Assembly: GCF_030656345.1 (NCBI RefSeq)
Contig: NZ_JAUSNR010000015.1
Coordinates: forward strand, 124,001-188,000
DNA from: Pseudotabrizicola sp.
GTDB taxonomy: Bacteria; Pseudomonadota; Alphaproteobacteria; Rhodobacterales; Rhodobacteraceae
Direction: 5' to 3'
DNA length: 64,000 bases
Shown in pieces: positions 1 through 64,000 of this stretch. A program made the translations under genes and the position numbers. Positions within the stretch are counted from its first letter, which is position 1, and each line of letters begins with the position of its first letter. The notes under the pieces were generated by a model. The model was given only the letters and a program-made list of their open reading frames with translations, had not been told where the DNA came from and ran no database searches.

Positions 1-382
1 TTTCTCGCCCTATAACGCCCAGCACCCGCGCGAAGGGTTCCAGATCATCGGCACCTCTGGCACAGTGACCACGGTGGCCGCCAGCTATCTTGGCCTGCGC
101 CGCTATGACCGGACCAAGGTGGACGGGCTGCAGATGACCAGTGATCAGATCGATTTCGTGATCCGCGATTATCTGACGCTGGGGCCAGAGGGGCGGCGCA
201 CCGACCCGCGCATCGGGCGTGACCGGCATGCGCTGATCATGTCCGGTGCGGCTATCCTTCAGGCGCTGATGCGGATATGGCCAACCGACCGCCTTTCCGT
301 GGCCGACCGTGGCCTGCGTGAGGGGCTTTTATATGCCCAGATGACCGCCGATGGCGTGTTGACCGAAGGACCGTTCACATGA
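1..382 (+). CDS. Exopolyphosphatase / guanosine pentaphosphatase family protein, C-terminal part (Ppx/GppA)
   Basis: The reading frame is open from base 2 and ends in TGA at 382, so only the last ~126 residues are inside the window. The stretch [12 protein letters not shown] is the phosphate-binding glycine/threonine loop of the second actin-like (ASKHA) domain of Ppx/GppA phosphatases. The C-terminal motif GLREGLLY is also typical of the family. These enzymes hydrolyse terminal phosphate from polyphosphate or pppGpp in the cytoplasm. The stop codon overlaps the rlmE start (ATGA), which implies translational coupling. The true start and the N-terminal domain lie upstream of the window. Whether it prefers polyphosphate or pppGpp cannot be told. 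Confidence 0.88.
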
Positions 383-1125
383 GTGAAAAGAACATTTCCG
401 GCCGTGGCCAGCGCGAGCTGCGGGTGCGGGTGAAAACCGCCAAGGGGCGCAAGCTGTCGTCCACCCTCTGGCTGGAGCGTCAGCTGAACGACCCTTACGT
501 GATCCGCGCGCGCAAAGAGGGTTATCGTGGCCGCGCGGCTTACAAGATTTCGGAACTCGATGACCGCTATGGCTTTCTGAAGCCGGGGGCGCGGGTGGTG
601 GACCTTGGCTGTGCGCCGGGGGGCTGGTGTCAGGTGGCGGTGGTGCGGGTGAATGCGCTGGCGCAGAACCCGAAAAAGCCGGTGGGCACGGTGCTGGGCG
701 TTGACTTGCAAGAGATAGAGCCGATTCCGGGGGCAGAACTGCATCAGCTCGATTTCCTGTCGGACGGGGCCGATGATCTGGTCAAGGGCTGGCTGGGCGG
801 GCGGGCCGATGTGGTGCTGTCCGACATGGCAGCGGCGGCTTCGGGGCACAAGGCGACCGACCACTTGCGCATCGTGGCGCTGATCGAGGCGGCCTTGGAT
901 TTCGCCTTTGACGTGCTGGAAGACGGCGGTACCTTTGTCGCCAAGGTTCTGGCGGGCGGGGCGGAAAACACCATGCAGGCCATGCTAAAGAAGAACTTCA
1001 CCAAGGTCGCCAATGTGAAACCCCCGGCGAGCCGCGCCGACAGTTCGGAAAAGTTCGTGGTGGCCATGGGTTATCGCGGACGCGCGATTGCCGCCGCAAA
1101 GGCGGCAGAGGATGATGAGGATTGA
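379..1125 (+). CDS. rlmE: 23S rRNA (uridine(2552)-2'-O)-methyltransferase RlmE
   Basis: 248 aa, an FtsJ/RrmJ-type SAM-dependent methyltransferase that modifies U2552 of 23S rRNA at a late step of 50S assembly. The SAM motif DLGCAPGGW lies at residues 75-83. The catalytic K-D-K-E tetrad can be read as Lys56 (AAYKISEL), Asp in VVLSDMAAA, Lys in FVAKVL and Glu in SSEKFVV. An N-terminal extension of about 35 basic residues is usual in alphaproteobacterial copies. The ATG overlaps the ppx stop by four bases. A hairpin terminator follows 30 bp downstream. Confidence 0.96.
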
Positions 1126-1155
1126 CCCGGATCTGACAACAATCCGCCCTATGCG

Positions 1156-1180
1156 AAAGGCACCCCGCGGGGTGCCTTTT
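1156..1180. terminator. Bidirectional intrinsic terminator between rlmE and the DUF882 gene
   Basis: The arms AAAGGCACCCCG and CGGGGTGCCTTTT form a 12-bp perfect stem with flanking A and T runs. It lies between two convergent genes (rlmE ending at 1125, DUF882 gene ending at 1213) and can serve both. Confidence 0.85.
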
Positions 1181-1212
1181 CACGAAAATCCTGCGAATTT
1201 TCGGCTGATCCC

Positions 1213-1782
1213 TCAGCCGCCCCAGCTGCGGACCGGCCCGCAATCCATGTGGACGAAATCTGACCGCGAGTATTTTCCCACCCCGCCAGAGGCGCAGGCA
1301 GAGGCGGCTTTGGCCATCTGACCGACCGAACGCGACTTGAGCCGCAGATCGGCCGCCTGACCCTTGAGGTGCAGGGAATTCTGCGCAACGCCGCCGGATT
1401 GCGACCGCAGCATCGCGTTCGTGCGCGGGCTGCGATAGCCCGACAGCATCATATAGGGTTCTTTCACATCCATCAGACGATGGGCGGCGGCCATGATATC
1501 GACCGTGCGCGCGTCGATGCCGTACACGTCATTGGACCGCCAGTCGCGCATGAAGTGATTGATTTCCTTCATGACTTCGGGGATGTATTTGCCTTCGATC
1601 CAGTAGATCGTGTCAATGCTTTCGCCCGTCCGTCCGGAATACATGCGGATGCGGCGGATATCGCCTGCACCGCGCAACAGACCGAACGCGTTGGAGTATG
1701 TCGGGGCCGCAACCACCACAGACGCCGCAAAAGCGCCCAGCAAGCCACGCCGCGAAAAGCCCAACTTCGATGTATCTGTCAT
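1213..1782 (-). CDS. Tat-exported DUF882 / peptidase M15-like murein protein
   Basis: 189 aa from the ATG at 1782. The longer frame starting at 1836 would place extra residues before the twin-arginine signal. SRRGLLGAF followed by a hydrophobic stretch ending near YSNAFG marks a Tat signal, so the protein acts in the periplasm. The C-terminal half keeps the zinc-ligand pattern of M15 (VanY/MepA-like) peptidases: SGYRSPRTN, then HLKGQAAD (His-x6-Asp), then FVHMD. A murein endopeptidase or carboxypeptidase role is inferred from these residues. The substrate is not known for this family. Confidence 0.88.
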   Translation of the reverse strand: MTDTSKLGFSRRGLLGAFAASVVVAAPTYSNAFGLLRGAGDIRRIRMYSGRTGESIDTIYWIEGKYIPEVMKEINHFMRDWRSNDVYGIDARTVDIMAAAHRLMDVKEPYMMLSGYRSPRTNAMLRSQSGGVAQNSLHLKGQAADLRLKSRSVGQMAKAASACASGGVGKYSRSDFVHMDCGPVRSWGG

Positions 1783-2104
1783 TGTAACGCCTGTCCCGTC
1801 GCATTGTTGACCACCTAGACGGCGGTTCGTCTGCACTTATCCCCAAGTGTGCAGATCTTATGCCACAGCACATTATGCAACCCAAGGGCAGATTCTCCGC
1901 CGGTTCCCCTTTTAGGGTCGATAGGCAAATTTTTGCTTAAAGCGCTGGAAGCGGTGCGCTGTATTTTTCTTATGCCACTGTTGCCAGAAAGTAACGAAAT
2001 CCGGCGTAAACGTGACCTTCTGGCTGGAACGTGAATGGACAGTGCTGCCCACTTCGCGGAAAGTCGGGAAATTATTGCAAAAAAACCGCAAGGACCATTT
2101 CACG
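1783..2104. other. Divergent intergenic region (about 320 bp)
   Basis: This gap separates the divergent DUF882 gene and the L,D-transpeptidase gene and should hold both promoters. It is richer in A/T than its surroundings. An imperfect palindrome (TGCACTT, six bases, AAGTGTGCA) lies at about 1831-1852, nearer the DUF882 side. A Shine-Dalgarno sequence AAGGA sits at 2090-2094, before the transpeptidase ATG. No small ORF with a convincing start or RNA structure was seen. Confidence 0.5.
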
Positions 2105-3721
2105 ATGAAGCGATTGACCGGGACGGCTGTGGCGCGTGGGTTTCTGATTTCTGCCTCTTTTTTGGTCTTTGCCGCGCAGGCCCCGGTGCTGGCGCAAGGT
2201 TTTCCCAGCCCTTTCGTCCAGACCATCGCCATCGCGGCGAGCGAAGATGACGCGGTTGCCGCCTTTTACCGTGACAACGGCTATCGCACCCTGTGGACCG
2301 GCGCGGCCGAGCAGGATGTGCAGCGCCGCGCGGCGCTGTTTGCCGCGCTGGCAAAGGCCGGGGATCATGGTCTGCCGGTCGCCCGCTATGATGCGACCAG
2401 ACTGGTGGCGATGCTGACGGGGGCCCGCACCGAAGGCGACCGCGCCCGTGCCGAGGTGGCGCTGACCCGGGCCTATCTGGCCTATGCCCGCGACATCTCG
2501 TCCGGTGCGACCGACCCCAAGGCGATTGACCCCGGCATCGTGCGCGACATTGCGCGGCCAGATCCGGCCCGGCTGCTGGCTCAGATGCAGACCCGCAACC
2601 CGGCACAGGTGTTGCAGGCGCTGGTTCCGGTCTCCCCCCGCTATGCGCAGCTGATGCGGGCCAAGCTGGGGATAGAGGCCAGGATCGCTCAGGGCGGCTG
2701 GGGCCCGGTGGTGCGCGCCGCGTCGCTGGCCCCGGGGGAGTCGGGGGACGCTGTTGTTGCCCTGCGCGACCGGCTGATCACGATGGGCTACCTGACCCGC
2801 TCGGCCACCAGCCGCTATGACGCGGCGATTCAGGCCGCTGTTCAGCGCTTTCAGCTCGATCATGGGCTGGCGGGGAATGGCAAGGCCGATGCGGCAACGC
2901 TGGCGGCACTGAACACCGCGCCGGAAGAGCGGTTGAAATCGGTGATCGTCGCGATGGAGCGGCTGCGCTGGATGCACGACACCCCGTTGGGCGACCGCCA
3001 CATCTGGGTGAACCTGCCGGACTTTACCTCGAAAATCATCGATCACGGCAAGGTCACCTTTGAAACCCGCGCCGTGGTGGGCAAGAACGTGCCCGCGCAG
3101 CGCACACCGGAATTTTCCGACATGATGGCGCATATGGTGATCAACCCGAGCTGGGGGGTGCCGCGCTCTATCATCGTCAGTGAGTATCTGCCGTTGTTGC
3201 AGCGCAATCCGAATGCGGTCAGCCATCTGCAGGTGATCGACAACCGGGGCCGGGTGGTGCCGCGCAGCGCGGTGAACTTTGCCGGCTATTCGGCGCGCAC
3301 CTTTCCCTTTGGCCTGCGCCAGCCGCCGTCTGACGGCAATGCACTGGGGCTGGTAAAGTTCATGTTCCCCAACAAGCACAACATCTATCTGCATGATACG
3401 CCATCAAAAAACCTGTTCAGCCATGAGGTGCGCGCCTATAGCCACGGCTGCATCCGTCTGGCCGATCCGTTCGATTTTGCCTATGCGTTGCTGGCGCTGC
3501 AAAGTGATGATCCGCAGGGCGAGTTTGAGCGTCATCTGAAAACCCGCAACGAAACCACGGTGAGGCTGGAGCAGCACGTGCCTGTGCATCTGGTCTATTT
3601 CACCGCCTGGCCGGGGGCGAAGGGGCAGATGACCTATCGCCGCGATATCTATGACCGCGATGCCAAACTGTTTCAGGCGCTTGAGGCTGCCGGGGTGGTC
3701 TTGCCGGCGGTTCAGGGCTAA
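2105..3721 (+). CDS. L,D-transpeptidase, YcbB/LdtD type
   Basis: 538 aa from the ATG at 2105. That start gives a clean signal peptide (MKRLTG, a hydrophobic core, then PVLAQG), whereas the longer frame from 2012 would bury it. Order of parts: signal 1-31; a helical scaffold region; a peptidoglycan-binding domain around 215-270 ([22 protein letters not shown]); a YkuD catalytic domain from about 300. The active site [11 protein letters not shown] places the nucleophile Cys at about residue 449. These enzymes make 3-3 peptide cross-links in the periplasmic murein or attach proteins to it. AAGGA lies 11 bp before the ATG. Confidence 0.93.
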
Positions 3722-3762
3722 AATCCCTGCCAGCCACAGCGTGTGGTGACAGGAGCATTGCC

Positions 3763-4842
3763 ATGACCCATCGTATCGCCGACATCGCTGCCGCCCTTGG
3801 GGCAGAGTTTGCCGGGGATGGCGAGGTGATGGTGCGTGGTGCGTCCGAGCCGCAGCAGGCCGGGCCCGACGATCTGGCCTTGGCGGTGAACCCGAAATAC
3901 GCAGATGGTCTGGCGCAGGGGGCGGCGATTGCAGCGATGCTGTGGCCGGGCGCAGACTGGCAGGCGCTTGGGATGAAGGCCGCGATCTTTGCGCCGCGTG
4001 GACGGTTGGCGATGGCGGGGCTGACCAGCATGCTTGACCCCGGACCGGATATCGCGCCGGGGGTTCACGCGATGAGCGTGATCGACCCCACCGCGCAGAT
4101 CGGCGCGGGCGCGGCAGTCGGCCCCTTTGTCACCATTGGCGCGGGCGTGGTCATCGGCCCCAATGCACGGATTGCCAGCCATGTCAGCATTGCCGAAGGC
4201 GCCACCATCGGCCCCGATGCGCTGATCCTGCAGGGCGCGCGCATCGGCGCGCGGGTGACCATCGGCGCGCGGTTTGTCTGCCAGCCCGGGGCGGTGATCG
4301 GGGCCGATGGGTTTTCCTTTGTGACCCCCGAGAAATCGGGGGTGGAGGAAATCCGCGAAACCCTTGGCCAACGCGCCGACATCCGCGCCCAAAGCTGGAC
4401 GCGGATACATTCACTTGGGGCCGTAACCATTGGCGATGATGTGGAAATCGGCGCGAATGCCTGCATCGACCGCGGCACCATCCGCGACACCACGATCGGC
4501 AATGGCACCAAGCTCGATAACCTTGTGCACATTGGCCACAACGTTCAGGTCGGGAATGATTGTCTGTTGTGTGGTCAGGTCGGCGTGGCCGGATCGGCGC
4601 GGATTGGCAACCGGGTGGTGCTGGCCGGGCAATGCGGAGTGAATGACAATATCTTTATCGGCGATGACGTGATCTGCGGCGGGGCGACAAAGGTGTTCAC
4701 CAATGCCCCGGCGGGCCGGGTCATGCTGGGCTATCCGGCGGTCAAGCTGGAAACCCATGTCGAGATGCAAAAGGCGCTGCGGCGCCTGCCGCGTCTGGCC
4801 GCAAAACTTGCCGAGCGGGAGAAAGTCATTCAGAAGTCATGA
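3763..4842 (+). CDS. lpxD: UDP-3-O-(3-hydroxyacyl)glucosamine N-acyltransferase LpxD
   Basis: 359 aa. LpxD adds the second 3-hydroxyacyl chain, at the 2-position, in lipid A synthesis, using acyl-ACP as donor. The N-terminal uridine-binding domain spans about residues 1-100. A left-handed beta helix of hexapeptide repeats follows (for example [20 protein letters not shown]), with the catalytic His in [15 protein letters not shown]-terminal helical tail begins near [12 protein letters not shown]. LpxA, FabZ and LpxB are not alongside. Instead it is followed by an acyl carrier protein and a ketoacyl synthase, which may supply a particular acyl group. Confidence 0.95.
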
Positions 4843-4882
4843 ACGCTTCCTATATGTTGCGCGAACAGAAAGGAATGATCGC

Positions 4883-5164
4883 ATGACCCAGACCGCACAG
4901 ACCATCATCGGGATCATCGCCGAACAGGCATTGCTCGACCCCGCAGATCTGACCATCGACACAAGGCTTGATGCGTTGGCGCTGGACAGTCTGGCCATGG
5001 TCGAGCTGATCTTTGCGCTGGAAGAGACGTTTGACATCTCGGTCCCCTTCAACGCCAACGCCAACGCCAACGCCAACGACCCCGGCACGCAGGAGTTTGA
5101 CCTGTCGTCGGTGGGCGCGATCATTCAGGCCGTCGAAGGTCTTGTCTCGCAAAAGGCTGCCTGA
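4883..5164 (+). CDS. Acyl carrier protein with an Asn-Ala repeat insert
   Basis: 93 aa from the ATG at 4883, preceded by AAAGGAATGATCGC. The phosphopantetheine attachment Ser is Ser36 in ALDSLAMVEL, a variant of the canonical DSL motif. Helix II and the acidic face (ELIFALEETF) are clear. Between helices II and III the chain carries NANANANAND, encoded by a hexanucleotide tandem repeat. This lengthens a loop that in related proteins normally has one Asn-Ala-Asn. It is distinct from a housekeeping AcpP because of its position between lpxD and a KAS gene, so a specialised carrier for a lipid A or storage acyl chain is a reasonable inference. Confidence 0.9.
   Translation: MTQTAQTIIGIIAEQALLDPADLTIDTRLDALALDSLAMVELIFALEETFDISVPFNANANANANDPGTQEFDLSSVGAIIQAVEGLVSQKAA
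5051..5080 (+). repeat. In-frame hexanucleotide tandem repeat (AACGCC)n in the ACP gene
   Basis: Four perfect AACGCC units (5051-5074) are followed by one AACGAC unit. They encode Asn-Ala x4 then Asn-Asp. The 6-bp period keeps the frame when copy number changes by slippage, so length variants would alter only the loop. Confidence 0.95.
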
Positions 5165-5170
5165 GCGCCG

Positions 5171-6373
5171 ATGCACAGGGTTGTCATTACCGGCGCGGGC
5201 ACCATCAATGCCCTTGGCCATGATCTGCCATCAACACTCGCGGCGTTTGCCGATGGGCAGGGCGGGATCGGTCCGTTGGACATTCCGGATGTGGACCGGC
5301 TGTCGATCCGCGTGGCGGGGCAGGTCCGGGGCTGGACCGCATCGGACCATTTCGATCTGCGGGGCCTTAGCCTCTATGACCGGATGACGCAGTTCGCGCT
5401 GTGGTCGGCGCAGCAGGCGGTGGCGCAATCGGGGTTGAATTTTGACGAGGAACTTGGCCTGCGGGCCGGGGTGGTGCTGGGCACGGCGGGCGGCGGGCTT
5501 GGTACCATCGACGACAGCTACCGCGCGGTTTATGCCGAGGGCAAGAACCGGGTGCACCCGCTGACCGTGCCGCGCCTGATGGCCAGTGCCGGGGTCAGCC
5601 ATATCAGCATGACCTATGGTTTGCGCGGGCCTGCCTTTACCGTCTCGACCGCCTGCGCCAGTTCCAACCATGCGATGGGGCTGGCGTTTCAGATGGTCCG
5701 CTCGGGCACCGCCCCGGTCATGCTGACCGGCGGGGCCGAGGCGATGCTGACCTTTGGCGGGCTGAAGGCGTGGGAGGGGCTGCGGGTGATGGCAACCGAC
5801 GCCTGCCGCCCGTTTTCCGCCGACCGCAACGGCATGGTGCAGGGCGAAGGGGGGGCGGTGTTCGTGTTCGAATCCTATGACCACGCCCGCGCGCGCGGAG
5901 CGGAGATTCTGGCCGAAGTGGCGGGCTTTGCCATGTGTTCCGACGCGCATGATATCGTGATGCCCTCGGCCGAAGGGGCAGTGCGCGCGATGCGCGCAGC
6001 GCTTGCCGATGCGGGGATAGATCCGGGGCAGGTGGGTTACATCAACGCCCATGGCACCGGCACCAAGGCCAATGATGCGAATGAGGCGATGGCGATCCGC
6101 ACGGTGTTTGGCGATACGCCGCCGCCGGTGTCATCGACCAAGGGCGCGCATGGCCATATCATCGGCGGCACCGGCGCGGTGGAGCTGCTGGCCTGTCTGA
6201 TGGCGCTGCGTGAGGGCGTCATCGCGCCGACGCTGGGTTATCGCGTGGCCGACCCCGATTGCGCGCTGGATGTGGTGCCCAACACCGCCCGCACAGCGCG
6301 CGTGGATGTTGCCATGACCAATGCCTTTGCCTTTGGCGGGCTGAATGCGGTGCTGGTGCTGCGCCGGGTCTGA
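5171..6373 (+). CDS. Beta-ketoacyl-ACP synthase, KAS II (FabF)-like
   Basis: 400 aa, a thiolase-fold condensing enzyme. The Cys-His-His catalytic set is present: Cys162 in TVSTACASS, His294 in NAHGTGTKAND and His329 in KGAHGHIIGGTGAVE, with Lys324 alongside. The start lies six bases after the ACP stop, so the two genes form one unit with lpxD. It should elongate acyl-ACP by two carbons. The pairing with its own ACP points to a dedicated chain rather than bulk fatty acid synthesis, where FabF usually sits with fabD/fabG/acpP. The substrate is not deducible here. Confidence 0.9.
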   Translation: MHRVVITGAGTINALGHDLPSTLAAFADGQGGIGPLDIPDVDRLSIRVAGQVRGWTASDHFDLRGLSLYDRMTQFALWSAQQAVAQSGLNFDEELGLRAGVVLGTAGGGLGTIDDSYRAVYAEGKNRVHPLTVPRLMASAGVSHISMTYGLRGPAFTVSTACASSNHAMGLAFQMVRSGTAPVMLTGGAEAMLTFGGLKAWEGLRVMATDACRPFSADRNGMVQGEGGAVFVFESYDHARARGAEILAEVAGFAMCSDAHDIVMPSAEGAVRAMRAALADAGIDPGQVGYINAHGTGTKANDANEAMAIRTVFGDTPPPVSSTKGAHGHIIGGTGAVELLACLMALREGVIAPTLGYRVADPDCALDVVPNTARTARVDVAMTNAFAFGGLNAVLVLRRV

Positions 6374-6385
6374 CCCCTAAGAAAA

Positions 6386-6410
6386 AGGCCGCACCCGATG
6401 GGCGCGGCCT
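6386..6410. terminator. Convergent terminator between the KAS gene and the IalB-like gene
   Basis: The stem AGGCCGC / GCGGCCT is preceded by AAAAA on the plus side. It is located 12 bp after the KAS stop and 24 bp before the end of the minus-strand gene. Confidence 0.65.
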
Positions 6411-6434
6411 GTTCTGTCGGCCAAGCCGTTCGCG

Positions 6435-7097
6435 TTACGGGTTGGTCGCAGACACCGCCGCGAAGCCCGCCGTAAAGCCCTTGAGCGACAGATCAACCGC
6501 AACTTTCTGGTCCGGCGCGACGACCGGAACGATGGTCAGCACCGCCTTGGCACCCTTTTTGAACTGCTCCACCTCGGCGGCGGTAAAGCCGATGCGCGAG
6601 ATGCAGCCGATGGTCGAGCAGAAGGTGAAGGGATAGACCTTTGGCGCGGTGCCATCGATGGCCATCAGCAGGTTGTCGGTCAGCAGCGTTTCCAGCGGCA
6701 CGATCACGGTCGCCCCGGCAACGGCCTGGCCACCTGCGGGCAGGTTGAACATGCTGAACTCGGCCACGGCATTGCCGTCGGTGTCTTTCAGCAGCTGATA
6801 CAGCTGGCACGGATCAGAGCCGTCTTCGGTGCGGATGCAGCGCTGTTCCCAAGCGTCAAAACTGGCCTGAACGTAGGAGCTGCCCAGCCCGTCATTGCCC
6901 ACTTCGGTGCCCATCGACAGACCGTTATCGGCGGCGGCATCTGCGGTTGGTGCCGCATCTGCGGCCTCAGCCGGGGGGGCTTCGGTGGCGGGGGGCGTGG
7001 TGGCGTCCTGCGCCCAGACCGCCGTTGCCGCCGAGGATGCCAGCAGAACGGCCACGGCAAGGGATTTCGAGAAGGGAGAGATCGCTGAAAGAGTCAT
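6435..7097 (-). CDS. Invasion-associated locus B (IalB) family secreted protein
   Basis: 220 aa from the ATG at 7097, chosen because a signal peptide begins there (MTLSAISPFSKSL, hydrophobic core, cleavage after AVWAQ). A 45-residue Ala/Pro/Thr-rich linker follows. The IalB-type domain then contains WEQRC, DPCQLYQLL, a hydrophobic MFNLPAGG region and paired cysteines in FCSTIGC. The paired cysteines imply a disulfide-bonded periplasmic or outer-membrane-associated protein. The name comes from Bartonella. In free-living Rhodobacteraceae the role is unknown and no virulence function should be assumed. Confidence 0.87.
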   Translation of the reverse strand: MTLSAISPFSKSLAVAVLLASSAATAVWAQDATTPPATEAPPAEAADAAPTADAAADNGLSMGTEVGNDGLGSSYVQASFDAWEQRCIRTEDGSDPCQLYQLLKDTDGNAVAEFSMFNLPAGGQAVAGATVIVPLETLLTDNLLMAIDGTAPKVYPFTFCSTIGCISRIGFTAAEVEQFKKGAKAVLTIVPVVAPDQKVAVDLSLKGFTAGFAAVSATNP

Positions 7098-7231
7098 GTC
7101 ACGTCCATCTGTCGCTGATTTGGTTTTCACCGCTCGCGCCGCTGTAGCATGTTGCGCCAGAGCTGTCAGGTGGCAAAAGCGTGAGCAGGGGGCGGGGCAG
7201 GGTGCGGGGGCGGGAAGGCCTTCCACGCAAA

Positions 7232-7303
7232 TAAAAAAGGGCCAGAAATCCGGCCCTTTTTCACGTCAATTTTTTGCTCCCTGTCGGACTGGCCGACTTG
7301 ATG
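7232..7303 (-). ncRNA. Candidate structured small RNA (about 70 nt) with terminator
   Basis: On the minus strand a sigma-70-like promoter (7310-7338) would start a transcript near 7303. The transcript would contain a first hairpin (GTCGG CCAGT CCGAC), an A/U-rich single-stranded stretch, and a strong intrinsic terminator at 7232-7261 with AAAAAGGGCC/GGCCCTTTTTT arms. No gene is terminated by this hairpin on either strand, because the neighbours are divergent. This is the architecture of an Hfq-binding sRNA. Alternatively it could be an attenuated leader of the IalB-like gene 135 bp downstream. Both are inferences. Confidence 0.45.
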
Positions 7304-7309
7304 GTGGAG

Positions 7310-7338
7310 ACGCTACGGCGGAATTTCGCAGGCGTCAA
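7310..7338 (-). promoter_or_regulatory. Sigma-70-type promoter for the small-RNA candidate / IalB leader
   Basis: Reading the minus strand, the -35 element is TTGACG (7338-7333), the spacer is exactly 17 bp and the -10 element is TAGCGT (7315-7310). It lies just upstream of the hairpin-terminated segment. Confidence 0.5.
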
Positions 7339-7494
7339 CCCGTCAAATGATCACAAAATCGCCTGTAAAACATGATAAACTCCCACTTGTTTTTGCCACC
7401 GCGTGTGGCCGGTGCCCGTCACCGCGCATCGGGCAGGGCGCAGCGCACCAAAGCCGCGATACGATCAAGGCTGGCATCGAAGGGTGAAGCGGAT

Positions 7495-9093
7495 ATGGTT
7501 GCGCCCGTGGTGCAGATCCGCGTGGGAACAGGGAGACAGCTGGTGTCGGAAGGGCCTTCAATTTTTGTCGGTGGTGGGGGGGCAGACTATGGCCTGCCGC
7601 AAAGCCTGCTGCTGGAATACGGCAATCGTCACGGGCTGATCGCGGGGGCGACCGGCACCGGCAAAACCGTGACCCTGCAGATTCTGGCCGAGGGGTTTTC
7701 TGCCGCCGGGGTTCCGGTCTTCATGTCTGATGTGAAGGGCGATCTGTCCGGGCTGGCGGTGGCCGGCGACCCGGCGGGCAAGCTGCACGGGGCCTTCATG
7801 GCCCGCGCGGCGACCATCGGGCTGGATCTGCAGTACCGGGCGTTTCCGGTCACCTTCTGGGACATGTTCGGCGAACAGGGCCATCCGGTGCGGGCGACGG
7901 TGGCCGAGATGGGGCCGCTGCTGTTGTCGCGGCTGCTGGACTTGACCGAGGCGCAGGAAGGCGTGCTGAACGTGGCGTTCCGGCTGGCGGATGAGGAAGA
8001 ACTGCCGCTTCTGGACCTCAAGGATCTGCAGGCGCTGCTGGGGTTCATCGGGGAAAATGCGGGCGAGATTTCCACCCGCTACGGGTTGGTCGCCCCGGCA
8101 TCGATCGGCGCGATCCAGCGCCGGTTGCTGGTGCTGGAAAACGAAGGCGGCACCGGGTTTTTCGGCGAACCGGCCCTCGATCTGGCTGATCTGATGCGCA
8201 CCGACGCGCAGGGCTTTGGCCAGATCAACATTCTGGCGGCGGACAGGCTGATGCACAGCCCCCGGCTGTACGCGACCTTTCTGTTGTGGCTGCTGTCCGA
8301 ACTGTTTGAAACCCTGCCCGAGGTGGGCAACCCGGATCAGCCCAAGCTGGTGTTCTTTTTCGACGAGGCGCATCTTTTGTTCACCGATGCCCCAAAAGCG
8401 CTGGTGCAAAAGGTGGAACAGGTCGCCCGGCTGATCCGGTCCAAGGGGGTGGGGGTGTATTTCGTCACGCAAAACCCGGCGGATGTGCCCGAGACCATTC
8501 TGGGCCAGCTTGGCAACCGGGTGCAGCACGCCCTGCGCGCCTTTACCGCCAAGGATCAAAAAGACCTGCGCATGGCCGCCCAGACCTATCGCGACAACCC
8601 GGAGTTCAAGACCGAAGACGCGATCCGCGATGTCGGCACGGGTGAGGCGGTGACATCGTTTCTGGAACGCAAAGGCATTCCGGGCGTGGTGCAGCGCACC
8701 CTGATCCGCCCGCCGTCCAGCCAGCTTGGGCCGGTTGACGCGGATGTGCGGGCGCAGCTGATGGCGATGTCGGCGCTGCGCGGCAAATACGACACCGCCA
8801 TTGACCGCGACAGCGCGTATGAGCGGCTGCGCGCCCGCGCCCAAAAGGCGGCAGCCGAGGCCGAAGCGGCAGAGCGCGGGGCCGCGAGCGATCCGCAAAG
8901 CGATCCGGGCGAATTCAGCCGGGGCCGCCGCTATGATGGTGGCAGCACCCGTGCGCAGGCCCCCAAAACCCCCCGCCGCAGCAGTGATTCCGTGGGTGAG
9001 GCGTTTGCCAAAAGTTTTGCCCGCCAGCTTGGCACCAAATCGGGGCAGGCGCTGGTGCGCGGGGTGCTGGGCACCTTGTTCAAGAAACGCTGA
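7495..9093 (+). CDS. HerA-like P-loop ATPase, DUF853 family
   Basis: 532 aa from the ATG at 7495, which has AAGGGTGAAG upstream. The frame from 7372 would add a basic 41-residue tail that looks non-coding. Walker A is GATGTGKT, Walker B is [12 protein letters not shown], and an arginine-rich sensor region sits near [13 protein letters not shown]. The family belongs to the FtsK/HerA superfamily (COG0433/DUF853, formerly YjgR). Its cellular task is uncertain. No NurA nuclease partner is next to it, so a DNA-end resection role is not supported by context. The Ala/Glu-rich and basic C-terminus (about residues 440-520) is probably flexible. Confidence 0.88.
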
Positions 9094-9099
9094 TCCGGT

Positions 9100-9120
9100 G
9101 GCCGGGCGATCCGCCCGGCC
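9100..9120. terminator. GC-rich hairpin between the convergent DUF853 and CorC-like genes
   Basis: A perfect 9-bp stem GGCCGGGCG / CGCCCGGCC with a three-base loop directly follows the DUF853 stop and precedes the end of the opposing gene. There is no T-run, so its strength as a terminator is uncertain. Confidence 0.5.
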
Positions 9121-9126
9121 AGACGC

Positions 9127-10431
9127 TTACAGCGCCCGCAGCTTCAGCTTCACGATCCGGTTTTCGCGCTTTTGCAGCACCTCGAACCGGAAGCCGTGGA
9201 AGCTGAAGGCCTGCCCCTCATTCGGGATCATCTGCGCTTCATGGATGACCAGACCGGCGATGGTATTGGCCTCGTCATCGGGCAGGTTCCAGTCCAGCGC
9301 GCGGTTCAGGTCGCGGATCGTCATCTGACCCTCGATCAGGTAATCGCCGTTCTCGGCCCGTTTCAGCGCACTTTCCTTCTGGACCACATCGAATTCGTCG
9401 GTGATCTCGCCGACGATTTCCTCCAGAATATCCTCCAGCGTGATCAGCCCCTGCAAGCCGCCGTATTCATCGACCACCAGCGCAAAATGCGTCCGGCGTT
9501 TCAAAAATTCGCGCATCTGTTCGTCCAGCGCGGTGGTGTCGGGGATGAAATAGGGCTTCATCGCCACCTTGACGATATCCAGATCCTTGACCGAGCCCAC
9601 AATGCCGGTCTGACTGCGCATCAGCCGGTCAACTTCGCGCAACAGGTCTTTGGCATGAACCACGCCAAGGATATTTTCCTCATCGCCGCGAAACAGCGGC
9701 AGGCGGGTGTGGGGCGATGCCAGAACCTTGGTGATGATCTGATCGGGCGACAGATCGGCGTCGAGCATTTCGATATGGCGACGGTGGCGCATGATTTCAT
9801 CCACCGTGCGGCTGCCCAGATCCAGCGCGCCCAGCAGACGGTCGCGGTCTTCCTTTTCCACAGCGCCTTCGGAATGGCCAAGCGCAATCGCGCCCATGAT
9901 TTCCTCGCGCAGGGCCAGAATTTTGCCCTCGGGGTCGGCCTTCACGCCAAACAAGCGCAGCACCCCGCGCACCAGAATACGGACCACGGTGACAATCGGC
10001 GAAAAGATCAGGATCAGAACCTTGATGATCGGGGCCACGCGGGTGGCGACCCCTTCGGGAAAGGTGATGGCCAGCGTCTTGGGCAACACCTCGCCAAAGA
10101 TCAGCACCAGAATGGTCATGCCCAGCGTGGCAAAGGCCACCCCGGAATCGCCCAGCACCCGCGTCAGCAGCGCCGTCGCCAATGACGCCGACAGGATGTT
10201 GACCACATTGTTGCCAAGCAGGATCGCCCCGATCATCCGTTCATTGTCTTCGGTGATCTTCATCGCCGCAGTGGCCCCGAGCGAGCCTTTGTCGGCAAGG
10301 GTTTTCAGCTTGGCGCGCGAGGCGGCGGTCAGTGCGGTTTCCGACCCCGAAAAGAACGCGGACAGCACCAGCAGGCACATGATTCCCACGGCCGTCAGCC
10401 AGAAGGCGGAGTCGAGGGCAGAACTTTCCAT
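9127..10431 (-). CDS. CNNM/CBS-domain membrane protein, CorC/HlyC family
   Basis: 434 aa from the ATG at 10431 (a TTG three codons earlier is possible). An N-terminal CNNM (DUF21) domain has about four membrane segments, including FWLTAVGIMCLLVLSAFF and the conserved SGSETALTA. Two CBS repeats follow (around 200-330, with EYGGLQGLITLEDILEEIVG). A C-terminal CorC_HlyC domain (GQMTIRDLNRAL) completes it. Family members handle Mg2+ or other divalent cations at the inner membrane. The older 'hemolysin' label is misleading. It reads toward the DUF853 gene and starts close to the end of xerD, so the two may share an operon. Confidence 0.93.
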   Translation of the reverse strand: MESSALDSAFWLTAVGIMCLLVLSAFFSGSETALTAASRAKLKTLADKGSLGATAAMKITEDNERMIGAILLGNNVVNILSASLATALLTRVLGDSGVAFATLGMTILVLIFGEVLPKTLAITFPEGVATRVAPIIKVLILIFSPIVTVVRILVRGVLRLFGVKADPEGKILALREEIMGAIALGHSEGAVEKEDRDRLLGALDLGSRTVDEIMRHRRHIEMLDADLSPDQIITKVLASPHTRLPLFRGDEENILGVVHAKDLLREVDRLMRSQTGIVGSVKDLDIVKVAMKPYFIPDTTALDEQMREFLKRRTHFALVVDEYGGLQGLITLEDILEEIVGEITDEFDVVQKESALKRAENGDYLIEGQMTIRDLNRALDWNLPDDEANTIAGLVIHEAQMIPNEGQAFSFHGFRFEVLQKRENRIVKLKLRAL

Positions 10432-10464
10432 GTCAATCAATCTCTATGTAGGGAAGGCGGCATT

Positions 10465-11430
10465 TTACGAACGCTTGCCCGCTTTTGCCAAGGGGTGATG
10501 GTCCAGCACCAGCGATTTCAGATGGTCATCCAGCACATGGGTGTAGATTTCCGTGGTCGACAGATCCGCATGGCCCAGCAGGGTCTGGATCACCCGCAGA
10601 TCGGCCCCGCCGGCCAGCAGATGGGTGGCGAAGGCATGACGCAGCGCATGGGGCGTCACCCGCGCGGGCGATACCCCGGCGGTGATGGCGATGTCTTTCA
10701 GCATCAGGTGGAAATGCTGCCGCGTCAGGTGGCCATCGGCCCCCGGGCCGGGGAACAACTGGCGCGACGGCGGCTTGCCCGCCAGCCGGGCCTTGTCCTC
10801 GGCGGCATCGCGGTGGTGCAGCCAGTCGGCAAGTGCCGTGCGGGCGGGCGAGGACAGCGGCACCATACGCTCTTTGCCGCCCTTGCCCCGCACCAGCACC
10901 ATGCGCGGATCGCCCCGCGCCGCCGCGACCGGCAGGCCGACCAGTTCGGTCACGCGCATGCCTGTGGCATAGACCAGTTCCAGCAGGGCGGTGGCGCGGG
11001 CATGGTCGGCTGGCGTGCGGCCATGGCTGCGGGCGGCGTCCATCAGCCGGGTCACATCCTGCTGCGACAGGGCATCCGGCAGGCGCTGCACCGCGCCCGG
11101 CCCCTTGATGCGGATCGCCGGATTGTCGGCGCGCCAGCCTTCGTCATGCGCAAAGCGGTACATCTGCCGGATCGACGACAACCGCCGCGCGCGGGTGGCC
11201 TTTGACAGCCCGTTCGCATCGCAGGACACGAGGTAGGATTCGACATCGTCGCGCGTCACAGTGGCAAACTGGCCCCCCCGATGCGCAACCCAGGCCGCAA
11301 AGTCTTTCAGATCGCGGCCATAAGCCAGCTGGGTGTTGCGCGCCGCGTCCAGCTCGGCGGCATGAGCGTCAAGAAAGGTGGAAATCCAGCCTTCGGGCGT
11401 GGCGGGGGCGTTGGATAGATCGGCGGTCAT
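10465..11430 (-). CDS. xerD: Tyrosine recombinase XerD
   Basis: 321 aa. An N-terminal SAM-like core-binding domain (about 12-100) is followed by the catalytic domain. All six catalytic positions are present: Arg159 (ATGMRV), Lys183 (RGKGGKER), His261 and Arg264 (HALRH), His287 (LLGHADLST) and nucleophile Tyr296. With XerC it resolves chromosome dimers at dif. Its ATG overlaps the stop of the upstream secreted helical-repeat gene by four bases, an arrangement that suggests co-translation. Its chromosomal setting makes XerD far likelier than a mobile-element integrase. Confidence 0.94.
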   Translation of the reverse strand: MTADLSNAPATPEGWISTFLDAHAAELDAARNTQLAYGRDLKDFAAWVAHRGGQFATVTRDDVESYLVSCDANGLSKATRARRLSSIRQMYRFAHDEGWRADNPAIRIKGPGAVQRLPDALSQQDVTRLMDAARSHGRTPADHARATALLELVYATGMRVTELVGLPVAAARGDPRMVLVRGKGGKERMVPLSSPARTALADWLHHRDAAEDKARLAGKPPSRQLFPGPGADGHLTRQHFHLMLKDIAITAGVSPARVTPHALRHAFATHLLAGGADLRVIQTLLGHADLSTTEIYTHVLDDHLKSLVLDHHPLAKAGKRS

Positions 11431-12998
11431 CCCCGCCGCTCCAGCAGCATCAGCTCCAGCGCGGTGCGGCGGGCCACGTCTTCCAGCCCGACATGGCGCA
11501 GGAACGCCAGCCCATCGGTCACGCCCGACAGATTGCCCTGCACCCCGCGCCCGATCTTTTCCACCGCCAGCAAGATCGCCTCGCCCATCCGGCGCTGTTC
11601 CAGCAGGGCGGCAAATTCGGGCGCGGCCCCGGCGCGCAGAAAGGCGGGGGCGATGGCGCGGCCCAGCGATTCGGGCGGCAGCGCACCGGACAAGGACCCC
11701 GTCGCCAGACCGATCAGAAACGCCTCACGCGGGGATTCGGGTTTGCGGGTCCGGGCGATGGTTTCATAGGCGGGCGACAACATCCCAAGGTCAAAGGCAA
11801 TGCGCCCGGCCTGTCCGGTCAGCGGCAGGCGCGACAGATCACTCGCGAACAGGATGGCAAAGGGCACCTCCAGCTCTGCCTCGGTCATCTTCGCCCAGGC
11901 GGCGGGCAGGCTTTGCGCCACCGCCCCCGGATCGCCCGCCCGCAGCGCGGTCTCGAACCGCTGGAACGCATCCACCCGGTCCCACACCCCGCCCGACGCG
12001 GCAGGCAGCCGTTCGGTATAAAGCCCCAGCAGCACATTGGGCGCGATCACCCCGGCACGGGCCAGACGTTCGGCCGATTCGATCTGGCTTTTCCAGCCAG
12101 CAGTGTCGCGCAACTCGGCATGGGCAAAGGCCAGCGGCAGGCTGAGGGTGGATTGCGGCTCGCCGATCGCCTCGAACATGCGCCAGGACAGCGGCGTCAT
12201 CCGGGCCGGAATCGGCGGCAGGGCGTCACCTTCATACAGATCAGGGTCCAGAAACCGCGACAGCAGCGATTCTTCTTCCGGCGTCACATAGCCAAGCGCC
12301 TGCGCCGTGCGCAACGTCAGCGCTGCCGCATTCCAGTCGCCCGAGCGGGCCACACAAAAGATCCGCGCCGGAAAGGTCGGGGCAAGGTCGGGCGTGGCCT
12401 GCATCATATCGCAGCCCTGATCCTCATTGCCGGTCAGCAAGGCCACGTCAAAGGCGCGGCGGAACAGCTCCGGGTCGCCGGTCGGGGCCGCTTTGAGCAG
12501 GCTCGCCGCCTGATCCAGCGCGCCCATGGCAAGCAGCCGGTCAATCCGTGCCAGCAACAGCGTGCCCTTGCCGGTGCTGTCGGGCGGCGGTACCGCTTCG
12601 GCCAGCATCAGGGTCATGGTCAGCGATTGCAGGGCTGGCAGATGGTCGCCACGGTCGCGCATGATGGCGCTGCGCACTTCTTCCTCCAGCCCCATGCCCC
12701 ACAGGTCGCGCGGCAATCCGGTGGTGGCGGGCGACAACAGCCCGATGGCATCGGGCGAGGGCGCATCCAGCACGCTGACCGCCACATCCTGTGGCAGCGC
12801 TCCGCCAGAGGTGACCGGCGCCTCATCCCGTTTGGCTGTCGGCGCGGGCCTGCCAATCGCCGACCCTGCTGGCGTGGCGACAGAGCTGGACAGCCAGTCA
12901 ATCGCCGACAACGGGGTTTCGGCACCAACCGGCCCCGCCATCAGCGCGCACAGCACTGCGGCCAGGTGCCCCGCAGACGATGCGGTCTTAATCGGCAT
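11427..12998 (-). CDS. Secreted alpha-helical (TPR-like) protein of unknown function
   Basis: 523 aa with an N-terminal signal peptide (hydrophobic segment then GPVGAETP). The mature part is a string of Ala/Leu-rich helices with paired-helix spacing (for example LLARIDRLLAMGALDQAASLLKAA), as in TPR or Sel1-like solenoids, but no catalytic motif. I do not recognise a named family. It lies between a 45-aa membrane protein gene, whose stop overlaps its start, and xerD, whose start overlaps its stop. All three are likely translated from one message running away from aroK. A periplasmic scaffold role linked to division or the envelope is only a guess. Confidence 0.75.
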   Translation of the reverse strand: MPIKTASSAGHLAAVLCALMAGPVGAETPLSAIDWLSSSVATPAGSAIGRPAPTAKRDEAPVTSGGALPQDVAVSVLDAPSPDAIGLLSPATTGLPRDLWGMGLEEEVRSAIMRDRGDHLPALQSLTMTLMLAEAVPPPDSTGKGTLLLARIDRLLAMGALDQAASLLKAAPTGDPELFRRAFDVALLTGNEDQGCDMMQATPDLAPTFPARIFCVARSGDWNAAALTLRTAQALGYVTPEEESLLSRFLDPDLYEGDALPPIPARMTPLSWRMFEAIGEPQSTLSLPLAFAHAELRDTAGWKSQIESAERLARAGVIAPNVLLGLYTERLPAASGGVWDRVDAFQRFETALRAGDPGAVAQSLPAAWAKMTEAELEVPFAILFASDLSRLPLTGQAGRIAFDLGMLSPAYETIARTRKPESPREAFLIGLATGSLSGALPPESLGRAIAPAFLRAGAAPEFAALLEQRRMGEAILLAVEKIGRGVQGNLSGVTDGLAFLRHVGLEDVARRTALELMLLERRG

Positions 12999-13125
12999 TC
13001 AGCGTCACCGGAACCGTCACCTGACTTTGTTCGGGCGACAAGTCGGCCAGATAGGCATAGCCGGTCAGGGCGACAAACCCCAACAGACCCAATACAACCA
13101 AAGCCTTGAGGATACGCCCCACCAT
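12988..13125 (-). CDS. 45-aa single-pass membrane protein
   Basis: ATG at 13125 with GGGCAGAAGAAC upstream. The product begins MVGRILKALVVLGLLG, has one hydrophobic segment (about residues 5-26) and ends with a short polar tail in VTLNAD. Its TAA overlaps the ATG of the following secreted helical-repeat gene (frames shifted by one, 11 shared bases), which argues strongly that it is translated. It is short enough to be missed by length-filtered gene finders. Function is unknown. It may anchor or regulate its downstream partner. Confidence 0.72.
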   Translation of the reverse strand: MVGRILKALVVLGLLGFVALTGYAYLADLSPEQSQVTVPVTLNAD

Positions 13126-13387
13126 TGTTCTTCTGCCCTTTCAGCCCGATGTTCTGCGCGCCACGGGTTTATCCCGTCGTCTTGCCGCAGAGGCTCGTCA
13201 TTCCGCGTGTCGTCACCGGGCATAGCCGCGCAAGCTGGCCCCGCCCGGATGATTTCGGTGCGATTATATATGGCATTCGTGGCGAGTTCACGCCATGAAC
13301 AAAAAAATGCGCGTGATGCGGGCGAAACGCCGCTGTTGCCGGCAAACAAAGCCGCTCCGCGCCGAAGATGAACCAAGGGGAGGCAGC

Positions 13388-13936
13388 GTGGCACGCCTGA
13401 AGAAGACGGTCGCCATGGTCGGGATGATGGGGGCGGGGAAAACCGCGGTGGGAACGGCCGTGGCGCGGGCGCTTGGGGTGCCTTTCCTCGATTCGGACGA
13501 TGAAATCGTCCGCGCCGCCAACCGCTCGATCACCGAGATTTTCGAACGTGACGGCGAGCCGTTCTTCCGCGCCCGCGAATCCGAGGTGCTTGCCCGTCTG
13601 TTGCGCGGCCCGCCTTGCGTGCTGTCGACCGGCGGCGGGGCCTACCTTGCCGACAGCAACCGCCGCCTGATCTCTGACGTGGGGGTCGCGGTCTGGCTGC
13701 GCGCCGATCTGGATCTGCTCTGGAGCCGGGTGCGCCACAAGGCGACCCGCCCCCTGCTGCGCACCGCAAACCCGCGCGACACCCTGCGCGCGCTCTATAA
13801 CGCGCGGGTGCCGTTCTACGCTCAGGCCGATATCACCGTCGATGCCAGTGCGGATCTGACGATTGAAGGCATGGCCGAACGGGTGGTCACAGCCCTTGCC
13901 GCGCGCCCCGATGTTCTGGAGGAAGACAAGACATGA
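13388..13936 (+). CDS. aroK: Shikimate kinase AroK
   Basis: 182 aa from the GTG at 13388, chosen because AAGGGGAGG lies 4-5 bases upstream and the length then matches the family. An upstream ATG at 13295 would add 31 basic residues with no family counterpart. The P-loop is GMMGAGKT, the shikimate-binding Asp/Arg occur in DSDDEI, and STGGGAYL and the lid region (HKATRPLL) are intact. It phosphorylates shikimate in the cytosolic chorismate pathway. The stop overlaps the aroB ATG by four bases, forming an aroKB operon. Confidence 0.95.
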   Translation: MARLKKTVAMVGMMGAGKTAVGTAVARALGVPFLDSDDEIVRAANRSITEIFERDGEPFFRARESEVLARLLRGPPCVLSTGGGAYLADSNRRLISDVGVAVWLRADLDLLWSRVRHKATRPLLRTANPRDTLRALYNARVPFYAQADITVDASADLTIEGMAERVVTALAARPDVLEEDKT

Positions 13937-15048
13937 CGCTTGATGTGGTGAAGGTCGATCTGGGCAGCCGCAGCTATGAGGTGCGGATCGGCACCGGCCT
14001 GATCGACGGTGCCGGGGCGCAGCTCTTGCCGTTTCTGCGGCGGCGCAAGGTGGCGATTGTCACCGACGAGTCGGTCGCCGCCCTGCATCTTGACCGTTTG
14101 CTGGCGTCATTTGCCGCCGCCGGGATTGAGGCCAACGCTCTGGCCCTTCCAGCGGGTGAGAGCACCAAGGGCTGGCCGGAATTCGCCCGCGCCACCGAAT
14201 GGCTGCTGGACCAGAAGATCGAACGCCGCGATCTGGTGGTGGCCTTTGGCGGCGGGGTGATCGGCGATCTGGCAGGCTTTGCCGCCGCCGTGCTGCGGCG
14301 CGGGGTGCGGTTTGCGCAGATCCCGACCACGCTGCTGTCACAGGTCGACAGCTCGGTCGGCGGCAAGACCGGAATCAACACCGCGCAGGGCAAGAACCTT
14401 GTCGGGGCCTTTCACCAGCCAACGGTGGTGCTGGCCGATATTGACGTGCTGGCGTCATTGCCCACGCGTGACTTTCTGGCGGGCTATGGCGAGGTGGTGA
14501 AATACGGTCTGCTGGGCGACGCCGCGTTCTTTGACTGGCTGGAGGCGAATGCCCCCGGAATGGCCGCCGACCGTGCCTTGCGCCAATACGCCGTGCGCCG
14601 GTCGGTCGAGATGAAAGCCGGCATCGTCAGCCGCGATGAAACCGAGGAGGGGGAGCGTGCGCTGCTCAATCTGGGCCACACCTTCTGTCACGCGCTGGAA
14701 AAGGCCACCGGCTATTCCGACCGGCTGCTGCACGGCGAAGGGGTGGCCATCGGCTGCGCCCTCGCGTTCGAGCTGTCGCAGCGTCTGGGCCTGTGTTCGC
14801 AAGAGGCCCCCAGCCGCGTGCGCGCACACCTGCGCGCCATGGGCACCAAGGTGGATCTGGCCGACATTCCGGGCGATCTGCCGGATGCCGGGGCGCTGCT
14901 GGCGCTGATGGGGCAGGACAAAAAGGTGGTGGATGGCCAGCTGCGATTCATTCTGGCGCGCGGCATCGGTGAGGCCTTCGTGGCAGAGGGCGTGCCGGGC
15001 GACATGGTGAAAACCCTGCTGGCAGAGGCGCTTGCGGCGCGCGGTTGA
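13933..15048 (+). CDS. aroB: 3-dehydroquinate synthase AroB
   Basis: 371 aa. This NAD+- and Zn2+-dependent enzyme converts DAHP to 3-dehydroquinate. The nucleotide-binding stretch LVVAFGGGVIGDLAGF, the conserved QIPTTLLSQVDSSVGGKTG and the zinc ligands (Glu in GYGEVVK, His in LNLGHTF and His in LLHGEGVAIG) are all present. It is translationally coupled to aroK through ATGA. Confidence 0.97.
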   Translation: MTLDVVKVDLGSRSYEVRIGTGLIDGAGAQLLPFLRRRKVAIVTDESVAALHLDRLLASFAAAGIEANALALPAGESTKGWPEFARATEWLLDQKIERRDLVVAFGGGVIGDLAGFAAAVLRRGVRFAQIPTTLLSQVDSSVGGKTGINTAQGKNLVGAFHQPTVVLADIDVLASLPTRDFLAGYGEVVKYGLLGDAAFFDWLEANAPGMAADRALRQYAVRRSVEMKAGIVSRDETEEGERALLNLGHTFCHALEKATGYSDRLLHGEGVAIGCALAFELSQRLGLCSQEAPSRVRAHLRAMGTKVDLADIPGDLPDAGALLALMGQDKKVVDGQLRFILARGIGEAFVAEGVPGDMVKTLLAEALAARG

Positions 15049-15081
15049 TGTTGCGCCCGAAGGTCTGCGCCAAAGGCTGTT

Positions 15082-15162
15082 CTACAGGGCCCAGGCATAG
15101 ACCGGCGCCTTGCGTTGCAGATTACGCGAGGCGTTTTTGATGCCGCCTTCTGCCAACTGCAC
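15082..15162 (-). pseudogene. Possible remnant of a protein-coding gene (26 codons)
   Basis: The minus strand reads as a coherent polar peptide with the segment GGIKNASRNLQRKAPVY and then TAG, preceded in frame by another stop. No Shine-Dalgarno sequence or family match was recognised. It may be the tail of a decayed gene in the AT-richer patch between aroB and tRNA-Gln, or chance. Confidence 0.2.
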
Positions 15163-15246
15163 ATCATTCTATAAACATAATCGCGCCGCACTTAAGGCGA
15201 CATATCATTGTTTCTGAAGGATATCTGCAGAAGGAACAGACAGAAT

Positions 15247-15600
15247 ATGAACAAACAAGTTCTCACTACGTTGTTGGCCGCCACGTTGGTACTTACAGCT
15301 TGCGCCAACCAACCCGACAAGGTTGTCGCGACCTACGTTAGCCCAACAACCTACAGCAGCTTTAACTGCAGACAGATCATTTCAGAACGCAATCGAATCG
15401 TTCAAAAGGTCAATGAATTGAGCGGCGTCCAGAAGAAGAAAGCCGACAATGATGCAGCTGCGATGGGGATTGGTATGATCCTTTTCTGGCCTGCACTTTT
15501 TGCCTTGGGTGGTGGCTCGGATGTGGAGCCGCAGCTTGCGTCTATGAAGGGCAACTATGATGCGTTGACCGCTGTAGGCACGCAAAAGAACTGTTTCTGA
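15247..15600 (+). CDS. Small lipoprotein of unknown function
   Basis: 117 aa from the ATG at 15247 with AAGGA 12 bp upstream. A lipoprotein signal peptide ends in the lipobox LTAC. The mature part has a coiled segment (about 50-75), a short hydrophobic stretch (MGIGMILFWPALFALGGG) and a C-terminal Cys. The gene and its flank are clearly less GC-rich than their neighbours and use AT-ending codons, which suggests later acquisition. The overall pattern (lipobox, coiled region, Gly-rich hydrophobic hairpin) resembles small lipoproteins of phage or envelope-stress type, but I cannot name a family. Confidence 0.7.
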   Translation: MNKQVLTTLLAATLVLTACANQPDKVVATYVSPTTYSSFNCRQIISERNRIVQKVNELSGVQKKKADNDAAAMGIGMILFWPALFALGGGSDVEPQLASMKGNYDALTAVGTQKNCF

Positions 15601-15706
15601 AGGCTAGAACAAAGCACGTTCCATAAGCCTCCCGAGCGCAAGCCTGGGGGGCAACCTGGGGCACACCGCCCCCCCCTGGGGCACTTTAGGGGGCCTTCAA
15701 GCTGGG
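15601..15706. other. G/C-run spacer with short direct repeats
   Basis: CCTGGGGGGCAA, CCTGGGGCAC and CCTGGGGCAC recur within about 50 bp (15642-15685) around a C8 run, followed by TAGGGGGCC. This is low-complexity sequence between convergent genes that could fold into overlapping hairpins and serve as a terminator. Confidence 0.45.
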
Positions 15707-16156
15707 TCAGAACAACAGCTTGTAGACATTGCCATTGGTGTCGGTGGCGCGGCCTGTGCCGCTGGTCGTGCCGCTGCCCGAGATGAAATTGCCTTGCACC
15801 CGGGTGCCGTCGGTGCACACGGCATAGATCTCGCCATTGTTCACGCGCGCCGATGTCTTCACATCCCGCCCCAGACGCCCGCCGGTATCTCGTATGGTCA
15901 GCGACACGCCTTTGGTCTGCGACACCTCTTTGGGGGCGACCGATGACCACGTGCCTTGACACTTCACCTTACGCTCCAGCCGAAAGCTGATTGGCCCCGA
16001 GGTTTCGTTGGTGTTCTGCGCCCTGATCCCGATCACCTTGGTCGCATCCTCTTGGGCAATCGGGCCTTCCAGCGGATAAAGCTGCATCTCGCTGGTGCCG
16101 CTGGCACAGGCGGCGAGCGGCAGGAGAACGGCGAGGACGAAAGGGCGAAGGGTCAT
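15707..16156 (-). CDS. Small lipoprotein of unknown function
   Basis: 149 aa from the ATG at 16156. The longer TTG-started frame (to 16219) has no signal peptide at its front. The lipobox is LAAC after a hydrophobic signal. The mature domain is predicted beta-rich, with RLERKVKCQGTW and two further cysteine-containing strands (AVCTDG). It ends in a Gly/Thr-rich loop and YKLLF. GC content is normal for the window. It sits just downstream of tRNA-Gln on the same strand. No named family recognised. Confidence 0.78.
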   Translation of the reverse strand: MTLRPFVLAVLLPLAACASGTSEMQLYPLEGPIAQEDATKVIGIRAQNTNETSGPISFRLERKVKCQGTWSSVAPKEVSQTKGVSLTIRDTGGRLGRDVKTSARVNNGEIYAVCTDGTRVQGNFISGSGTTSGTGRATDTNGNVYKLLF

Positions 16157-16237
16157 TTTGGGTCTCTCTGGCGCAGTCGGTGCCCTGTGGGACGGGGATG
16201 GGCATGGATGCGCAAACAAGAGGAAGAAAACGGTTGG

Positions 16238-16309
16238 CTGGGGCGCCAGGATTCGAACCTGGGTATGTCGGTACCAAAAACCGATGCCTTACCGCTTGGC
16301 GACGCCCCA
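16238..16309 (-). tRNA. tRNA-Gln (anticodon TTG)
   Basis: The minus strand gives a 72-nt cloverleaf beginning TGGGGCGTCGCCAAGCGGTA. The acceptor arm closes with CGCCCCA and discriminator G, and CCA is encoded next to it at 16237-16235. The anticodon arm is TCGGT / TTTTGGT / ACCGA, giving anticodon TTG. The T-arm carries GGTTCGAATCC. The weak U1-A72 pair is typical of bacterial glutamine tRNAs. Confidence 0.95.
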
Positions 16310-16321
16310 ACCGTGCGGCGG

Positions 16322-16350
16322 TGTTTAGACAAGGGTGTTGGCGGGTGCAA
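16322..16350 (-). promoter_or_regulatory. Promoter of tRNA-Gln
   Basis: On the minus strand, -35 TTGCAC (16350-16345), a 17-bp spacer and -10 TAAACA (16327-16322) lie 12 bp before the tRNA 5' end. Confidence 0.6.
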
Positions 16351-16476
16351 GGGGGTTCATCACAAAAATGCAAAGATGCCGGCGGCCTCTGGTGTGGGGC
16401 AGGTCAAAGACCGTTCTGGCCACTGTAGCGCAAGGCAAAGATGGACGCGGGCGCGGGGCCGGGTTATGGCGCAGGC

Positions 16477-17658
16477 ATGGAAAAGCTGGATGTCATTGTT
16501 CTGGGGGCCGGGGCGGCGGGTCTGTTCTGCGGAATCGAAGCGGCGCGGCGCGGGCGGCGGGTGCGGGTGATTGATCACGCGCGTGCGCCGGGGGAAAAGA
16601 TCCGCATTTCGGGTGGCGGGCGGTGCAATTTCACCAATCTGGAGATTTTGCCCGACAGGTTTTTGTCGCGCAATCCGCGCTTTGCGCTGTCGGCGCTCAA
16701 ACGCTTTACCCAATGGGATTTTATCGCCCGGATGGACGGGTGGGGCATCCCCTGGCACGAAAAGACGCTGGGGCAGCTGTTTTGTGACGGGCCTGCCACG
16801 CAGGTCGTGGACGCGCTGACCCGCGATCTGTCCCGTGCCGGGGGGGATCTTTGGCTGGGGGGTGAGGTGGGGGCCATCGGCACCCTGCCGGGCGGTGGGT
16901 TCAGCGTCGAGACGCCGCGCGGGGTGCTGCACTGCGCATCGCTGGTGGTGGCGACCGGGGGCAAATCCATTCCGAAGATGGGGGCCTCGGGCTTTGGCTA
17001 CCGCGTGGCGGAACAGTTCGGCCTGCCGCTGGTGGAAACCCGCCCCGGTCTGGTGCCGCTGACCTTTGCCGAGCAGGAACTGGTCTGGATGAAGCCGCTG
17101 TCGGGCCTGTCGCTTGAGGGCCGGGTGCGGCACGGGCGGACCGAATTTGCCGAGGGGCTGCTCTTCACCCATCGCGGGTTGTCCGGCCCGGCGATCCTGC
17201 AGATCTCCAGCTACTGGCGCGAGGGCGAGGCGATTGCGGTTGATGTCAGCCTTGGCCGCGACGTGGCGGCGCTGTTGCGTCAGGCCCGGGCCGATGGGCC
17301 GAAACTGGCGCTGCGGACGGCTTTGGCGGGGCTGGTGCCGGAACGGTTGGCGCGGCATCTGGAAACGGTGATCGCGCCCGCCGGGCCGCTTGGCACCCTG
17401 TCCAATGCAGCACTCGAGCAGGTGGCAGAGGTTCTGCGCAACTGGCGGCTGATGCCGGTGGGGTCGGAGGGTTACCGCACCGCCGAGGTCACGCTGGGTG
17501 GCGTGGACACCGATGCGCTGGACGCGCGCACGTTGCAGGCCAAGGGTGTGGCGGGGCTGTATTTTGTGGGCGAGGTGGTGGATGTGACCGGTTGGCTTGG
17601 GGGGTATAACTTCCAATGGGCGTGGTCATCGAGTTGGGCGGCGGGGCAGGTTGTTTGA
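16477..17658 (+). CDS. NAD(P)/FAD-dependent oxidoreductase, HI0933/BaiN-like
   Basis: 393 aa from the ATG at 16477, which puts the Rossmann motif right at the N-terminus (VIVLGAGAAGLFCG). The earlier start at 16441 adds twelve Gly/Ala-rich residues. Conserved features include RISGGGRCNFTN and a C-terminal FAD motif ending in VTGWLGGYNFQWAWSSS. The family (COG2081, TIGR00275) is widespread. One clostridial member acts in bile acid metabolism, but the general bacterial role is unknown. It stands alone after tRNA-Gln. Confidence 0.9.
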   Translation: MEKLDVIVLGAGAAGLFCGIEAARRGRRVRVIDHARAPGEKIRISGGGRCNFTNLEILPDRFLSRNPRFALSALKRFTQWDFIARMDGWGIPWHEKTLGQLFCDGPATQVVDALTRDLSRAGGDLWLGGEVGAIGTLPGGGFSVETPRGVLHCASLVVATGGKSIPKMGASGFGYRVAEQFGLPLVETRPGLVPLTFAEQELVWMKPLSGLSLEGRVRHGRTEFAEGLLFTHRGLSGPAILQISSYWREGEAIAVDVSLGRDVAALLRQARADGPKLALRTALAGLVPERLARHLETVIAPAGPLGTLSNAALEQVAEVLRNWRLMPVGSEGYRTAEVTLGGVDTDALDARTLQAKGVAGLYFVGEVVDVTGWLGGYNFQWAWSSSWAAGQVV

Positions 17659-17694
17659 TATCAAGATGTTGCGCGGCGTAGTTCGCGCAATGCC

Positions 17695-18738
17695 TTAGCT
17701 TTCAGGATCGCTGTAGCGGTGCTGCTGCCCGTTCGGATCGGTTACCGTCCAGCCCTGTGCATCGGGCACCAGATACCCCGGCCCGATCGGCACCTTGCCA
17801 TAACCTCCGGGGATATCCAGAACATACGTCGGCAAAGCCGTGCCCGACAGCCGCCCGCGTAAGGAGGCCATGATCGCCTGACCCTGATCAATCGTGGTGC
17901 GGAAATGCCCGGCCCCGCGCGCGAGGTCGCAATGGTGCAGGTAATAGGGTTTGACCCGCAGCCGGATCAGCGCGCGGAACAGCGCCTCCAGCGTATCGGC
18001 ACTGTCATTCACCCCGCGCAGCAGCACCGATTGCGACAGCAGTGGAATGCCCGCATCGGCCAGCCGGGTCAGGGCTGCGCGGGCCTCTGCCGTCAGCTCA
18101 TCGGCGTGGTTGGTGTGCAGCACGATCCAGACCGACGGGTGCTGGCGCAACGCCGCGATCAGCGCATCGGTGATCCGGTCGGGGGCCACCACCGGCACGC
18201 GGGTGTGCAGGCGCAAAACGCCCACATGCGCAATATCGGCCAGCCGCGCCACCAGATCGGCAATCCGCCGCGCCGACAGCACCAAGGGATCGCCCCCGGT
18301 CAGGATCACCTCGTGTATCGCGGGGGTGCGGGCGATGTAGTCCAGCGCCGCGTCCAGCTGGTCTTGCGGCAGATGGCCGGTGTCGCCCACGGTTTCGCGG
18401 CGAAAGCAAAAGCGGCAATAGACCTCGCAGGTTTTGGTGACATGCAGGATCACCCGGTCTGGGTAGCGGTGCGTCAGCCCCGGCACCGGGGCGTGGGCAT
18501 CATCGCCAATGGGGTCGGGCAGGTCTTCCGGCCGCTGGATCAGCTCTGCCGCCGTTGGCACGAACTGCCGGGCCACGCCGTCAGACCGGGCCGAGGCTGC
18601 GCGCATCTGCGGCGTCAGGCGCAGGCGGAAATCCTGCGCCACCTGTTCCAGAACCGGGGCATCATCGGCGCGCACCAGACCATCGGCAACCAGATCAGGA
18701 ATCGTCAGCGCGGCGCGCGGGGGGGAACTGCCGTCCAT
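17695..18738 (-). CDS. KamA-family radical SAM lysine 2,3-aminomutase (EpmB-like)
   Basis: 347 aa from the ATG at 18738. The radical SAM cluster motif CEVYCRFC gives Cys104, Cys108 and Cys111. PLP/substrate-region motifs (LTGGDPL, LHTNH, LLRGVNDS) and the C-terminal DIPGGYGK follow the EpmB/KamA pattern. EpmB makes (R)-beta-lysine for attachment to elongation factor P. True lysine aminomutases of fermentation are longer (over 400 aa), so the short length favours EpmB. Neither efp nor epmA is in the window. It lies 9 bp downstream of the lytic transglycosylase gene. Confidence 0.85.
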   Translation of the reverse strand: MDGSSPPRAALTIPDLVADGLVRADDAPVLEQVAQDFRLRLTPQMRAASARSDGVARQFVPTAAELIQRPEDLPDPIGDDAHAPVPGLTHRYPDRVILHVTKTCEVYCRFCFRRETVGDTGHLPQDQLDAALDYIARTPAIHEVILTGGDPLVLSARRIADLVARLADIAHVGVLRLHTRVPVVAPDRITDALIAALRQHPSVWIVLHTNHADELTAEARAALTRLADAGIPLLSQSVLLRGVNDSADTLEALFRALIRLRVKPYYLHHCDLARGAGHFRTTIDQGQAIMASLRGRLSGTALPTYVLDIPGGYGKVPIGPGYLVPDAQGWTVTDPNGQQHRYSDPES

Positions 18739-18747
18739 GCGCAAAGA

Positions 18748-19224
18748 TCAGCCGCGCAAGCCGGTGGCTTGCAGCAGACCACGGCGCTTGGCCTCGTAAT
18801 AGTAACCTTTGGAATACCACATCACCGCGCGGTCTTCCGACCCGTCGGCGACCATCCACGCCCCGCGCAGGTATTTGACCGCATAGCGCAGGTTGGTATC
18901 AGGATCGAGCAGATCGGACGGTGATCCGCGAAACCCCATGGTCTGCGCGGTTTGCGACCTGATCTGCATCAGCCCGAGGTACGGCCCGTTGCGCGCCTGC
19001 GGATTGTAGCGCGATTCCCGCTGCACCACCCGGTGCACCAGACTGACCGGCACGTCATACTCCGCCGAATAGCGCTGGATCAGGGCGCGCAGCTCCGGCG
19101 TCTCCCCCTGGTTCAGCGGGCCGCCGCCGGCCACCAGCGTCCGGGTTTGATCGCGCCCGCCACAGGCCGAAACGGCCAGCGCAAGGCCAAGAAACAGTGC
19201 CGCGCGGCGCGGGATCGGGGGCAT
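18748..19224 (-). CDS. Lytic transglycosylase, SLT domain lipoprotein
   Basis: 158 aa from the ATG at 19224, which has GGGAGAAGGATC upstream and begins a lipoprotein signal peptide (lipobox VSAC). The catalytic Glu lies in VVQRESRYNP, followed by YLGLMQIRSQTA and the aromatic-rich YSKGYYYEA end typical of small SLT family 1 enzymes. It cleaves murein glycan strands, releasing 1,6-anhydro ends, and would be tethered to a membrane by its lipid. Confidence 0.9.
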   Translation of the reverse strand: MPPIPRRAALFLGLALAVSACGGRDQTRTLVAGGGPLNQGETPELRALIQRYSAEYDVPVSLVHRVVQRESRYNPQARNGPYLGLMQIRSQTAQTMGFRGSPSDLLDPDTNLRYAVKYLRGAWMVADGSEDRAVMWYSKGYYYEAKRRGLLQATGLRG

Positions 19225-19392
19225 GGGCAAGATCCTTCTCCCTTGGGGTTGGGCCATGTTCTACTGCATCTGCGCCCCACGCTCCAGCCCCCCGTTCTGA
19301 CATCGGCGGCAAGGCGAGGGTACGACGTTAGGCGGGCTATGCTGCGGCGGCCCCGCCTGTTAGCCTTGGCTGACCGCAGCCACAGGTGAGCC

Positions 19393-20112
19393 ATGACCGT
19401 GCATACCTTGCCCCGCACCGACGCCAACAGCCCTGATCTGCCGCGCGCACTTCATTCAGCGCTGGTGGTGGATGACCATCCGCTGTTTTGCGACGCATTG
19501 GCGATGACGCTGAAGGCGGTGGCGGGGATCAGCAGGATTGAAACCGCCGACCGTCTGGAAACCGCAATTGCACGGCTGGACCGCGCGCCGATGCCGGATG
19601 TGGTGGTGCTGGATCTGAACCTGCCGGATGTGGACGGGCTGGACGGGCTGATCCGGCTGAAATCGGTGGTGGGGGCGGTGCCGGTGGTGGTGGTGTCATC
19701 CCTGGCCGACAACCGGGTGATCAGTGCGGCGCTGCGGGCGGGCGCGTCTGGCTTTGTGCCCAAGCACAGCCACCGCGACGTGTTCCGCGCCGCGTTCGAG
19801 GCGATCCGGCAGGGCCGCGCCTATCACCCCGACGGCTATTTCCCGCAAAACGACCCCAAAGCCCCGGCCAGCCAGCGGGAAGATGCGGTGGCGCGGCTGG
19901 CACTGCTGACCCGGCAGCAGGCGCGCATTCTGCAGCTGATCTGCGAGGGCAAGCTGAACAAGCAGATCGCCTTTGACCTGACCATTGCCGAAACCACGGT
20001 CAAGGCCCATGTCACGGCGATCATGCGCAAGCTGGGGGTGCAAAGCCGGACTCAGGCGGTGCTGATCGCGCGCGGGGCCAGTTTTGAAAGCCTGATGCCG
20101 GAAGGCGATTGA
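19393..20112 (+). CDS. LuxR/FixJ-type two-component response regulator
   Basis: 239 aa. The receiver domain (about 23-140) has acidic DD at 27-28, phosphoacceptor Asp74 in VVLDLNLPD and Lys in GFVPKH. The LuxR-type helix-turn-helix (about 168-225) includes LTRQQARILQLICEGKLNKQIA and TVKAHVTAIMRKL. It directly precedes the FIST protein and the hybrid kinase, which makes it the likely output of that module. It resembles ErbR/AgmR-class regulators in layout. The target genes are not shown by sequence. The adjacent molybdenum hydroxylase operon is the obvious candidate. Confidence 0.9.
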   Translation: MTVHTLPRTDANSPDLPRALHSALVVDDHPLFCDALAMTLKAVAGISRIETADRLETAIARLDRAPMPDVVVLDLNLPDVDGLDGLIRLKSVVGAVPVVVVSSLADNRVISAALRAGASGFVPKHSHRDVFRAAFEAIRQGRAYHPDGYFPQNDPKAPASQREDAVARLALLTRQQARILQLICEGKLNKQIAFDLTIAETTVKAHVTAIMRKLGVQSRTQAVLIARGASFESLMPEGD

Positions 20113-20147
20113 CCAGGTTGGGGCGATTGAACCGCTTGCCGAAGCGG

Positions 20148-20169
20148 GGGGCAGGTCCTAGCCTGCCCC
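20148..20169 (+). promoter_or_regulatory. Hairpin in the FIST gene leader
   Basis: An 8-bp perfect stem GGGGCAGG / CCTGCCCC with loop TCCTAG ends just before the ATG at 20171. It could attenuate transcription from the response regulator gene or mask ribosome loading, leaving the ATG at 20186 as the better start. Confidence 0.4.
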
Positions 20170-20185
20170 TATGGGGGATGCGGAC

Positions 20186-21388
20186 ATGCAAAGCGCGCGC
20201 GGCCTGAACGGCGGACATCCCGGTCTGCCGATGATGCCGTCTTCGGCAGTTCTGGCCTCGGCCTGCGTGTCGGCGCAGGCCCCGGATGCGGCATGGCAAC
20301 TGGCGCAGGCGCTGGGGCAGGGGCCGTTTTCGCGCGTGGTGCTGTTCGTCTCTCCGCAAGCGGATCTGGCGCGGCTGTGCGCTGATCTGGGCCGTCATTT
20401 TCCGCCCGGTATCGTGATCGGCTGCACCACGGCGGGCGAGATTTCGCGGCAGGGCTACACCGAGGGCGAGATTGTGGCGGTCGGCTTTCCGGCGGCGCAT
20501 TTCAGCACCGACTGTCTGCTGGTGCCCGATCTTGCCGGGATCGACCCGCAGGATCTGATCGGCCAGCTGATCCGCGCCCGCACCGGGTTGCAGCAGGGCC
20601 AGCCCGGATGGGAACATGAATTCGCGTTCATGATGGTGGACGGGCTGTCCACGGCCGAGGATGATCTGGCCGCTGCCGTCGCCTCTGGCCTTGGCCCGGT
20701 GCCGCTGTTTGGCGGATCGGCCGCCGATGGTTTGCGCTTTGGCCAGACCCACGTGATCTGGCAGGGGCAGGCACGGGGCAATGCGGCGATTGTCATGCTG
20801 GTGCGCAGCGCCTGCCGGGTGCGGGTGTTCAACCTTGATCATCTGGTGCCGACCGACCGGCGCATGGTGGTGACGCAGGCCGATCCGGCCCGGCGCATCG
20901 TGCGCCAGATCAACGCCGAACCCGCCGCGCAGGAATATGCGCGGCTGCTCGGCAAAGACCCGGCGCAGCTGACCACATTCACCTTTGCCGCGCATCCTTT
21001 GGTGGTGCGCGTCGGCGGGCGGCACCATGTGCGCGCGATCCAGCGGATGGAGCCGAATGGCGATCTGGTGTTCTTTTCCGCCATCGACGAAGGGCTGGTT
21101 CTGACGCTGGCCGAGCCGCAGGATATGGTGGCGCATCTGGACCGCGAACTTGCCCGCCTGTCAGATCAGGGGCCGCCCGCCGCCATTCTGGCCTGCGACT
21201 GCATTCTGCGCCGGCTGGAGGCGTTGGAAAAGCAGATGACCGGCGCGATTTCGGCTGTGTTGCGCGCGCATTCCGTGGTCGGGTTTTCCACCTATGGCGA
21301 GCAGTGGAATGCGATGCATGTCAACCATACCATGACCGGGGTGGCGATCTATCCGCCGGACCCCGAATGCCAGACCCGCCATGATTGA
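20186..21388 (+). CDS. FIST domain signal-sensing protein (NosP-like)
   Basis: 400 aa from the ATG at 20186, which has GGGGGAT seven bases upstream (an ATG at 20171 is possible). The FIST_N domain spans about 20-220 (LFVSPQADLARLC, IGCTTAGEI, GFPAAHFSTDCLLV, LFGGSAADGLRF). The FIST_C domain spans about 230-380 (FTFAAHPLVVRVGG, FFSAIDEGLVLTLA, ILACDCILRR, GFSTYGEQWNAMHVNHT). FIST proteins are intracellular sensors. Members encoded beside NahK-type kinases include the haem NO sensor NosP. The stop overlaps the kinase start by 8 bp. Haem binding cannot be confirmed by eye, although several His residues are present. Confidence 0.9.
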   Translation: MQSARGLNGGHPGLPMMPSSAVLASACVSAQAPDAAWQLAQALGQGPFSRVVLFVSPQADLARLCADLGRHFPPGIVIGCTTAGEISRQGYTEGEIVAVGFPAAHFSTDCLLVPDLAGIDPQDLIGQLIRARTGLQQGQPGWEHEFAFMMVDGLSTAEDDLAAAVASGLGPVPLFGGSAADGLRFGQTHVIWQGQARGNAAIVMLVRSACRVRVFNLDHLVPTDRRMVVTQADPARRIVRQINAEPAAQEYARLLGKDPAQLTTFTFAAHPLVVRVGGRHHVRAIQRMEPNGDLVFFSAIDEGLVLTLAEPQDMVAHLDRELARLSDQGPPAAILACDCILRRLEALEKQMTGAISAVLRAHSVVGFSTYGEQWNAMHVNHTMTGVAIYPPDPECQTRHD

Positions 21389-23579
21389 TACGCTGATCAA
21401 CCCCGCCGATCCGCCGGAACGGCAGATGGAAAAGCTGATGACCATCGCGCAGGTGCTGATGCGGCGGGTGGAATCCGATACCGATGACAGTGGCGCGGCT
21501 TACGCGCAGTTCCAGCGCGCGGCGATGCTGGAAGATCAGGTGCGCGACCGCACCCGCGATCTGGAACGCGCCCTGGACCTGCTGAACGATTCGAACGCCC
21601 GTCTGGGTGAGGCGACCCGCAGCGCCGAAGCCGCGCGGCAGAACCTCGCCAATGCGATTGAAACGGTGCAGGAAGGCTTTGCCCTGTTTGATGCGGGCGA
21701 TGTGCTGGTGCTGTGCAATTCCCGCTTTGGCATGCATATGGAGGATATCCGCGACGCCCTGCGCCCCGGCCTTGCGTTTGACACCTATGTCGACCGGGTC
21801 AGCCGGTCACGTTTTCTGGAACTGCCGGACGGGGAAAGCCCCGGGGACTGGGCGATCCGGCGCAAACGGCGGCATCACGACCGGCATGTGATTTTCAACG
21901 TCCGCATGATCTGGGACCGTTGGGTGCAGGTGTCTGAACATCGCACGGCGGATGGCGGCACGGTGATCCTGCAGACCGATGTGACCGATATCATCCGGTC
22001 CGAACGGCAGGAGCGGGGCAAACTGCTGGATGATCAGGCCCGGATGATCCGCGCCACGCTCGATCATATCAATCAGGGCGTGTCGATCTTTGACGCGCAG
22101 GCGCGGCTGGTGGGGTGGAATGCGCGGCTGGGGCAACTTCTGGCGATTCCGGTGGCGCGGTTCCGGGTCGGCACCTCGTTTGACACGCTGCTGACCCGGT
22201 TTCGCGAAGATATCACCCTGCCCGACGGGATGACCGATGCCCGGCTGGGGGAATGGGTCCGGGCCGGGGCGGGGCGCAGCCCGCTGTCGTTTGAGCTGCG
22301 GCATGGCGATGACCTGATCCTTGCCGTCTTTGCGCAGGAAATGCCGGACGGTGGCTTCGTGATGAGCTTTACCGATGTCACCGCCGAACGCGCCGCAATA
22401 AAGGCGCTCAGCCGTGCCAATGAAACGCTGGAAGCGCGCGTGATGGACCGCACGCTGGAACTGGAAGATGCGCTTGCCCATGCCGAGCGCGCCAATGCCA
22501 GCCGGTCGCGCTTTGTGGCTGCCGCCAGCCACGATCTGCTGCAACCGCTGTCCGCCGCCAAGCTGTTCATCGCCAGCATCGGCGGTGAAGGCGTGCCACC
22601 CGAAGCCGTCGAGGCGCTGGAAAAGGCGCAGAATGCGCTGGTTTCGGTTGAGGGGATTCTGGACGCGCTGCTGGATATCTCCAAGCTGGAATCGGGGCGG
22701 GCGGCGGTGTCGGTGGGGCAGGTTGGCTTACGCCCGATTCTGGCGCAGCTTGCGGCAGAATTCACCGCGATTGCGGCGGCCAAGGGCCTGCGGCTGACGG
22801 TGCGGCTGTCAGACGCGGTGGTGATGACCGACCCGGCCTATCTGCGCCGCATTCTGCAGAACCTGATCGGCAACGCGATCCGCTATACCGATCGGGGCCG
22901 CGTGGTGGTGGCCGCACGCAGGCGTGGCGGCATGATCAGGCTTGAGGTCTGGGACACCGGCCCCGGCATCCCCGAAAACGAACAGGACAACATTTTCAAG
23001 GAGTTTCACCGGCTGAACGCGCGGGCGTCGGCCAGCGAAGGCATGGGGCTGGGGCTGGCGATTGTGGAACGCGCCTGCGCGCTGCTGGGGCATCCGCTTG
23101 GCCTGTCATCCCGGCTGGGACGGGGCACCTGCTTCATGCTGCAACTGCCCTGCGTCACCGCTGAGGAAACCCTGCCGCCACCCGCTCCGGCCGCACCCCG
23201 CCCGCGTATGCGCCTGCAGGGCAAAATCGGCTTTCTGGTCGAGAATGACCCTGATCTGTGCCGCGCCATGGGGCTTTTGCTGGAAAAATGGGGCCTGTCG
23301 GTGCTGGATGCCGACAGCGGTGAGGCGGCTTTGGCGCTGATCGACGAACTTGGCATCCTGCCCGATTTCTTTCTGGTCGATCATCAGTTGGGCGATGGCA
23401 TGACGGGGATAGACTTCATCCGCACCTTGCGTGCTGTCCATGGCGATGTGCCCACCCGTCTGGTCACCGCCAACCGCAGCCCGCAGGTGCGGGCTCAGGC
23501 GCAGGCCGAAGGGGTGACCCTGATGATGAAACCGATGGATGCCCGCGCGCTGGAAGCGTTTCTGCGCGACCTGCCATAA
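21381..23579 (+). CDS. PAS-domain hybrid sensor histidine kinase (NahK/ErcS'-like)
   Basis: 732 aa, cytoplasmic with no membrane segment. Coiled N-terminus (50-105), PAS_7-type domain (about 93-205, EGFALFDAGDVLVLCN), second PAS_7 (about 225-340, QGVSIFDAQARLVGWN), coiled linker, HisKA with phospho-His in AASHDLLQPLSAAKLF, and a HATPase domain (NLIGNAIRY, DTGPGIP, GMGLGLAIV). A C-terminal receiver follows (acidic END, Asp in FFLVDHQLGDG). The SHDLLQPL H-box is the hallmark of NahK-group kinases. It overlaps the FIST gene and should phosphorylate the LuxR-type regulator upstream directly or through a phosphorelay. Confidence 0.92.
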   Translation: MIDTLINPADPPERQMEKLMTIAQVLMRRVESDTDDSGAAYAQFQRAAMLEDQVRDRTRDLERALDLLNDSNARLGEATRSAEAARQNLANAIETVQEGFALFDAGDVLVLCNSRFGMHMEDIRDALRPGLAFDTYVDRVSRSRFLELPDGESPGDWAIRRKRRHHDRHVIFNVRMIWDRWVQVSEHRTADGGTVILQTDVTDIIRSERQERGKLLDDQARMIRATLDHINQGVSIFDAQARLVGWNARLGQLLAIPVARFRVGTSFDTLLTRFREDITLPDGMTDARLGEWVRAGAGRSPLSFELRHGDDLILAVFAQEMPDGGFVMSFTDVTAERAAIKALSRANETLEARVMDRTLELEDALAHAERANASRSRFVAAASHDLLQPLSAAKLFIASIGGEGVPPEAVEALEKAQNALVSVEGILDALLDISKLESGRAAVSVGQVGLRPILAQLAAEFTAIAAAKGLRLTVRLSDAVVMTDPAYLRRILQNLIGNAIRYTDRGRVVVAARRRGGMIRLEVWDTGPGIPENEQDNIFKEFHRLNARASASEGMGLGLAIVERACALLGHPLGLSSRLGRGTCFMLQLPCVTAEETLPPPAPAAPRPRMRLQGKIGFLVENDPDLCRAMGLLLEKWGLSVLDADSGEAALALIDELGILPDFFLVDHQLGDGMTGIDFIRTLRAVHGDVPTRLVTANRSPQVRAQAQAEGVTLMMKPMDARALEAFLRDLP

Positions 23580-23660
23580 GGTGCCGGGTGTCCTACGACT
23601 TATGTTCCATAGCGCCGGGCGCTGCTGCCGCCTAATCTGCCGTTCAAGGGAGACTGACCG

Positions 23661-24188
23661 ATGCAAATGAGTGATACCCGCGAGATCAAGGCCCCGCCGT
23701 CCGAGGTCTGGGCCGCCATTCTGAACCCCGATGTGCTCAAAGAGTGCATCCCCGGCTGCACCGAAGTCACCGGCAACCGGGATGACGGGTTTGAGGCCGT
23801 GGTGACGCAAAAGGTCGGCCCGGTGAAGGCCACCTTCAAAGGCGTGGTTGCGCTGTCCGACATTACCGAAGGCGAGGCGGTGACGATTTCCGGTGAAGGC
23901 AAGGGCGGGCCTGCGGGCTTTGCCAAGGGCGGCGCCGTGGTGCGGCTGGAGCCGATCGCCGAGGGCACCCGCCTGTCCTATGAGGTGGAGGCCAATGTCG
24001 GCGGCAAGCTGGCGCAGCTTGGCAGTCGGATCATCGACGGTTTTGCCAAGAAGATGGCGGATGAGTTTTTCAACCGCTTCCAGACCGCCGTTGAGGGCCC
24101 TGCCGAACCGGACGTGGTGGCAGAGGCTGCGGGTGACGGCGAAGACGACGCACCGAAAAAAGGCTGGTTCAAGCGGCTGATCACCTGA
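23661..24188 (+). CDS. CoxG-like SRPBCC protein
   Basis: 175 aa. The helix-grip fold family signature is present: [19 protein letters not shown] near the N-terminus and a C-terminal amphipathic helix ([20 protein letters not shown]). A short linker and the basic tail [10 protein letters not shown] follow, which may bind membrane. CoxG of aerobic CO oxidisers recruits the dehydrogenase to the membrane. Here it is the first gene of the operon, followed 41 bp later by the iron-sulfur subunit. Confidence 0.88.
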
Positions 24189-24229
24189 ACCGCAAAACGT
24201 ACCCAGGACAGATCCAAGGGAGGGAAAAC

Positions 24230-24715
24230 ATGACAAAAGTCACGATGACCGTGAACGGAAAATCCGTCTCGGCCGATGCAGAGGGGCGCACCTTGCTGGT
24301 GGACTATCTGCGCAGCGGGCTGGGGATGACCGGCACACATGTGGGGTGTGACACCAGCCAGTGCGGGGCTTGCGTGGTGCATGTCGATGGCCGCGCCGTC
24401 AAATCCTGCACCGTGTTTGCGATGGATGTGGAAGGTGCCGACGTGCGCACGATTGAAGGCATGGCCAATGCCGATGGCAGCCTTGGCGTGGTGCAACAGG
24501 CGTTTCAGGACCATCACGGGCTGCAATGCGGGTTCTGCACGCCGGGCATGGTGATGACCACCGCAGCCCTGCTGGCGAACAACCCGAAGCCGACCGAAGC
24601 CGAGGTGCGCCATGAGCTGGAAGGCAATATCTGCCGCTGCACCGGCTATCATAACATTGTCAAAGCGGTTCTCGCCGCGTCCGGTCAGGACGCAGACGCC
24701 ATTGCTGCCGAATAG
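24230..24715 (+). CDS. Molybdenum hydroxylase small subunit, 2x[2Fe-2S] (CoxS-like)
   Basis: 161 aa. The plant-type ferredoxin cluster is ligated by [14 protein letters not shown] plus Cys in VKSC. The second cluster is in [10 protein letters not shown] and ICRCTGYH. It passes electrons between the molybdenum centre of the large subunit and FAD of the medium subunit. AAGGGAGGG lies upstream of the ATG. Confidence 0.95.
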
Positions 24716-24724
24716 GGGGATCAG

Positions 24725-27103
24725 ATGCCAAAAGATACCGGAATAGGCGCATCCACCAAGCGCCGCGAAGATGTACGCTTCCTGACGGGCCGGGGGGTTT
24801 ACACCGATGACCTCAGCCTGTTCGGGCAGGCCCATGCCGTGATGGTGCGGTCCACCGTGGCGCATGGCCGGATCGTGTCGATTGACACATCGGCGGTCGA
24901 GGCGATGCCCGGCGTGCTGGCGGTGTTCACCGGCGAAGATTTCAAGGATGTCGGCGGCAACCCGGCGGGCTGGCTGATCAACAGCCGAGATGGCACGCCG
25001 ATGCGCGAACCCAAGCGCCCGGTGCTGGCGCATGGCAAGGTGCGCCACGTCGGCGACGCCTACGCCGCCGTGATAGCGGAGTCCTACGCGCAGGCCAAGG
25101 ATGCCGCACAGGTGCTGTCTGATGCCACGGTGATCGAGGAACTGCCCGCAATCGTCGACATGAAGACGGCGGCGGCGGATGCCAGCAACCGCGTGCATGA
25201 CGAGATTCCCGACAACATCTGTTTCGACTGGGGCTGGATCGAGGACAACCGCGCCGCAGTTGACGCCGCGATGAAAGCCGCCCCGCATGTGGTGACGCTG
25301 GAGCTGACCAACAACCGGCTGGTGCCCAACGCGATGGAGCCGCGCGCCAGCATCGGCGAGTATTTCCCCGGCACGGGTGATTACAAGCTGACCACCACCA
25401 GCCAGAACCCGCACCTGACGCGCCTGCTGATCTGCGCCTTTGTGATGGGCATTCCTGAGAATAAACTTCAGGTCGTGGCCCCCGATGTGGGCGGCGGCTT
25501 TGGCTCGAAGATCTATCACTACGGTGAAGAGGCGCTGGTTCTGGCCGCCGCCAAACGCCTTGGCCGCCCGGTGCGCTGGACGGCAGAGCGGACGGAAAGT
25601 TTCCTCTCCGACGCGCATGGCCGCGACCATGTGACCAAGATCGAGATGGGCTGCACGGCGCAGGGCGATATTCTGGCGATCCGCACCGAGACCTATGCCA
25701 ATGTCGGCGCGTATCTGTCGAACTTCTCGACCGCCACGCCGACCTTTCTGCATGGCACGCTGATGGCGGGGCCCTACAAGGTGCCGCATGTCTATGTGAA
25801 TGTGAAAACCGTGTTCACCAACACAGCACCCGTTGACGCCTATCGCGGTGCGGGCCGGCCCGAGGCGACCTATAGCATCGAGCGCGTGGTCGACAAAATG
25901 TGCCGCGAGCTGGGGCTTGACCCGTTCGAGGTGCGCCGTCGCAACCTGCTGACGCCCGATCAGTTCCCCTACACCACCCCGGTCGGGCTGGTCTATGACA
26001 CCGGCAATTATCAGGCCACGCTGGATAAAGCGGTGGAGCTTGCCGATGTGGCGGGGTTTGAGGCGCGGCGGGCGGAGTCGGCCAAACGCGGCAAGCTGCG
26101 CGGCATGGGGCTGTCGACGTGGATCGAGGCCTGCGGCATTGCACCATCGCATCTGGTGGGTGTGCTTGGCGCGCGGGTTGGTCTTTATGACGCGGCCACC
26201 GTGCGGGTGAATGCCACCGGCACAATCTCGGTGATGACCGGGGCGCACAGCCACGGGCAGGGGCATGAAACCGTGTTTCCGCAGATCGTGGCGGAAAAGC
26301 TGGGCATTGATGCCTCCTCGGTCGAGATTGTGCATGGCGATACCGCCAAGATTCCGTTCGGGATGGGGTCTTATGGCTCGCGCAGCCTTGCCGTGGCGGG
26401 GTCCGCGATGGACCGCGCCATCGACAAGATCATCGCCAAGGGCAAGAAGATTGCCGCCCATATGCTGGAGGCTGCGGAAGGGGATATCACATTCGCCGAT
26501 GGCAAGTTTTCTGTGGCGGGCACCGACAAGGCCAAGACTTTCGGCGAGATCGCCTTCAGCGCCTACGTCCCGCACAACTACCCGCTGGAAACGCTGGAAC
26601 CGGGGCTTGAGGAGACCGCCTTCTATGACCCCGCCAACTTCACCTATCCCGCAGGCACCTATATCTGCGAGGTCGAGGTGGATGAAGGCACCGGCAAGGT
26701 CGATGTGGTGTCCTTCACCTGCGCCGATGATTTCGGCAATGTGATGAACCCGATGATCGTTGAGGGGCAGGTGCATGGCGGTGTGGGCCAAGGGATTGGT
26801 CAGGCGGTGCTGGAAAGCACCAGCTATGACGAGAATGGCCAGCTGCTGACCGGGTCCTACATGGATTACGCGATGCCACGCGCCGATGATGTGCCGTTCT
26901 ACACGGTCGATCATTCGTGCAGCACGCCTTGCACCCACAACCCGCTTGGGGTGAAAGGCTGCGGCGAGGCGGGGGCGATCGGATCACCCCCGGCTGTGGT
27001 GAATGCGGTGATCGACGCGCTGCAGCGCGGCGGCCATGCCCATGTGACACATATCGACATGCCCGTCTCACCCAACCGGGTGTGGCAGGCGATGAACGCG
27101 TAA
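24725..27103 (+). CDS. Molybdenum hydroxylase large subunit, form II CoxL-like
   Basis: 792 aa, xanthine-oxidase family molybdopterin-cytosine-dinucleotide subunit. The N-terminal domain begins [13 protein letters not shown]. The molybdopterin motif GGGFGSK is present, and the active-site loop is AYRGAGRPE (residues 372-380). The catalytic Glu lies in [10 protein letters not shown] near the C-terminus. True aerobic CO dehydrogenases (form I) have AYXCSFR, with the Cys that binds copper. The AYRGAGR loop defines form II, whose members generally lack proven CO oxidation. The substrate is therefore unknown, possibly an aldehyde, purine or N-heterocycle. Confidence 0.93.
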
Positions 27104-27115
27104 GGAGGGTTAGCC

Positions 27116-27904
27116 ATGCATAACTTTGAATTCGTCAAACCCTCGTCCATCGCAGATGCCGTCGCGGCTTTGGCGACCGAGGGCGCACAGCCGCTGTCGG
27201 GCGGGCAGACCCTGCTGCCGACGATGAAGCAGCGGTTGGCGGCACCCGAGGTGCTGGTCAGCCTGACCGGCATTGCCGAGATGCAGGGCGTCTGCACCGG
27301 CGATGGCGGGTTGCACATTGGCGCCGCCACCCCGCATGCGGTGGTGGCGCAAGAGGCGGCGGCGCATTACCCCGCACTTGCTGCCCTTGCCGGCGGCATC
27401 GGCGATCCGGCAGTGCGCAACCGGGGCACCATCGGCGGGTCGGTTGCCAACAATGACCCGGCGGCCTGCTATCCGGCGGCGGTTCTGGCCTCTGGCGCGA
27501 CCGTGGTGACAAGCACCCGGAAGATCGCGGCAGAAGATTACTTTCAGGGCATGTTCACCACGGCGCTGGAAGAGGGGGAGTTCATCACCCAACTGATCTT
27601 CCCGATCCCGCAAAAGGCGGCCTATGTGAAGTTCAACCAGCCCGCCAGCCGCTTTGCGCTGACGGCGGTGTTCGTGGCAAAGTTCGCAGATGGCGTGCGG
27701 GTGGCGGTGACGGGGGCGTCGAACAACGGTGTGTTCCGTTGGGCCGAGGCCGAGGCCGCGCTGTCGGCAGATTTCTCTGCTGCGGCGATTGGCGGGCTGA
27801 CGGCCTCATCCGAGGATATGATCAGCGATCTGCACGGATCTGCCGCGTACCGGGCCAATCTGGTCAAGGTGCTGACCGGGCGCGCGGTGACGGCGGCCCA
27901 GTGA
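27116..27904 (+). CDS. Molybdenum hydroxylase FAD subunit (CoxM-like)
   Basis: 262 aa. FAD-binding motifs of the xanthine dehydrogenase medium subunit are clear: [15 protein letters not shown] and [17 protein letters not shown] (the TIGGxxxxN loop). The C-terminal CO_deh_flav_C domain includes [10 protein letters not shown]. It follows the large subunit by 12 bp with AAGGAGG upstream, and ends the operon before a strong terminator. No MoCo-inserting AAA ATPase (CoxD) or CoxE/F is present, consistent with a form II operon. Confidence 0.94.
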
Positions 27905-27922
27905 TCTGATCCAAAAGAAAAC

Positions 27923-27953
27923 AAGCCCCCGGTCGCAGGGCCGGGGGCTTTTT
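27923..27953. terminator. Strong intrinsic terminator after the coxM-like gene
   Basis: The 10-bp stem AAGCCCCCGG / CCGGGGGCTT with TTT following on the plus strand and A-rich sequence before it. It lies between convergent coxM-like and kpsE-like genes, so it can act in both directions. Confidence 0.88.
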
Positions 27954-27968
27954 CATGTGTCGGTCAGA

Positions 27969-29711
27969 TCAGGCCGAAACCTGTTCGCGCAGGATTGCAG
28001 CGGTCATCGAGATCATCAGGTACAGGCCCGCAAAGATCAGCAGTGCCACCATCGTGTTTTCAAACGCGCGCGGATAGGTCGCCTCATCCGGGGGCACCGG
28101 GTTGACGGACACCGACAGATAGCGCACCTGGCGATTGGCATCGGTGCGCGCGGTTTCCATCGATTGCAGCGATTGCGACAGCAAAAGCTGCCGGGTCTGC
28201 ACATCGGCCTGCGCCACCAGCAGTTCCGACTGCACCTGCGCCAGCGATTTGCCGCCCGCAACGCCTTGGGTCAGACGCGAGCGCAAGGTGGCAATCTCGG
28301 TCTCCAGCGTGCCGATCCGGCGCAGCAGCGGCTCCATCCGGGCGGCGTTGGGGGTGGCGTTGGAACGCATCTGCGCCAGGCTCAGCCGGTCCTGGCTCAG
28401 CTGGGTTTCCAGCTGGCCGATCTGGGTGGTGATCAGGCTGACCTCGACCTCGGAGGACAGGATCTGGAACTGTTCCTGCAGATCCACCACCTTGCGCTGC
28501 GCACTCAGCATCGCGGCTTCGGCCAGCTCATACGCCTCACGCGCGCCCTGCATCTGGTCGGCGCGCAGGCGTTGGGTCAGATGATCGACCTGTTCTTCGG
28601 CATAGCCGATCAGCGCCTTTGAAAAATCGGCCGATACCGTGGGATCGGCGGCAATCACCTCCATCTTGATGATGCCTTCGGTGGGGTCATAGGCAATTTT
28701 CACGTTGCGCTGAAACACCTTATAGGCCGCTTCGCGTGTGGCGTCGGCGGCCAGCCGCTGGATCGGGTCAATCTGACTTTGCGCAAAATGGTCGATGAAG
28801 CGATGGTCGGCATCCAGCCGCATCATCGCATCGCGCGATTGCAGATAGCCCAGCACCGCGATGCTGTCCTGCGAGGTGGCGAATTGCGTGCCCGACAGCA
28901 GCCCTCCCATACCCTGCGCGCCGGCAGGATCGGCCTGCTGGATCACGAATTCGGCCTTGGTGGCAAACAGCGGTGTGGCGACCATGTAGTAATACCAGCC
29001 CGCCAGCAGGGTCGGCAGGCCGACAAAGAAGAACAGCCGCGCCATCAGCAGGGCTGATTTGCGGCGGCGGCGCTTGGCCAGATCGCGCTGAATGCGCTGA
29101 ATTTCCGACAGGTGCGATTCCTCGGCGCGCATCTCGGTCGAGGGCACCTTGATCGGCCGGACGGTTTGCGGCAGCTGCACCCCGTCGCCGCGGGGCCCGA
29201 CGGTCAGGGCACGTGACGCCTGTTCGCCACTGTCCGGCCCGGCCCCGGAGCCTTCGGCGCTGATCATTTCCATGATCGTCGATTTCTGGAACGGATCGAC
29301 CCCTGCCGCCCGCAACAGGCGCACGGCATCAAAATCCGAGGTCGCGGGCAGCCCGTATTTCTGCGCCATGCGCCGCGCCATGCGCAACTGGCGCCCCGTC
29401 AGCCCCTCTTTGCGGATCTGGTCAATATCATTGGCGGTCGCAGGCCCGGCTTGGGCGGCGGCGGCTGCGCGGTGCGGGGCCGGGCGGTCGGCCCCGGCAT
29501 CCATCATCGCCGAGATCTGATCGCCTGCGGTGGGAAACGGGTCGGAGCCGAAGCCGTCATCTGTCACCGGCGCGGCAGGCGCAGGGGCGGGGCGCAGGGT
29601 GCGGGCGGGTGCACTGCTGGTCGCGCGCGGCCGGGGCGGCGCGGGGACCGGGTCGGTCACCGGATCGGGGCGGCGCAGGTTGTAGCGTTTAACCTTGAGC
29701 TTGATAGTCAT
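27969..29711 (-). CDS. Capsule polysaccharide export inner-membrane protein, KpsE-like, with long N-terminal extension
   Basis: 580 aa. Residues 1-200 form a Pro/Ala-rich, mostly disordered cytoplasmic extension containing a helical patch (GLTGRQLRMARRMAQKYGLP). A first membrane segment (SALLMARLFFFVGLPTLLAGWYYY) follows, then a periplasmic region with a long coiled coil (about 375-520) and a last membrane segment (MVALLIFAGLYLMISMTAAIL). This is the polysaccharide co-polymerase layout of KpsE/Wzz/BexC proteins, which couple an ABC transporter to the outer-membrane exporter. It overlaps the kpsT-like gene by 23 bp. Confidence 0.87.
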   Translation of the reverse strand: MTIKLKVKRYNLRRPDPVTDPVPAPPRPRATSSAPARTLRPAPAPAAPVTDDGFGSDPFPTAGDQISAMMDAGADRPAPHRAAAAAQAGPATANDIDQIRKEGLTGRQLRMARRMAQKYGLPATSDFDAVRLLRAAGVDPFQKSTIMEMISAEGSGAGPDSGEQASRALTVGPRGDGVQLPQTVRPIKVPSTEMRAEESHLSEIQRIQRDLAKRRRRKSALLMARLFFFVGLPTLLAGWYYYMVATPLFATKAEFVIQQADPAGAQGMGGLLSGTQFATSQDSIAVLGYLQSRDAMMRLDADHRFIDHFAQSQIDPIQRLAADATREAAYKVFQRNVKIAYDPTEGIIKMEVIAADPTVSADFSKALIGYAEEQVDHLTQRLRADQMQGAREAYELAEAAMLSAQRKVVDLQEQFQILSSEVEVSLITTQIGQLETQLSQDRLSLAQMRSNATPNAARMEPLLRRIGTLETEIATLRSRLTQGVAGGKSLAQVQSELLVAQADVQTRQLLLSQSLQSMETARTDANRQVRYLSVSVNPVPPDEATYPRAFENTMVALLIFAGLYLMISMTAAILREQVSA

Positions 29712-30348
29712 AAAGCTGCTTCGCCTCTTCCAAAGTGTCGAACGTGTAAAGCTGCCCGTTGCGCAGCACCGCGGCCTGCTTGCAGAATTTCTCCAGCGTC
29801 TGGGCCTGATGGCTGACGATCACCACGGTGGCCTGTTGCAGGCGTTCGCGCAGGATGCGCCCGGCCTTGCGGTTGAATTCGACATCCGTGGTGGCGGGCA
29901 TGCCTTCGTCGATCAGATAGATGTCGAATTCCAGCGCCAGCATCAGTGAAAACGAAAACCGCGCCCGCATTCCCTGACTGTAGGTGCCGACCGGCATGTC
30001 GAAATATTCGGCAATCCCGCACAGCCAGCGGCAGAAGCTTTCAACATAATCGGGGTCAAGCCCGTACAGCCGGGCCACATAGCGGCTGTTTTCGGTCGCG
30101 GTGTGTTTGCTGACCACGCCGCCCATAAAGCCCAGCGGGAAAGAGATGCGGCTGGTGCGGGTGACCCGCCCCTCATCCGGTTTTTCCAGCCCCGCCATCA
30201 TGTTGATGATCGTGGTCTTGCCGGTGCCGTTCGGGGCAAGGATGCCAAGGGATTGGCCAAGATCAATGCGGAACGAGGCCCGATCCAGAATGATCTTGCG
30301 CTGTTTTCCGGTCCAGAAAGACTTTGAAACGCCCTCGAACTCGATCAC
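29689..30348 (-). CDS. Polysaccharide ABC transporter ATP-binding protein, KpsT-like
   Basis: 219 aa. Walker A is APNGTGKTT, the signature loop is TYSQGMRARFSFSLMLAL and Walker B is FDIYLIDEGMPA. The KpsT/Wzm-type group typically has SxGM and an acidic DEG rather than the DEPT of importers, as here. It should energise capsule or exopolysaccharide export with a KpsM permease. No KpsM is next to it or anywhere in the window, so the permease must be encoded elsewhere or be lost. Confidence 0.92.
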   Translation of the reverse strand: MIEFEGVSKSFWTGKQRKIILDRASFRIDLGQSLGILAPNGTGKTTIINMMAGLEKPDEGRVTRTSRISFPLGFMGGVVSKHTATENSRYVARLYGLDPDYVESFCRWLCGIAEYFDMPVGTYSQGMRARFSFSLMLALEFDIYLIDEGMPATTDVEFNRKAGRILRERLQQATVVIVSHQAQTLEKFCKQAAVLRNGQLYTFDTLEEAKQLYDYQAQG

Positions 30349-30470
30349 TGCCGCCCCTTACATGTCGTCAGGCAAAGTGGCAGGGCCTATGCCTTGTGCC
30401 ACAGTGCTGCGCCATCCTCACCTCATGACCTTTGCCACAGATTTTCTCTGTCCGGTCGGTCTATTGTTGC

Positions 30471-30498
30471 CGATCTTTGCCGAAGATCGCTTTTTTTT
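30471..30498 (+). terminator. Orphan plus-strand intrinsic terminator
   Basis: The stem CGATCTT / AAGATCG with a five-base loop is followed by C and eight T residues, a textbook terminator for plus-strand transcription. Both flanking genes are on the minus strand, so it ends an unannotated transcript or insulates kpsT/nhaA from antisense reading. The rest of 30349-30546 shows no ORF. Confidence 0.65.
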
Positions 30499-30546
30499 CG
30501 GTTTATGTGCTGTCTTTCGGGCAGTATTATGTCCGACCGGCGGCTG

Positions 30547-31779
30547 CTATGGCAAGACCACCTTCTTGCGTCCCGGCAGAAGCCGGGCCAGCAGCGCCGC
30601 AAACCCGCCCGCCAGCAAGGACAGCACAAGCCCCAGCCGTGCGGCCTCTGCCATGCCACCGCCGGGCAGGGTGCTTTCCAGCGTCAGCACCGGCACGGTG
30701 AAACCCATGCCGGTCAGCACCGCGATGATCAGCAGATCGCGCGGCTTTACCCCCCGTGGCAGGGCAAACCCGAAGACCCGCAGCGCAATCAGCGCCCCCA
30801 GCATCACCCCCAGCGGCTTGCCGATCCACATGGCGGCCAGCACGGTGGCGGTGGTGGGGGCGAGTGCGAGCAGATCGACGCCGCCTTGGGTCAGGCCGAA
30901 CAGGAACAGCACCAGTGCCAGCGGCCTGACCAGAGCATGGGCCAGCCGGTTGAGCGGATCGTGCAGAAACGCCTCGGCTTGCGCAAACAGGCCGAAAGCG
31001 CGGTCGGTATGCGGGATGACCGGCACTAACGGCAACAGCCCCAGCGCACCGGGCAGACCTGCCAGCACCACGCCAAGCCAGCTTGCCACCCCCGCCAGCA
31101 CATAGGGCCACAGCGCAGCGGCGCGGCGATGCGCGCGCTCTGTCGCGTCGGCGCGGGCCAGACGGCCAAATCCCAGCCATGTGACTCCCACCGCCGCCAG
31201 CGTCAGCGCCAGCCAGACCAGCCGCAGGACCGGGCCCTGATAGGCCAGCCCGGCAACAACCAGCCCGAAGATGTCATTGGCGATGGTGATCAGCAGCAGC
31301 AGGTGCAGCGCCGGGTGGCCGTTGCCAAAGATCAGACGCCCGAGCAGATAGCACAGCACCACATCCGACCCCAGCGGCATTGGCCAGCCCACGCCGGGGC
31401 TGGCTTCCACCGCGGTTTCCACCATGGCCCCACAGATCAGCCAGACCAGCACCGCCCCGGCCCAGCCGCCCACCATCGCGGCCAGCGGCAAAGCCCCGCG
31501 CCGACCCGACAAGGCCCCGCGCCGCAGGCGGATCGCCTCCCACAATTCCTTGCCGACAAAGAACAGGAACAGCGCCATCAAGCCTTCGGACACAATCGCC
31601 AGCGGCGTCACAGCCGGGGGGTAGGGGGCCATCCAGACCGGCAGCGGCAGATCGAGCAGCCGGTATTGGATGGTGTCGTAATAGCTGTCGGGCGACAGGG
31701 TCAGCCAGCAGGTCGCCATGGCGATGCCCGCCAGCAAGGCAAGACCGAAATGGCGCATAAAGGGGGAGACGCGGTACAT
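30547..31779 (-). CDS. NhaA-family Na+/H+ antiporter, divergent (Asn-Asp ion site)
   Basis: 410 aa from the ATG at 31779 (a TTG six codons earlier is possible). About 11-12 membrane segments follow the NhaA pattern, with the N-terminal MALFLFFVGKELWEA region, SDVVLCYLLGR (Asp139, equivalent to E. coli Asp133) and GKPLG (the Lys equivalent to Lys300). The central ion-binding pair, Asp163-Asp164 in E. coli, reads Asn168-Asp169 here (TIANDIFGL). Sodium/proton exchange at the inner membrane is expected, but stoichiometry may differ. It is next to, and oriented like, the tetR-ppk2 group. Confidence 0.88.
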   Translation of the reverse strand: MYRVSPFMRHFGLALLAGIAMATCWLTLSPDSYYDTIQYRLLDLPLPVWMAPYPPAVTPLAIVSEGLMALFLFFVGKELWEAIRLRRGALSGRRGALPLAAMVGGWAGAVLVWLICGAMVETAVEASPGVGWPMPLGSDVVLCYLLGRLIFGNGHPALHLLLLITIANDIFGLVVAGLAYQGPVLRLVWLALTLAAVGVTWLGFGRLARADATERAHRRAAALWPYVLAGVASWLGVVLAGLPGALGLLPLVPVIPHTDRAFGLFAQAEAFLHDPLNRLAHALVRPLALVLFLFGLTQGGVDLLALAPTTATVLAAMWIGKPLGVMLGALIALRVFGFALPRGVKPRDLLIIAVLTGMGFTVPVLTLESTLPGGGMAEAARLGLVLSLLAGGFAALLARLLPGRKKVVLP

Positions 31780-31890
31780 GGCACAGACCCGGAACAAAGG
31801 CGGCAGAGACCCCGTTCCATATCGCCCCCGTGCCGGTGCTTCAATGACAGCGCGACGCGAAGCGCGCCACTGTTGCCCGATCGCCCGGTT

Positions 31891-32523
31891 TCACGATAAC
31901 CGGGTGCCGTCGGGGGGCAGCAACCCCAGACCGCGCAGATAGATGCCGATCCCGGCTTCCAGCAGATCTTCGGGCGGAAACGGGCTGCGCGCGCCGCCAT
32001 TGGCACTGCCGCGCATGTACAATTCGACCACACCATGGCTCATCGCCCAGATATGGGCGGAAAACATGGTGGCGGGCGGGCGCATGTCGGCGGGCATGTG
32101 CTGCGACAGGCTTTCGGCCGCACGTTCAAGCACCGCCCGCGCCTTGCCCGCCACCAGCGCCAGATCGGGGTGGTCGTTCAGGCTTAGCCCCGCCTCGAAC
32201 ATCGCCATGTAATGGCCGGGGTATTTGCGGGCAAAGGCCAGATAGGCGCGGCCCGTCGCCTCGAACGCCGCAAGCGCAGTGGGGCGGCCGTTGTCGAAAG
32301 CAAATTCCATCAGCGCGGCGAAAATCTCATACCCCTGCCGCGCGACTTCGGCCAGCAGGTCTTCACGCCCGGCGAAATGGCGGTAGACCGCCGCCGGGGT
32401 CACATCCGCCGCCTTTGCCGCTTCGGACAGGGTAAAGCCGGTCGGTCCCTGATCGGCGATCAGGCCAAGTGCTGCCTCGACCAGCGCCTGGCGCAGGTTG
32501 CCGTGGTGGTAGCCGCGTTTCAC
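31891..32523 (-). CDS. TetR family transcriptional regulator
   Basis: 210 aa from a GTG that overlaps the ppk2 stop (GTGA). The N-terminal helix-turn-helix is typical: [33 protein letters not shown]. The C-terminal ligand domain resembles the WHG/TetR_C_33 type ([17 protein letters not shown]). Being encoded between ppk2 and nhaA, it may control one of them or its own operon. The effector is unknown. Confidence 0.9.
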
Positions 32524-33395
32524 GCCTTTGCCTTGCGGATTTCCGGCCCGCCGCAGATGGCAGGGTCGGGCGTGCCGATCACCGCCAGATCGCGGCCCTT
32601 GTAATCGACAGAGGACAGAATGGTCTGCACCGCCGCGATGCGGGCGCGTTTTTTGTCATCCGACAGAATAACCGTCCAGGGCGCAAAGTTGAAATGGCTG
32701 CGCTCCATCGTCTCGTCAATCGCGGTGCAATAGGCGTCCCATTTCTTCAGCCCGTCGATGTCGATGGACGACAGCTTCCACTGCTTCAGCGGGTCCTGTT
32801 CGCGGGCGATAAAGCGCTTGAGCTGTTCGGCCTGACCCACCTCCAGCCAGATCTTTCGGAAGATGATGCCTTCCTCCACCAGCATCCGCTCAAAATCCGG
32901 CAGTTGCGCAAAGAAATGCTCGCGCTGTTCGGGCGTACAAAAGCCAAAGACATGCTCGATCACGGCGCGGTTGTACCAGCTGCGGTCGAACAGGGCGATT
33001 TCGCCATGCGCGGGCAGCCAGTCGACATAGCGCTGGAAATACCACTGCGCTGCCTCACGGTCTGACGGTTTGGCAAGCGCCACCACAGAACACACCCGCG
33101 GATTGAGGTTTTCGCGCGTGGCTCCGATGGTGCCGCCCTTGCCCGCCGCATCGCGCCCCTCAAAGATCACCACCAGACGCTTGCCGGTGGTTTTCAGGTC
33201 AGACTGCATCTTGACCAGTTCGATCTGCAGTCTGTCCATCTGCACATCGTAGTCCTTGCCCTTCATCTCCTGCCGGTAGGGATAGGACGGGTCCAGAATG
33301 TCATCCTTATTGGCGGATTCGATGGCCTTGCGCACCGATTTGGGCGCTTCGGAGGTGAAGAATGCGCTGATCGCGCCGTCGAATGGCAGTGTCAT
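32520..33395 (-). CDS. ppk2: Polyphosphate kinase 2 (PPK2)
   Basis: 291 aa from the ATG at 33395. The longer frame to 33470 has no family counterpart. Walker A is [11 protein letters not shown], Walker B is [10 protein letters not shown] and the lid motif region is ATRENLNPR. The length and single domain match class I PPK2 enzymes, which use polyphosphate to phosphorylate nucleoside diphosphates in the cytoplasm. With the ppx/gppA at the window start, it is the second polyphosphate-linked gene here. Confidence 0.93.
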
Positions 33396-33441
33396 GGCAT
33401 GGGTCTCCCGTATCTGCCCCACCCTAGGGCGAATGCCCGGT

Positions 33442-34392
33442 TCAGCGCAATCCGGCGCGCTGTGCGGCACGGTCGATTGCTGCGATCACCGCTTCGGGGT
33501 GGGTGTGATGCGGCATGTGGCCGACCCCCGGCAGCACCGTCAGCGCCGCATTCGGCAGGATCTGCGCCAGCGGGCCTGAGTGGATGTGCACAGGCACGAT
33601 GGTATCGGCATCGCCATGCACCAGTTCGACCGGCAGGGTCAGCCGCGCATAGTCTTGCTGCATCACCTCAACCTGCGGCTTCAACTCATTGATCTGCAAC
33701 ACATTTATCGCCATAGACTCGCGCCGCAATGTCAGCCCGATGCCCAGGTGATCGGCATATCCCGGCGGCGCGGTCTGCGGGGCGAACACCACGTCGATGG
33801 TGCGGCGCACATAGCGTTCCGCCACCAGCGCCGAGGCCAGCGGCACCAGCGTATGGCGGCCAAGCGCTGTGGCGGTGATCCGGTACCACGGGCCGAGGTC
33901 CCCCGGCCAGGGCAACGAGGGGGACGACACCAGCACCAGTGCTGCTGGCGGGCTTTGCAGTGCCCAGGCCAATGCCACGGTGCCGCCATAGCTTTGGCCC
34001 AGCACAATCGGGTTGGTGGCACCGACCTGTGCCACCGCTGCGCGCAGCAGGCGTGCCTGCGCCGCGACACTGGCATCATTCCCCGGCAAGGCACCGGAAT
34101 AGCCCAGACCGGGCCTGTCCACTGCGATCACCCGGTAGCGGCTGGACAGCTGGTCCATCAGCGCAAAGGTGAATTCGCGCAGATTGCCATTCGCGCCATG
34201 GATCATCACCAGATCAGGGCCGGAGCCTGCGACCTGCAGATGCACCTGCACCCCGTCCACCGTCACAAACTGCCCTGTCGGCGGATGCGAGCGCACCGCC
34301 GCCGCTTCACGCGTCGTCAGCCGCCACTGGGTGGCCGCAATCAGGCCAAGTCCGATGAGCGCCGCACTAGCGGCCAATGTCTTGAGGGTCAT
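33442..34392 (-). CDS. Membrane-anchored alpha/beta hydrolase
   Basis: 316 aa from the ATG at 34392, whose first bases overlap the 3' end of metA. An N-terminal signal-anchor ([21 protein letters not shown]) suggests the enzyme faces the periplasm. The oxyanion motif HGANGN, nucleophile Ser in GQSYGG, acid in HGDADTIVP and catalytic His in GVGHMPHH make a full triad. Substrate unknown. It should not be called a haloperoxidase or esterase without assay. The overlap with metA suggests co-expression, although homoserine transesterification does not need it. Confidence 0.87.
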
Positions 34393-35284
34393 AGGGCGTG
34401 GACTGATAAATCTCGTTGATCCAGTTGCCATATAGAAGATGCGCGTGGCTTCTCCAGCGGTTCAGCGGTGGCATCAACGGATTGTCATCGGTGTAATAAT
34501 TCAGCGGCACGTTGATCGTGGTGCCATTGGCGATGTCGCGGTCATATTCCTGCTTGAGCGTGTCACTGTCATATTCAAAGTGGTTGAAGATATACAGCGC
34601 CCGGTGGTCCGGGTCCTCTACCAGACAGGGGCCGACCTCATCACTGCCCAGCAGGGTGCGCAGGGTTTGCGCCTGATCAATCTCGTCCTGCCGCATTTCG
34701 GTCCAGCGGCTGACAGGGATCACGAAATCATCCGAAAACCCCCGCAGGTAGGGCGAGGTGGGGGCAAGGTTGCGGTGGCGGAAGCAGCCGAACGCCTTGT
34801 GGTCCAGCATGTGTTTTTGCACGCCGTGGAAATGGTTGATCATCGCCATCCCGCCCCAGCACACGCCAAAGGTCGACTGCACGTTGGTCTGGGTCCATTC
34901 GAACACCTCTGCCAACTCGTCCCAATAGGTCACATCGCTGAACGGCAGGTGTTCGATCGGCGCGCCGGTGATGATCAGCCCGTCGAACTTTTCATCCCGC
35001 ACTTCCTGAAACGGGCGATAAAACGCCTCCATATGTTCAGCGGCGGTGTTTTTGGTCTGGTGTTCCGACATGCGGATCAGCTCGAACTTGATCTGCAGCG
35101 GCGTGGCCCCGATCAGCCGCGCGAACTGGTTCTCGGTCTGGATCTTTTTCGGCATCAGGTTCAGCAACCCGATTTTCAGCGGCCGGATATCCTGCCGCGC
35201 CGCGCGTTCGGGCGACATGACCATGACGCCTTCGTTCCGCAGAACGTCAAAGGCGGGCAGGGTCTCTGGCAGGGTAATGGGCAT
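34367..35284 (-). CDS. metA: Homoserine O-acyltransferase MetA, predicted acetyl-CoA type
   Basis: 305 aa. Catalytic Cys142 (GVCWGGM), His and Glu in FNHFEYD, and Lys46 in LMPKKIQTE are present. Residue 111, which decides acyl donor in this family, is Glu (GAPIEHLPF), as in acetyl-CoA-using enzymes. Succinyl-CoA-using E. coli MetA has Gly there. The product is therefore predicted to be O-acetylhomoserine, the first step of methionine synthesis. It lies 35 bp downstream of an ATPase gene, too close for a SAM-II riboswitch. Confidence 0.94.
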
Positions 35285-35319
35285 GGGGCGCTTCCTTCGC
35301 AGCGGATGTATGGGCCGGA

Positions 35320-36189
35320 TCAGCGCCGGTCAATGGCGCGCGCGATCAGGCGGTTGAAGTCGTCGGGTGTGGTGACGGTTGTCACCTCTTCGGCGGTGAC
35401 CGTCACGCCCCGGTCTGCCATCGCGGCATAGCGCGGTTGGCGGTGGGCCAATGCGCGGGCGTAGGTCCAGCGCACGAAGTGATCAGGGTCGCAGGTTTCC
35501 TCGGATTTACCGTAGGTTGCGCGGTATTCTTCCCACGCAGACTGAAGAAAGCCGGGCTGGTAATACATCGGCTTTGGCGCGCGGTCAAACCGGCGGACAA
35601 GCTCTGCCGTGTGGTCGTCCGAGCCCTTGATCCAGATCAGCAGCAAAGTTTCCGACAATTGTCGCAAGACCGGATCATCGGCAGCTTCGGGATCGACCAC
35701 TTCGCAGATTGACCCCGAGGTGTCGCAGACAAAATTCGGATAGCCGTAAAGATCTTCGGCACGGGCAATGAAATGCGCGGTGTCCAGCATCGCCGCCACC
35801 TCGGCTTTGCGGTGCTGTTCCTGGCGCATCATGTAATCGGCAAAGGGCAGGCCGCCGCGTGCCGGATCGCCGGGCTTGCCCAGATAGGTCGACAGCGGGG
35901 CCAGATTATCAAAGGTGATGTTCGACGCGATATAGACGGAATCGGTCATCAAAAGTTCGCGCAGCAGCGGCACCTTCATCGCCTCGCGCTTGAAATTGTC
36001 GGCGATGAATTCGTTCATGTAGCGGGTGCCGATCCGGTAATCGACGGAATAGTGGAACCAGCCGCCGGCATTGGGCGCGGTGTCGCGCAGCAGGTTCGAC
36101 AGGTGGGTCTTGCCCAGACCCGACATGCCAAACAGCAGCACCCGCTTGCGCGGGCTGCCCAGATAGTCTGCGCCGCTTGCATAGATCAT
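35320..36189 (-). CDS. P-loop ATPase of unknown function
   Basis: 289 aa from the ATG at 36189 (or the GTG one codon earlier). Walker A is [16 protein letters not shown] possible Walker B is [12 protein letters not shown]. The middle contains [29 protein letters not shown], which looks like a substrate-recognition loop with paired cysteines. I recognise it as a conserved Rhodobacteraceae-type hypothetical but not a named family. It begins the minus-strand run that continues through metA, hydrolase, ppk2 and tetR. Kinase-like or AAA-like activity is inferred only from the P-loop. Confidence 0.75.
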
Positions 36190-36247
36190 CACCGACCCCC
36201 AAAGATGCCGCCCGACAGTTACCGCCCTGCGCCCGCACCTTCAATGC

Positions 36248-36276
36248 AAAACCCGCCCCGGTGAGGGGGCGGGTTT
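36248..36276 (-). terminator. Terminator after the FadL-like gene
   Basis: The stem AAACCCGCCCC / GGGGCGGGTTT lies just downstream of the FadL-like stop (36299) in the minus direction, ending in GGGTTTTG. It separates that gene from the ATPase-metA run. Confidence 0.75.
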
Positions 36277-36298
36277 GTGGTCTGTGCGGCAGGGCAGA

Positions 36299-37387
36299 TC
36301 AGAAGGTGAAGCCGACTTTCATGCCGACGCCGACCGCTTTGTTGCCGGTAAAGCTGCTGTTGCCCGACAGCGCCGTCGCATTGCCGACATCGACATAACG
36401 CACGCCTGCGGTGACCTTCATGTTCTGATGGGTATAGGTGCCGCCGATCTGAATGCTTTTCTGACCATCGGTCGGCCCAAGATTACCGACGTTGCCGCCG
36501 TGGTGCTTTTCATAGCCGATGGAGATGGCACCCGAAAACGCATCACTGAACTTGCGGCCGACACCGATGTTATAGGTGATGGTGTCGTGGCTGTAACTGA
36601 CCAGCGGGTTGGCGGTGCCGGCATCCGGGGCTTCCAGACGGGTTTCGCTCCAGTCCATCCAGCGGATCGAGCCGAAGACCAGCGTATCCGCCGCAACACC
36701 GGACTGGAAATCCAGCGTCAGCGACTGCGGCAGTTTGACGACGGTTGACCCGGTGATCACGCCACCCGCTGCGAAAGCAGAAAAGCCAGACGCTTCCAGA
36801 GTGTGCGAGGTTTCCGACGCATAGGTCAGGGCAACACGCAAGGCGATGTCGGGCCGTTCATAGGCCCCGCCGATCAGGTAGCCGATATCCCGGTCGTTGG
36901 CGAAGGTCGCGTTGTAGAAGTTCGTGCCGCCGTTGAACAGGCTGACATTGCCACCAATCCCGACAGACCGCACACCACCATGCACCGACAGCGCATCGTT
37001 GAACTTGTAGCGACCGACAATGGCGAGCGTATCGCCGCGCAGCTTTGCGTTCGATCCACGGATCGGGTACAAGCCGTCGGCGGGATAAGACACATCTGCG
37101 CCGAAGGTCGGGTCAATGGTCAGGCCCAGCGAAATCTTGTCCGACAGGTCGGTTTTGAACGCCAGCCCGACGGTGCTGTAATTCTCGGTCACGTTGCCGG
37201 TTGTTACGGCGGAGTTGGCAATCAGCGCCCCCGACACCTTTGGCCGGACCGCGCCAAAGCTCAGTTCGGCATAATTGCCGCGCTCAAACATGAAGCCCAG
37301 CGGCGTGGTCGACCGCTCAAACCCGCCCGCCTGTGCAGTGGTTGCCGTGGCCGCCACAGCGGCGGCTGTGATCAGTATCTTTTTCAT
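36299..37387 (-). CDS. OmpP1/FadL family outer-membrane protein
   Basis: 362 aa from the ATG at 37387, which starts a clear signal peptide (MKKILITAAAVAATATTAQA). The mature protein consists of alternating amphipathic strands and ends in Phe (VGMKVGFTF), the beta-barrel insertion signature. FadL relatives pass long-chain fatty acids or other hydrophobic compounds through the outer membrane. It is a little shorter than E. coli FadL (about 420 aa), with the N-terminal hatch region reduced. Single gene, with its own terminator. Confidence 0.87.
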   Translation of the reverse strand: MKKILITAAAVAATATTAQAGGFERSTTPLGFMFERGNYAELSFGAVRPKVSGALIANSAVTTGNVTENYSTVGLAFKTDLSDKISLGLTIDPTFGADVSYPADGLYPIRGSNAKLRGDTLAIVGRYKFNDALSVHGGVRSVGIGGNVSLFNGGTNFYNATFANDRDIGYLIGGAYERPDIALRVALTYASETSHTLEASGFSAFAAGGVITGSTVVKLPQSLTLDFQSGVAADTLVFGSIRWMDWSETRLEAPDAGTANPLVSYSHDTITYNIGVGRKFSDAFSGAISIGYEKHHGGNVGNLGPTDGQKSIQIGGTYTHQNMKVTAGVRYVDVGNATALSGNSSFTGNKAVGVGMKVGFTF

Positions 37388-37484
37388 TTTGTCCTCATCC
37401 CGCATGAAGGATTTCCCCTGCGCTGATGCTATTTGACGCAGGTTAATGCGGTCAATCAATGACGCCGCGTCACAAAGTTTTCAT

Positions 37485-38396
37485 TCAGCGGGGGTGTGTC
37501 TTTCGGGTCTCGGACCGGATGTTGATCCAGTTTGCAAAGAGAATCAGGGCAGCACCGGCAAAGAGCAGCGCCTCCAGCTGCTCATTGTACAAAAGTGCGC
37601 CGGCCAAAGCCATCAGCGGCAGGCGGGTGAAGTCGATCGGCATGACAAAGGTGGCGGGGGCCAGACGCAGGGCAGAGGTCAGGCACAGATGCGCCAGCAG
37701 GCCGGTCACCCCGATCACCGCCAGCCATGGCGCGGTGGCTGTGGTGGGCCAGGTGATCTGGCCGTCCCATGCCGCCAGCACCGCGCCGAAGGTGAATTGC
37801 ATCACCGTCAGCCAGAACAGGATCGACAGGATGGTCACATCGCGCGCCAGCCGCTTGGTGGCGATATTGGTGGCGGCAAAGCACACCGCCGCCCCGGCTG
37901 CGGCCAGAACGCCCACGTTCAGCGCGTTGAAGTCGGGGCGCACCACGATCAGGATGCCGACAAAGCCAAGGCCCGCCGCAAGCGCACGCGGCCCGGTGAT
38001 CCGCTCGCCCAGCAACAGGGGCGACAGCAGGATCACCCAGAGCGGCGAGGTGAACTCGATGGCGATCAGCTGCGCCAGTGGAATCATGGTCAGCGCCCAG
38101 AACCACAGGTTCTGCCCGGTGAAATGCACCACATTGCGCAAGCCGTGCCCGCCAAGCCGGTTCGTGCCTATGTCGCCCAGACGGCCCATGGCGGCGGCGA
38201 CCCCCACGACCAGAAAGAAGCTGACAAAGGACCGCGCCGCCATGATCTCGAACGTGTCATGCACGCCTTGCAACTGCCGTCCGGCAATCGCCATGCCGCT
38301 GAACGACACGACAGAGCCAAGCATCCACAGCGCTGCCGCCACCGGGCGATAGGGGGCGGGGGTCTGTGGGGCGGGGGGAAGGTCAGGGGCGGTCAT
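37485..38396 (-). CDS. DMT superfamily (EamA) transporter
   Basis: 303 aa, ten predicted membrane segments in two EamA repeats (for example AALWMLGSVVSFSGMAIAGRQL and LAVIGVTGLLAHLCLTSAL). The conserved FTSPLWVILLSPLLLGE stretch of the family is present. Inner-membrane export of a small metabolite is likely, substrate unknown. It begins just downstream of the ABM monooxygenase end (42 bp). Confidence 0.9.
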   Translation of the reverse strand: MTAPDLPPAPQTPAPYRPVAAALWMLGSVVSFSGMAIAGRQLQGVHDTFEIMAARSFVSFFLVVGVAAAMGRLGDIGTNRLGGHGLRNVVHFTGQNLWFWALTMIPLAQLIAIEFTSPLWVILLSPLLLGERITGPRALAAGLGFVGILIVVRPDFNALNVGVLAAAGAAVCFAATNIATKRLARDVTILSILFWLTVMQFTFGAVLAAWDGQITWPTTATAPWLAVIGVTGLLAHLCLTSALRLAPATFVMPIDFTRLPLMALAGALLYNEQLEALLFAGAALILFANWINIRSETRKTHPR

Positions 38397-38437
38397 GCGC
38401 CTGTTCTGATGGCAGAAACCCGGACTGTCCAGTGGGT

Positions 38438-38716
38438 TCAGTCAGGCAGCTCTTCCACCCGGAAATCGCGCAGGATGTGGCGGGTGGCGTCAAACCAGCT
38501 GCTTTGCCTTGTGCGGGTTTGATGCGCATCAAAATCCTCACGGGTGCGGAAGGATTCCTGCACATCCCAGACCATCGGGTCATCGGTTTCGCTGACATCA
38601 AACGACAGACAGCCGGATTCGCTCCGTGACAGGCGGGTATGCTCGGCCAGATGCTGGCGCACGGTCTGCGCCTCATCCTCCGACAAGCAGATCAGATGGC
38701 CTTTCAGGCGGATCAT
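38438..38716 (-). CDS. ABM-domain protein, putative quinol monooxygenase
   Basis: 92 aa, single antibiotic-biosynthesis-monooxygenase (ferredoxin-like) domain, with SRSESGCLSFDVSE and VQESFRTREDFDAHQ matching the conserved strand and helix around the active cleft. These small dimeric enzymes oxidise quinols or act as detoxifiers without cofactors. Its start overlaps the stop of the alcohol dehydrogenase gene (ATGA), so the two are coupled. Confidence 0.85.
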   Translation of the reverse strand: MIRLKGHLICLSEDEAQTVRQHLAEHTRLSRSESGCLSFDVSETDDPMVWDVQESFRTREDFDAHQTRTRQSSWFDATRHILRDFRVEELPD

Positions 38717-39705
38717 TGCGGCACCACGATGGCGCGCACCTCGCCCGCCGGGGCGGGGTGTGCGATGGCGGCAAGCGCCTCGGGCAGGGTCAGCAGGCGG
38801 GAGATCAGGGGGACGACGCTGATGGTGCCGGCGGCGATCATTTGCGCCGCGCGGGCATGGGTGAATGGATTAAGAAAGCTGTGCAACATCTGGATTTCCC
38901 GGAACAACAGGTCAAAGGGTTCTATCCTGACCCGGGTGCCTTTGGCCAGCACCCCAAGGATGACGATCCGCCCGCCGGTCGCAGTCAGCGCCGGGGCGGC
39001 TTCAAGGGTGTCCACCACGCCCGCACATTCGATGACCGCCTCCGCGCCCTGCGGCCAGATCTGCAGCGCCTGCTCTGGCGTGGCCGCCACATGATCCGCC
39101 CCCAGCGACAGCGCCAGATCCTGCTTGGCACGGCTGCGGGTCAGCATCAGCACCTCGGCCCCGGCAGTGCGCGCCAGTTGCAGGGCCAGCAGGCCGATGA
39201 CGCCGCCACCGATGATCAGGCAGCGTTCTCCCGCGCGCAGGGCGGCGCGGTCCATCCCGTGCAGCGTGCAGGCGAGCGGTTCGCAGAAGGCGCCGTGATG
39301 GGGATGCAGATCGTCGGGCAGGGCAATGGCATTGCGCGCCGGGAACAGGGCGCGGGGGGCAAAGCCGCCATCGCGGCCCACGCCGGTGGGGCGGTTGTTG
39401 GGGCACAGGTTGGGGCGTCCGCGCAGGCAGTGCGGGCAGGTCAGGCAGGGGATGTTGGGGTCACAGGTGACGCGGGTGCCGGGGGAAAGCGCCACACCCG
39501 CGCCGGTGGCGGTGACGATGCCGCTGAATTCATGGCCGAGGGTGACGGGTGGGGTGCTGGGAAATTCGCCCAGGTAAAGGTGCCGGTCGGTGCCGCAGAT
39601 GCCTGCGGCCTCGACGCGGATCAGCACCTCGCCCGGGCCGGGGACGGGTTCGGGAACCTCGTCGAGCCGCAGATCGTGGGTGCCGTAAAGCCTGAGTGCC
39701 TGCAT
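38713..39705 (-). CDS. Zinc-dependent medium-chain alcohol/polyol dehydrogenase
   Basis: 330 aa. Catalytic zinc ligands lie in GICGTDRH and GHEFSG. The structural zinc site has four cysteines in DPNIPCLTCPHCLRGRPNLC. The NAD-binding motif is IIGGGVIGLLALQLA. The sequence layout is nearer to sorbitol/threonine dehydrogenases than to ethanol dehydrogenase. Substrate unknown. Coupled to an ABM-domain gene, which suggests a small catabolic or detoxification pair. Confidence 0.9.
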   Translation of the reverse strand: MQALRLYGTHDLRLDEVPEPVPGPGEVLIRVEAAGICGTDRHLYLGEFPSTPPVTLGHEFSGIVTATGAGVALSPGTRVTCDPNIPCLTCPHCLRGRPNLCPNNRPTGVGRDGGFAPRALFPARNAIALPDDLHPHHGAFCEPLACTLHGMDRAALRAGERCLIIGGGVIGLLALQLARTAGAEVLMLTRSRAKQDLALSLGADHVAATPEQALQIWPQGAEAVIECAGVVDTLEAAPALTATGGRIVILGVLAKGTRVRIEPFDLLFREIQMLHSFLNPFTHARAAQMIAAGTISVVPLISRLLTLPEALAAIAHPAPAGEVRAIVVPQ

Positions 39706-39766
39706 GTACCATCCCCCTCTGGCCAGAGGGTGACGGTGCCCGGCTGTTCCGGCAAGGGGTGGCAGG

Positions 39767-39789
39767 ACGATTTTTCGGCGAAAAATCGT
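39767..39789 (-). terminator. Hairpin after guaA
   Basis: A perfect 9-bp stem ACGATTTTT / AAAAATCGT with loop CGGCG lies 13 bp past the guaA stop in the minus direction. T runs are inside the stem rather than after it, so termination efficiency is uncertain. Confidence 0.5.
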
Positions 39790-39801
39790 GGCTGCCCCCG
39801 G

Positions 39802-41370
39802 TCACTCCAGCTCGATGGTGCCCGGCGGCTTGCTGGTGCAGTCGTAGAACACCCGGTTGATGCCCGGCACCTCGTTGATGATCCGGGTCGAGGTTTCGCC
39901 CAGAAAATCATGGGTGAACGGGTAGTAATCGGCGGTCATGCCATCAACGCTTGTCACCGCACGCAGGGCGAGGGCGAAATCATAGGTGCGCCCGTCGCCC
40001 ATCACGCCCACCGTGCGCATCGGCAGGATGGCGGCAAAAGCCTGCCAGATCTCATCATACAGCCCATGCTTGCGGATCTGGTCGATATAGACCGCATCGG
40101 CCTTGCGCAGGATGTCGAGCTTTTCCACCGTGATCTCACCCGGGCAGCGGATGGCGAGACCGGGGCCGGGGAAGGGGTGGCGGCCGATGAAGCTGGCGGG
40201 CAGGCCAAGCTCGCGGCCAAGCGCGCGCACCTCATCCTTGAACAGCTCGCGCAGCGGTTCGACCAGTTTCAGCCCCATCTTTTCCGGCAGCCCGCCGACA
40301 TTGTGGTGCGATTTGATGGTGACCGACGGACCGCCCGAGAAGCTGACCGATTCGATCACATCGGGGTAGAGCGTGCCTTGCGCCAGAAACTTTGCGCCGC
40401 CTACATCGGTGGCGTGTTTCTGGAACACGTCGATGAACAGCCGGCCAATGGTCTTGCGCTTGATTTCGGGGTCGGAGACCCCTTCGAGCGCGCCGAGGAA
40501 CAGCTCGGATTCGTCAGCATGGATCAGCGGCATGTTGTAATGGTCGCGGAACATGGTAACGACCTGTTCCGCCTCACCCAGCCGCAGCAACCCGTGATCG
40601 ACGAACACGCAGGTGAGCTGGTCGCCGATGGCTTCATGGATCAGCACGGCGGCGACCGAGGAATCGACGCCGCCCGACAACCCGCAGATCACCTTGGCAT
40701 CGCCGACCTGGTCGCGGATCTTGCGGATCGCTTCCTCACGGTAGGCGCCCATGGTCCAGTCGCCCTTGAAGCCGGCCAGCTTCACGAAATTCTCGTACAG
40801 CTTCGCGCCCTTGGGGGTGTGGTGCACCTCGGGGTGGAACTGCACGGCGTAGAAATGCCGCGACGGATCGGCGGTGATGGCAAAGGGCGCATTGGGCGAG
40901 GTGCCGAACACCTCAAACCCCGGGGCGATTTTCGACACATGGTCGCCGTGCGACATCCAGACCTGTTCGCGCCCGCCGGTGGTGTTGGGATCAAACCAAC
41001 CGTCGAGCAGCGCCAGACCCGCACCGCTTGGCGTGACGTAAGCGCGACCAAATTCAGCGGTGCCATGGCCGCGTTCGACCAGACCGCCGAGGCAATGCAT
41101 CATCACCTGCTGGCCATAGCAGATGCCCAGCACCGGCACGCCAGAGGTGAACACCGTTTGCGGCGGCATCGGCGCGCCCGGCGCGAACACCGAGGACGGG
41201 CCACCCGACAGGATCACGGCCTTTGGCGCGAAATTGGCCAGAAAGGCATCGTCAACCTTGTTGAACGGATGAATCTCGCAATAGACATTCAACTCGCGCA
41301 GGCGGCGCGCGATCAGCTGCGTTACCTGAGAGCCGAAGTCGATGATCAGAAGGCGGTCATGTTGGGTCAT
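39802..41370 (-). CDS. guaA: GMP synthase (glutamine-hydrolysing) GuaA
   Basis: 522 aa from the ATG at 41370. The open frame continues 98 codons upstream without homologous content. The class I amidotransferase domain has LGICYGQQ (nucleophile Cys) and QFHPEVHHT (His, Glu). The ATP-pyrophosphatase domain carries the P-loop [12 protein letters not shown]. The C-terminal dimerisation domain ends in the conserved KPPGTIELE. It makes GMP from XMP. guaB, the preceding enzyme, is at the far end of the window. Confidence 0.97.
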
Positions 41371-41425
41371 GCGCCCGCATACGATGACCAATGGCCGACA
41401 GGCAAGAGGGTGAGACGCAGGAAGA

Positions 41426-41446
41426 TGAGTATTTGGGTCAAGATGA
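41426..41446 (+). repeat. Half-copy of a dispersed extragenic repeat
   Basis: Matches one arm of the long palindrome at 62621-62641 at 18 of 21 positions (GAGTATTT, then TCAAGATGAA). It lies in the 200-bp gap between divergent guaA and the MttB-family gene. Nothing else was recognised in that gap. Confidence 0.6.
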
Positions 41447-41570
41447 AGGCGGATCGACGGGAGGGCAGGCCGGGGGCATGTCGTTTTTGGGCCACAAGCG
41501 ACGGAAACAGGGTTTGGGTCAGCCGGCTTTGGCGGCATAAGGGCGACAAGCAGGCTTTGGAGGGTCGGAT

Positions 41571-43118
41571 ATGAGCGATGTTGCGGTTGAAGGGCGCCGT
41601 TTGCGCGGCGGCGGCGGATCGGCCCGGCGGGCAGAGCGCACGGCGGTGTCTTTGGAGACCGCAAAGTTCATCCAGCGCAACATCCCGAATTTCGAGATCC
41701 TGAACGCCGAGGCGCTGGAGATCATCGAATGGAATGCCGATACGGTTCTGGAAGAGATCGGCGTCAATTTCGTGGAAAACCCCGATGCCCTGGCGTTGTG
41801 GAAGGCGGCTGGCGCAGATGTGCAGGGCGAACGGGTGCGCATTCCGCGCGGTCTGGCGCGCAAGCTGTGCGCGACGGCCCCGTCCAGTTTCACCCAGCAC
41901 GCCCGCAACCCGGCGCGCAACGTGGATATCGGTGGGCGCAATCTGGTGCTGGCCCCGGTCTATGGTCCGCCCTTCGTGCGCGACATCGAAGGCGGGCGGC
42001 GCTATGCCACCATCAATGATTTCCAGAACTTCGTGAAGCTGGGCTATATGTCGAAATGGCTGCACCATTCGGGCGGCACGGTGTGCGAACCCACCGATGT
42101 GCCGGTGAACAAGCGCCATCTGGATATGCTGCACGCGCATATGACCCTGTCGGACAAGCCCTATATGGGATCAGTCACCGAGCCCAGCCGGGCGGTCGAT
42201 TCGGTCGAGATGTCGAAGATCCTGTTCGGGTCGGATTTCGTCGACCAGAACACGGTGATGACCAGCCTCATCAACATCAACAGCCCGCTGACCTTTGACG
42301 GCATCATGATGGGCGCGCTGGAGGTGTTTGCAAAGGCGGGTCAGGCGTCGATCATCAGCCCGTTCATCGTGGGCGGGGCGATGGCGCCGGTCACGGTGGC
42401 GGGCACGCTGACGCAGGTTCTGGCCGAGGTTCTGGCCGGGGTGGCCTACAGTCAGCTGGTGCGCCCCGGTGCGCCGGTGATCTTTGGCGCCTTTGTGACC
42501 AGTATCGACATGAACTCCGGCGCGCCGACCTTTGGCACGCCTGAGGCCGCGCATATCACTTATGGCGCGGGCCAGCTGGCGCGGCGGCTGAACCTGCCCT
42601 ACCGTTCGGGCGGGAGCTTCTGCGGGTCAAAACTGCCCGATGCGCAGGCGGCCTATGAAACCGCGAACAGCCTGAACATGGCCCTGCTGGCGGGCGTCAA
42701 CTTCATGCTGCACGCCTGTGGCTGGCTCGAAGGCGGGCTGGTCAGCTCTTATGAGAAATTCGTCATGGACGCCGATCAGCTGGGCACGCTGCACCATCTG
42801 GCGCAGGGCGTGATGATGGACACCAACGGGCAGGCGATGGAGGCTTTGCGCGAAGTGGGGCCTGGCGGGCATTTTCTGGGCTGCGAACACACGCAGGCCA
42901 ATTTCAAATCGGCATTCTGGCGGTCGGATGTGTTTGACTACAAACCCTTCGAGACCTGGGCCGAAGAGGGGGCGCGCGACACACAGGCGCTTGCGGCGGA
43001 ACGGGTGAAAAAGCAGCTGTCGGATTACCAGCAGCCCGTGCTTGACCCCGGTATCCGTGAGGCGCTGGACGCCTATGTGGCACAGAAAAAGGCGTCCATG
43101 CCGGACGCCTTCATCTGA
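41571..43118 (+). CDS. Trimethylamine methyltransferase (MttB) superfamily protein, non-pyrrolysine
   Basis: 515 aa, a TIM-barrel corrinoid-dependent methyltransferase fold over most of its length ([64 protein letters not shown]). Archaeal and clostridial MttB reads through an in-frame amber codon for pyrrolysine. This frame has no amber codon, so it belongs to the larger non-Pyl group, in which a glycine betaine methyltransferase (MtgB) is known. No corrinoid protein gene is adjacent. The substrate is probably a quaternary amine, such as glycine betaine or a relative, but this is inference. Confidence 0.88.
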
Positions 43119-43123
43119 CCCGG

Positions 43124-43155
43124 TCAGCGGCCTGCCCCTTTGGGCGGGCCGCTGA
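43124..43155. terminator. Hairpin between the MttB-family gene and DUF6477
   Basis: Imperfect stem TCAGCGGCCTGCCC / GGGCGGGCCGCTGA around CTTT, between convergent genes. No T-run. A second potential stem (AAGGCGTCC / GGACGCCTT) overlaps the last codons of the upstream gene. Confidence 0.5.
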
Positions 43156-43163
43156 ACACTCGC

Positions 43164-43442
43164 TCAGGTGCGGGGCAGCACCAGCCGGGATTCGGCCAGA
43201 AGCGCAATCAGCACCTCGATATGCCGGGTGAGCGAATAGCCGGCATCGCCGCGCTGCCGGGTTTCCTCCAGCCGGTCTTCCTGCGACAGCAACTGACACA
43301 CCGCCGCCTCATACGAGGCGGGCAGGTCCACCAGTCGTTTCAGGTCGCGGTCGCGCCGGTAATCTGACTGGCCGAACCTTGCCGCGCGCATCAACAGGGA
43401 TGGGCGGCGCAGGTCGGCAAGGCGGGTGCGGACATCAGTCAT
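43164..43442 (-). CDS. DUF6477-like small protein
   Basis: 92 aa, basic and helical, with the segments RPSLLMRAARFGQSDYRRDRDL and LPASYEAAVCQLLSQEDRLEE. The family is found in Rhodobacteraceae and has no assigned function. It is divergent from the GafA-like regulator and shares a 230-bp intergenic region with it, so the two may be co-regulated. Confidence 0.72.
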   Translation of the reverse strand: MTDVRTRLADLRRPSLLMRAARFGQSDYRRDRDLKRLVDLPASYEAAVCQLLSQEDRLEETRQRGDAGYSLTRHIEVLIALLAESRLVLPRT

Positions 43443-43502
43443 GGGCAGGCTCCTTCTTGCTTCCGGGACAGCCTAATTCACACAACTTAGCGTTGCATTT
43501 TA

Positions 43503-43511
43503 TGTGGATAA
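43503..43511 (-). promoter_or_regulatory. DnaA box (perfect consensus)
   Basis: The minus strand reads TTATCCACA. A second, one-mismatch box (ATATCCACA, plus strand) is at 43552-43560. Both lie in the divergent region upstream of the GafA-like gene. A pair this close in an AT-richer stretch is more than expected by chance in such GC-rich DNA. Confidence 0.5.
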
Positions 43512-43585
43512 CCGCGCGGTCGGTTTGAAATCACTTCACTTTATTCATCAAATATCCACAGGTCCGCCGAAATCCACCCGTTCCA

Positions 43586-43601
43586 TTAACCAATGCGTAA
43601 C
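43586..43601 (+). promoter_or_regulatory. CtrA-like binding site
   Basis: TTAA, seven bases, GTAAC: one mismatch from the CtrA consensus TTAA-N7-TTAAC. A further TTAACC half-site is at 43621-43626. Both are within 85 bp of the chosen start of the GafA-like gene. Confidence 0.5.
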
Positions 43602-43668
43602 CCGTTCCGTTCAGGTTGAATTAACCATGAAATGGCCAGGAAACCGCACGGCGGCATCGGAAACGAAG

Positions 43669-44787
43669 ATGACATCGAACCTGTCCGCTGACTTTACCCT
43701 GCCCGCATGGCTGCCCAATGACGTCCGGCTGTATCTCGACCATACCGGGGTCGGCGTGCCGTTCCGCGAACTGGCCCGTCGTCAGGGGGCGCATGCCTCT
43801 ACGGTGATGCGCCAGATCCGGCGCTGCGAAGCCCGCCGTGAGGATCCGCTGGTGGACGAAGCCCTTGCCCTTCTGGGCGACAGGTCGATGGCCCCAGACA
43901 ATGAGGAGGATCCTGCCATGACCGCGTCTGTTGCCCCCCGATCGCTGAACCTCGACGAAGCCACCCTGTCCCGCGAGGGCCGCCGCATTCTGCGCCGGAT
44001 GGCAGAACCGGGGGCGGTTCTGGCCATCGCCCCCGACCTGAACAAAGCCGTCGTGCTGCGCGAATTTCCCGACGGGCAGCAGGCCCGCACCGGGGTGGTC
44101 GACCGCGCCATCGCACAGGCCTTTGCGCTGAAAGACTGGATCGCCTGCCGCAAGAAGGGCCGGGTCACCACCTATGAGATCACAACGGCAGGCCGGGCCG
44201 CCCTCAAGCGGATGATCGACGAGAGCGATCTGGCCCGGCAGGCCCAGCACAGCGGCATGGCCGAGGCCGCCATGCCCTTTGCCGCCCAGCACCGGATCTG
44301 GGATGACCGCCAGATCGAAGAGGGCGGGGCGTCACGCCGCATCCGCTATAACCTTGCCGAAAGCCCGCTGGCGGCCCTGGGGCGGCGGCGCGACAAGGAT
44401 GGCCGGCCGTTTCTGGAAAACGATCTGATCCGCGCCGCTGAACGGCTGCGCGAAGATTTCGAGCTGGCGCAGATGGGTCCGCGCGTGGCGCAGAACTGGG
44501 AGCGTTTCCTGACCCCCGGCGACCGCGGCGGCTTCCGCCCCGATGCTGGGCATGGCGAAGGCCCGACCCGCGCCCGCGACCGGGTGGCGGCAGCATTGCG
44601 CGATCTTGGCCCCGGTCTGGGCGATGTGGCGCTGCGGGTGTGCTGCTTTCTCGAAGGCATCGAGACGGCGGAAAAGCGGATGGGCTGGGCCGCCCGGTCC
44701 GGCAAGATCGTGCTGCGGATCGCGTTGCAACGCCTGCGCCGGCATTATGAGGAAGACACCTGCGCGCAGAGCCAATACATCGGCTGA
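43669..44787 (+). CDS. Helix-turn-helix, DUF6456-like regulator; candidate gene-transfer-agent activator GafA
   Basis: 372 aa from the ATG at 43669 (an ATG at 43627 is also possible). An N-terminal HTH spans about 15-60 ([29 protein letters not shown]). A winged-helix-like middle follows ([36 protein letters not shown]). The C-terminal helical domain (about 235-365) ends in a sigma-region-4-like segment with [17 protein letters not shown]. Length, layout and the CtrA-like site upstream fit GafA, the direct activator of the Rhodobacter gene transfer agent. I recall the family from memory and could not align it, so a different DUF6456 regulator remains possible. Confidence 0.6.
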
Positions 44788-44799
44788 CCCCACAGGACT

Positions 44800-44832
44800 G
44801 GCCGGGGCAGGGGCCTTGCCCCGGCCCCGGCC
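44800..44832. terminator. GC-rich hairpin after the GafA-like gene
   Basis: Arms GGCCGGGG (44800-44807) and CCCCGGCC (44825-44832), with an inner GGGGC / GCCCC pairing. No T-run. It separates the regulator from lipA. Confidence 0.45.
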
Positions 44833-44930
44833 TGCCATGCGCTGCGCGCAACCCCTTGTGCCCGCAGCGCCGGTTGTGTGCGGGGCGGGATCGGGCTAGA
44901 CAGGTGTCAGCATGCATTGTGGAGGCCCCC

Positions 44931-45881
44931 TTGCGCGATCTGACCATTCCCGACCAGCGGCACCCGGAAAAGGCGCATCGTGCCGACAATGCGCAGCCCA
45001 AAAAGCCTGACTGGATCCGCGTGCGCGCCCCCACCTCTGAGGGTTACAAGCGCACCCGCGACATCCTCAAGGAAAAGAAGCTGGTCACCGTCTGCGAAGA
45101 GGCGGGCTGCCCCAACGTGGGCGAATGCTGGTCACAGGGCCACGCCACCATGATGATCATGGGCGAGATCTGCACCCGTGGCTGCACCTTCTGCAACGTC
45201 GCCACCGGCAAGCCGCAAACGCTTGATGCGTTTGAACCCGGCCGGGTGGCCCATGCGGTGGCCGAACTGGGGCTGAACCATGTGGTGATCACCAGCGTGG
45301 ACCGCGACGATCTGGATGACGGCGGGGCCGAGCATTTTGCTCAGACCATCCGCGCCATCCGCCACCGTGCACCCGGCACCACGATTGAAATCCTGACCCC
45401 GGATTTCCTGAAATGCGCCCCTTCGGCGTTGGAGCGTGTGGTCGAAGCGCGGCCCGATGTGTTCAACCACAATCTGGAAACCGTGCCCGGCCTGTATCTG
45501 GAGGTGCGCCCCGGCGCGCGCTATTTCCACTCGCTGCGCCTGCTGCAAAGGGTCAAGGAGCTGGACCCGACGCTGTTCACCAAATCCGGCATCATGGTCG
45601 GTCTGGGCGAAGACCGCGCCGGTGTGCTGCAGGTGATGGATGACATGCGCAGCGCCGATATCGATTTTCTGACCATCGGCCAATACCTGCAGCCCACCCC
45701 GAAACACCACCGGGTAGACCGCTTCGTCACCCCCGATGAGTTCAAAAGCTATGAGACCGCGGCCTATGGCAAAGGCTTTCTGATGGTCTCTGCCACCCCG
45801 CTCACCCGCTCTTCCTATCACGCGGGCGACGATTTCGCGCAACTGCGCGCTGCGCGTCTGACAAAACTCGGCCGGGGCTGA
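44931..45881 (+). CDS. lipA: Lipoyl synthase LipA
   Basis: 316 aa from the TTG at 44931, chosen because GGAGG lies five bases upstream and the sequence before it is unrelated to LipA. The auxiliary cluster motif is [12 protein letters not shown] and the radical SAM motif is CTRGCTFC. The C-terminal RSSYHA that ligates the auxiliary cluster Ser is intact ([12 protein letters not shown]). It inserts two sulfurs into octanoyl groups on E2 and H proteins. It ends convergent with the RatA-like gene. Confidence 0.96.
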
Positions 45882-45910
45882 TCACCACCCCCGGCTCTTT
45901 GGCTTTGCAG

Positions 45911-45930
45911 CTTTTCCAAATACTCCCGCC
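45911..45930 (-). repeat. Partial copy of the dispersed extragenic repeat
   Basis: CCAAATACTCCCG matches the outer end of the repeat arm seen at 62670-62689 (AAAATACTCCCGG). It is followed by GCCGGAGGC. It lies between the convergent lipA and RatA-like genes. The remaining bases to 46020 show only a short GC-rich hairpin. Confidence 0.45.
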
Positions 45931-46020
45931 GGAGGCATTTGCCCCGAGGAGACACGCCCCTTGGCGTGCGACGAGACAAAAACAATGCGCCGCAGGCGCT
46001 CTATCAGATCAACGCAGGTC

Positions 46021-46473
46021 TCAGCGCCGCCCGTACAAGTCTGCCGCGCGGCGCTCAAAGGCGCGCACGATCCGCAGCATCGCCTCGTTGAACACCACCC
46101 CGATGATCCCTTGCAGGATCGCATTGCGGAACTCGAAATCGACAAAGAAATCGACCTCGCAGCCGCCCTCCGCGTCCCGGAACTTCCATGTCGACCGCAT
46201 GTGCCGGAACGGGCCGTCCAGATATTCGGTCTCGATCCGCTTTTCCTGCGGCCACAGCACCACGCGGCTGCCAAAGCGTTCGCGGAACACCTTGAAGCTG
46301 ATCACCAGATCGGCCTCCATCACCTCGGACCCGTCGGGCGCCTGCGCGCGCGACCGGATGCGGGCGGCGGAATTCCAGGGCAGGAACTGGGGATAAGACC
46401 CGACATCGGCCACCAGATCATACATCTGTTGCGCGCTATAGGGCAGAAAGCGGGTTTCGGAATGGGTTGGCAT
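46021..46473 (-). CDS. START-domain ubiquinone-binding / RatA-like protein (COQ10 family)
   Basis: 150 aa from the ATG at 46473. The earlier frame to 46629 overlaps hpt and lacks family residues. Signature segments are YSAQQMYDLVADVGSYPQFLPW and GPFRHMRSTWKF, with a C-terminal helix FNEAMLRIVRAFERRA. The eukaryotic relative COQ10 binds ubiquinone. The E. coli relative RatA binds 50S subunits. In alphaproteobacteria a quinone-chaperone role is more plausible, but untested here. Divergent from hpt. Confidence 0.88.
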   Translation of the reverse strand: MPTHSETRFLPYSAQQMYDLVADVGSYPQFLPWNSAARIRSRAQAPDGSEVMEADLVISFKVFRERFGSRVVLWPQEKRIETEYLDGPFRHMRSTWKFRDAEGGCEVDFFVDFEFRNAILQGIIGVVFNEAMLRIVRAFERRAADLYGRR

Positions 46474-46536
46474 CGCAGTATCCGTGACTTGTTCCGTGCT
46501 TTTGGGTAGAAAGCGCACAGAAATCAAGGGGACGCC

Positions 46537-47085
46537 ATGACGCAACGACCTTATGTGATCGATCAGATGATCAGTGCCAAATCCATCGCCGCCCGGGTCG
46601 AGGCGCTGGCCCGCGACATCACCACGCATTTTTCGGGCACCGACAAGCTGGTGGTGGTGGGGCTGTTGCGCGGGTCTTTCGTGTTCATCGCTGACCTCGT
46701 ACGCGAACTGGACCTGCCGGTCGAGGTCGATTTTCTTGAGGCGTCAAGCTATGGCGACTCGATGCACTCGTCCCGCGAAGTCCGCATTCTCAAGGACTTG
46801 CGTGGCGAAATTGCCGGGCGCGATGTGCTGTTGGTGGAAGATATCGTCGACACCGGCTTCACGCTCAGCCATGTCATCCACCTGCTCAAGGCCCGCGAAC
46901 CGGCGCGGCTGAAGGTCTGTGCGCTGCTCGACAAACCCACGCGGCGCGAGGTGGCGGTCAAGGCGGACTGGACCGGATTTGAGATCCCCGATGAATTTGT
47001 CGTGGGCTATGGCATCGACTTTGCCCAACGCAACCGCAACCTGCCCTTTATCGGCAAGGTGCGCTTTACGGATGATGCGCCGTGA
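46537..47085 (+). CDS. hpt: Hypoxanthine phosphoribosyltransferase Hpt
   Basis: 182 aa. The PRPP-binding motif [13 protein letters not shown], the PPi loop LLRGSF and the purine-specificity region [10 protein letters not shown]-like segment ([22 protein letters not shown]) are all present. It salvages hypoxanthine (and guanine) with PRPP in the cytoplasm. Its stop overlaps the GTG of a small membrane protein gene. Confidence 0.94.
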
Positions 47086-47249
47086 ACCCGGTCTGGCTGA
47101 TGCGTATGGCGCGCTGGGTGCGCAACCCGCCGTCGCCGGCGCGGGTCAAGCTGGTGGTGGGCGTGGTGCTGGTCTGTTTTTTGATCTTCGGCGTCGAATA
47201 TTTCTGGGGCTGGCCCGAGGCATTGACGGTGCAGAAGGTCAGGCCCTGA
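47082..47249 (+). CDS. 55-aa single-pass membrane protein coupled to hpt
   Basis: GTG start overlapping the hpt TGA (GTGA). The N-terminus [20 protein letters not shown] is cytoplasmic and basic. One membrane segment follows ([20 protein letters not shown]), then a short tail with WGWPEALTV. The overlap and the well-formed topology argue for a real gene, although it is too short for most ORF filters. Function unknown. Confidence 0.72.
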
Positions 47250-47329
47250 CCGGCTTGCCAGAAAGGTGATGCCCTGGCCGCGCAGAATGCGCTAGCCTTT
47301 GCCTGATGCCGCGACCCAAAGGAGTGCCC

Positions 47330-48220
47330 ATGCGCCGCCTGTTTCTGTTTATGCTTGTCGCGGCTGTGCTGGGGGCCGGGGTGTTCTGGTCCGTCACACG
47401 GCCAGACCCGCTGCCTGCGGATCATTTCGCCGGGCTGACCGGCGATGCGGTGCGGGGCGGTTCGGTGTTTCACGCCACCGGCTGCGCCTCGTGCCACGCG
47501 GCTCCGGGCGCGGTGGGTGAGGCAAAGCTGGTGCTGGCCGGGGGGCAGGCCTTTCCTTCCGATTTCGGCACGTTCCTTGCCCCCAACATCAGCACCGACC
47601 CGGCGCAGGGCATCGGCAACTGGTCGCTGCCGGATCTGGCCAATGCCATCCAGCGCGGCATCTCGCCGGGTGGGGCGCATTACTATCCGGCCTTGCCCTA
47701 CTGGTCCTATGCCCGGATGCAGCCGCAGGATGTGGTGGATCTCTACGCCTTTCTGCAGACCCTTCCGGCAGATGCCACCCCCAGTCAGCCGCATCAGGTG
47801 GGCTTTCCCTTCAGCATCCGCCGTCTGGTCGGCGGCTGGAAAGTCCTGAACACGGACCGGGATTTCGTGCTGCAGGGCGATCTGACCGAGGCGGAGACGC
47901 GCGGCCGCTACATTGCCGAGGCGATGGCCCATTGCGGCGAATGCCACACCCCGCGCAACGCGCTTGGCGGGCTGGACACCAGCCGCTGGATGGCGGGCGC
48001 ACCCAATCCGTCGGGGCGGGGCACCATTCCCAACATCACCCCGGCGAAACTGGACTGGAGCGAGGGCGAGATCGTGCAATACCTGACCAGCGGCTTCACA
48101 CCCGACTACGATTCGGCGGGCGGCCATATGGTAGCGGTGATCGAGAACATGGCGCTGCTGCCCGAAAGCGACCGTGCTGCGGTGGCGGCTTACCTCAAAA
48201 AACTGCCCGCCGTCGAGTAG
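47330..48220 (+). CDS. Diheme c-type cytochrome
   Basis: 296 aa from the ATG at 47330 with AAAGGAG upstream. An N-terminal membrane anchor or signal (LFLFMLVAAVLGAGVFWSV) is followed by two class I cytochrome domains with haem motifs CASCH (about residue 50) and CGECH (about 197). Axial Met candidates follow each (YARMQP, GGHMVAVIENM). It resembles the cytochrome subunits of membrane-bound alcohol/aldehyde dehydrogenases and related electron carriers. No dehydrogenase partner is next to it. Confidence 0.92.
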   Translation: MRRLFLFMLVAAVLGAGVFWSVTRPDPLPADHFAGLTGDAVRGGSVFHATGCASCHAAPGAVGEAKLVLAGGQAFPSDFGTFLAPNISTDPAQGIGNWSLPDLANAIQRGISPGGAHYYPALPYWSYARMQPQDVVDLYAFLQTLPADATPSQPHQVGFPFSIRRLVGGWKVLNTDRDFVLQGDLTEAETRGRYIAEAMAHCGECHTPRNALGGLDTSRWMAGAPNPSGRGTIPNITPAKLDWSEGEIVQYLTSGFTPDYDSAGGHMVAVIENMALLPESDRAAVAAYLKKLPAVE

Positions 48221-48292
48221 CCGCTCCACGCTCCCTGCGGGCGCTTGTCGCTGCCCGGCGATGATGCCCGTCAGGGCGGAAGAGGGTTCAGG

Positions 48293-48769
48293 TCACCCCT
48301 GCCGCAACGCCCGTTCCAGCAGCACCAGCGCATGGGCCACCGTGGCCTGCCGCACCTGTGCGCGGCCAATGGCACCAAACTCCACCGTTTCGGTGATCAC
48401 GGCTTGCCCGGCATGGGCCAGACCAAAGCACACCCGCCCTTCGGGCTTGAACTCCGACCCGCCCGGCCCGGCAATGCCGGTGACAGACACCGCCAGCCCC
48501 ACCCTCGCGCGCAGCAGCGCGCCTTGTGCCATCTCGCGCGCCACCTCTTCACTCACCGCGCCGAAACCGGTCAGGCTCTGCGCCTGTACCCCCAGCATTT
48601 CGGTCTTGGCGGCGTTGGAATAGGTGACAAAGCCACGGTCGAACACGTCCGATGAACCCGCCACTTCGGTCAGCGCGCCGGCAATCAGCCCGCCGGTGCA
48701 GCTTTCTGCGGTGGCAATCCGCAGGCCCTTTGCCCGCGCCAACGCCAGAACCTGTTCCGCGCCGCTCAC
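48293..48769 (-). CDS. pncC: Nicotinamide-nucleotide amidohydrolase PncC (CinA C-terminal domain)
   Basis: 158 aa from the GTG at 48769, overlapping the pgpA stop. The family core is intact: TAESCTGGLIAGALTEVAGSS and GIAGPGGSEFKPEGRVCFG. It deamidates NMN to nicotinate mononucleotide. Only the CinA C-terminal domain is present, with no molybdopterin-binding N-terminal half, which is normal in alphaproteobacteria. Last gene of the ispDF-pgpA-pncC operon. Confidence 0.92.
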   Translation of the reverse strand: MSGAEQVLALARAKGLRIATAESCTGGLIAGALTEVAGSSDVFDRGFVTYSNAAKTEMLGVQAQSLTGFGAVSEEVAREMAQGALLRARVGLAVSVTGIAGPGGSEFKPEGRVCFGLAHAGQAVITETVEFGAIGRAQVRQATVAHALVLLERALRQG

Positions 48770-49272
48770 ATCAGCACCCCATGCGCCACGCCCGCCGCGA
48801 CCAGCACCGCAACCCCGGCGAAGACCCCGGCCCACAGATCATCCAGCATCACCCCCGCCGGATCGCCGCGCCGGTCGGCGCGACCGATGATCCAGGGCTT
48901 CCAGATGTCGAACAGGCGGAAGAACAGAAAGGCCGCCACCCAGCCGGGATAAGCCGCCAGCCACCAACCCTCCATCCCCCGCGACCAGAAGGCGGCGGCG
49001 GGGAACAGCAGGGCGATCCACTGGCCCGCCACCTCGTCGATCACAATTTCCGAAGGGTCGGCGCCGGGCCGGTCGCGCAGCGCCTGCTGGCAGGCCCAGA
49101 AACCGAGCGCCGTCACCGCAACCGTGGCCAGCACCAGCGCCGGAAACCCCAGCAGATGGTCAATGGCCAGCCCCAAAGCGACGGCCACGGCAGACCCCCA
49201 TGTCCCCGGCGCAGGTCGCAGCAGGCCGACATAGCCAAAGGTTGTAATTGCCCGGATCCCTTTGGCGTTCAT
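48766..49272 (-). CDS. pgpA: Phosphatidylglycerophosphatase A PgpA
   Basis: 168 aa from the ATG at 49272, which overlaps the ispDF stop (ATGA). The longer frame upstream is antisense-like. Three to four membrane segments, [17 protein letters not shown] at the start, and the conserved acidic motif [12 protein letters not shown] plus [11 protein letters not shown] identify PgpA. It dephosphorylates phosphatidylglycerol phosphate at the inner membrane. Confidence 0.94.
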
Positions 49273-50393
49273 GCCCGCACCAGCGCGCAGGTGGCGAGTG
49301 CGGCGATGCCCTCTTCGCGCCCGGTGAAGCCCAGCCGTTCCGAGGTTGTGGCCTTGACGCTGATCCTGTCCATATCGACCCCCATGATACCCGCCAGCGC
49401 GCTGCGCATTGCCGCCTGATGTGGCCCGATTTTGGGCCGTTCGCAGACCAGTGTCACATCGCAATTGGCGAGTGTATAGCCGCGCGCCGCGACCCGGCTC
49501 ATGGCATGGCGCAGGAATATGTGGCTGGCCGCCCCTTTCCACTGCGGATCACTCGGCGGGAAGTGCACGCCGATATCGCCCTCGGCCAGCGCGCCATAGA
49601 TCGCATCGGTCAGCGCGTGCATTCCGACATCGGCGTCGGAATGGCCCAGCAGCGCCTTGTCATGCGCCACTTTGACCCCGCACAGCCAGACGTGATCGCC
49701 CGGCGTAAAGGCATGAACGTCATAGCCGTTGCCCAATCTGATATCCATGTCCCGCCCCCTGAGAAGCCTTTCTGCGCGGATGAAATCCTGCGGATAGGTC
49801 AGTTTCATATTGTCTTCATCGCCCTGCACGATGGTAACGCGATGACCTGCCCAGCGCGCCACCTCGACATCATCCGCCGCCCCGCCGGGGTGGGCGCGGT
49901 GTGCGGCCAGAATCGCCTCAAAGCGAAAGCCTTGCGGCGTCTGTGCCCGCCACAGCCCGTCGCGCGGGGCGGTGCCGGTGACGTTGCCATCGGCCCCGCG
50001 CCACAGCGCATCGGTCACCTGCAGGGCAGGGGCCGCGCCCGGGGCCTCATCCAGCGCCCGCAGCACCGCCGCGATCACGGTGGCCGACACCAGTGGTCGG
50101 GCACCATCATGGATCAGCACCTTGGTCACGCCTTGCCCCGCCAGCCAGTCCAGCGCGTTTCTTACCGACTCAGCGCGGGTTGCCCCGCCCTCCACCACCT
50201 GCAGGCCAAAGCCCGCCGCGCGGTCGCGGTCTTGCGGGTGGATGACCAGAATCACCCGGTCGACCTGTCCGGCAAAGGCGGCGATGGTATGGGCCAGCAC
50301 GGGTTTTCCGGACAGATCCTGCCATTGTTTGGGCAGATCGCCCCCGGCGCGGGTGCCCCGGCCTGCGGCGACGATGATGGCGGCTGTGGTCAT
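49269..50393 (-). CDS. ispDF: Bifunctional IspDF, MEP pathway
   Basis: 374 aa fusion. The IspD domain (about 1-215) carries [21 protein letters not shown] and IHDGARPL. The IspF domain (about 216-374) has [11 protein letters not shown] with zinc ligands ([15 protein letters not shown]) and [12 protein letters not shown]. It catalyses CDP-ME formation and cyclisation to MEcPP. The fusion without IspE is typical of alphaproteobacteria. First gene of the operon with pgpA and pncC. Confidence 0.97.
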
Positions 50394-50575
50394 GGGTACC
50401 TCTTTGCCCCATGTGCTTAAATCAGGGGGAAGAGTTGCGCAACGTGCGTAGAATTCATCCCGTTTTGATTAAAAAACGTGCACTGCATGTTTTTCAACCG
50501 TTTTATTGCCCCTCTGCCTTTGTTATCCCCGCTAAACAGGATTACCTCCACCTCAGGCGCATAAGGATTGTGCAA
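50394..50575. promoter_or_regulatory. Divergent promoter region ispDF / dusB-ntr operon
   Basis: About 180 bp, richer in A/T than its surroundings, with TTTTGATTAAAAAACG near 50462-50477 and a GTGCACTGCAT stretch at 50478-50488. AAGGA at 50563-50567 serves dusB. No promoter element was clear enough to name, but the whole dusB to ntrX run probably starts here. Confidence 0.45.
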
Positions 50576-51568
50576 TTGGCTTTGGTGCTCGACAGGCTTG
50601 TCATCGACCCTCCGGTGCTGCTGGCCCCTTTGGCTGGCATCACGGATCTGCCGTTCCGCCGGGTTGTCGCCCGGTTCGGGGCCGGTCTGGTGGTGTCCGA
50701 GATGATTGCCAGCGAAGATGTGATGCGCGCGCAACCGCTTGCCCGCGCCAAGGCCGAGCTGGGCTTTGGTGAGGCGGCAACCTCGGTGCAGATCGCCGGG
50801 CGCGATCCGTACTGGATGGCCGAAGCCGCGCGCTATGCCGAAGCGCAGGGCGCGCGGGTGATCGACATCAACATGGGTTGCCCCGCCAAACGGGTGACAG
50901 CGGCGGGCGGCAACGGGGCCTGCGGCTCGGCGCTGATGCGCGACCCGGATCTTGCGCTCGCGCTGATGGAGGCTGTGGTCGGCGCCGTGAACCTGCCGGT
51001 CACGCTGAAAACCCGGCTGGGCTGGGATCATGACAGCCTGAACGCGCCCGAGATTGCGGCAAGGGCCGAGGCGGCAGGCATCCGCATGATCACCATCCAT
51101 GGCCGCACCCGGAACCAGTTCTACAAGGGCAGTGCCGATTGGGCGGCGATACGGGCAGTCAAACAGGCGGTGACCATTCCGGTGATCGCCAATGGCGATA
51201 TCACCGATGCCGATACCGCCGCCCGCGCGTTGCAACACTCGGGGGCCGATGGCGTGATGGTCGGACGCGGGGCGCAAGGAGCGCCCTGGCGTCTGGCCGA
51301 AATCGCCCATGCGCTGTACGGCACCCCGGCGCCGCAGGTGCCACAAGGCCCGGCCCGCGCCGATCTGATGACTGAGCATTATGAGGCGCAGCTGTCGTTC
51401 TACGGCCGCAGCCTTGGCATCAAAACCGCCCGCAAACACCTGTCCTGGTATCTGGAGGAGGCGGGGGCCATGACCCACCGCAGCGCGATCCTCACCTCTG
51501 ACGACCCGGCGCAGGTGATCCGCCTGATCCGCGCCAGCTTTGCTGACCCTGAACAGGCCGCTGCATGA
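50576..51568 (+). CDS. dusB: tRNA-dihydrouridine synthase DusB (NifR3)
   Basis: 330 aa from the TTG at 50576, eight bases after AAGGA. The GTG at 50570 is only two bases from it, and the 55-codon extension to 50411 is not family-like. The FMN barrel motifs are [29 protein letters not shown], catalytic Cys in [23 protein letters not shown] and [11 protein letters not shown]. It reduces uridines in the tRNA D-loop. Rhodobacter nifR3 heads the ntr operon just as here, with the ntrB start overlapping its stop. Confidence 0.95.
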
Positions 51569-52674
51569 CGACCCCGCCGCGCACCCCTTACCGCACGCCC
51601 TATCCGGTTCCCGGGGTGATCTGGGCCAGCCTGCCGATACCGGCGGTGCTTCTGGGTCTTGACGGACGCATCACCGAAGTGAACCCGGCGGCAGAGACTT
51701 TCCTGAACGTGTCGTCCCGCGCGCTGATCGGGCAGCCGGTGCTGGACCGCCTGTCGATCGACGCCCCGATGGAAGAGGCGTTTTCGCGCGCCCGCGCCAA
51801 CCAGTCGACCATATTCATCAATGATATCGACGTGACCACCGGCGAACGTGCCCCGGTGCAATGCAACGTGCAGGTTGCCCCCATGCACGACAATTCCGAC
51901 TTTCTGATGCTGCTGATCAGCCCGCGCGACATTGCCGACCGTCTGGGCCGGTCGATGAGCGTGAAGTCGGCGGCAAAATCCGCCATCGGCATGGCAGAAA
52001 TGCTGGCGCATGAAATCAAGAACCCGCTGGCGGGCATCTCTGGCGCGGCACAGCTGATCAGCATGAACGTCAATGCCGAAGACCGCGAGCTGACCGATCT
52101 GATCGTCGAGGAAACCCGCCGCATCGTCAAACTGCTGGAACAGGTGGAACAATTCGGCAATCTGCGCCCGCCGGACCGGCGCGCGGTCAATATCCATGAT
52201 GCGCTGGACCGGGCCCGCAAATCGGCACTGGTCGGCTTTGCCGCCCATATGCAGATTGTCGAGGATTACGATCCGTCGCTGCCCGCCACGCTGGCCGATC
52301 CGGATCAGCTGATGCAGGTGTTCCTGAACCTGATCAAGAACGCGGCCGAGGCGAGCAAGGGCCAGCCCGGCACCATCCGCTTGCGCACCTTTTACGACCT
52401 GTCCTTGCGCCTGCGCCGCAAGACCGGGTCGCCGTCAGTGCTGCCACTGACAATCGAAATCATCGACGACGGCCCCGGCATTCCGCCAGAGCTCGCTGCT
52501 GATATCTTTGAACCCTTTGTGTCGGGCCGTGAAAACGGCACCGGGCTGGGGCTTGCACTGGTTTCAAAGATCATTTCCGACCACGAAGGCTGGGTTCAGG
52601 TCGACTCGGTGCCAGGCCGCACCGCGTTCCGCGTCTCGCTTCCCGTGGCCCCCAAGAAGATGGAGAGCTACTGA
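51565..52674 (+). CDS. ntrB: Nitrogen sensor histidine kinase NtrB
   Basis: 369 aa, soluble. PAS domain about 20-130 ([21 protein letters not shown]), phospho-His in [17 protein letters not shown]-box [11 protein letters not shown], then DDGPGIPPE and [13 protein letters not shown]. With NtrC it responds to nitrogen status through PII protein. Coupled to dusB (ATGA) and to ntrC, which starts at its last base. Confidence 0.95.
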
Positions 52675-54041
52675 TGGATGGCACTGTTCTGGTCGCAGAT
52701 GACGACCGCACGATCCGCACCGTGCTGACCCAGGCGCTGACGCGGGCGGGGTGCAAGGTGCACGCCACCTCCAGCCTGATGACGCTGATGCGCTGGGTCG
52801 AAGAGGGCAAGGGCGATCTGGTGATATCAGATGTGATCATGCCCGATGGCAACGGGCTGGATGCGCTGCCCCGCATCGGCAAAATGCGCCCCGGCCTGCC
52901 GGTAATTGTGATCTCGGCGCAGAACACCATCATGACCGCCATTCAGGCCGCTGAGGCCGAGGCTTATGATTACCTGCCCAAACCCTTCGATCTGCCCGAC
53001 CTGATGAAACGCTCCGCCCGCGCGCTGGAACAAAAGCGCCGCGCGCCAAAACTCCCGGTGCAGCCGCTGCGCGAGGCGGGCGACGATCTGCCGCTGGTGG
53101 GGCGCACGCCTGCGATGCAGGCTTTGTACCGGCTGGTGGCGCGGGTGATGAACACCGATCTTGCGGTGCTGGTCACCGGCGAATCCGGCACCGGAAAAAG
53201 CCTGATCGCCCGCGCGATCCATGATTTCTCCGACCGCCGCAGCCAGCCCTTTGTGGTGGCGCAGGCTGGTGATCTGCAGGGCATGGAAGGCCCCTCGACC
53301 CTGCTGGCCCGCGCCAAGGGCGGCAGCCTGGTGTTTGACGAGGTGGCCGATTACGACGATGACACCCAGGCCCGCATTGTGCGGATGCTTGATCTGATGG
53401 GCGATGGCGCGCCGCGCATCATGGCCACCAGTCAGGTCGATCTGTCGGCGCGGATGGAGGCGGGGGCGTTCCGGCAGGATCTGTATTACCGCCTGTCGGG
53501 GGTCACCCTGCACGTGCCGTCCTTGCGCGAACGGGTCGATGACATTCCGCTGCTGGCAGACCACTTCCTGACCCGGGGCGAACGCGATGCCGGCACCATC
53601 CGCCGCCTGTCGAATGACGCGCGCGATCTGGTGCGCGGCTATTCCTGGCCCGGCAATGTGCGGCAGCTGGAAAACACCCTGCGTCGGCTGATGGTCACAT
53701 CGTCCGAGGCGGAAATCACGCGCGCCGAGGTCGAATCGGTGCTGGGCAATCAGCCGGTGATGGAGCCGCTGAAAGGCGGCGGCGAGAATGAGAAACTGTC
53801 CGCCTCTGTCGCGCGGCATCTGAAGCGGTATTTCGATCTGCACGGCGGCCATCTGCCCCCGGCAGGGGTTTATCAGCGCATTCTGCGCGAGGTTGAGATG
53901 CCGCTGATCGAAATCGCTCTGGATGCCACGGCGGGAAATCAGGCCAAATGTGCCGATCTGCTGGGGATCAACCGCAATACCTTGCGTAAGAAGATCACCG
54001 ACCTCGATATCCGCGTGACACGGAGGCGCAAGCTGATGTAA
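52674..54041 (+). CDS. ntrC: Nitrogen response regulator NtrC lacking the sigma-54 GAFTGA motif
   Basis: 455 aa. Receiver domain 1-120 with Asp in [13 protein letters not shown] and Lys in YLPKPFD. AAA+ domain with Walker A GESGTGKS and Walker [12 protein letters not shown]. Fis-type HTH at the C-terminus ([20 protein letters not shown]). Between Walker A and B the L1 loop with GAFTGA, needed to contact sigma-54, is missing: the sequence runs from [11 protein letters not shown] directly to Walker B. Rhodobacter capsulatus NtrC has the same feature and activates sigma-70 promoters. Confidence 0.94.
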
Positions 54042-54101
54042 AACCGCAACATTAGGCGTGTCCTTGCCGCCGATGGCGGAATGGGCGGCTGATGTGGCGG
54101 A

Positions 54102-56405
54102 ATGGGCACGCAATGCGTGCCTGCATCGGGGGGCGTTGGCGGAGTGCAGCATGCGTTGAGATCAGCAGCCTGGGAACGGCTGTCGCGCTTGCGCAGGCAA
54201 CGTCGGGTGCAGACGGCCACCACCTTCGGGCTGGTGTTTCTGGGCCCGGTTCTGGCGGTGTTTACCTTTCTGACGCTGGGGCCGTTCAGCCAGGGGTCGA
54301 ACAGCCCGGCGCTGCGGCTGGTTTTGCTGGCCGACCTTGTGTATATACTGGTGGTGGCCGCGCTGGTGCTGGCGCGGGTGGCAAAGCTGGTATCAGACCG
54401 GCGCAGCCAGTCGGCTGGGTCACGCCTGCACCTGCGCCTGTCGGGGGTGTTTGCGCTGGTGGCGCTGGTGCCGACCGTTCTGGTCGCGGTCTTTGCGGTT
54501 CTGACCGTCAATATCGGGCTGGAGGGCTGGTTTTCCGAACGGGTGCGCTCGGTCGTCGGCACCTCACTGGCGGCGGCGCAGGCCTATGACCGGCAAAGCC
54601 GCGATGACCTGATCGAGGATGCCACCGGCCTTGCCGCCTATCTGAACGTGGCCAAGCAATCGACCTTCTTTCTGCCCGATGACGGGCTGCGCCCCTTGCT
54701 GTCGCAGGGGCAAGAGGCGGTGCAGCGCGGGCTGAAAGAGGCGTTTCTGATCGATGGCAGCGGCACCTTGCTGACCCGTGGCCAGCGGTCCTACCTGTTC
54801 GATTTCGAAGAGCCCCCCGCCGACGCGCTGATCCGGGCGCGGACCCAGGGGCCGCAGCTGATTGAGGACTGGGAAAACGATGAATTCCGCGCGATTGTGG
54901 CGCTGGAAGCCTATGTCGACCGCTATCTCTACGTCAGCCGCACCGTTGATGGCCAGCTGCTGTCCCTGCTCGATTCCACGCAGGAAACCGTGCGGCTGTA
55001 CAACCAGCTGGAGGCGGACCGGGGCCGGGTGCTGTTCAACTTCGGCCTGATCTACCTTGGCTTTGCCATCATACTGATCCTTGCCGCCACCTGGATGGGC
55101 CTGTGGTTCGCCGAACGCCTGTCAAAACCCGTGGGCCGTCTGGCAGGGGCGGCGCAGCGGGTGGGCGGCGGCGATCTGGATGTGCAGGTCATGGAGGAAA
55201 AGGGCGATGACGAAATCGCCATGCTGGGCCGGTTGTTCAACCAGATGACCCGGCAGCTGAAGGGCCAGCGAGAGGCGCTGATTGAAAACAACCGCCAGAC
55301 CGAACGCCGCCGCCGCTTGTTCGATTCCGTACTGTCCAACGTGACCGCCGGGGTGATCGGGCTGAACTCTGACGGGCAGATAGACTTTGTGAACCGCGCC
55401 AGTGAACGCTTGCTCGATATGCCGCAGCCGGGCGATGATCTTTCTCTTGCCGATGCGGTGCCGGAATTTGCGCCGCTGTTTGACCGGCTGCGGGAAAGCA
55501 ATACGGGCGCGGTGCAGGAAGAGGTGCGGCTGACCCGCAAGGGCAAGCTGGAAAGCCTGCTGGTCCGGATGAGCGTGCGCAGGAGCGATACCGAACGGCT
55601 GGAAGGCTATGTGGTGGCGTTTGACGATGTGACCGAACTGGTCAGCGCCCAGCGCATGGCCGCCTGGGGTGATGTCGCCCGCCGCATCGCGCATGAAATC
55701 AAGAACCCGCTGACCCCGATTGCCCTGTCCGCCGAACGCATCAAGCGCAAGTTCCGCGATCAGGTCAGGGAACCGGCCGACCTTGAACAGTACACTGACG
55801 TTATTGTCAGGCAGACCAATGACTTGCGGCGCATTGTTGATGAATTTTCCAAATTCGCCCGCATGCCCGAACCCGACCGGCGTGACACTGACCTGACCCG
55901 TCTGGTCCGCGATGCGGTGACCTTGCAGGAAAGCGGGCAGCCATCCGTGCGCTTTGTGTCCGATATCCCCGACACACCGCAGATGATGGAGCTGGACGCC
56001 ACCATGATCACGCAGGCGTTGACAAACCTGATCAAGAACGCCGGCGAAGCCATTGAAACCCTGCACGAAAAGGACGCGCCGCAGGGGCATGTGCCCGAGA
56101 TCCGGGTGCAGATGGCGATGGATGAGGATGGTGTCACCATCCGCATCATGGACAACGGCACCGGCCTGCCACCAGACCGGGCGCGGCTGTTTGAACCTTA
56201 CGTGACCACCCGCGAAAAGGGCACCGGCCTTGGCCTGCCGATCGTGAAGAAGATTATCGAAGAACATGGCGGCACTCTGGCCCTGCTGGATGCCCCGGTT
56301 TTTGACGGACATACCCACGCGGGTGCCATGGCGGAAATCCGTCTGCCACGCCTGACCCGCAAACGGGGGCGTAACAACATGGTCGCACAGGGCCAGGGAG
56401 GCTGA
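54102..56405 (+). CDS. ntrY: Membrane sensor histidine kinase NtrY
   Basis: 767 aa (a GTG at 54144 is an alternative start). Four membrane segments: three near the N-terminus (TTFGLVFLGPVLAVFTFL; VLLADLVYILVVAALVLA; GVFALVALVPTVLVAVFAVL), then a periplasmic sensor, then FGLIYLGFAIILILAATW. A HAMP linker, a PAS domain (about 395-500), HisKA with [18 protein letters not shown], and HATPase motifs (LIKNAGEAIE, GTGLGLPIVKKII) follow. With NtrX it senses redox or oxygen and nitrogen cues in alphaproteobacteria. Confidence 0.95.
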   Translation: MGTQCVPASGGVGGVQHALRSAAWERLSRLRRQRRVQTATTFGLVFLGPVLAVFTFLTLGPFSQGSNSPALRLVLLADLVYILVVAALVLARVAKLVSDRRSQSAGSRLHLRLSGVFALVALVPTVLVAVFAVLTVNIGLEGWFSERVRSVVGTSLAAAQAYDRQSRDDLIEDATGLAAYLNVAKQSTFFLPDDGLRPLLSQGQEAVQRGLKEAFLIDGSGTLLTRGQRSYLFDFEEPPADALIRARTQGPQLIEDWENDEFRAIVALEAYVDRYLYVSRTVDGQLLSLLDSTQETVRLYNQLEADRGRVLFNFGLIYLGFAIILILAATWMGLWFAERLSKPVGRLAGAAQRVGGGDLDVQVMEEKGDDEIAMLGRLFNQMTRQLKGQREALIENNRQTERRRRLFDSVLSNVTAGVIGLNSDGQIDFVNRASERLLDMPQPGDDLSLADAVPEFAPLFDRLRESNTGAVQEEVRLTRKGKLESLLVRMSVRRSDTERLEGYVVAFDDVTELVSAQRMAAWGDVARRIAHEIKNPLTPIALSAERIKRKFRDQVREPADLEQYTDVIVRQTNDLRRIVDEFSKFARMPEPDRRDTDLTRLVRDAVTLQESGQPSVRFVSDIPDTPQMMELDATMITQALTNLIKNAGEAIETLHEKDAPQGHVPEIRVQMAMDEDGVTIRIMDNGTGLPPDRARLFEPYVTTREKGTGLGLPIVKKIIEEHGGTLALLDAPVFDGHTHAGAMAEIRLPRLTRKRGRNNMVAQGQGG

Positions 56406-56406
56406 G

Positions 56407-57819
56407 ATGAGCATTCTGATCGTAGATGACGAAAAAGACATTCGCGAACTGATCGGGGATATTCTGAAGGACGAAGGCTATACCATTCGTCTGGCAGGAA
56501 ATTCCGACGATGCGATGGCCGAGATCAACGCCGATCCGCCCAGTCTGATGATCCTGGATATCTGGCTGAAAGACAGCCGGATGGACGGGATCGACATCCT
56601 GAAAACCGTGAAACGCGACAACCCCGATGTGCCGGTCGTCATCATTTCCGGCCATGGCAATATCGAAATCGCGGTCGCGGCGATCAAGCAGGGTGCTTAC
56701 GACTTTATTGAGAAGCCCTTCAACATTGATCAGCTGATGGTGGTGGTCAGCCGCGCGATGGAAACCAGTCGGTTGCGGCGCGAAAACGCCGATCTGCGCC
56801 GGCGTGAGGTCACCAGTTCGGAAATGCTGGGGTCCAGCCCCGCGTTCCGCGCGCTCAAGGCGCAGCTGGAAAAGGTGACGAAATCCAACGGGCGGGTGAT
56901 GCTGACCGGGCCTTCGGGCAGCGGCAAGGAAATGGCGGCGCGCTTCATCCACACCAATTCCAACCGGGCGACGGCACCGTTTATCTCTGTGTCTTCGGCC
57001 ACGGTCGAACCGGACCGGATGGAAGAGGTGCTGTTTGGCCGCGAAACGCCTGAGCGGGGGATCGAAAAGGGCCTGCTGGAACAGGCGCATGGCGGTGTGG
57101 TCTATTTTGACGAAGTGGCGGATATGCCGCTTGGCACCCAGTCGAAAATCCTGCGGGTGCTGACTGAACAACAGTTCACCCGCGCGGGCGGCACCGACAA
57201 GGTGCGTGTCGATCTGCGGGTGGTGTCCTCGACCACGCGCGACCTGCGGGTCGAAATCGCATCGGGCCGGTTCCGGCAAGAGCTGTATGACCGGCTGAAT
57301 GTGGTGCCGATCCCGGTGCCCAGTCTGGAAGAACGGCGCGAGGATATTCCCGAGCTGACCCGCCATTTCATCGACCTTTTCCACCGCACCCAAGGCCTGC
57401 CGCAGCGCCAGCTGACGCAAGAGGCGGAAGCCATGTTGCAGACCACCGCCTGGCCCGGCAACGTGCGCCAGCTGCGCAATGTCATCGAACGGGTGCTGAT
57501 TTTGGGCGAAGCATCCGGCCCGATCGAGGCGACAGAGCTGCCGGGGCAGGAGGCTGCGGTCGAAGGCAATGGCCGTCTGGTGCTGGGGGGTGCCATGGCA
57601 ACCCTGCCGCTGCGCGAGGCGCGCGAGGTGTTTGAACGCGAATACCTGCTGACCCAGATCAACCGCTTTGGCGGCAACATCAGCCGCACTGCGAATTTTG
57701 TCGGCATGGAGCGCAGCGCCCTGCACCGCAAGCTGAAATCGCTGGGCGTCGTGACCACGTCAAAATCCGGTGGACGGTCCGCGCATTTTGACGAGATGGA
57801 CGACGAGGATGACAGCTGA
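56407..57819 (+). CDS. ntrX: NtrX response regulator
   Basis: 470 aa. Receiver with Asp in LMILDIWLKDSRMDG and Lys in FIEKPFN. AAA+ domain with GPSGSGKE and VVYFDEVADMP. C-terminal Fis HTH (GGNISRTANFVGMERSALHRKL). As in other alphaproteobacterial NtrX proteins the GAFTGA loop is absent (LFGRETPERGIEKG takes its place), so it probably works with sigma-70 polymerase. It starts one base after the ntrY stop. Confidence 0.95.
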   Translation: MSILIVDDEKDIRELIGDILKDEGYTIRLAGNSDDAMAEINADPPSLMILDIWLKDSRMDGIDILKTVKRDNPDVPVVIISGHGNIEIAVAAIKQGAYDFIEKPFNIDQLMVVVSRAMETSRLRRENADLRRREVTSSEMLGSSPAFRALKAQLEKVTKSNGRVMLTGPSGSGKEMAARFIHTNSNRATAPFISVSSATVEPDRMEEVLFGRETPERGIEKGLLEQAHGGVVYFDEVADMPLGTQSKILRVLTEQQFTRAGGTDKVRVDLRVVSSTTRDLRVEIASGRFRQELYDRLNVVPIPVPSLEERREDIPELTRHFIDLFHRTQGLPQRQLTQEAEAMLQTTAWPGNVRQLRNVIERVLILGEASGPIEATELPGQEAAVEGNGRLVLGGAMATLPLREAREVFEREYLLTQINRFGGNISRTANFVGMERSALHRKLKSLGVVTTSKSGGRSAHFDEMDDEDDS

Positions 57820-57927
57820 ACCGGCACCGCAGACCCTGGCCCGACATTGACCCCGCCGCCGCCTTCTGCGATGCAAGGGGCGTATGGTGGGGCCAAGGCC
57901 GTTCGTGCCATCGCATAAGGGGCTGAC

Positions 57928-59304
57928 ATGAAAGTCATCATCTGCGGCGCGGGTCAGGTTGGCTGGCAGATTGCGCGTCAGTTGTCGGGTGAACGCAACG
58001 ACGTGACTGTGGTGGATGTGAACCCGGATCTGGTGCGGCGTGCGACAGATACGCTGGATGTTCAGGGCATTGCGGGCTTTGCCTCATACCCCGATGTGCT
58101 GGAACGGGCGGGCGCGCGCGACGCAGATCTGATCATCGCCGCCACCCATTCCGACGAGGTGAACATGGTCACCTGTCAGGTCGCGCATTCGGTGTTTTCG
58201 GTCCCGCGCAAGATTGCGCGGCTGCGCGCGCAAAGCTATCTGGATGCGATCTATTCCGACCTCTACCGCCGCGAACATCTGCCGATCGACGTGGTGATCA
58301 GCCCCGAACGTGAGGTTGCCGAGGCCGCGCTGCAACGTCTTGCGGCGCCGTCGACCTTTGACACTGAAAGTTTCATGCTGGGCCGGGCGCAGCTGCTGGG
58401 CATCGCGCTGGATGATGACTGCCCGGTGCTGAACACGCCGCTGCGGCAGCTGAACGATCTGTTTTCCACCCTGCGCGCCATTGTGGTGGGCGTGCGCCGC
58501 GACGGACGGCTGTTCGCGCCCGACCCCGATGATCAGCTGTTTGCCCGCGACCAGATCTATGTCTTCACCCATTCCGAGGATGTGAACCGCACGCTGGAAA
58601 TCTTTGGCAAGAAAGCCAAAAAGCAGGAACGCATCGTGATTATCGGCGGCGGGAATGTCGGCCTTGGCGTCGCCCGCGCGCTGGAGGCCCGCAGTGACAG
58701 GGTGCGCGCCAAGATCATCGAGAAATCCCGCGCCACCGCCGAACGCGCGGCTGACAGTCTGGAACGCACCATCGTGCTGCATGGCGACGGCATGGATATG
58801 GATATTCTGCTGGAAGCCGCCATCGACCGCGCCGATGCGGTGCTGGCGGTGACCGATGACGACAAGACCAACCTGCTGGTGGCGGTGCGCGCCAAGCAGG
58901 CCGGATGTCAGATGGCGATTGCGCTGGTGAACGACCCCACGCTTGCGCCGATGATGGGGCCCTTGGACATTGACGCCTATATCAACCCGCGCGCCACCAC
59001 CGTCAGCTCTATCCTGCGCCACATCCGCCACGGGCGGGTGCGCGCGGTCTATTCCATCGGTGATGCCGAGGCCGAGATGATCGAGGCGCAGATCCTGTCC
59101 ACCAGCTCGCTTGCGGGCAAGATGATCCGCGAGATCGATTTTCCCGAAGGCGTGCTGGTCGGCGGGGTGATGAAGGGCGACAAGGTGGTGAAACCGGCGG
59201 CAGAGCTGCGGCTGGAAGCGGGCGACATCATCGCGCTGTTTGCGATGACCTCTGACGTGCGGGAGGTGGAGCGGCTGCTGCAGGTCTCCATCGACTTTTT
59301 CTGA
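57928..59304 (+). CDS. trkA: Potassium uptake regulatory protein TrkA
   Basis: 458 aa with two RCK halves, each with a nucleotide-binding Rossmann motif (VIICGAGQVGWQIARQL and IVIIGGGNVGLGVARAL) and a TrkA_C domain. Forms a cytoplasmic gating ring on TrkH that responds to NAD(H) or ATP. The stop overlaps the trkH start by one base. Confidence 0.96.
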   Translation: MKVIICGAGQVGWQIARQLSGERNDVTVVDVNPDLVRRATDTLDVQGIAGFASYPDVLERAGARDADLIIAATHSDEVNMVTCQVAHSVFSVPRKIARLRAQSYLDAIYSDLYRREHLPIDVVISPEREVAEAALQRLAAPSTFDTESFMLGRAQLLGIALDDDCPVLNTPLRQLNDLFSTLRAIVVGVRRDGRLFAPDPDDQLFARDQIYVFTHSEDVNRTLEIFGKKAKKQERIVIIGGGNVGLGVARALEARSDRVRAKIIEKSRATAERAADSLERTIVLHGDGMDMDILLEAAIDRADAVLAVTDDDKTNLLVAVRAKQAGCQMAIALVNDPTLAPMMGPLDIDAYINPRATTVSSILRHIRHGRVRAVYSIGDAEAEMIEAQILSTSSLAGKMIREIDFPEGVLVGGVMKGDKVVKPAAELRLEAGDIIALFAMTSDVREVERLLQVSIDFF

Positions 59305-60830
59305 TGGATCTGCGCGACCGTCTGCTGGCCGCACCGCTGCTGGTGACCCTGTCGGCCCTGTCGGGCGTGGCGATGTTCCTGCCGGCCGTGCATGCCACCC
59401 TGACCGGGATGCACAGGGTGGCACAAAGCTTTTTCTATTCCGGGATGCTGGTGCTGATTGTCACGGCGATGGTCTGGCTGGCCACGTCGAGCTGGCAGCC
59501 GCGCAATCTGGCGCGCAGCCAGCTGGCATCGCTGGTCGGGGCCTATGCGCTGATGCCGCTGATCTTTGCGGTGCCGGTCACGCAGGCGCTGCCCGATACC
59601 AGCTTTCTGAACGCCTGGTTTGAGATGGTCTCGTGTTTCACCACCACGGGTGCGTCGGTCTATGACACGCCGGGCCGGTTGGCCCCGTCGCTGCATCTGT
59701 GGCGTGCGACGGTGGGCTGGCTGGGCGGTCTGTTCATTCTGGTGGCCGCCAGCGCGATTCTGGCCCCGATGAATCTGGGCGGGGTCGAGGTGATGTCGGG
59801 CCGCGCGCCGGGGCGGGGGGCGGCGGGGCTGAGCCAGATCACCCGCGTGGCCGACCCGTCGCAGCGGTTCCTGCGCTATACGCTGCTGTTGTTCCCGATC
59901 TATTTCGGGCTGACGCTGCTGTTGTGGCTCTTGCTGATGATCGCGGGTGAGGTCAATCTGCTGGCGCTGATCCACGCCATGGGCACGCTTTCCACCTCTG
60001 GCATTGGTCCGGACGGTGATCTGAGCATGTTGCGCACCGGGCTTTGGGGCGAGGCGCTCATCGTGCTGTTCCTGATGCTGGCGGTCACCCGGCGGTTTTT
60101 CCCCGGCACACAATTTGCCTCGATGCAGGGGCCTTTGCGTCGCGACCCCGAGGTGCGGCTGGCCACCATCGTGGTCGCGACCACAACGGCGGTGCTGTTT
60201 TTCCGCCACTTCATCGGCGCGATAGAGGTTGAGGCGACCGATGATGCGGCGTCAGCCTTCCGGGCGCTGTGGGGCACGTTTTTCATGGCGGTCAGCTTTC
60301 TGACCACCACCGGCTACGAATCCGGCGAATGGGCGGGCGCGCGCAGCTGGTCGGGGTTGCCCAGCCCCGGCCTTGTGCTGCTGGGGCTGGCGATCATCGG
60401 CGGCGGGGTCGCCACCACGGCGGGCGGGGTAAAGCTGCTGCGGGTCTATTCCCTGTTCCGCCATGGCGAACGCGAGCTGGAAAAGCTGATCCACCCGTCG
60501 TCGATCGGTGGGCAGGGGCCGCAGGCACGGCGGCTGCGGCGCGAAGGGGCTTATTTCGCATGGCTGTTCTTCATGCTGTTTGCGCTGTCCATCGCGGCCA
60601 GCACCGCCGCTCTGTCGCTGATGCACCTGCCGTTCGAAGATGCGCTGGTGCTGACACTTGCGGCGCTGTCCACCACCGGCCAGCTGGCCGATCTGGCCGG
60701 ATCGGCCCCGATCCGCTATGCCGCGCTGGACGGCACTGCCAAGGTGTTTCTGGCGATGGTGATGGTGGTCGGACGGCTGGAGACTCTGGCACTTCTGGCG
60801 CTGTTTGCCCCGTCCAGCTGGCAGCGCTGA
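59304..60830 (+). CDS. trkH: Potassium transporter TrkH
   Basis: 508 aa. Four pore repeats can be seen, each with a selectivity-filter Gly: [36 protein letters not shown] and [13 protein letters not shown]. About ten to twelve membrane segments. It imports K+ with TrkA. Confidence 0.95.
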
Positions 60831-60966
60831 CGGGGCCTGCGGTAACGGACTGTTTTTTGGGCTGGAATCTCTGCGATTCGCGTCCCATACTGGCAGGCAA
60901 TGCGCCAGCGGCAGACTTATAAGCCGAGGGACGGGTAAAACGCGCAACATTAAGGGCACGAAGAGA

Positions 60967-61200
60967 ATGGCCGGTGATAAACAGAACTTGCAGGACGCTT
61001 TCCTGAACCATGTCCGCAAGGCAAAAGTTCCAGTGACAATTTTCCTGATCAACGGGGTGAAGCTGCAAGGCGTGATCACCTGGTTTGACAATTTTTGCGT
61101 GCTCTTGCGCCGGGATGGTCAGTCGCAGCTTGTCTACAAGCATGCGATTTCCACCATCATGCCGGGCGCGCCGATCAATCTGTATGAAGGTGAAGACTGA
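60967..61200 (+). CDS. hfq: RNA chaperone Hfq
   Basis: 77 aa from the ATG at 60967. Sm1 motif ([34 protein letters not shown]) and Sm2 motif ([10 protein letters not shown]) are complete. The C-terminal tail is short and acidic (NLYEGED), as usual in alphaproteobacteria. It presents sRNAs to mRNAs, which is relevant to the sRNA candidate at 7.2-7.3 kb. Followed by hflX, as in many bacteria. Confidence 0.97.
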
Positions 61201-61208
61201 TTTCCGAT

Positions 61209-62555
61209 TTGCCTGACGATGATGAAGACGAAGATATCTGGCCCGACACGGGTACAGGCATCGACGCCTATGAAAGCGAAAGCCCCGCGATGCGGGCCTT
61301 TGTGCTGCACCCCGATATCAAATCCAGCCCGTCGCGCCGGCTGCCCGAACACGGGTTGGCCGAAGCGGTAAGCCTGGCCGCCGCCCTGCCGAAGATGGAG
61401 GTGGTGGGGGCCGAAGTGGTGCGGCTGCAGCGACTGCACCCCGGCATGCTGTTCGGCTCGGGCAAGGTCGAGGAACTGGCGGCGCGCTTCAAGGCGGCAG
61501 ATGTCGGGCTTGTGCTGGTCGACGGGCCGGTGTCGCCGGTGCAGCAGCGCAATCTGGAAAAGGAATGGGGCGTCAAGCTTCTGGACCGGACCGGGCTGAT
61601 TTTGGAGATTTTCGCCGACCGCGCCCGCACCCGCGAAGGCGTGTTGCAGGTCGAACTGGCGGCGCTGTCGTTCCAGCGCACAAGGCTGGTGCGCGCCTGG
61701 ACCCACCTTGAACGCCAACGCGGCGGCTTTGGCTTTGTCGGCGGTCCGGGCGAGACGCAGATCGAATCCGACCGCCGCGCCATCGACGAACAGGTCATCC
61801 GGCTGAAACGCCAGCTGGCCAAGGTGGTGAAAACGCGCGAGCTGCACCGCGCCGCGCGCAAGAAGGTGCCGTTCCCGATTGTGGCGCTGGTGGGCTACAC
61901 CAACGCCGGCAAATCGACACTGTTCAATCGCATCACCGGGGCCGAAGTGTTGGCCAAGGACATGCTGTTCGCCACGCTGGACCCCACGATGCGCGCCATG
62001 GTGCTGCCGACCCCGCAGGGCGGGGCGGGCCGCAAGATCATCCTGTCCGACACCGTGGGCTTTATCTCTGATCTGCCGACCCAGCTGGTCGCCGCCTTCC
62101 GCGCCACGCTGGAAGAGGTGCTGTCGGCCGATCTGATCCTGCATGTCCGCGACATCGCCCACCCGGAATCGGCCGAACAATCGGCCGATGTGATGGATAT
62201 CCTGTCCTCGCTTGGCGTGAACAAGGCCACCCCGATGCTGGAAATCTGGAACAAGCTGGATCTGGTCGGCGGCTCGGCCCGCGAGGCGTTGGCGACACAA
62301 GCCGCGCAACGCAGCGATGTGCTGGCCGTCTCGGCCCTGACCGGAGAGGGCGTCGATGCCCTGCTCGACCGGGTGTCGCAGGTGTTTGACGAGGCGAAAA
62401 CCGAACGCTCGCTCACATTGCCGTTCAGCGAGGGCAAACGCCACGCCTGGCTGCATGCGCAGGGCGTGATCGAGGAGGAAGCGCAGACCGATGACGGCTG
62501 GCAGCTTTCCCTGCGCTGGACCGCCCGGCAGGAAAAGCAGTACCGCGAGCTGTAG
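61209..62555 (+). CDS. hflX: GTPase HflX
   Basis: 448 aa from the TTG at 61209. No ATG or GTG is available, because an in-frame stop lies at 61191 and only CTG, ATT and TTG codons occur before the conserved sequence. The N-terminal ribosome-binding domain includes HPGMLFGSGKVEEL and GPGETQIESDRR. The G domain has G1 GYTNAGKST, G3 DTVGF and G4 NKLDLV. HflX splits stalled ribosomes under stress. Confidence 0.93.
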   Translation: MPDDDEDEDIWPDTGTGIDAYESESPAMRAFVLHPDIKSSPSRRLPEHGLAEAVSLAAALPKMEVVGAEVVRLQRLHPGMLFGSGKVEELAARFKAADVGLVLVDGPVSPVQQRNLEKEWGVKLLDRTGLILEIFADRARTREGVLQVELAALSFQRTRLVRAWTHLERQRGGFGFVGGPGETQIESDRRAIDEQVIRLKRQLAKVVKTRELHRAARKKVPFPIVALVGYTNAGKSTLFNRITGAEVLAKDMLFATLDPTMRAMVLPTPQGGAGRKIILSDTVGFISDLPTQLVAAFRATLEEVLSADLILHVRDIAHPESAEQSADVMDILSSLGVNKATPMLEIWNKLDLVGGSAREALATQAAQRSDVLAVSALTGEGVDALLDRVSQVFDEAKTERSLTLPFSEGKRHAWLHAQGVIEEEAQTDDGWQLSLRWTARQEKQYREL

Positions 62556-62613
62556 CGGCAGTGCCCTGCGCCAGCGTCGCCGGGGGCTTTCCGCCCCCGC
62601 GGCCTGCGGCCTT

Positions 62614-64000
<1,387 letters not shown>

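Follow-up and report, generated by a model that had tools for sequence, protein, structure and literature searches.

Does the gene at 43669-44787 of the stretch analysed here (the window, 64,000 nucleotides of a Pseudotabrizicola contig) encode an activator of gene transfer agents (GTAs), and if it does, to what signals might its promoter answer? From the letters of the window, an initial annotation proposed that the 372-aa product is GafA, with an N-terminal helix-turn-helix, a winged middle and an end resembling sigma region 4, and that its promoter carries DnaA boxes and a CtrA-like site, a combination that would link the initiation of replication and CtrA to gene transfer. The identity of the gene comes first, and these features bear on it:

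39802..41664, minus strand: open frame of guaA (GMP synthase), a synteny marker (PF00958/PF00117)
43164..43442, minus strand: rcc01866-like divergent gene, 92 aa, DUF6477 (PF20083, E 3.6e-32)
43669..44787, plus strand: gafA, encoding the 372-aa GafA orthologue (PF20057 DUF6456 and genus comparison)
43681..43890, plus strand: GafA residues 5-74, DnaA-domain-IV-like helix-turn-helix
43951..44268, plus strand: GafA residues 95-200, winged-helix middle domain
44344..44754, plus strand: DUF6456 match, overlapping the sigma-region-4-like end (residues 295-366)
44856..45881, plus strand: open frame of lipA (lipoyl synthase), a synteny marker (PF04055/PF16881)

The match of the product to DUF6456 (PF20057) is significant by a wide margin (profile search, E 2.2e-62, 209.5 bits against a cut-off of 26.3), and the protein is 67-94% identical to its counterparts in 14 relatives within the genus. 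The three-part layout that had been proposed is borne out by an AlphaFold2 model, in which VIA-align matches of moderate Z place a DnaA-like helix-turn-helix, a middle domain and a sigma-4-like C-terminus in one full-length fusion. A plain Foldseek search with the model gave nothing significant, and a search of phages gave a single partial match, to MW462191, covering 51% of the query at 36% identity. The gene order guaA / rcc01866-like / gafA / lipA is the published synteny, with an MttB-like gene sitting between guaA and the rcc01866-like gene, and a homologue of the latter stands upstream of gafA in 125 of 130 loci from other genera and in 89 of the 90 loci of a hold-out set. Taken together with the CtrA site and the GTA cluster on the same contig (both described below), the profile match and synteny establish that 43669-44787 encodes GafA, an orthologue of the direct activator of RcGTA-type gene transfer agents. 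As a GafA, the product would be expected to activate the GTA promoter through RNA polymerase omega. GafA, the control of gafA by CtrA and the binding of GtaR have already been published, and the gene in the window is a further orthologue.

The structural genes that GafA would act upon lie outside the window, in an RcGTA-type cluster on gafA's own contig (C23, of which the window spans 124001-188000), about 211 kb from gafA to g1. The profile match that marks the cluster is:

contig C23, 366252-367133: PF13547 GTA_TIM, E 2e-139

Open frames across C23:360001-380000 have Pfam matches to terminase, portal, prohead protease, capsid, tail tube, DUF2460, a hub protein and a 1300-aa GTA_TIM protein, in an order that we take to be that of RcGTA; a 111-aa frame in the place of g1 and a 175-aa frame in the place of the penultimate gene match nothing in Pfam, and their naming goes by position alone. 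The assembly has an estimated contamination of 7.83%, and gafA and the cluster nevertheless share one contig. On the strength of this homology, and by analogy with R. capsulatus, GafA would switch on the cluster with which it shares a contig. The family sample comprises 149 genomes, of which 129 have a GTA_TIM match and 137 a DUF6456 match.

The 226-bp stretch between gafA and its divergent neighbour holds the following elements:

43483..43495, no strand assigned: CAAC-N5-GTTG dyad near the rcc01866-like gene
43503..43511, minus strand: putative DnaA box 1, a perfect TTATCCACA, with a box in the same place in 8/15 genus loci
43552..43560, plus strand: putative DnaA box 2, ATATCCACA, one mismatch, 34 bp before the CtrA site
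43586..43601, plus strand: CtrA site TTAAC-CAATGC-GTAAC (TTAAC-N6-GTAAC), from the sequence and the published R. capsulatus pattern
43613..43618, plus strand: AGGTTG, possible -10-like element by its position, +27 from the start of the CtrA site

What had been described as a CtrA-like TTAA-N7-GTAAC proves to be of the type published for gafA of R. capsulatus, TTAAC-N6-GTAAC, whose usual distance to the start is 65-71 bp (PMC6363796; here and below, papers are cited for part of their text). The site in the window is 67 bp from the ATG at 43669, though that start was itself chosen by its distance to the site; an alternative ATG upstream, at 43627, is not conserved across the promoter sequences of the genus. 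In other genera, 110 of 130 gafA promoters have a CtrA site with at most two mismatches, 50 of these perfect. By analogy with R. capsulatus, where binding is published, the promoter is one read by CtrA. It has no GANTC (CcrM) sites.

Alignment on the CtrA site brings out further elements in these 110 promoters. The sequence AGGTTGTG stands exactly at +28 from the start of the site in 24 of them and may, from its placement, be a -10-like element. It faces both divergent genes (24/110 each way), and GGTGTTGC occurs 49 times between -84 and -88; this conserved pair, GGTGTTGC and the divergently facing AGGTTGTG, perhaps comprises core promoter parts of the rcc01866-like gene. GTTTATC is found near -40 in 24/110 promoters and GGAAACAA near -29, with 18 occurrences in the 110. 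The C-terminus of R. capsulatus GafA may bind a fragment that contains the -35 element (PMC9638019), and the conserved region from -28 to -42 is a candidate for such an autoregulatory site. The place of this region is taken, in the window's genus, by DnaA box 2.

Both DnaA boxes named in the initial annotation, the perfect one and the one with a mismatch, are present, and the perfect form is well conserved among close relatives. TTATCCACA has only 16 sites in the whole 4.7-Mb genome, yet a perfect copy lies in the gafA intergenic stretch of 13 of 15 genus members (a group that also includes records titled Cypionkella, Gemmobacter, Tabrizicola, Rhodobacter and others), against 0.05 on average, and never more than 1, when the same 15 stretches are shuffled. 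A perfect minus-strand box lies between -154 and -176 from the ATG, which puts it 70-92 bp ahead of the first base of the CtrA site, in 8/15 loci including the window's own, and a perfect plus-strand box precedes the CtrA site by 21 or 33 bp in 7/15. In P. algicola (L168) both of the boxes are perfect. In this genus, then, both boxes are upstream of the CtrA site, and they converge.

As for sites elsewhere in the genome, one (G000:C3 115263-115271, locus L149) lies roughly 20 bp outside the upstream boundary of a frame for a CcrM-like adenine methyltransferase and about 40 bp before its first ATG. The CcrM-like match scores 627 bits, under the model's cut-off of 830; CcrM is another cell-cycle gene. 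Further TTATCCACA sites adjoin uvrC (L164) and a secretin-like gene (L155).

The boxes extend beyond the genus. Sampling one genome per genus in the family gave 135 with DUF6456, and 130 of these were used. Left out were G037, G042, G073, G102 and G132, mostly for fragmentary or weak matches (in G042 and G132 the match is split in two pieces, possibly a decayed or frameshifted gafA). Starts were extrapolated from tblastn, and a few are off; one locus at a contig end (L082, 644 bases) offers little or no promoter, and where no rcc01866-like gene was detected (L046, L082, L125, L132, L139), up to 300 bp were taken instead. A perfect TTATCCACA is present in 23/130 promoters (shuffle mean 0.23, maximum 1), making it the 7th commonest of 24,224 9-mers. 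The 1,680 permutation words of TTATCCACA, itself included, average 0.21, with 7 for the runner-up. With one mismatch allowed, a box is found in 61/130 promoters (shuffle mean 6.5, maximum 12) and is lacking in the other 69. Genome-wide the word is rare: in 16 genomes of our choosing it occurs 4-25 times per genome, 235 times in total against 229 for the reversed word, and a single site turns up in the 171 kb that follow these gafA starts. Even on the assumption that the sites of the window's own genome are all intergenic and that intergenic DNA is a tenth of the genome, 130 promoters should hold about one box between them. Among ten genomes with gafA in which no GTA_TIM was found, at least three (loci L038, L061 and L120) have kept gafA with a box within one mismatch, a point against the DnaA reading proposed below.

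In the 110 promoters with a CtrA match (the other 20 were left out of these counts), the boxes are mostly downstream of the CtrA site and show a definite geometry. A minus-strand box within one mismatch is found there in 43/110, against 5 on the plus strand, none for either reversed word, and a mean of 1.5 (maximum 6) in 200 shuffles. Of 56 downstream boxes, 46 start at 31-34, 43-46 or 55-59 from the start of the CtrA site, and 29/44 box pairs (up to two mismatches) are 11-13 bp apart. Such 9-mers, on one strand with 2-4 bp between them, are by sequence a head-to-tail array of putative DnaA boxes, and in the other genera the array begins at AGGTTGTG (+28).

A prediction that 39% of new genera would have a downstream box was set down before they were looked at. 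The hold-out genera were picked by best DUF6456 E-value, hence not a random sample, and gave 90 usable loci of 92 fetched (one more match, G352, was passed over because its contig ends too early), 83 with a CtrA anchor. The prediction missed: 18/83 have a downstream minus-strand box (12 perfect), a rate of 22%, about half that predicted, though still far from the plus strand (3) and from shuffles (mean 1.0, maximum 4). The geometry repeated, with 24/27 boxes at 31-34, 43-46 or 55-59 and 18/24 pairs at 11-12 bp. Over whole hold-out promoters, 15/90 have a perfect box and 29/90 one within one mismatch, and TTATCCACA ranks 12th of 17,665 9-mers. On a tree of GafA (139 of 145 proteins), the downstream box requires 24 changes, compared with 34.6 when labels are shuffled, and at least seven are forced by well-supported branches. 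The box has been gained or lost repeatedly, a mixture of clustering and turnover, and since the label is clustered on the tree, counts from related genera are not independent of one another. The feature, though real and widespread, is far from universal.

Might the boxes be chance matches in an AT-rich intergenic stretch? The more general pattern TTWTNCACA is not over-represented in the window as a whole, but dinucleotide shuffles, permuted and reversed words, the opposite strand, genome-wide rates and the hold-out set all contradict chance, which can be ruled out for practical purposes. A more serious question is which protein reads the boxes. The N-terminal fold of GafA matches DnaA domain IV, and GafA of R. 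capsulatus is published to bind and activate its own promoter, so the boxes might be GafA's own operators, serving autoregulation. At the box-reading helix, however, the DnaA of the same genome has GGRDHTTIMHGVRK, which includes the standard motif RDHTT, while GafA has AHAST in the corresponding place. We take the RDHTT residues to be those that read the box. Some box-reading residues of DnaA are named in PMC9638019, according to which the N-terminus of R. capsulatus GafA binds the gafA promoter only non-specifically and is dispensable for autoregulation. Moreover, no boxes were found in the GTA g1 promoters, where GafA acts, of 30 genomes (30 of the 67 matching genomes were used, with extrapolated starts), nor in the 20-kb GTA region of the window's own genome. 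With GafA lacking RDHTT, g1 promoters lacking the box and the N-terminus non-specific, DnaA is the likely reader, and we give GafA's own operators little chance. Besides DnaA, another protein of the genome (L194, G000:C30:230070-230285) has a C-terminal domain like that of DnaA, with the motif GGRDETTVRHGI and a match to TIGR00362 below the cut-off (E 4e-13); it is a possible further reader.

If DnaA reads the boxes, what would it do there? The boxes are at the promoter, rare elsewhere, and conserved in position, orientation and spacing, and the standard motif is in DnaA and not in GafA. From this we infer DnaA binding, repression as its sign and a physiological sense: quite probably, in our estimation, DnaA binds the gafA promoter and represses gafA during initiation, so that GTA production is gated by the state of replication as well as by CtrA. 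For a large minority of the genera surveyed in the Rhodobacteraceae, we picture DnaA assembling on the head-to-tail array of 9-mers (11-13 bp spacing) that starts just downstream of the CtrA site, at the -10-like element; in the window's genus it would sit on the two convergent boxes that lie a short way upstream of the site. The promoter bound in this way would most likely be repressed while replication initiates, and GTA production and lysis would begin only when active DnaA is low (in stationary, non-initiating cells) and CtrA is present. If AGGTTGTG is indeed a -10-like element, then the array covers the promoter and the early transcribed region. If instead transcription begins at the CtrA site, where Fogg infers the start to be in R. 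capsulatus (naming as binders CtrA, GtaR and GafA, not DnaA, in the part of the account cited), then the array is in the leader. Repression would be the simplest reading in genera with a downstream array wherever the start site lies. The sign of the effect is less certain in the window's genus, whose boxes precede the CtrA site, and a single mechanism may fail to cover every case. The link to replication initiation and CtrA, offered as conditional by the initial annotation, has thus gained sequence evidence from well beyond the genus, yet it is patchy: in the genus of G081, a box within one mismatch is found in only 2 of 14 genomes.

The upstream boxes of the window's genus are where an activator could sit, and DnaA is able to activate or repress (PMC8203912). 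Box 1, besides, is only about 60 bp from the rcc01866-like gene, so perhaps DnaA activates gafA, or perhaps the boxes mainly serve the divergent gene. In the other genera, however, 26 of the 32 CtrA-anchored boxes of the two strongest types are on the gafA side and share a strand, lying over the -10-like element or a little past it, and occlusion fits these better; activation or service to the neighbour is a less likely reading. The Caulobacter origin, too, has DnaA boxes together with a CtrA site, and the resemblance raises the thought that the gafA boxes titrate DnaA or form an origin-like element, with no regulatory role for gafA. The gene is near the terminus in Rhodobacterales (PMC8116508). 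But the few boxes in each promoter could titrate little DnaA, and where they stand with respect to the CtrA site, and on which strand, suggests the architecture of a promoter; we consider this reading very improbable.

Repression of gafA by DnaA, the reading we retain, would make gene transfer depend directly on how replication stands in the cell. Generalized, it would place the GTA decision of a large part of the Rhodobacteraceae at one promoter, where a DnaA filament on a phased array shuts gafA during initiation and CtrA opens it afterwards. This broader proposal is tentative, and we hold it possible rather than probable. A decision promoter of this kind would, if true, help explain why GTA production is confined to cells in stationary phase and perhaps also why the producers are only a small fraction of the cells. 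A direct input from DnaA would tie horizontal gene transfer and the lysis of the host to replication initiation, and it is a concrete candidate, testable by a few base changes.

In most respects, the locus resembles that of R. capsulatus, whose GafA (rcc01865) likewise has DUF6456, the three-domain layout, an rcc01866-like divergent neighbour and guaA/lipA synteny, with TTAAC-N6-GTAAC 65-71 bp from the start and an RcGTA-type cluster in the genome. It differs from the R. capsulatus accounts in its DnaA boxes, which go unmentioned in the cited parts of the GafA papers PMC6363796 and PMC9638019. These boxes are the new part of the finding. No report of DnaA boxes at a gafA promoter was found in the main-text portion of the open-access literature searched. 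The gafA promoters of 14 species have been aligned in print, and PMC2877005 gives genome-wide predictions of DnaA sites across alphaproteobacteria, possibly with an unremarked prediction at gafA among them. In Caulobacter crescentus, GafY and GafZ have the same role, GafY being the half that resembles DnaA domain IV. The resemblance of both GafA and GafY to the DNA-binding domain of DnaA is already published, and GafY was earlier named HdaB for its effect on replication (PMC9632790). Unlike GafA of the window, GafY and GafZ are two genes, with a promoter bound by RogA and IHF; control through DnaA boxes is not described in the parts cited of PMC9632790 and PMC11150451. CtrA sites are often co-located with DnaA sites in Caulobacter (PMC9437464). 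Like promoters regulated by DnaA (those of E. coli dnaA and nrdAB, and of Caulobacter cell-cycle genes; PMC8203912), gafA promoters have TTATCCACA boxes, several to a promoter. What sets them apart from these known cases is that the target is the activator of a gene transfer agent and that the boxes stand at preferred offsets from the CtrA site.
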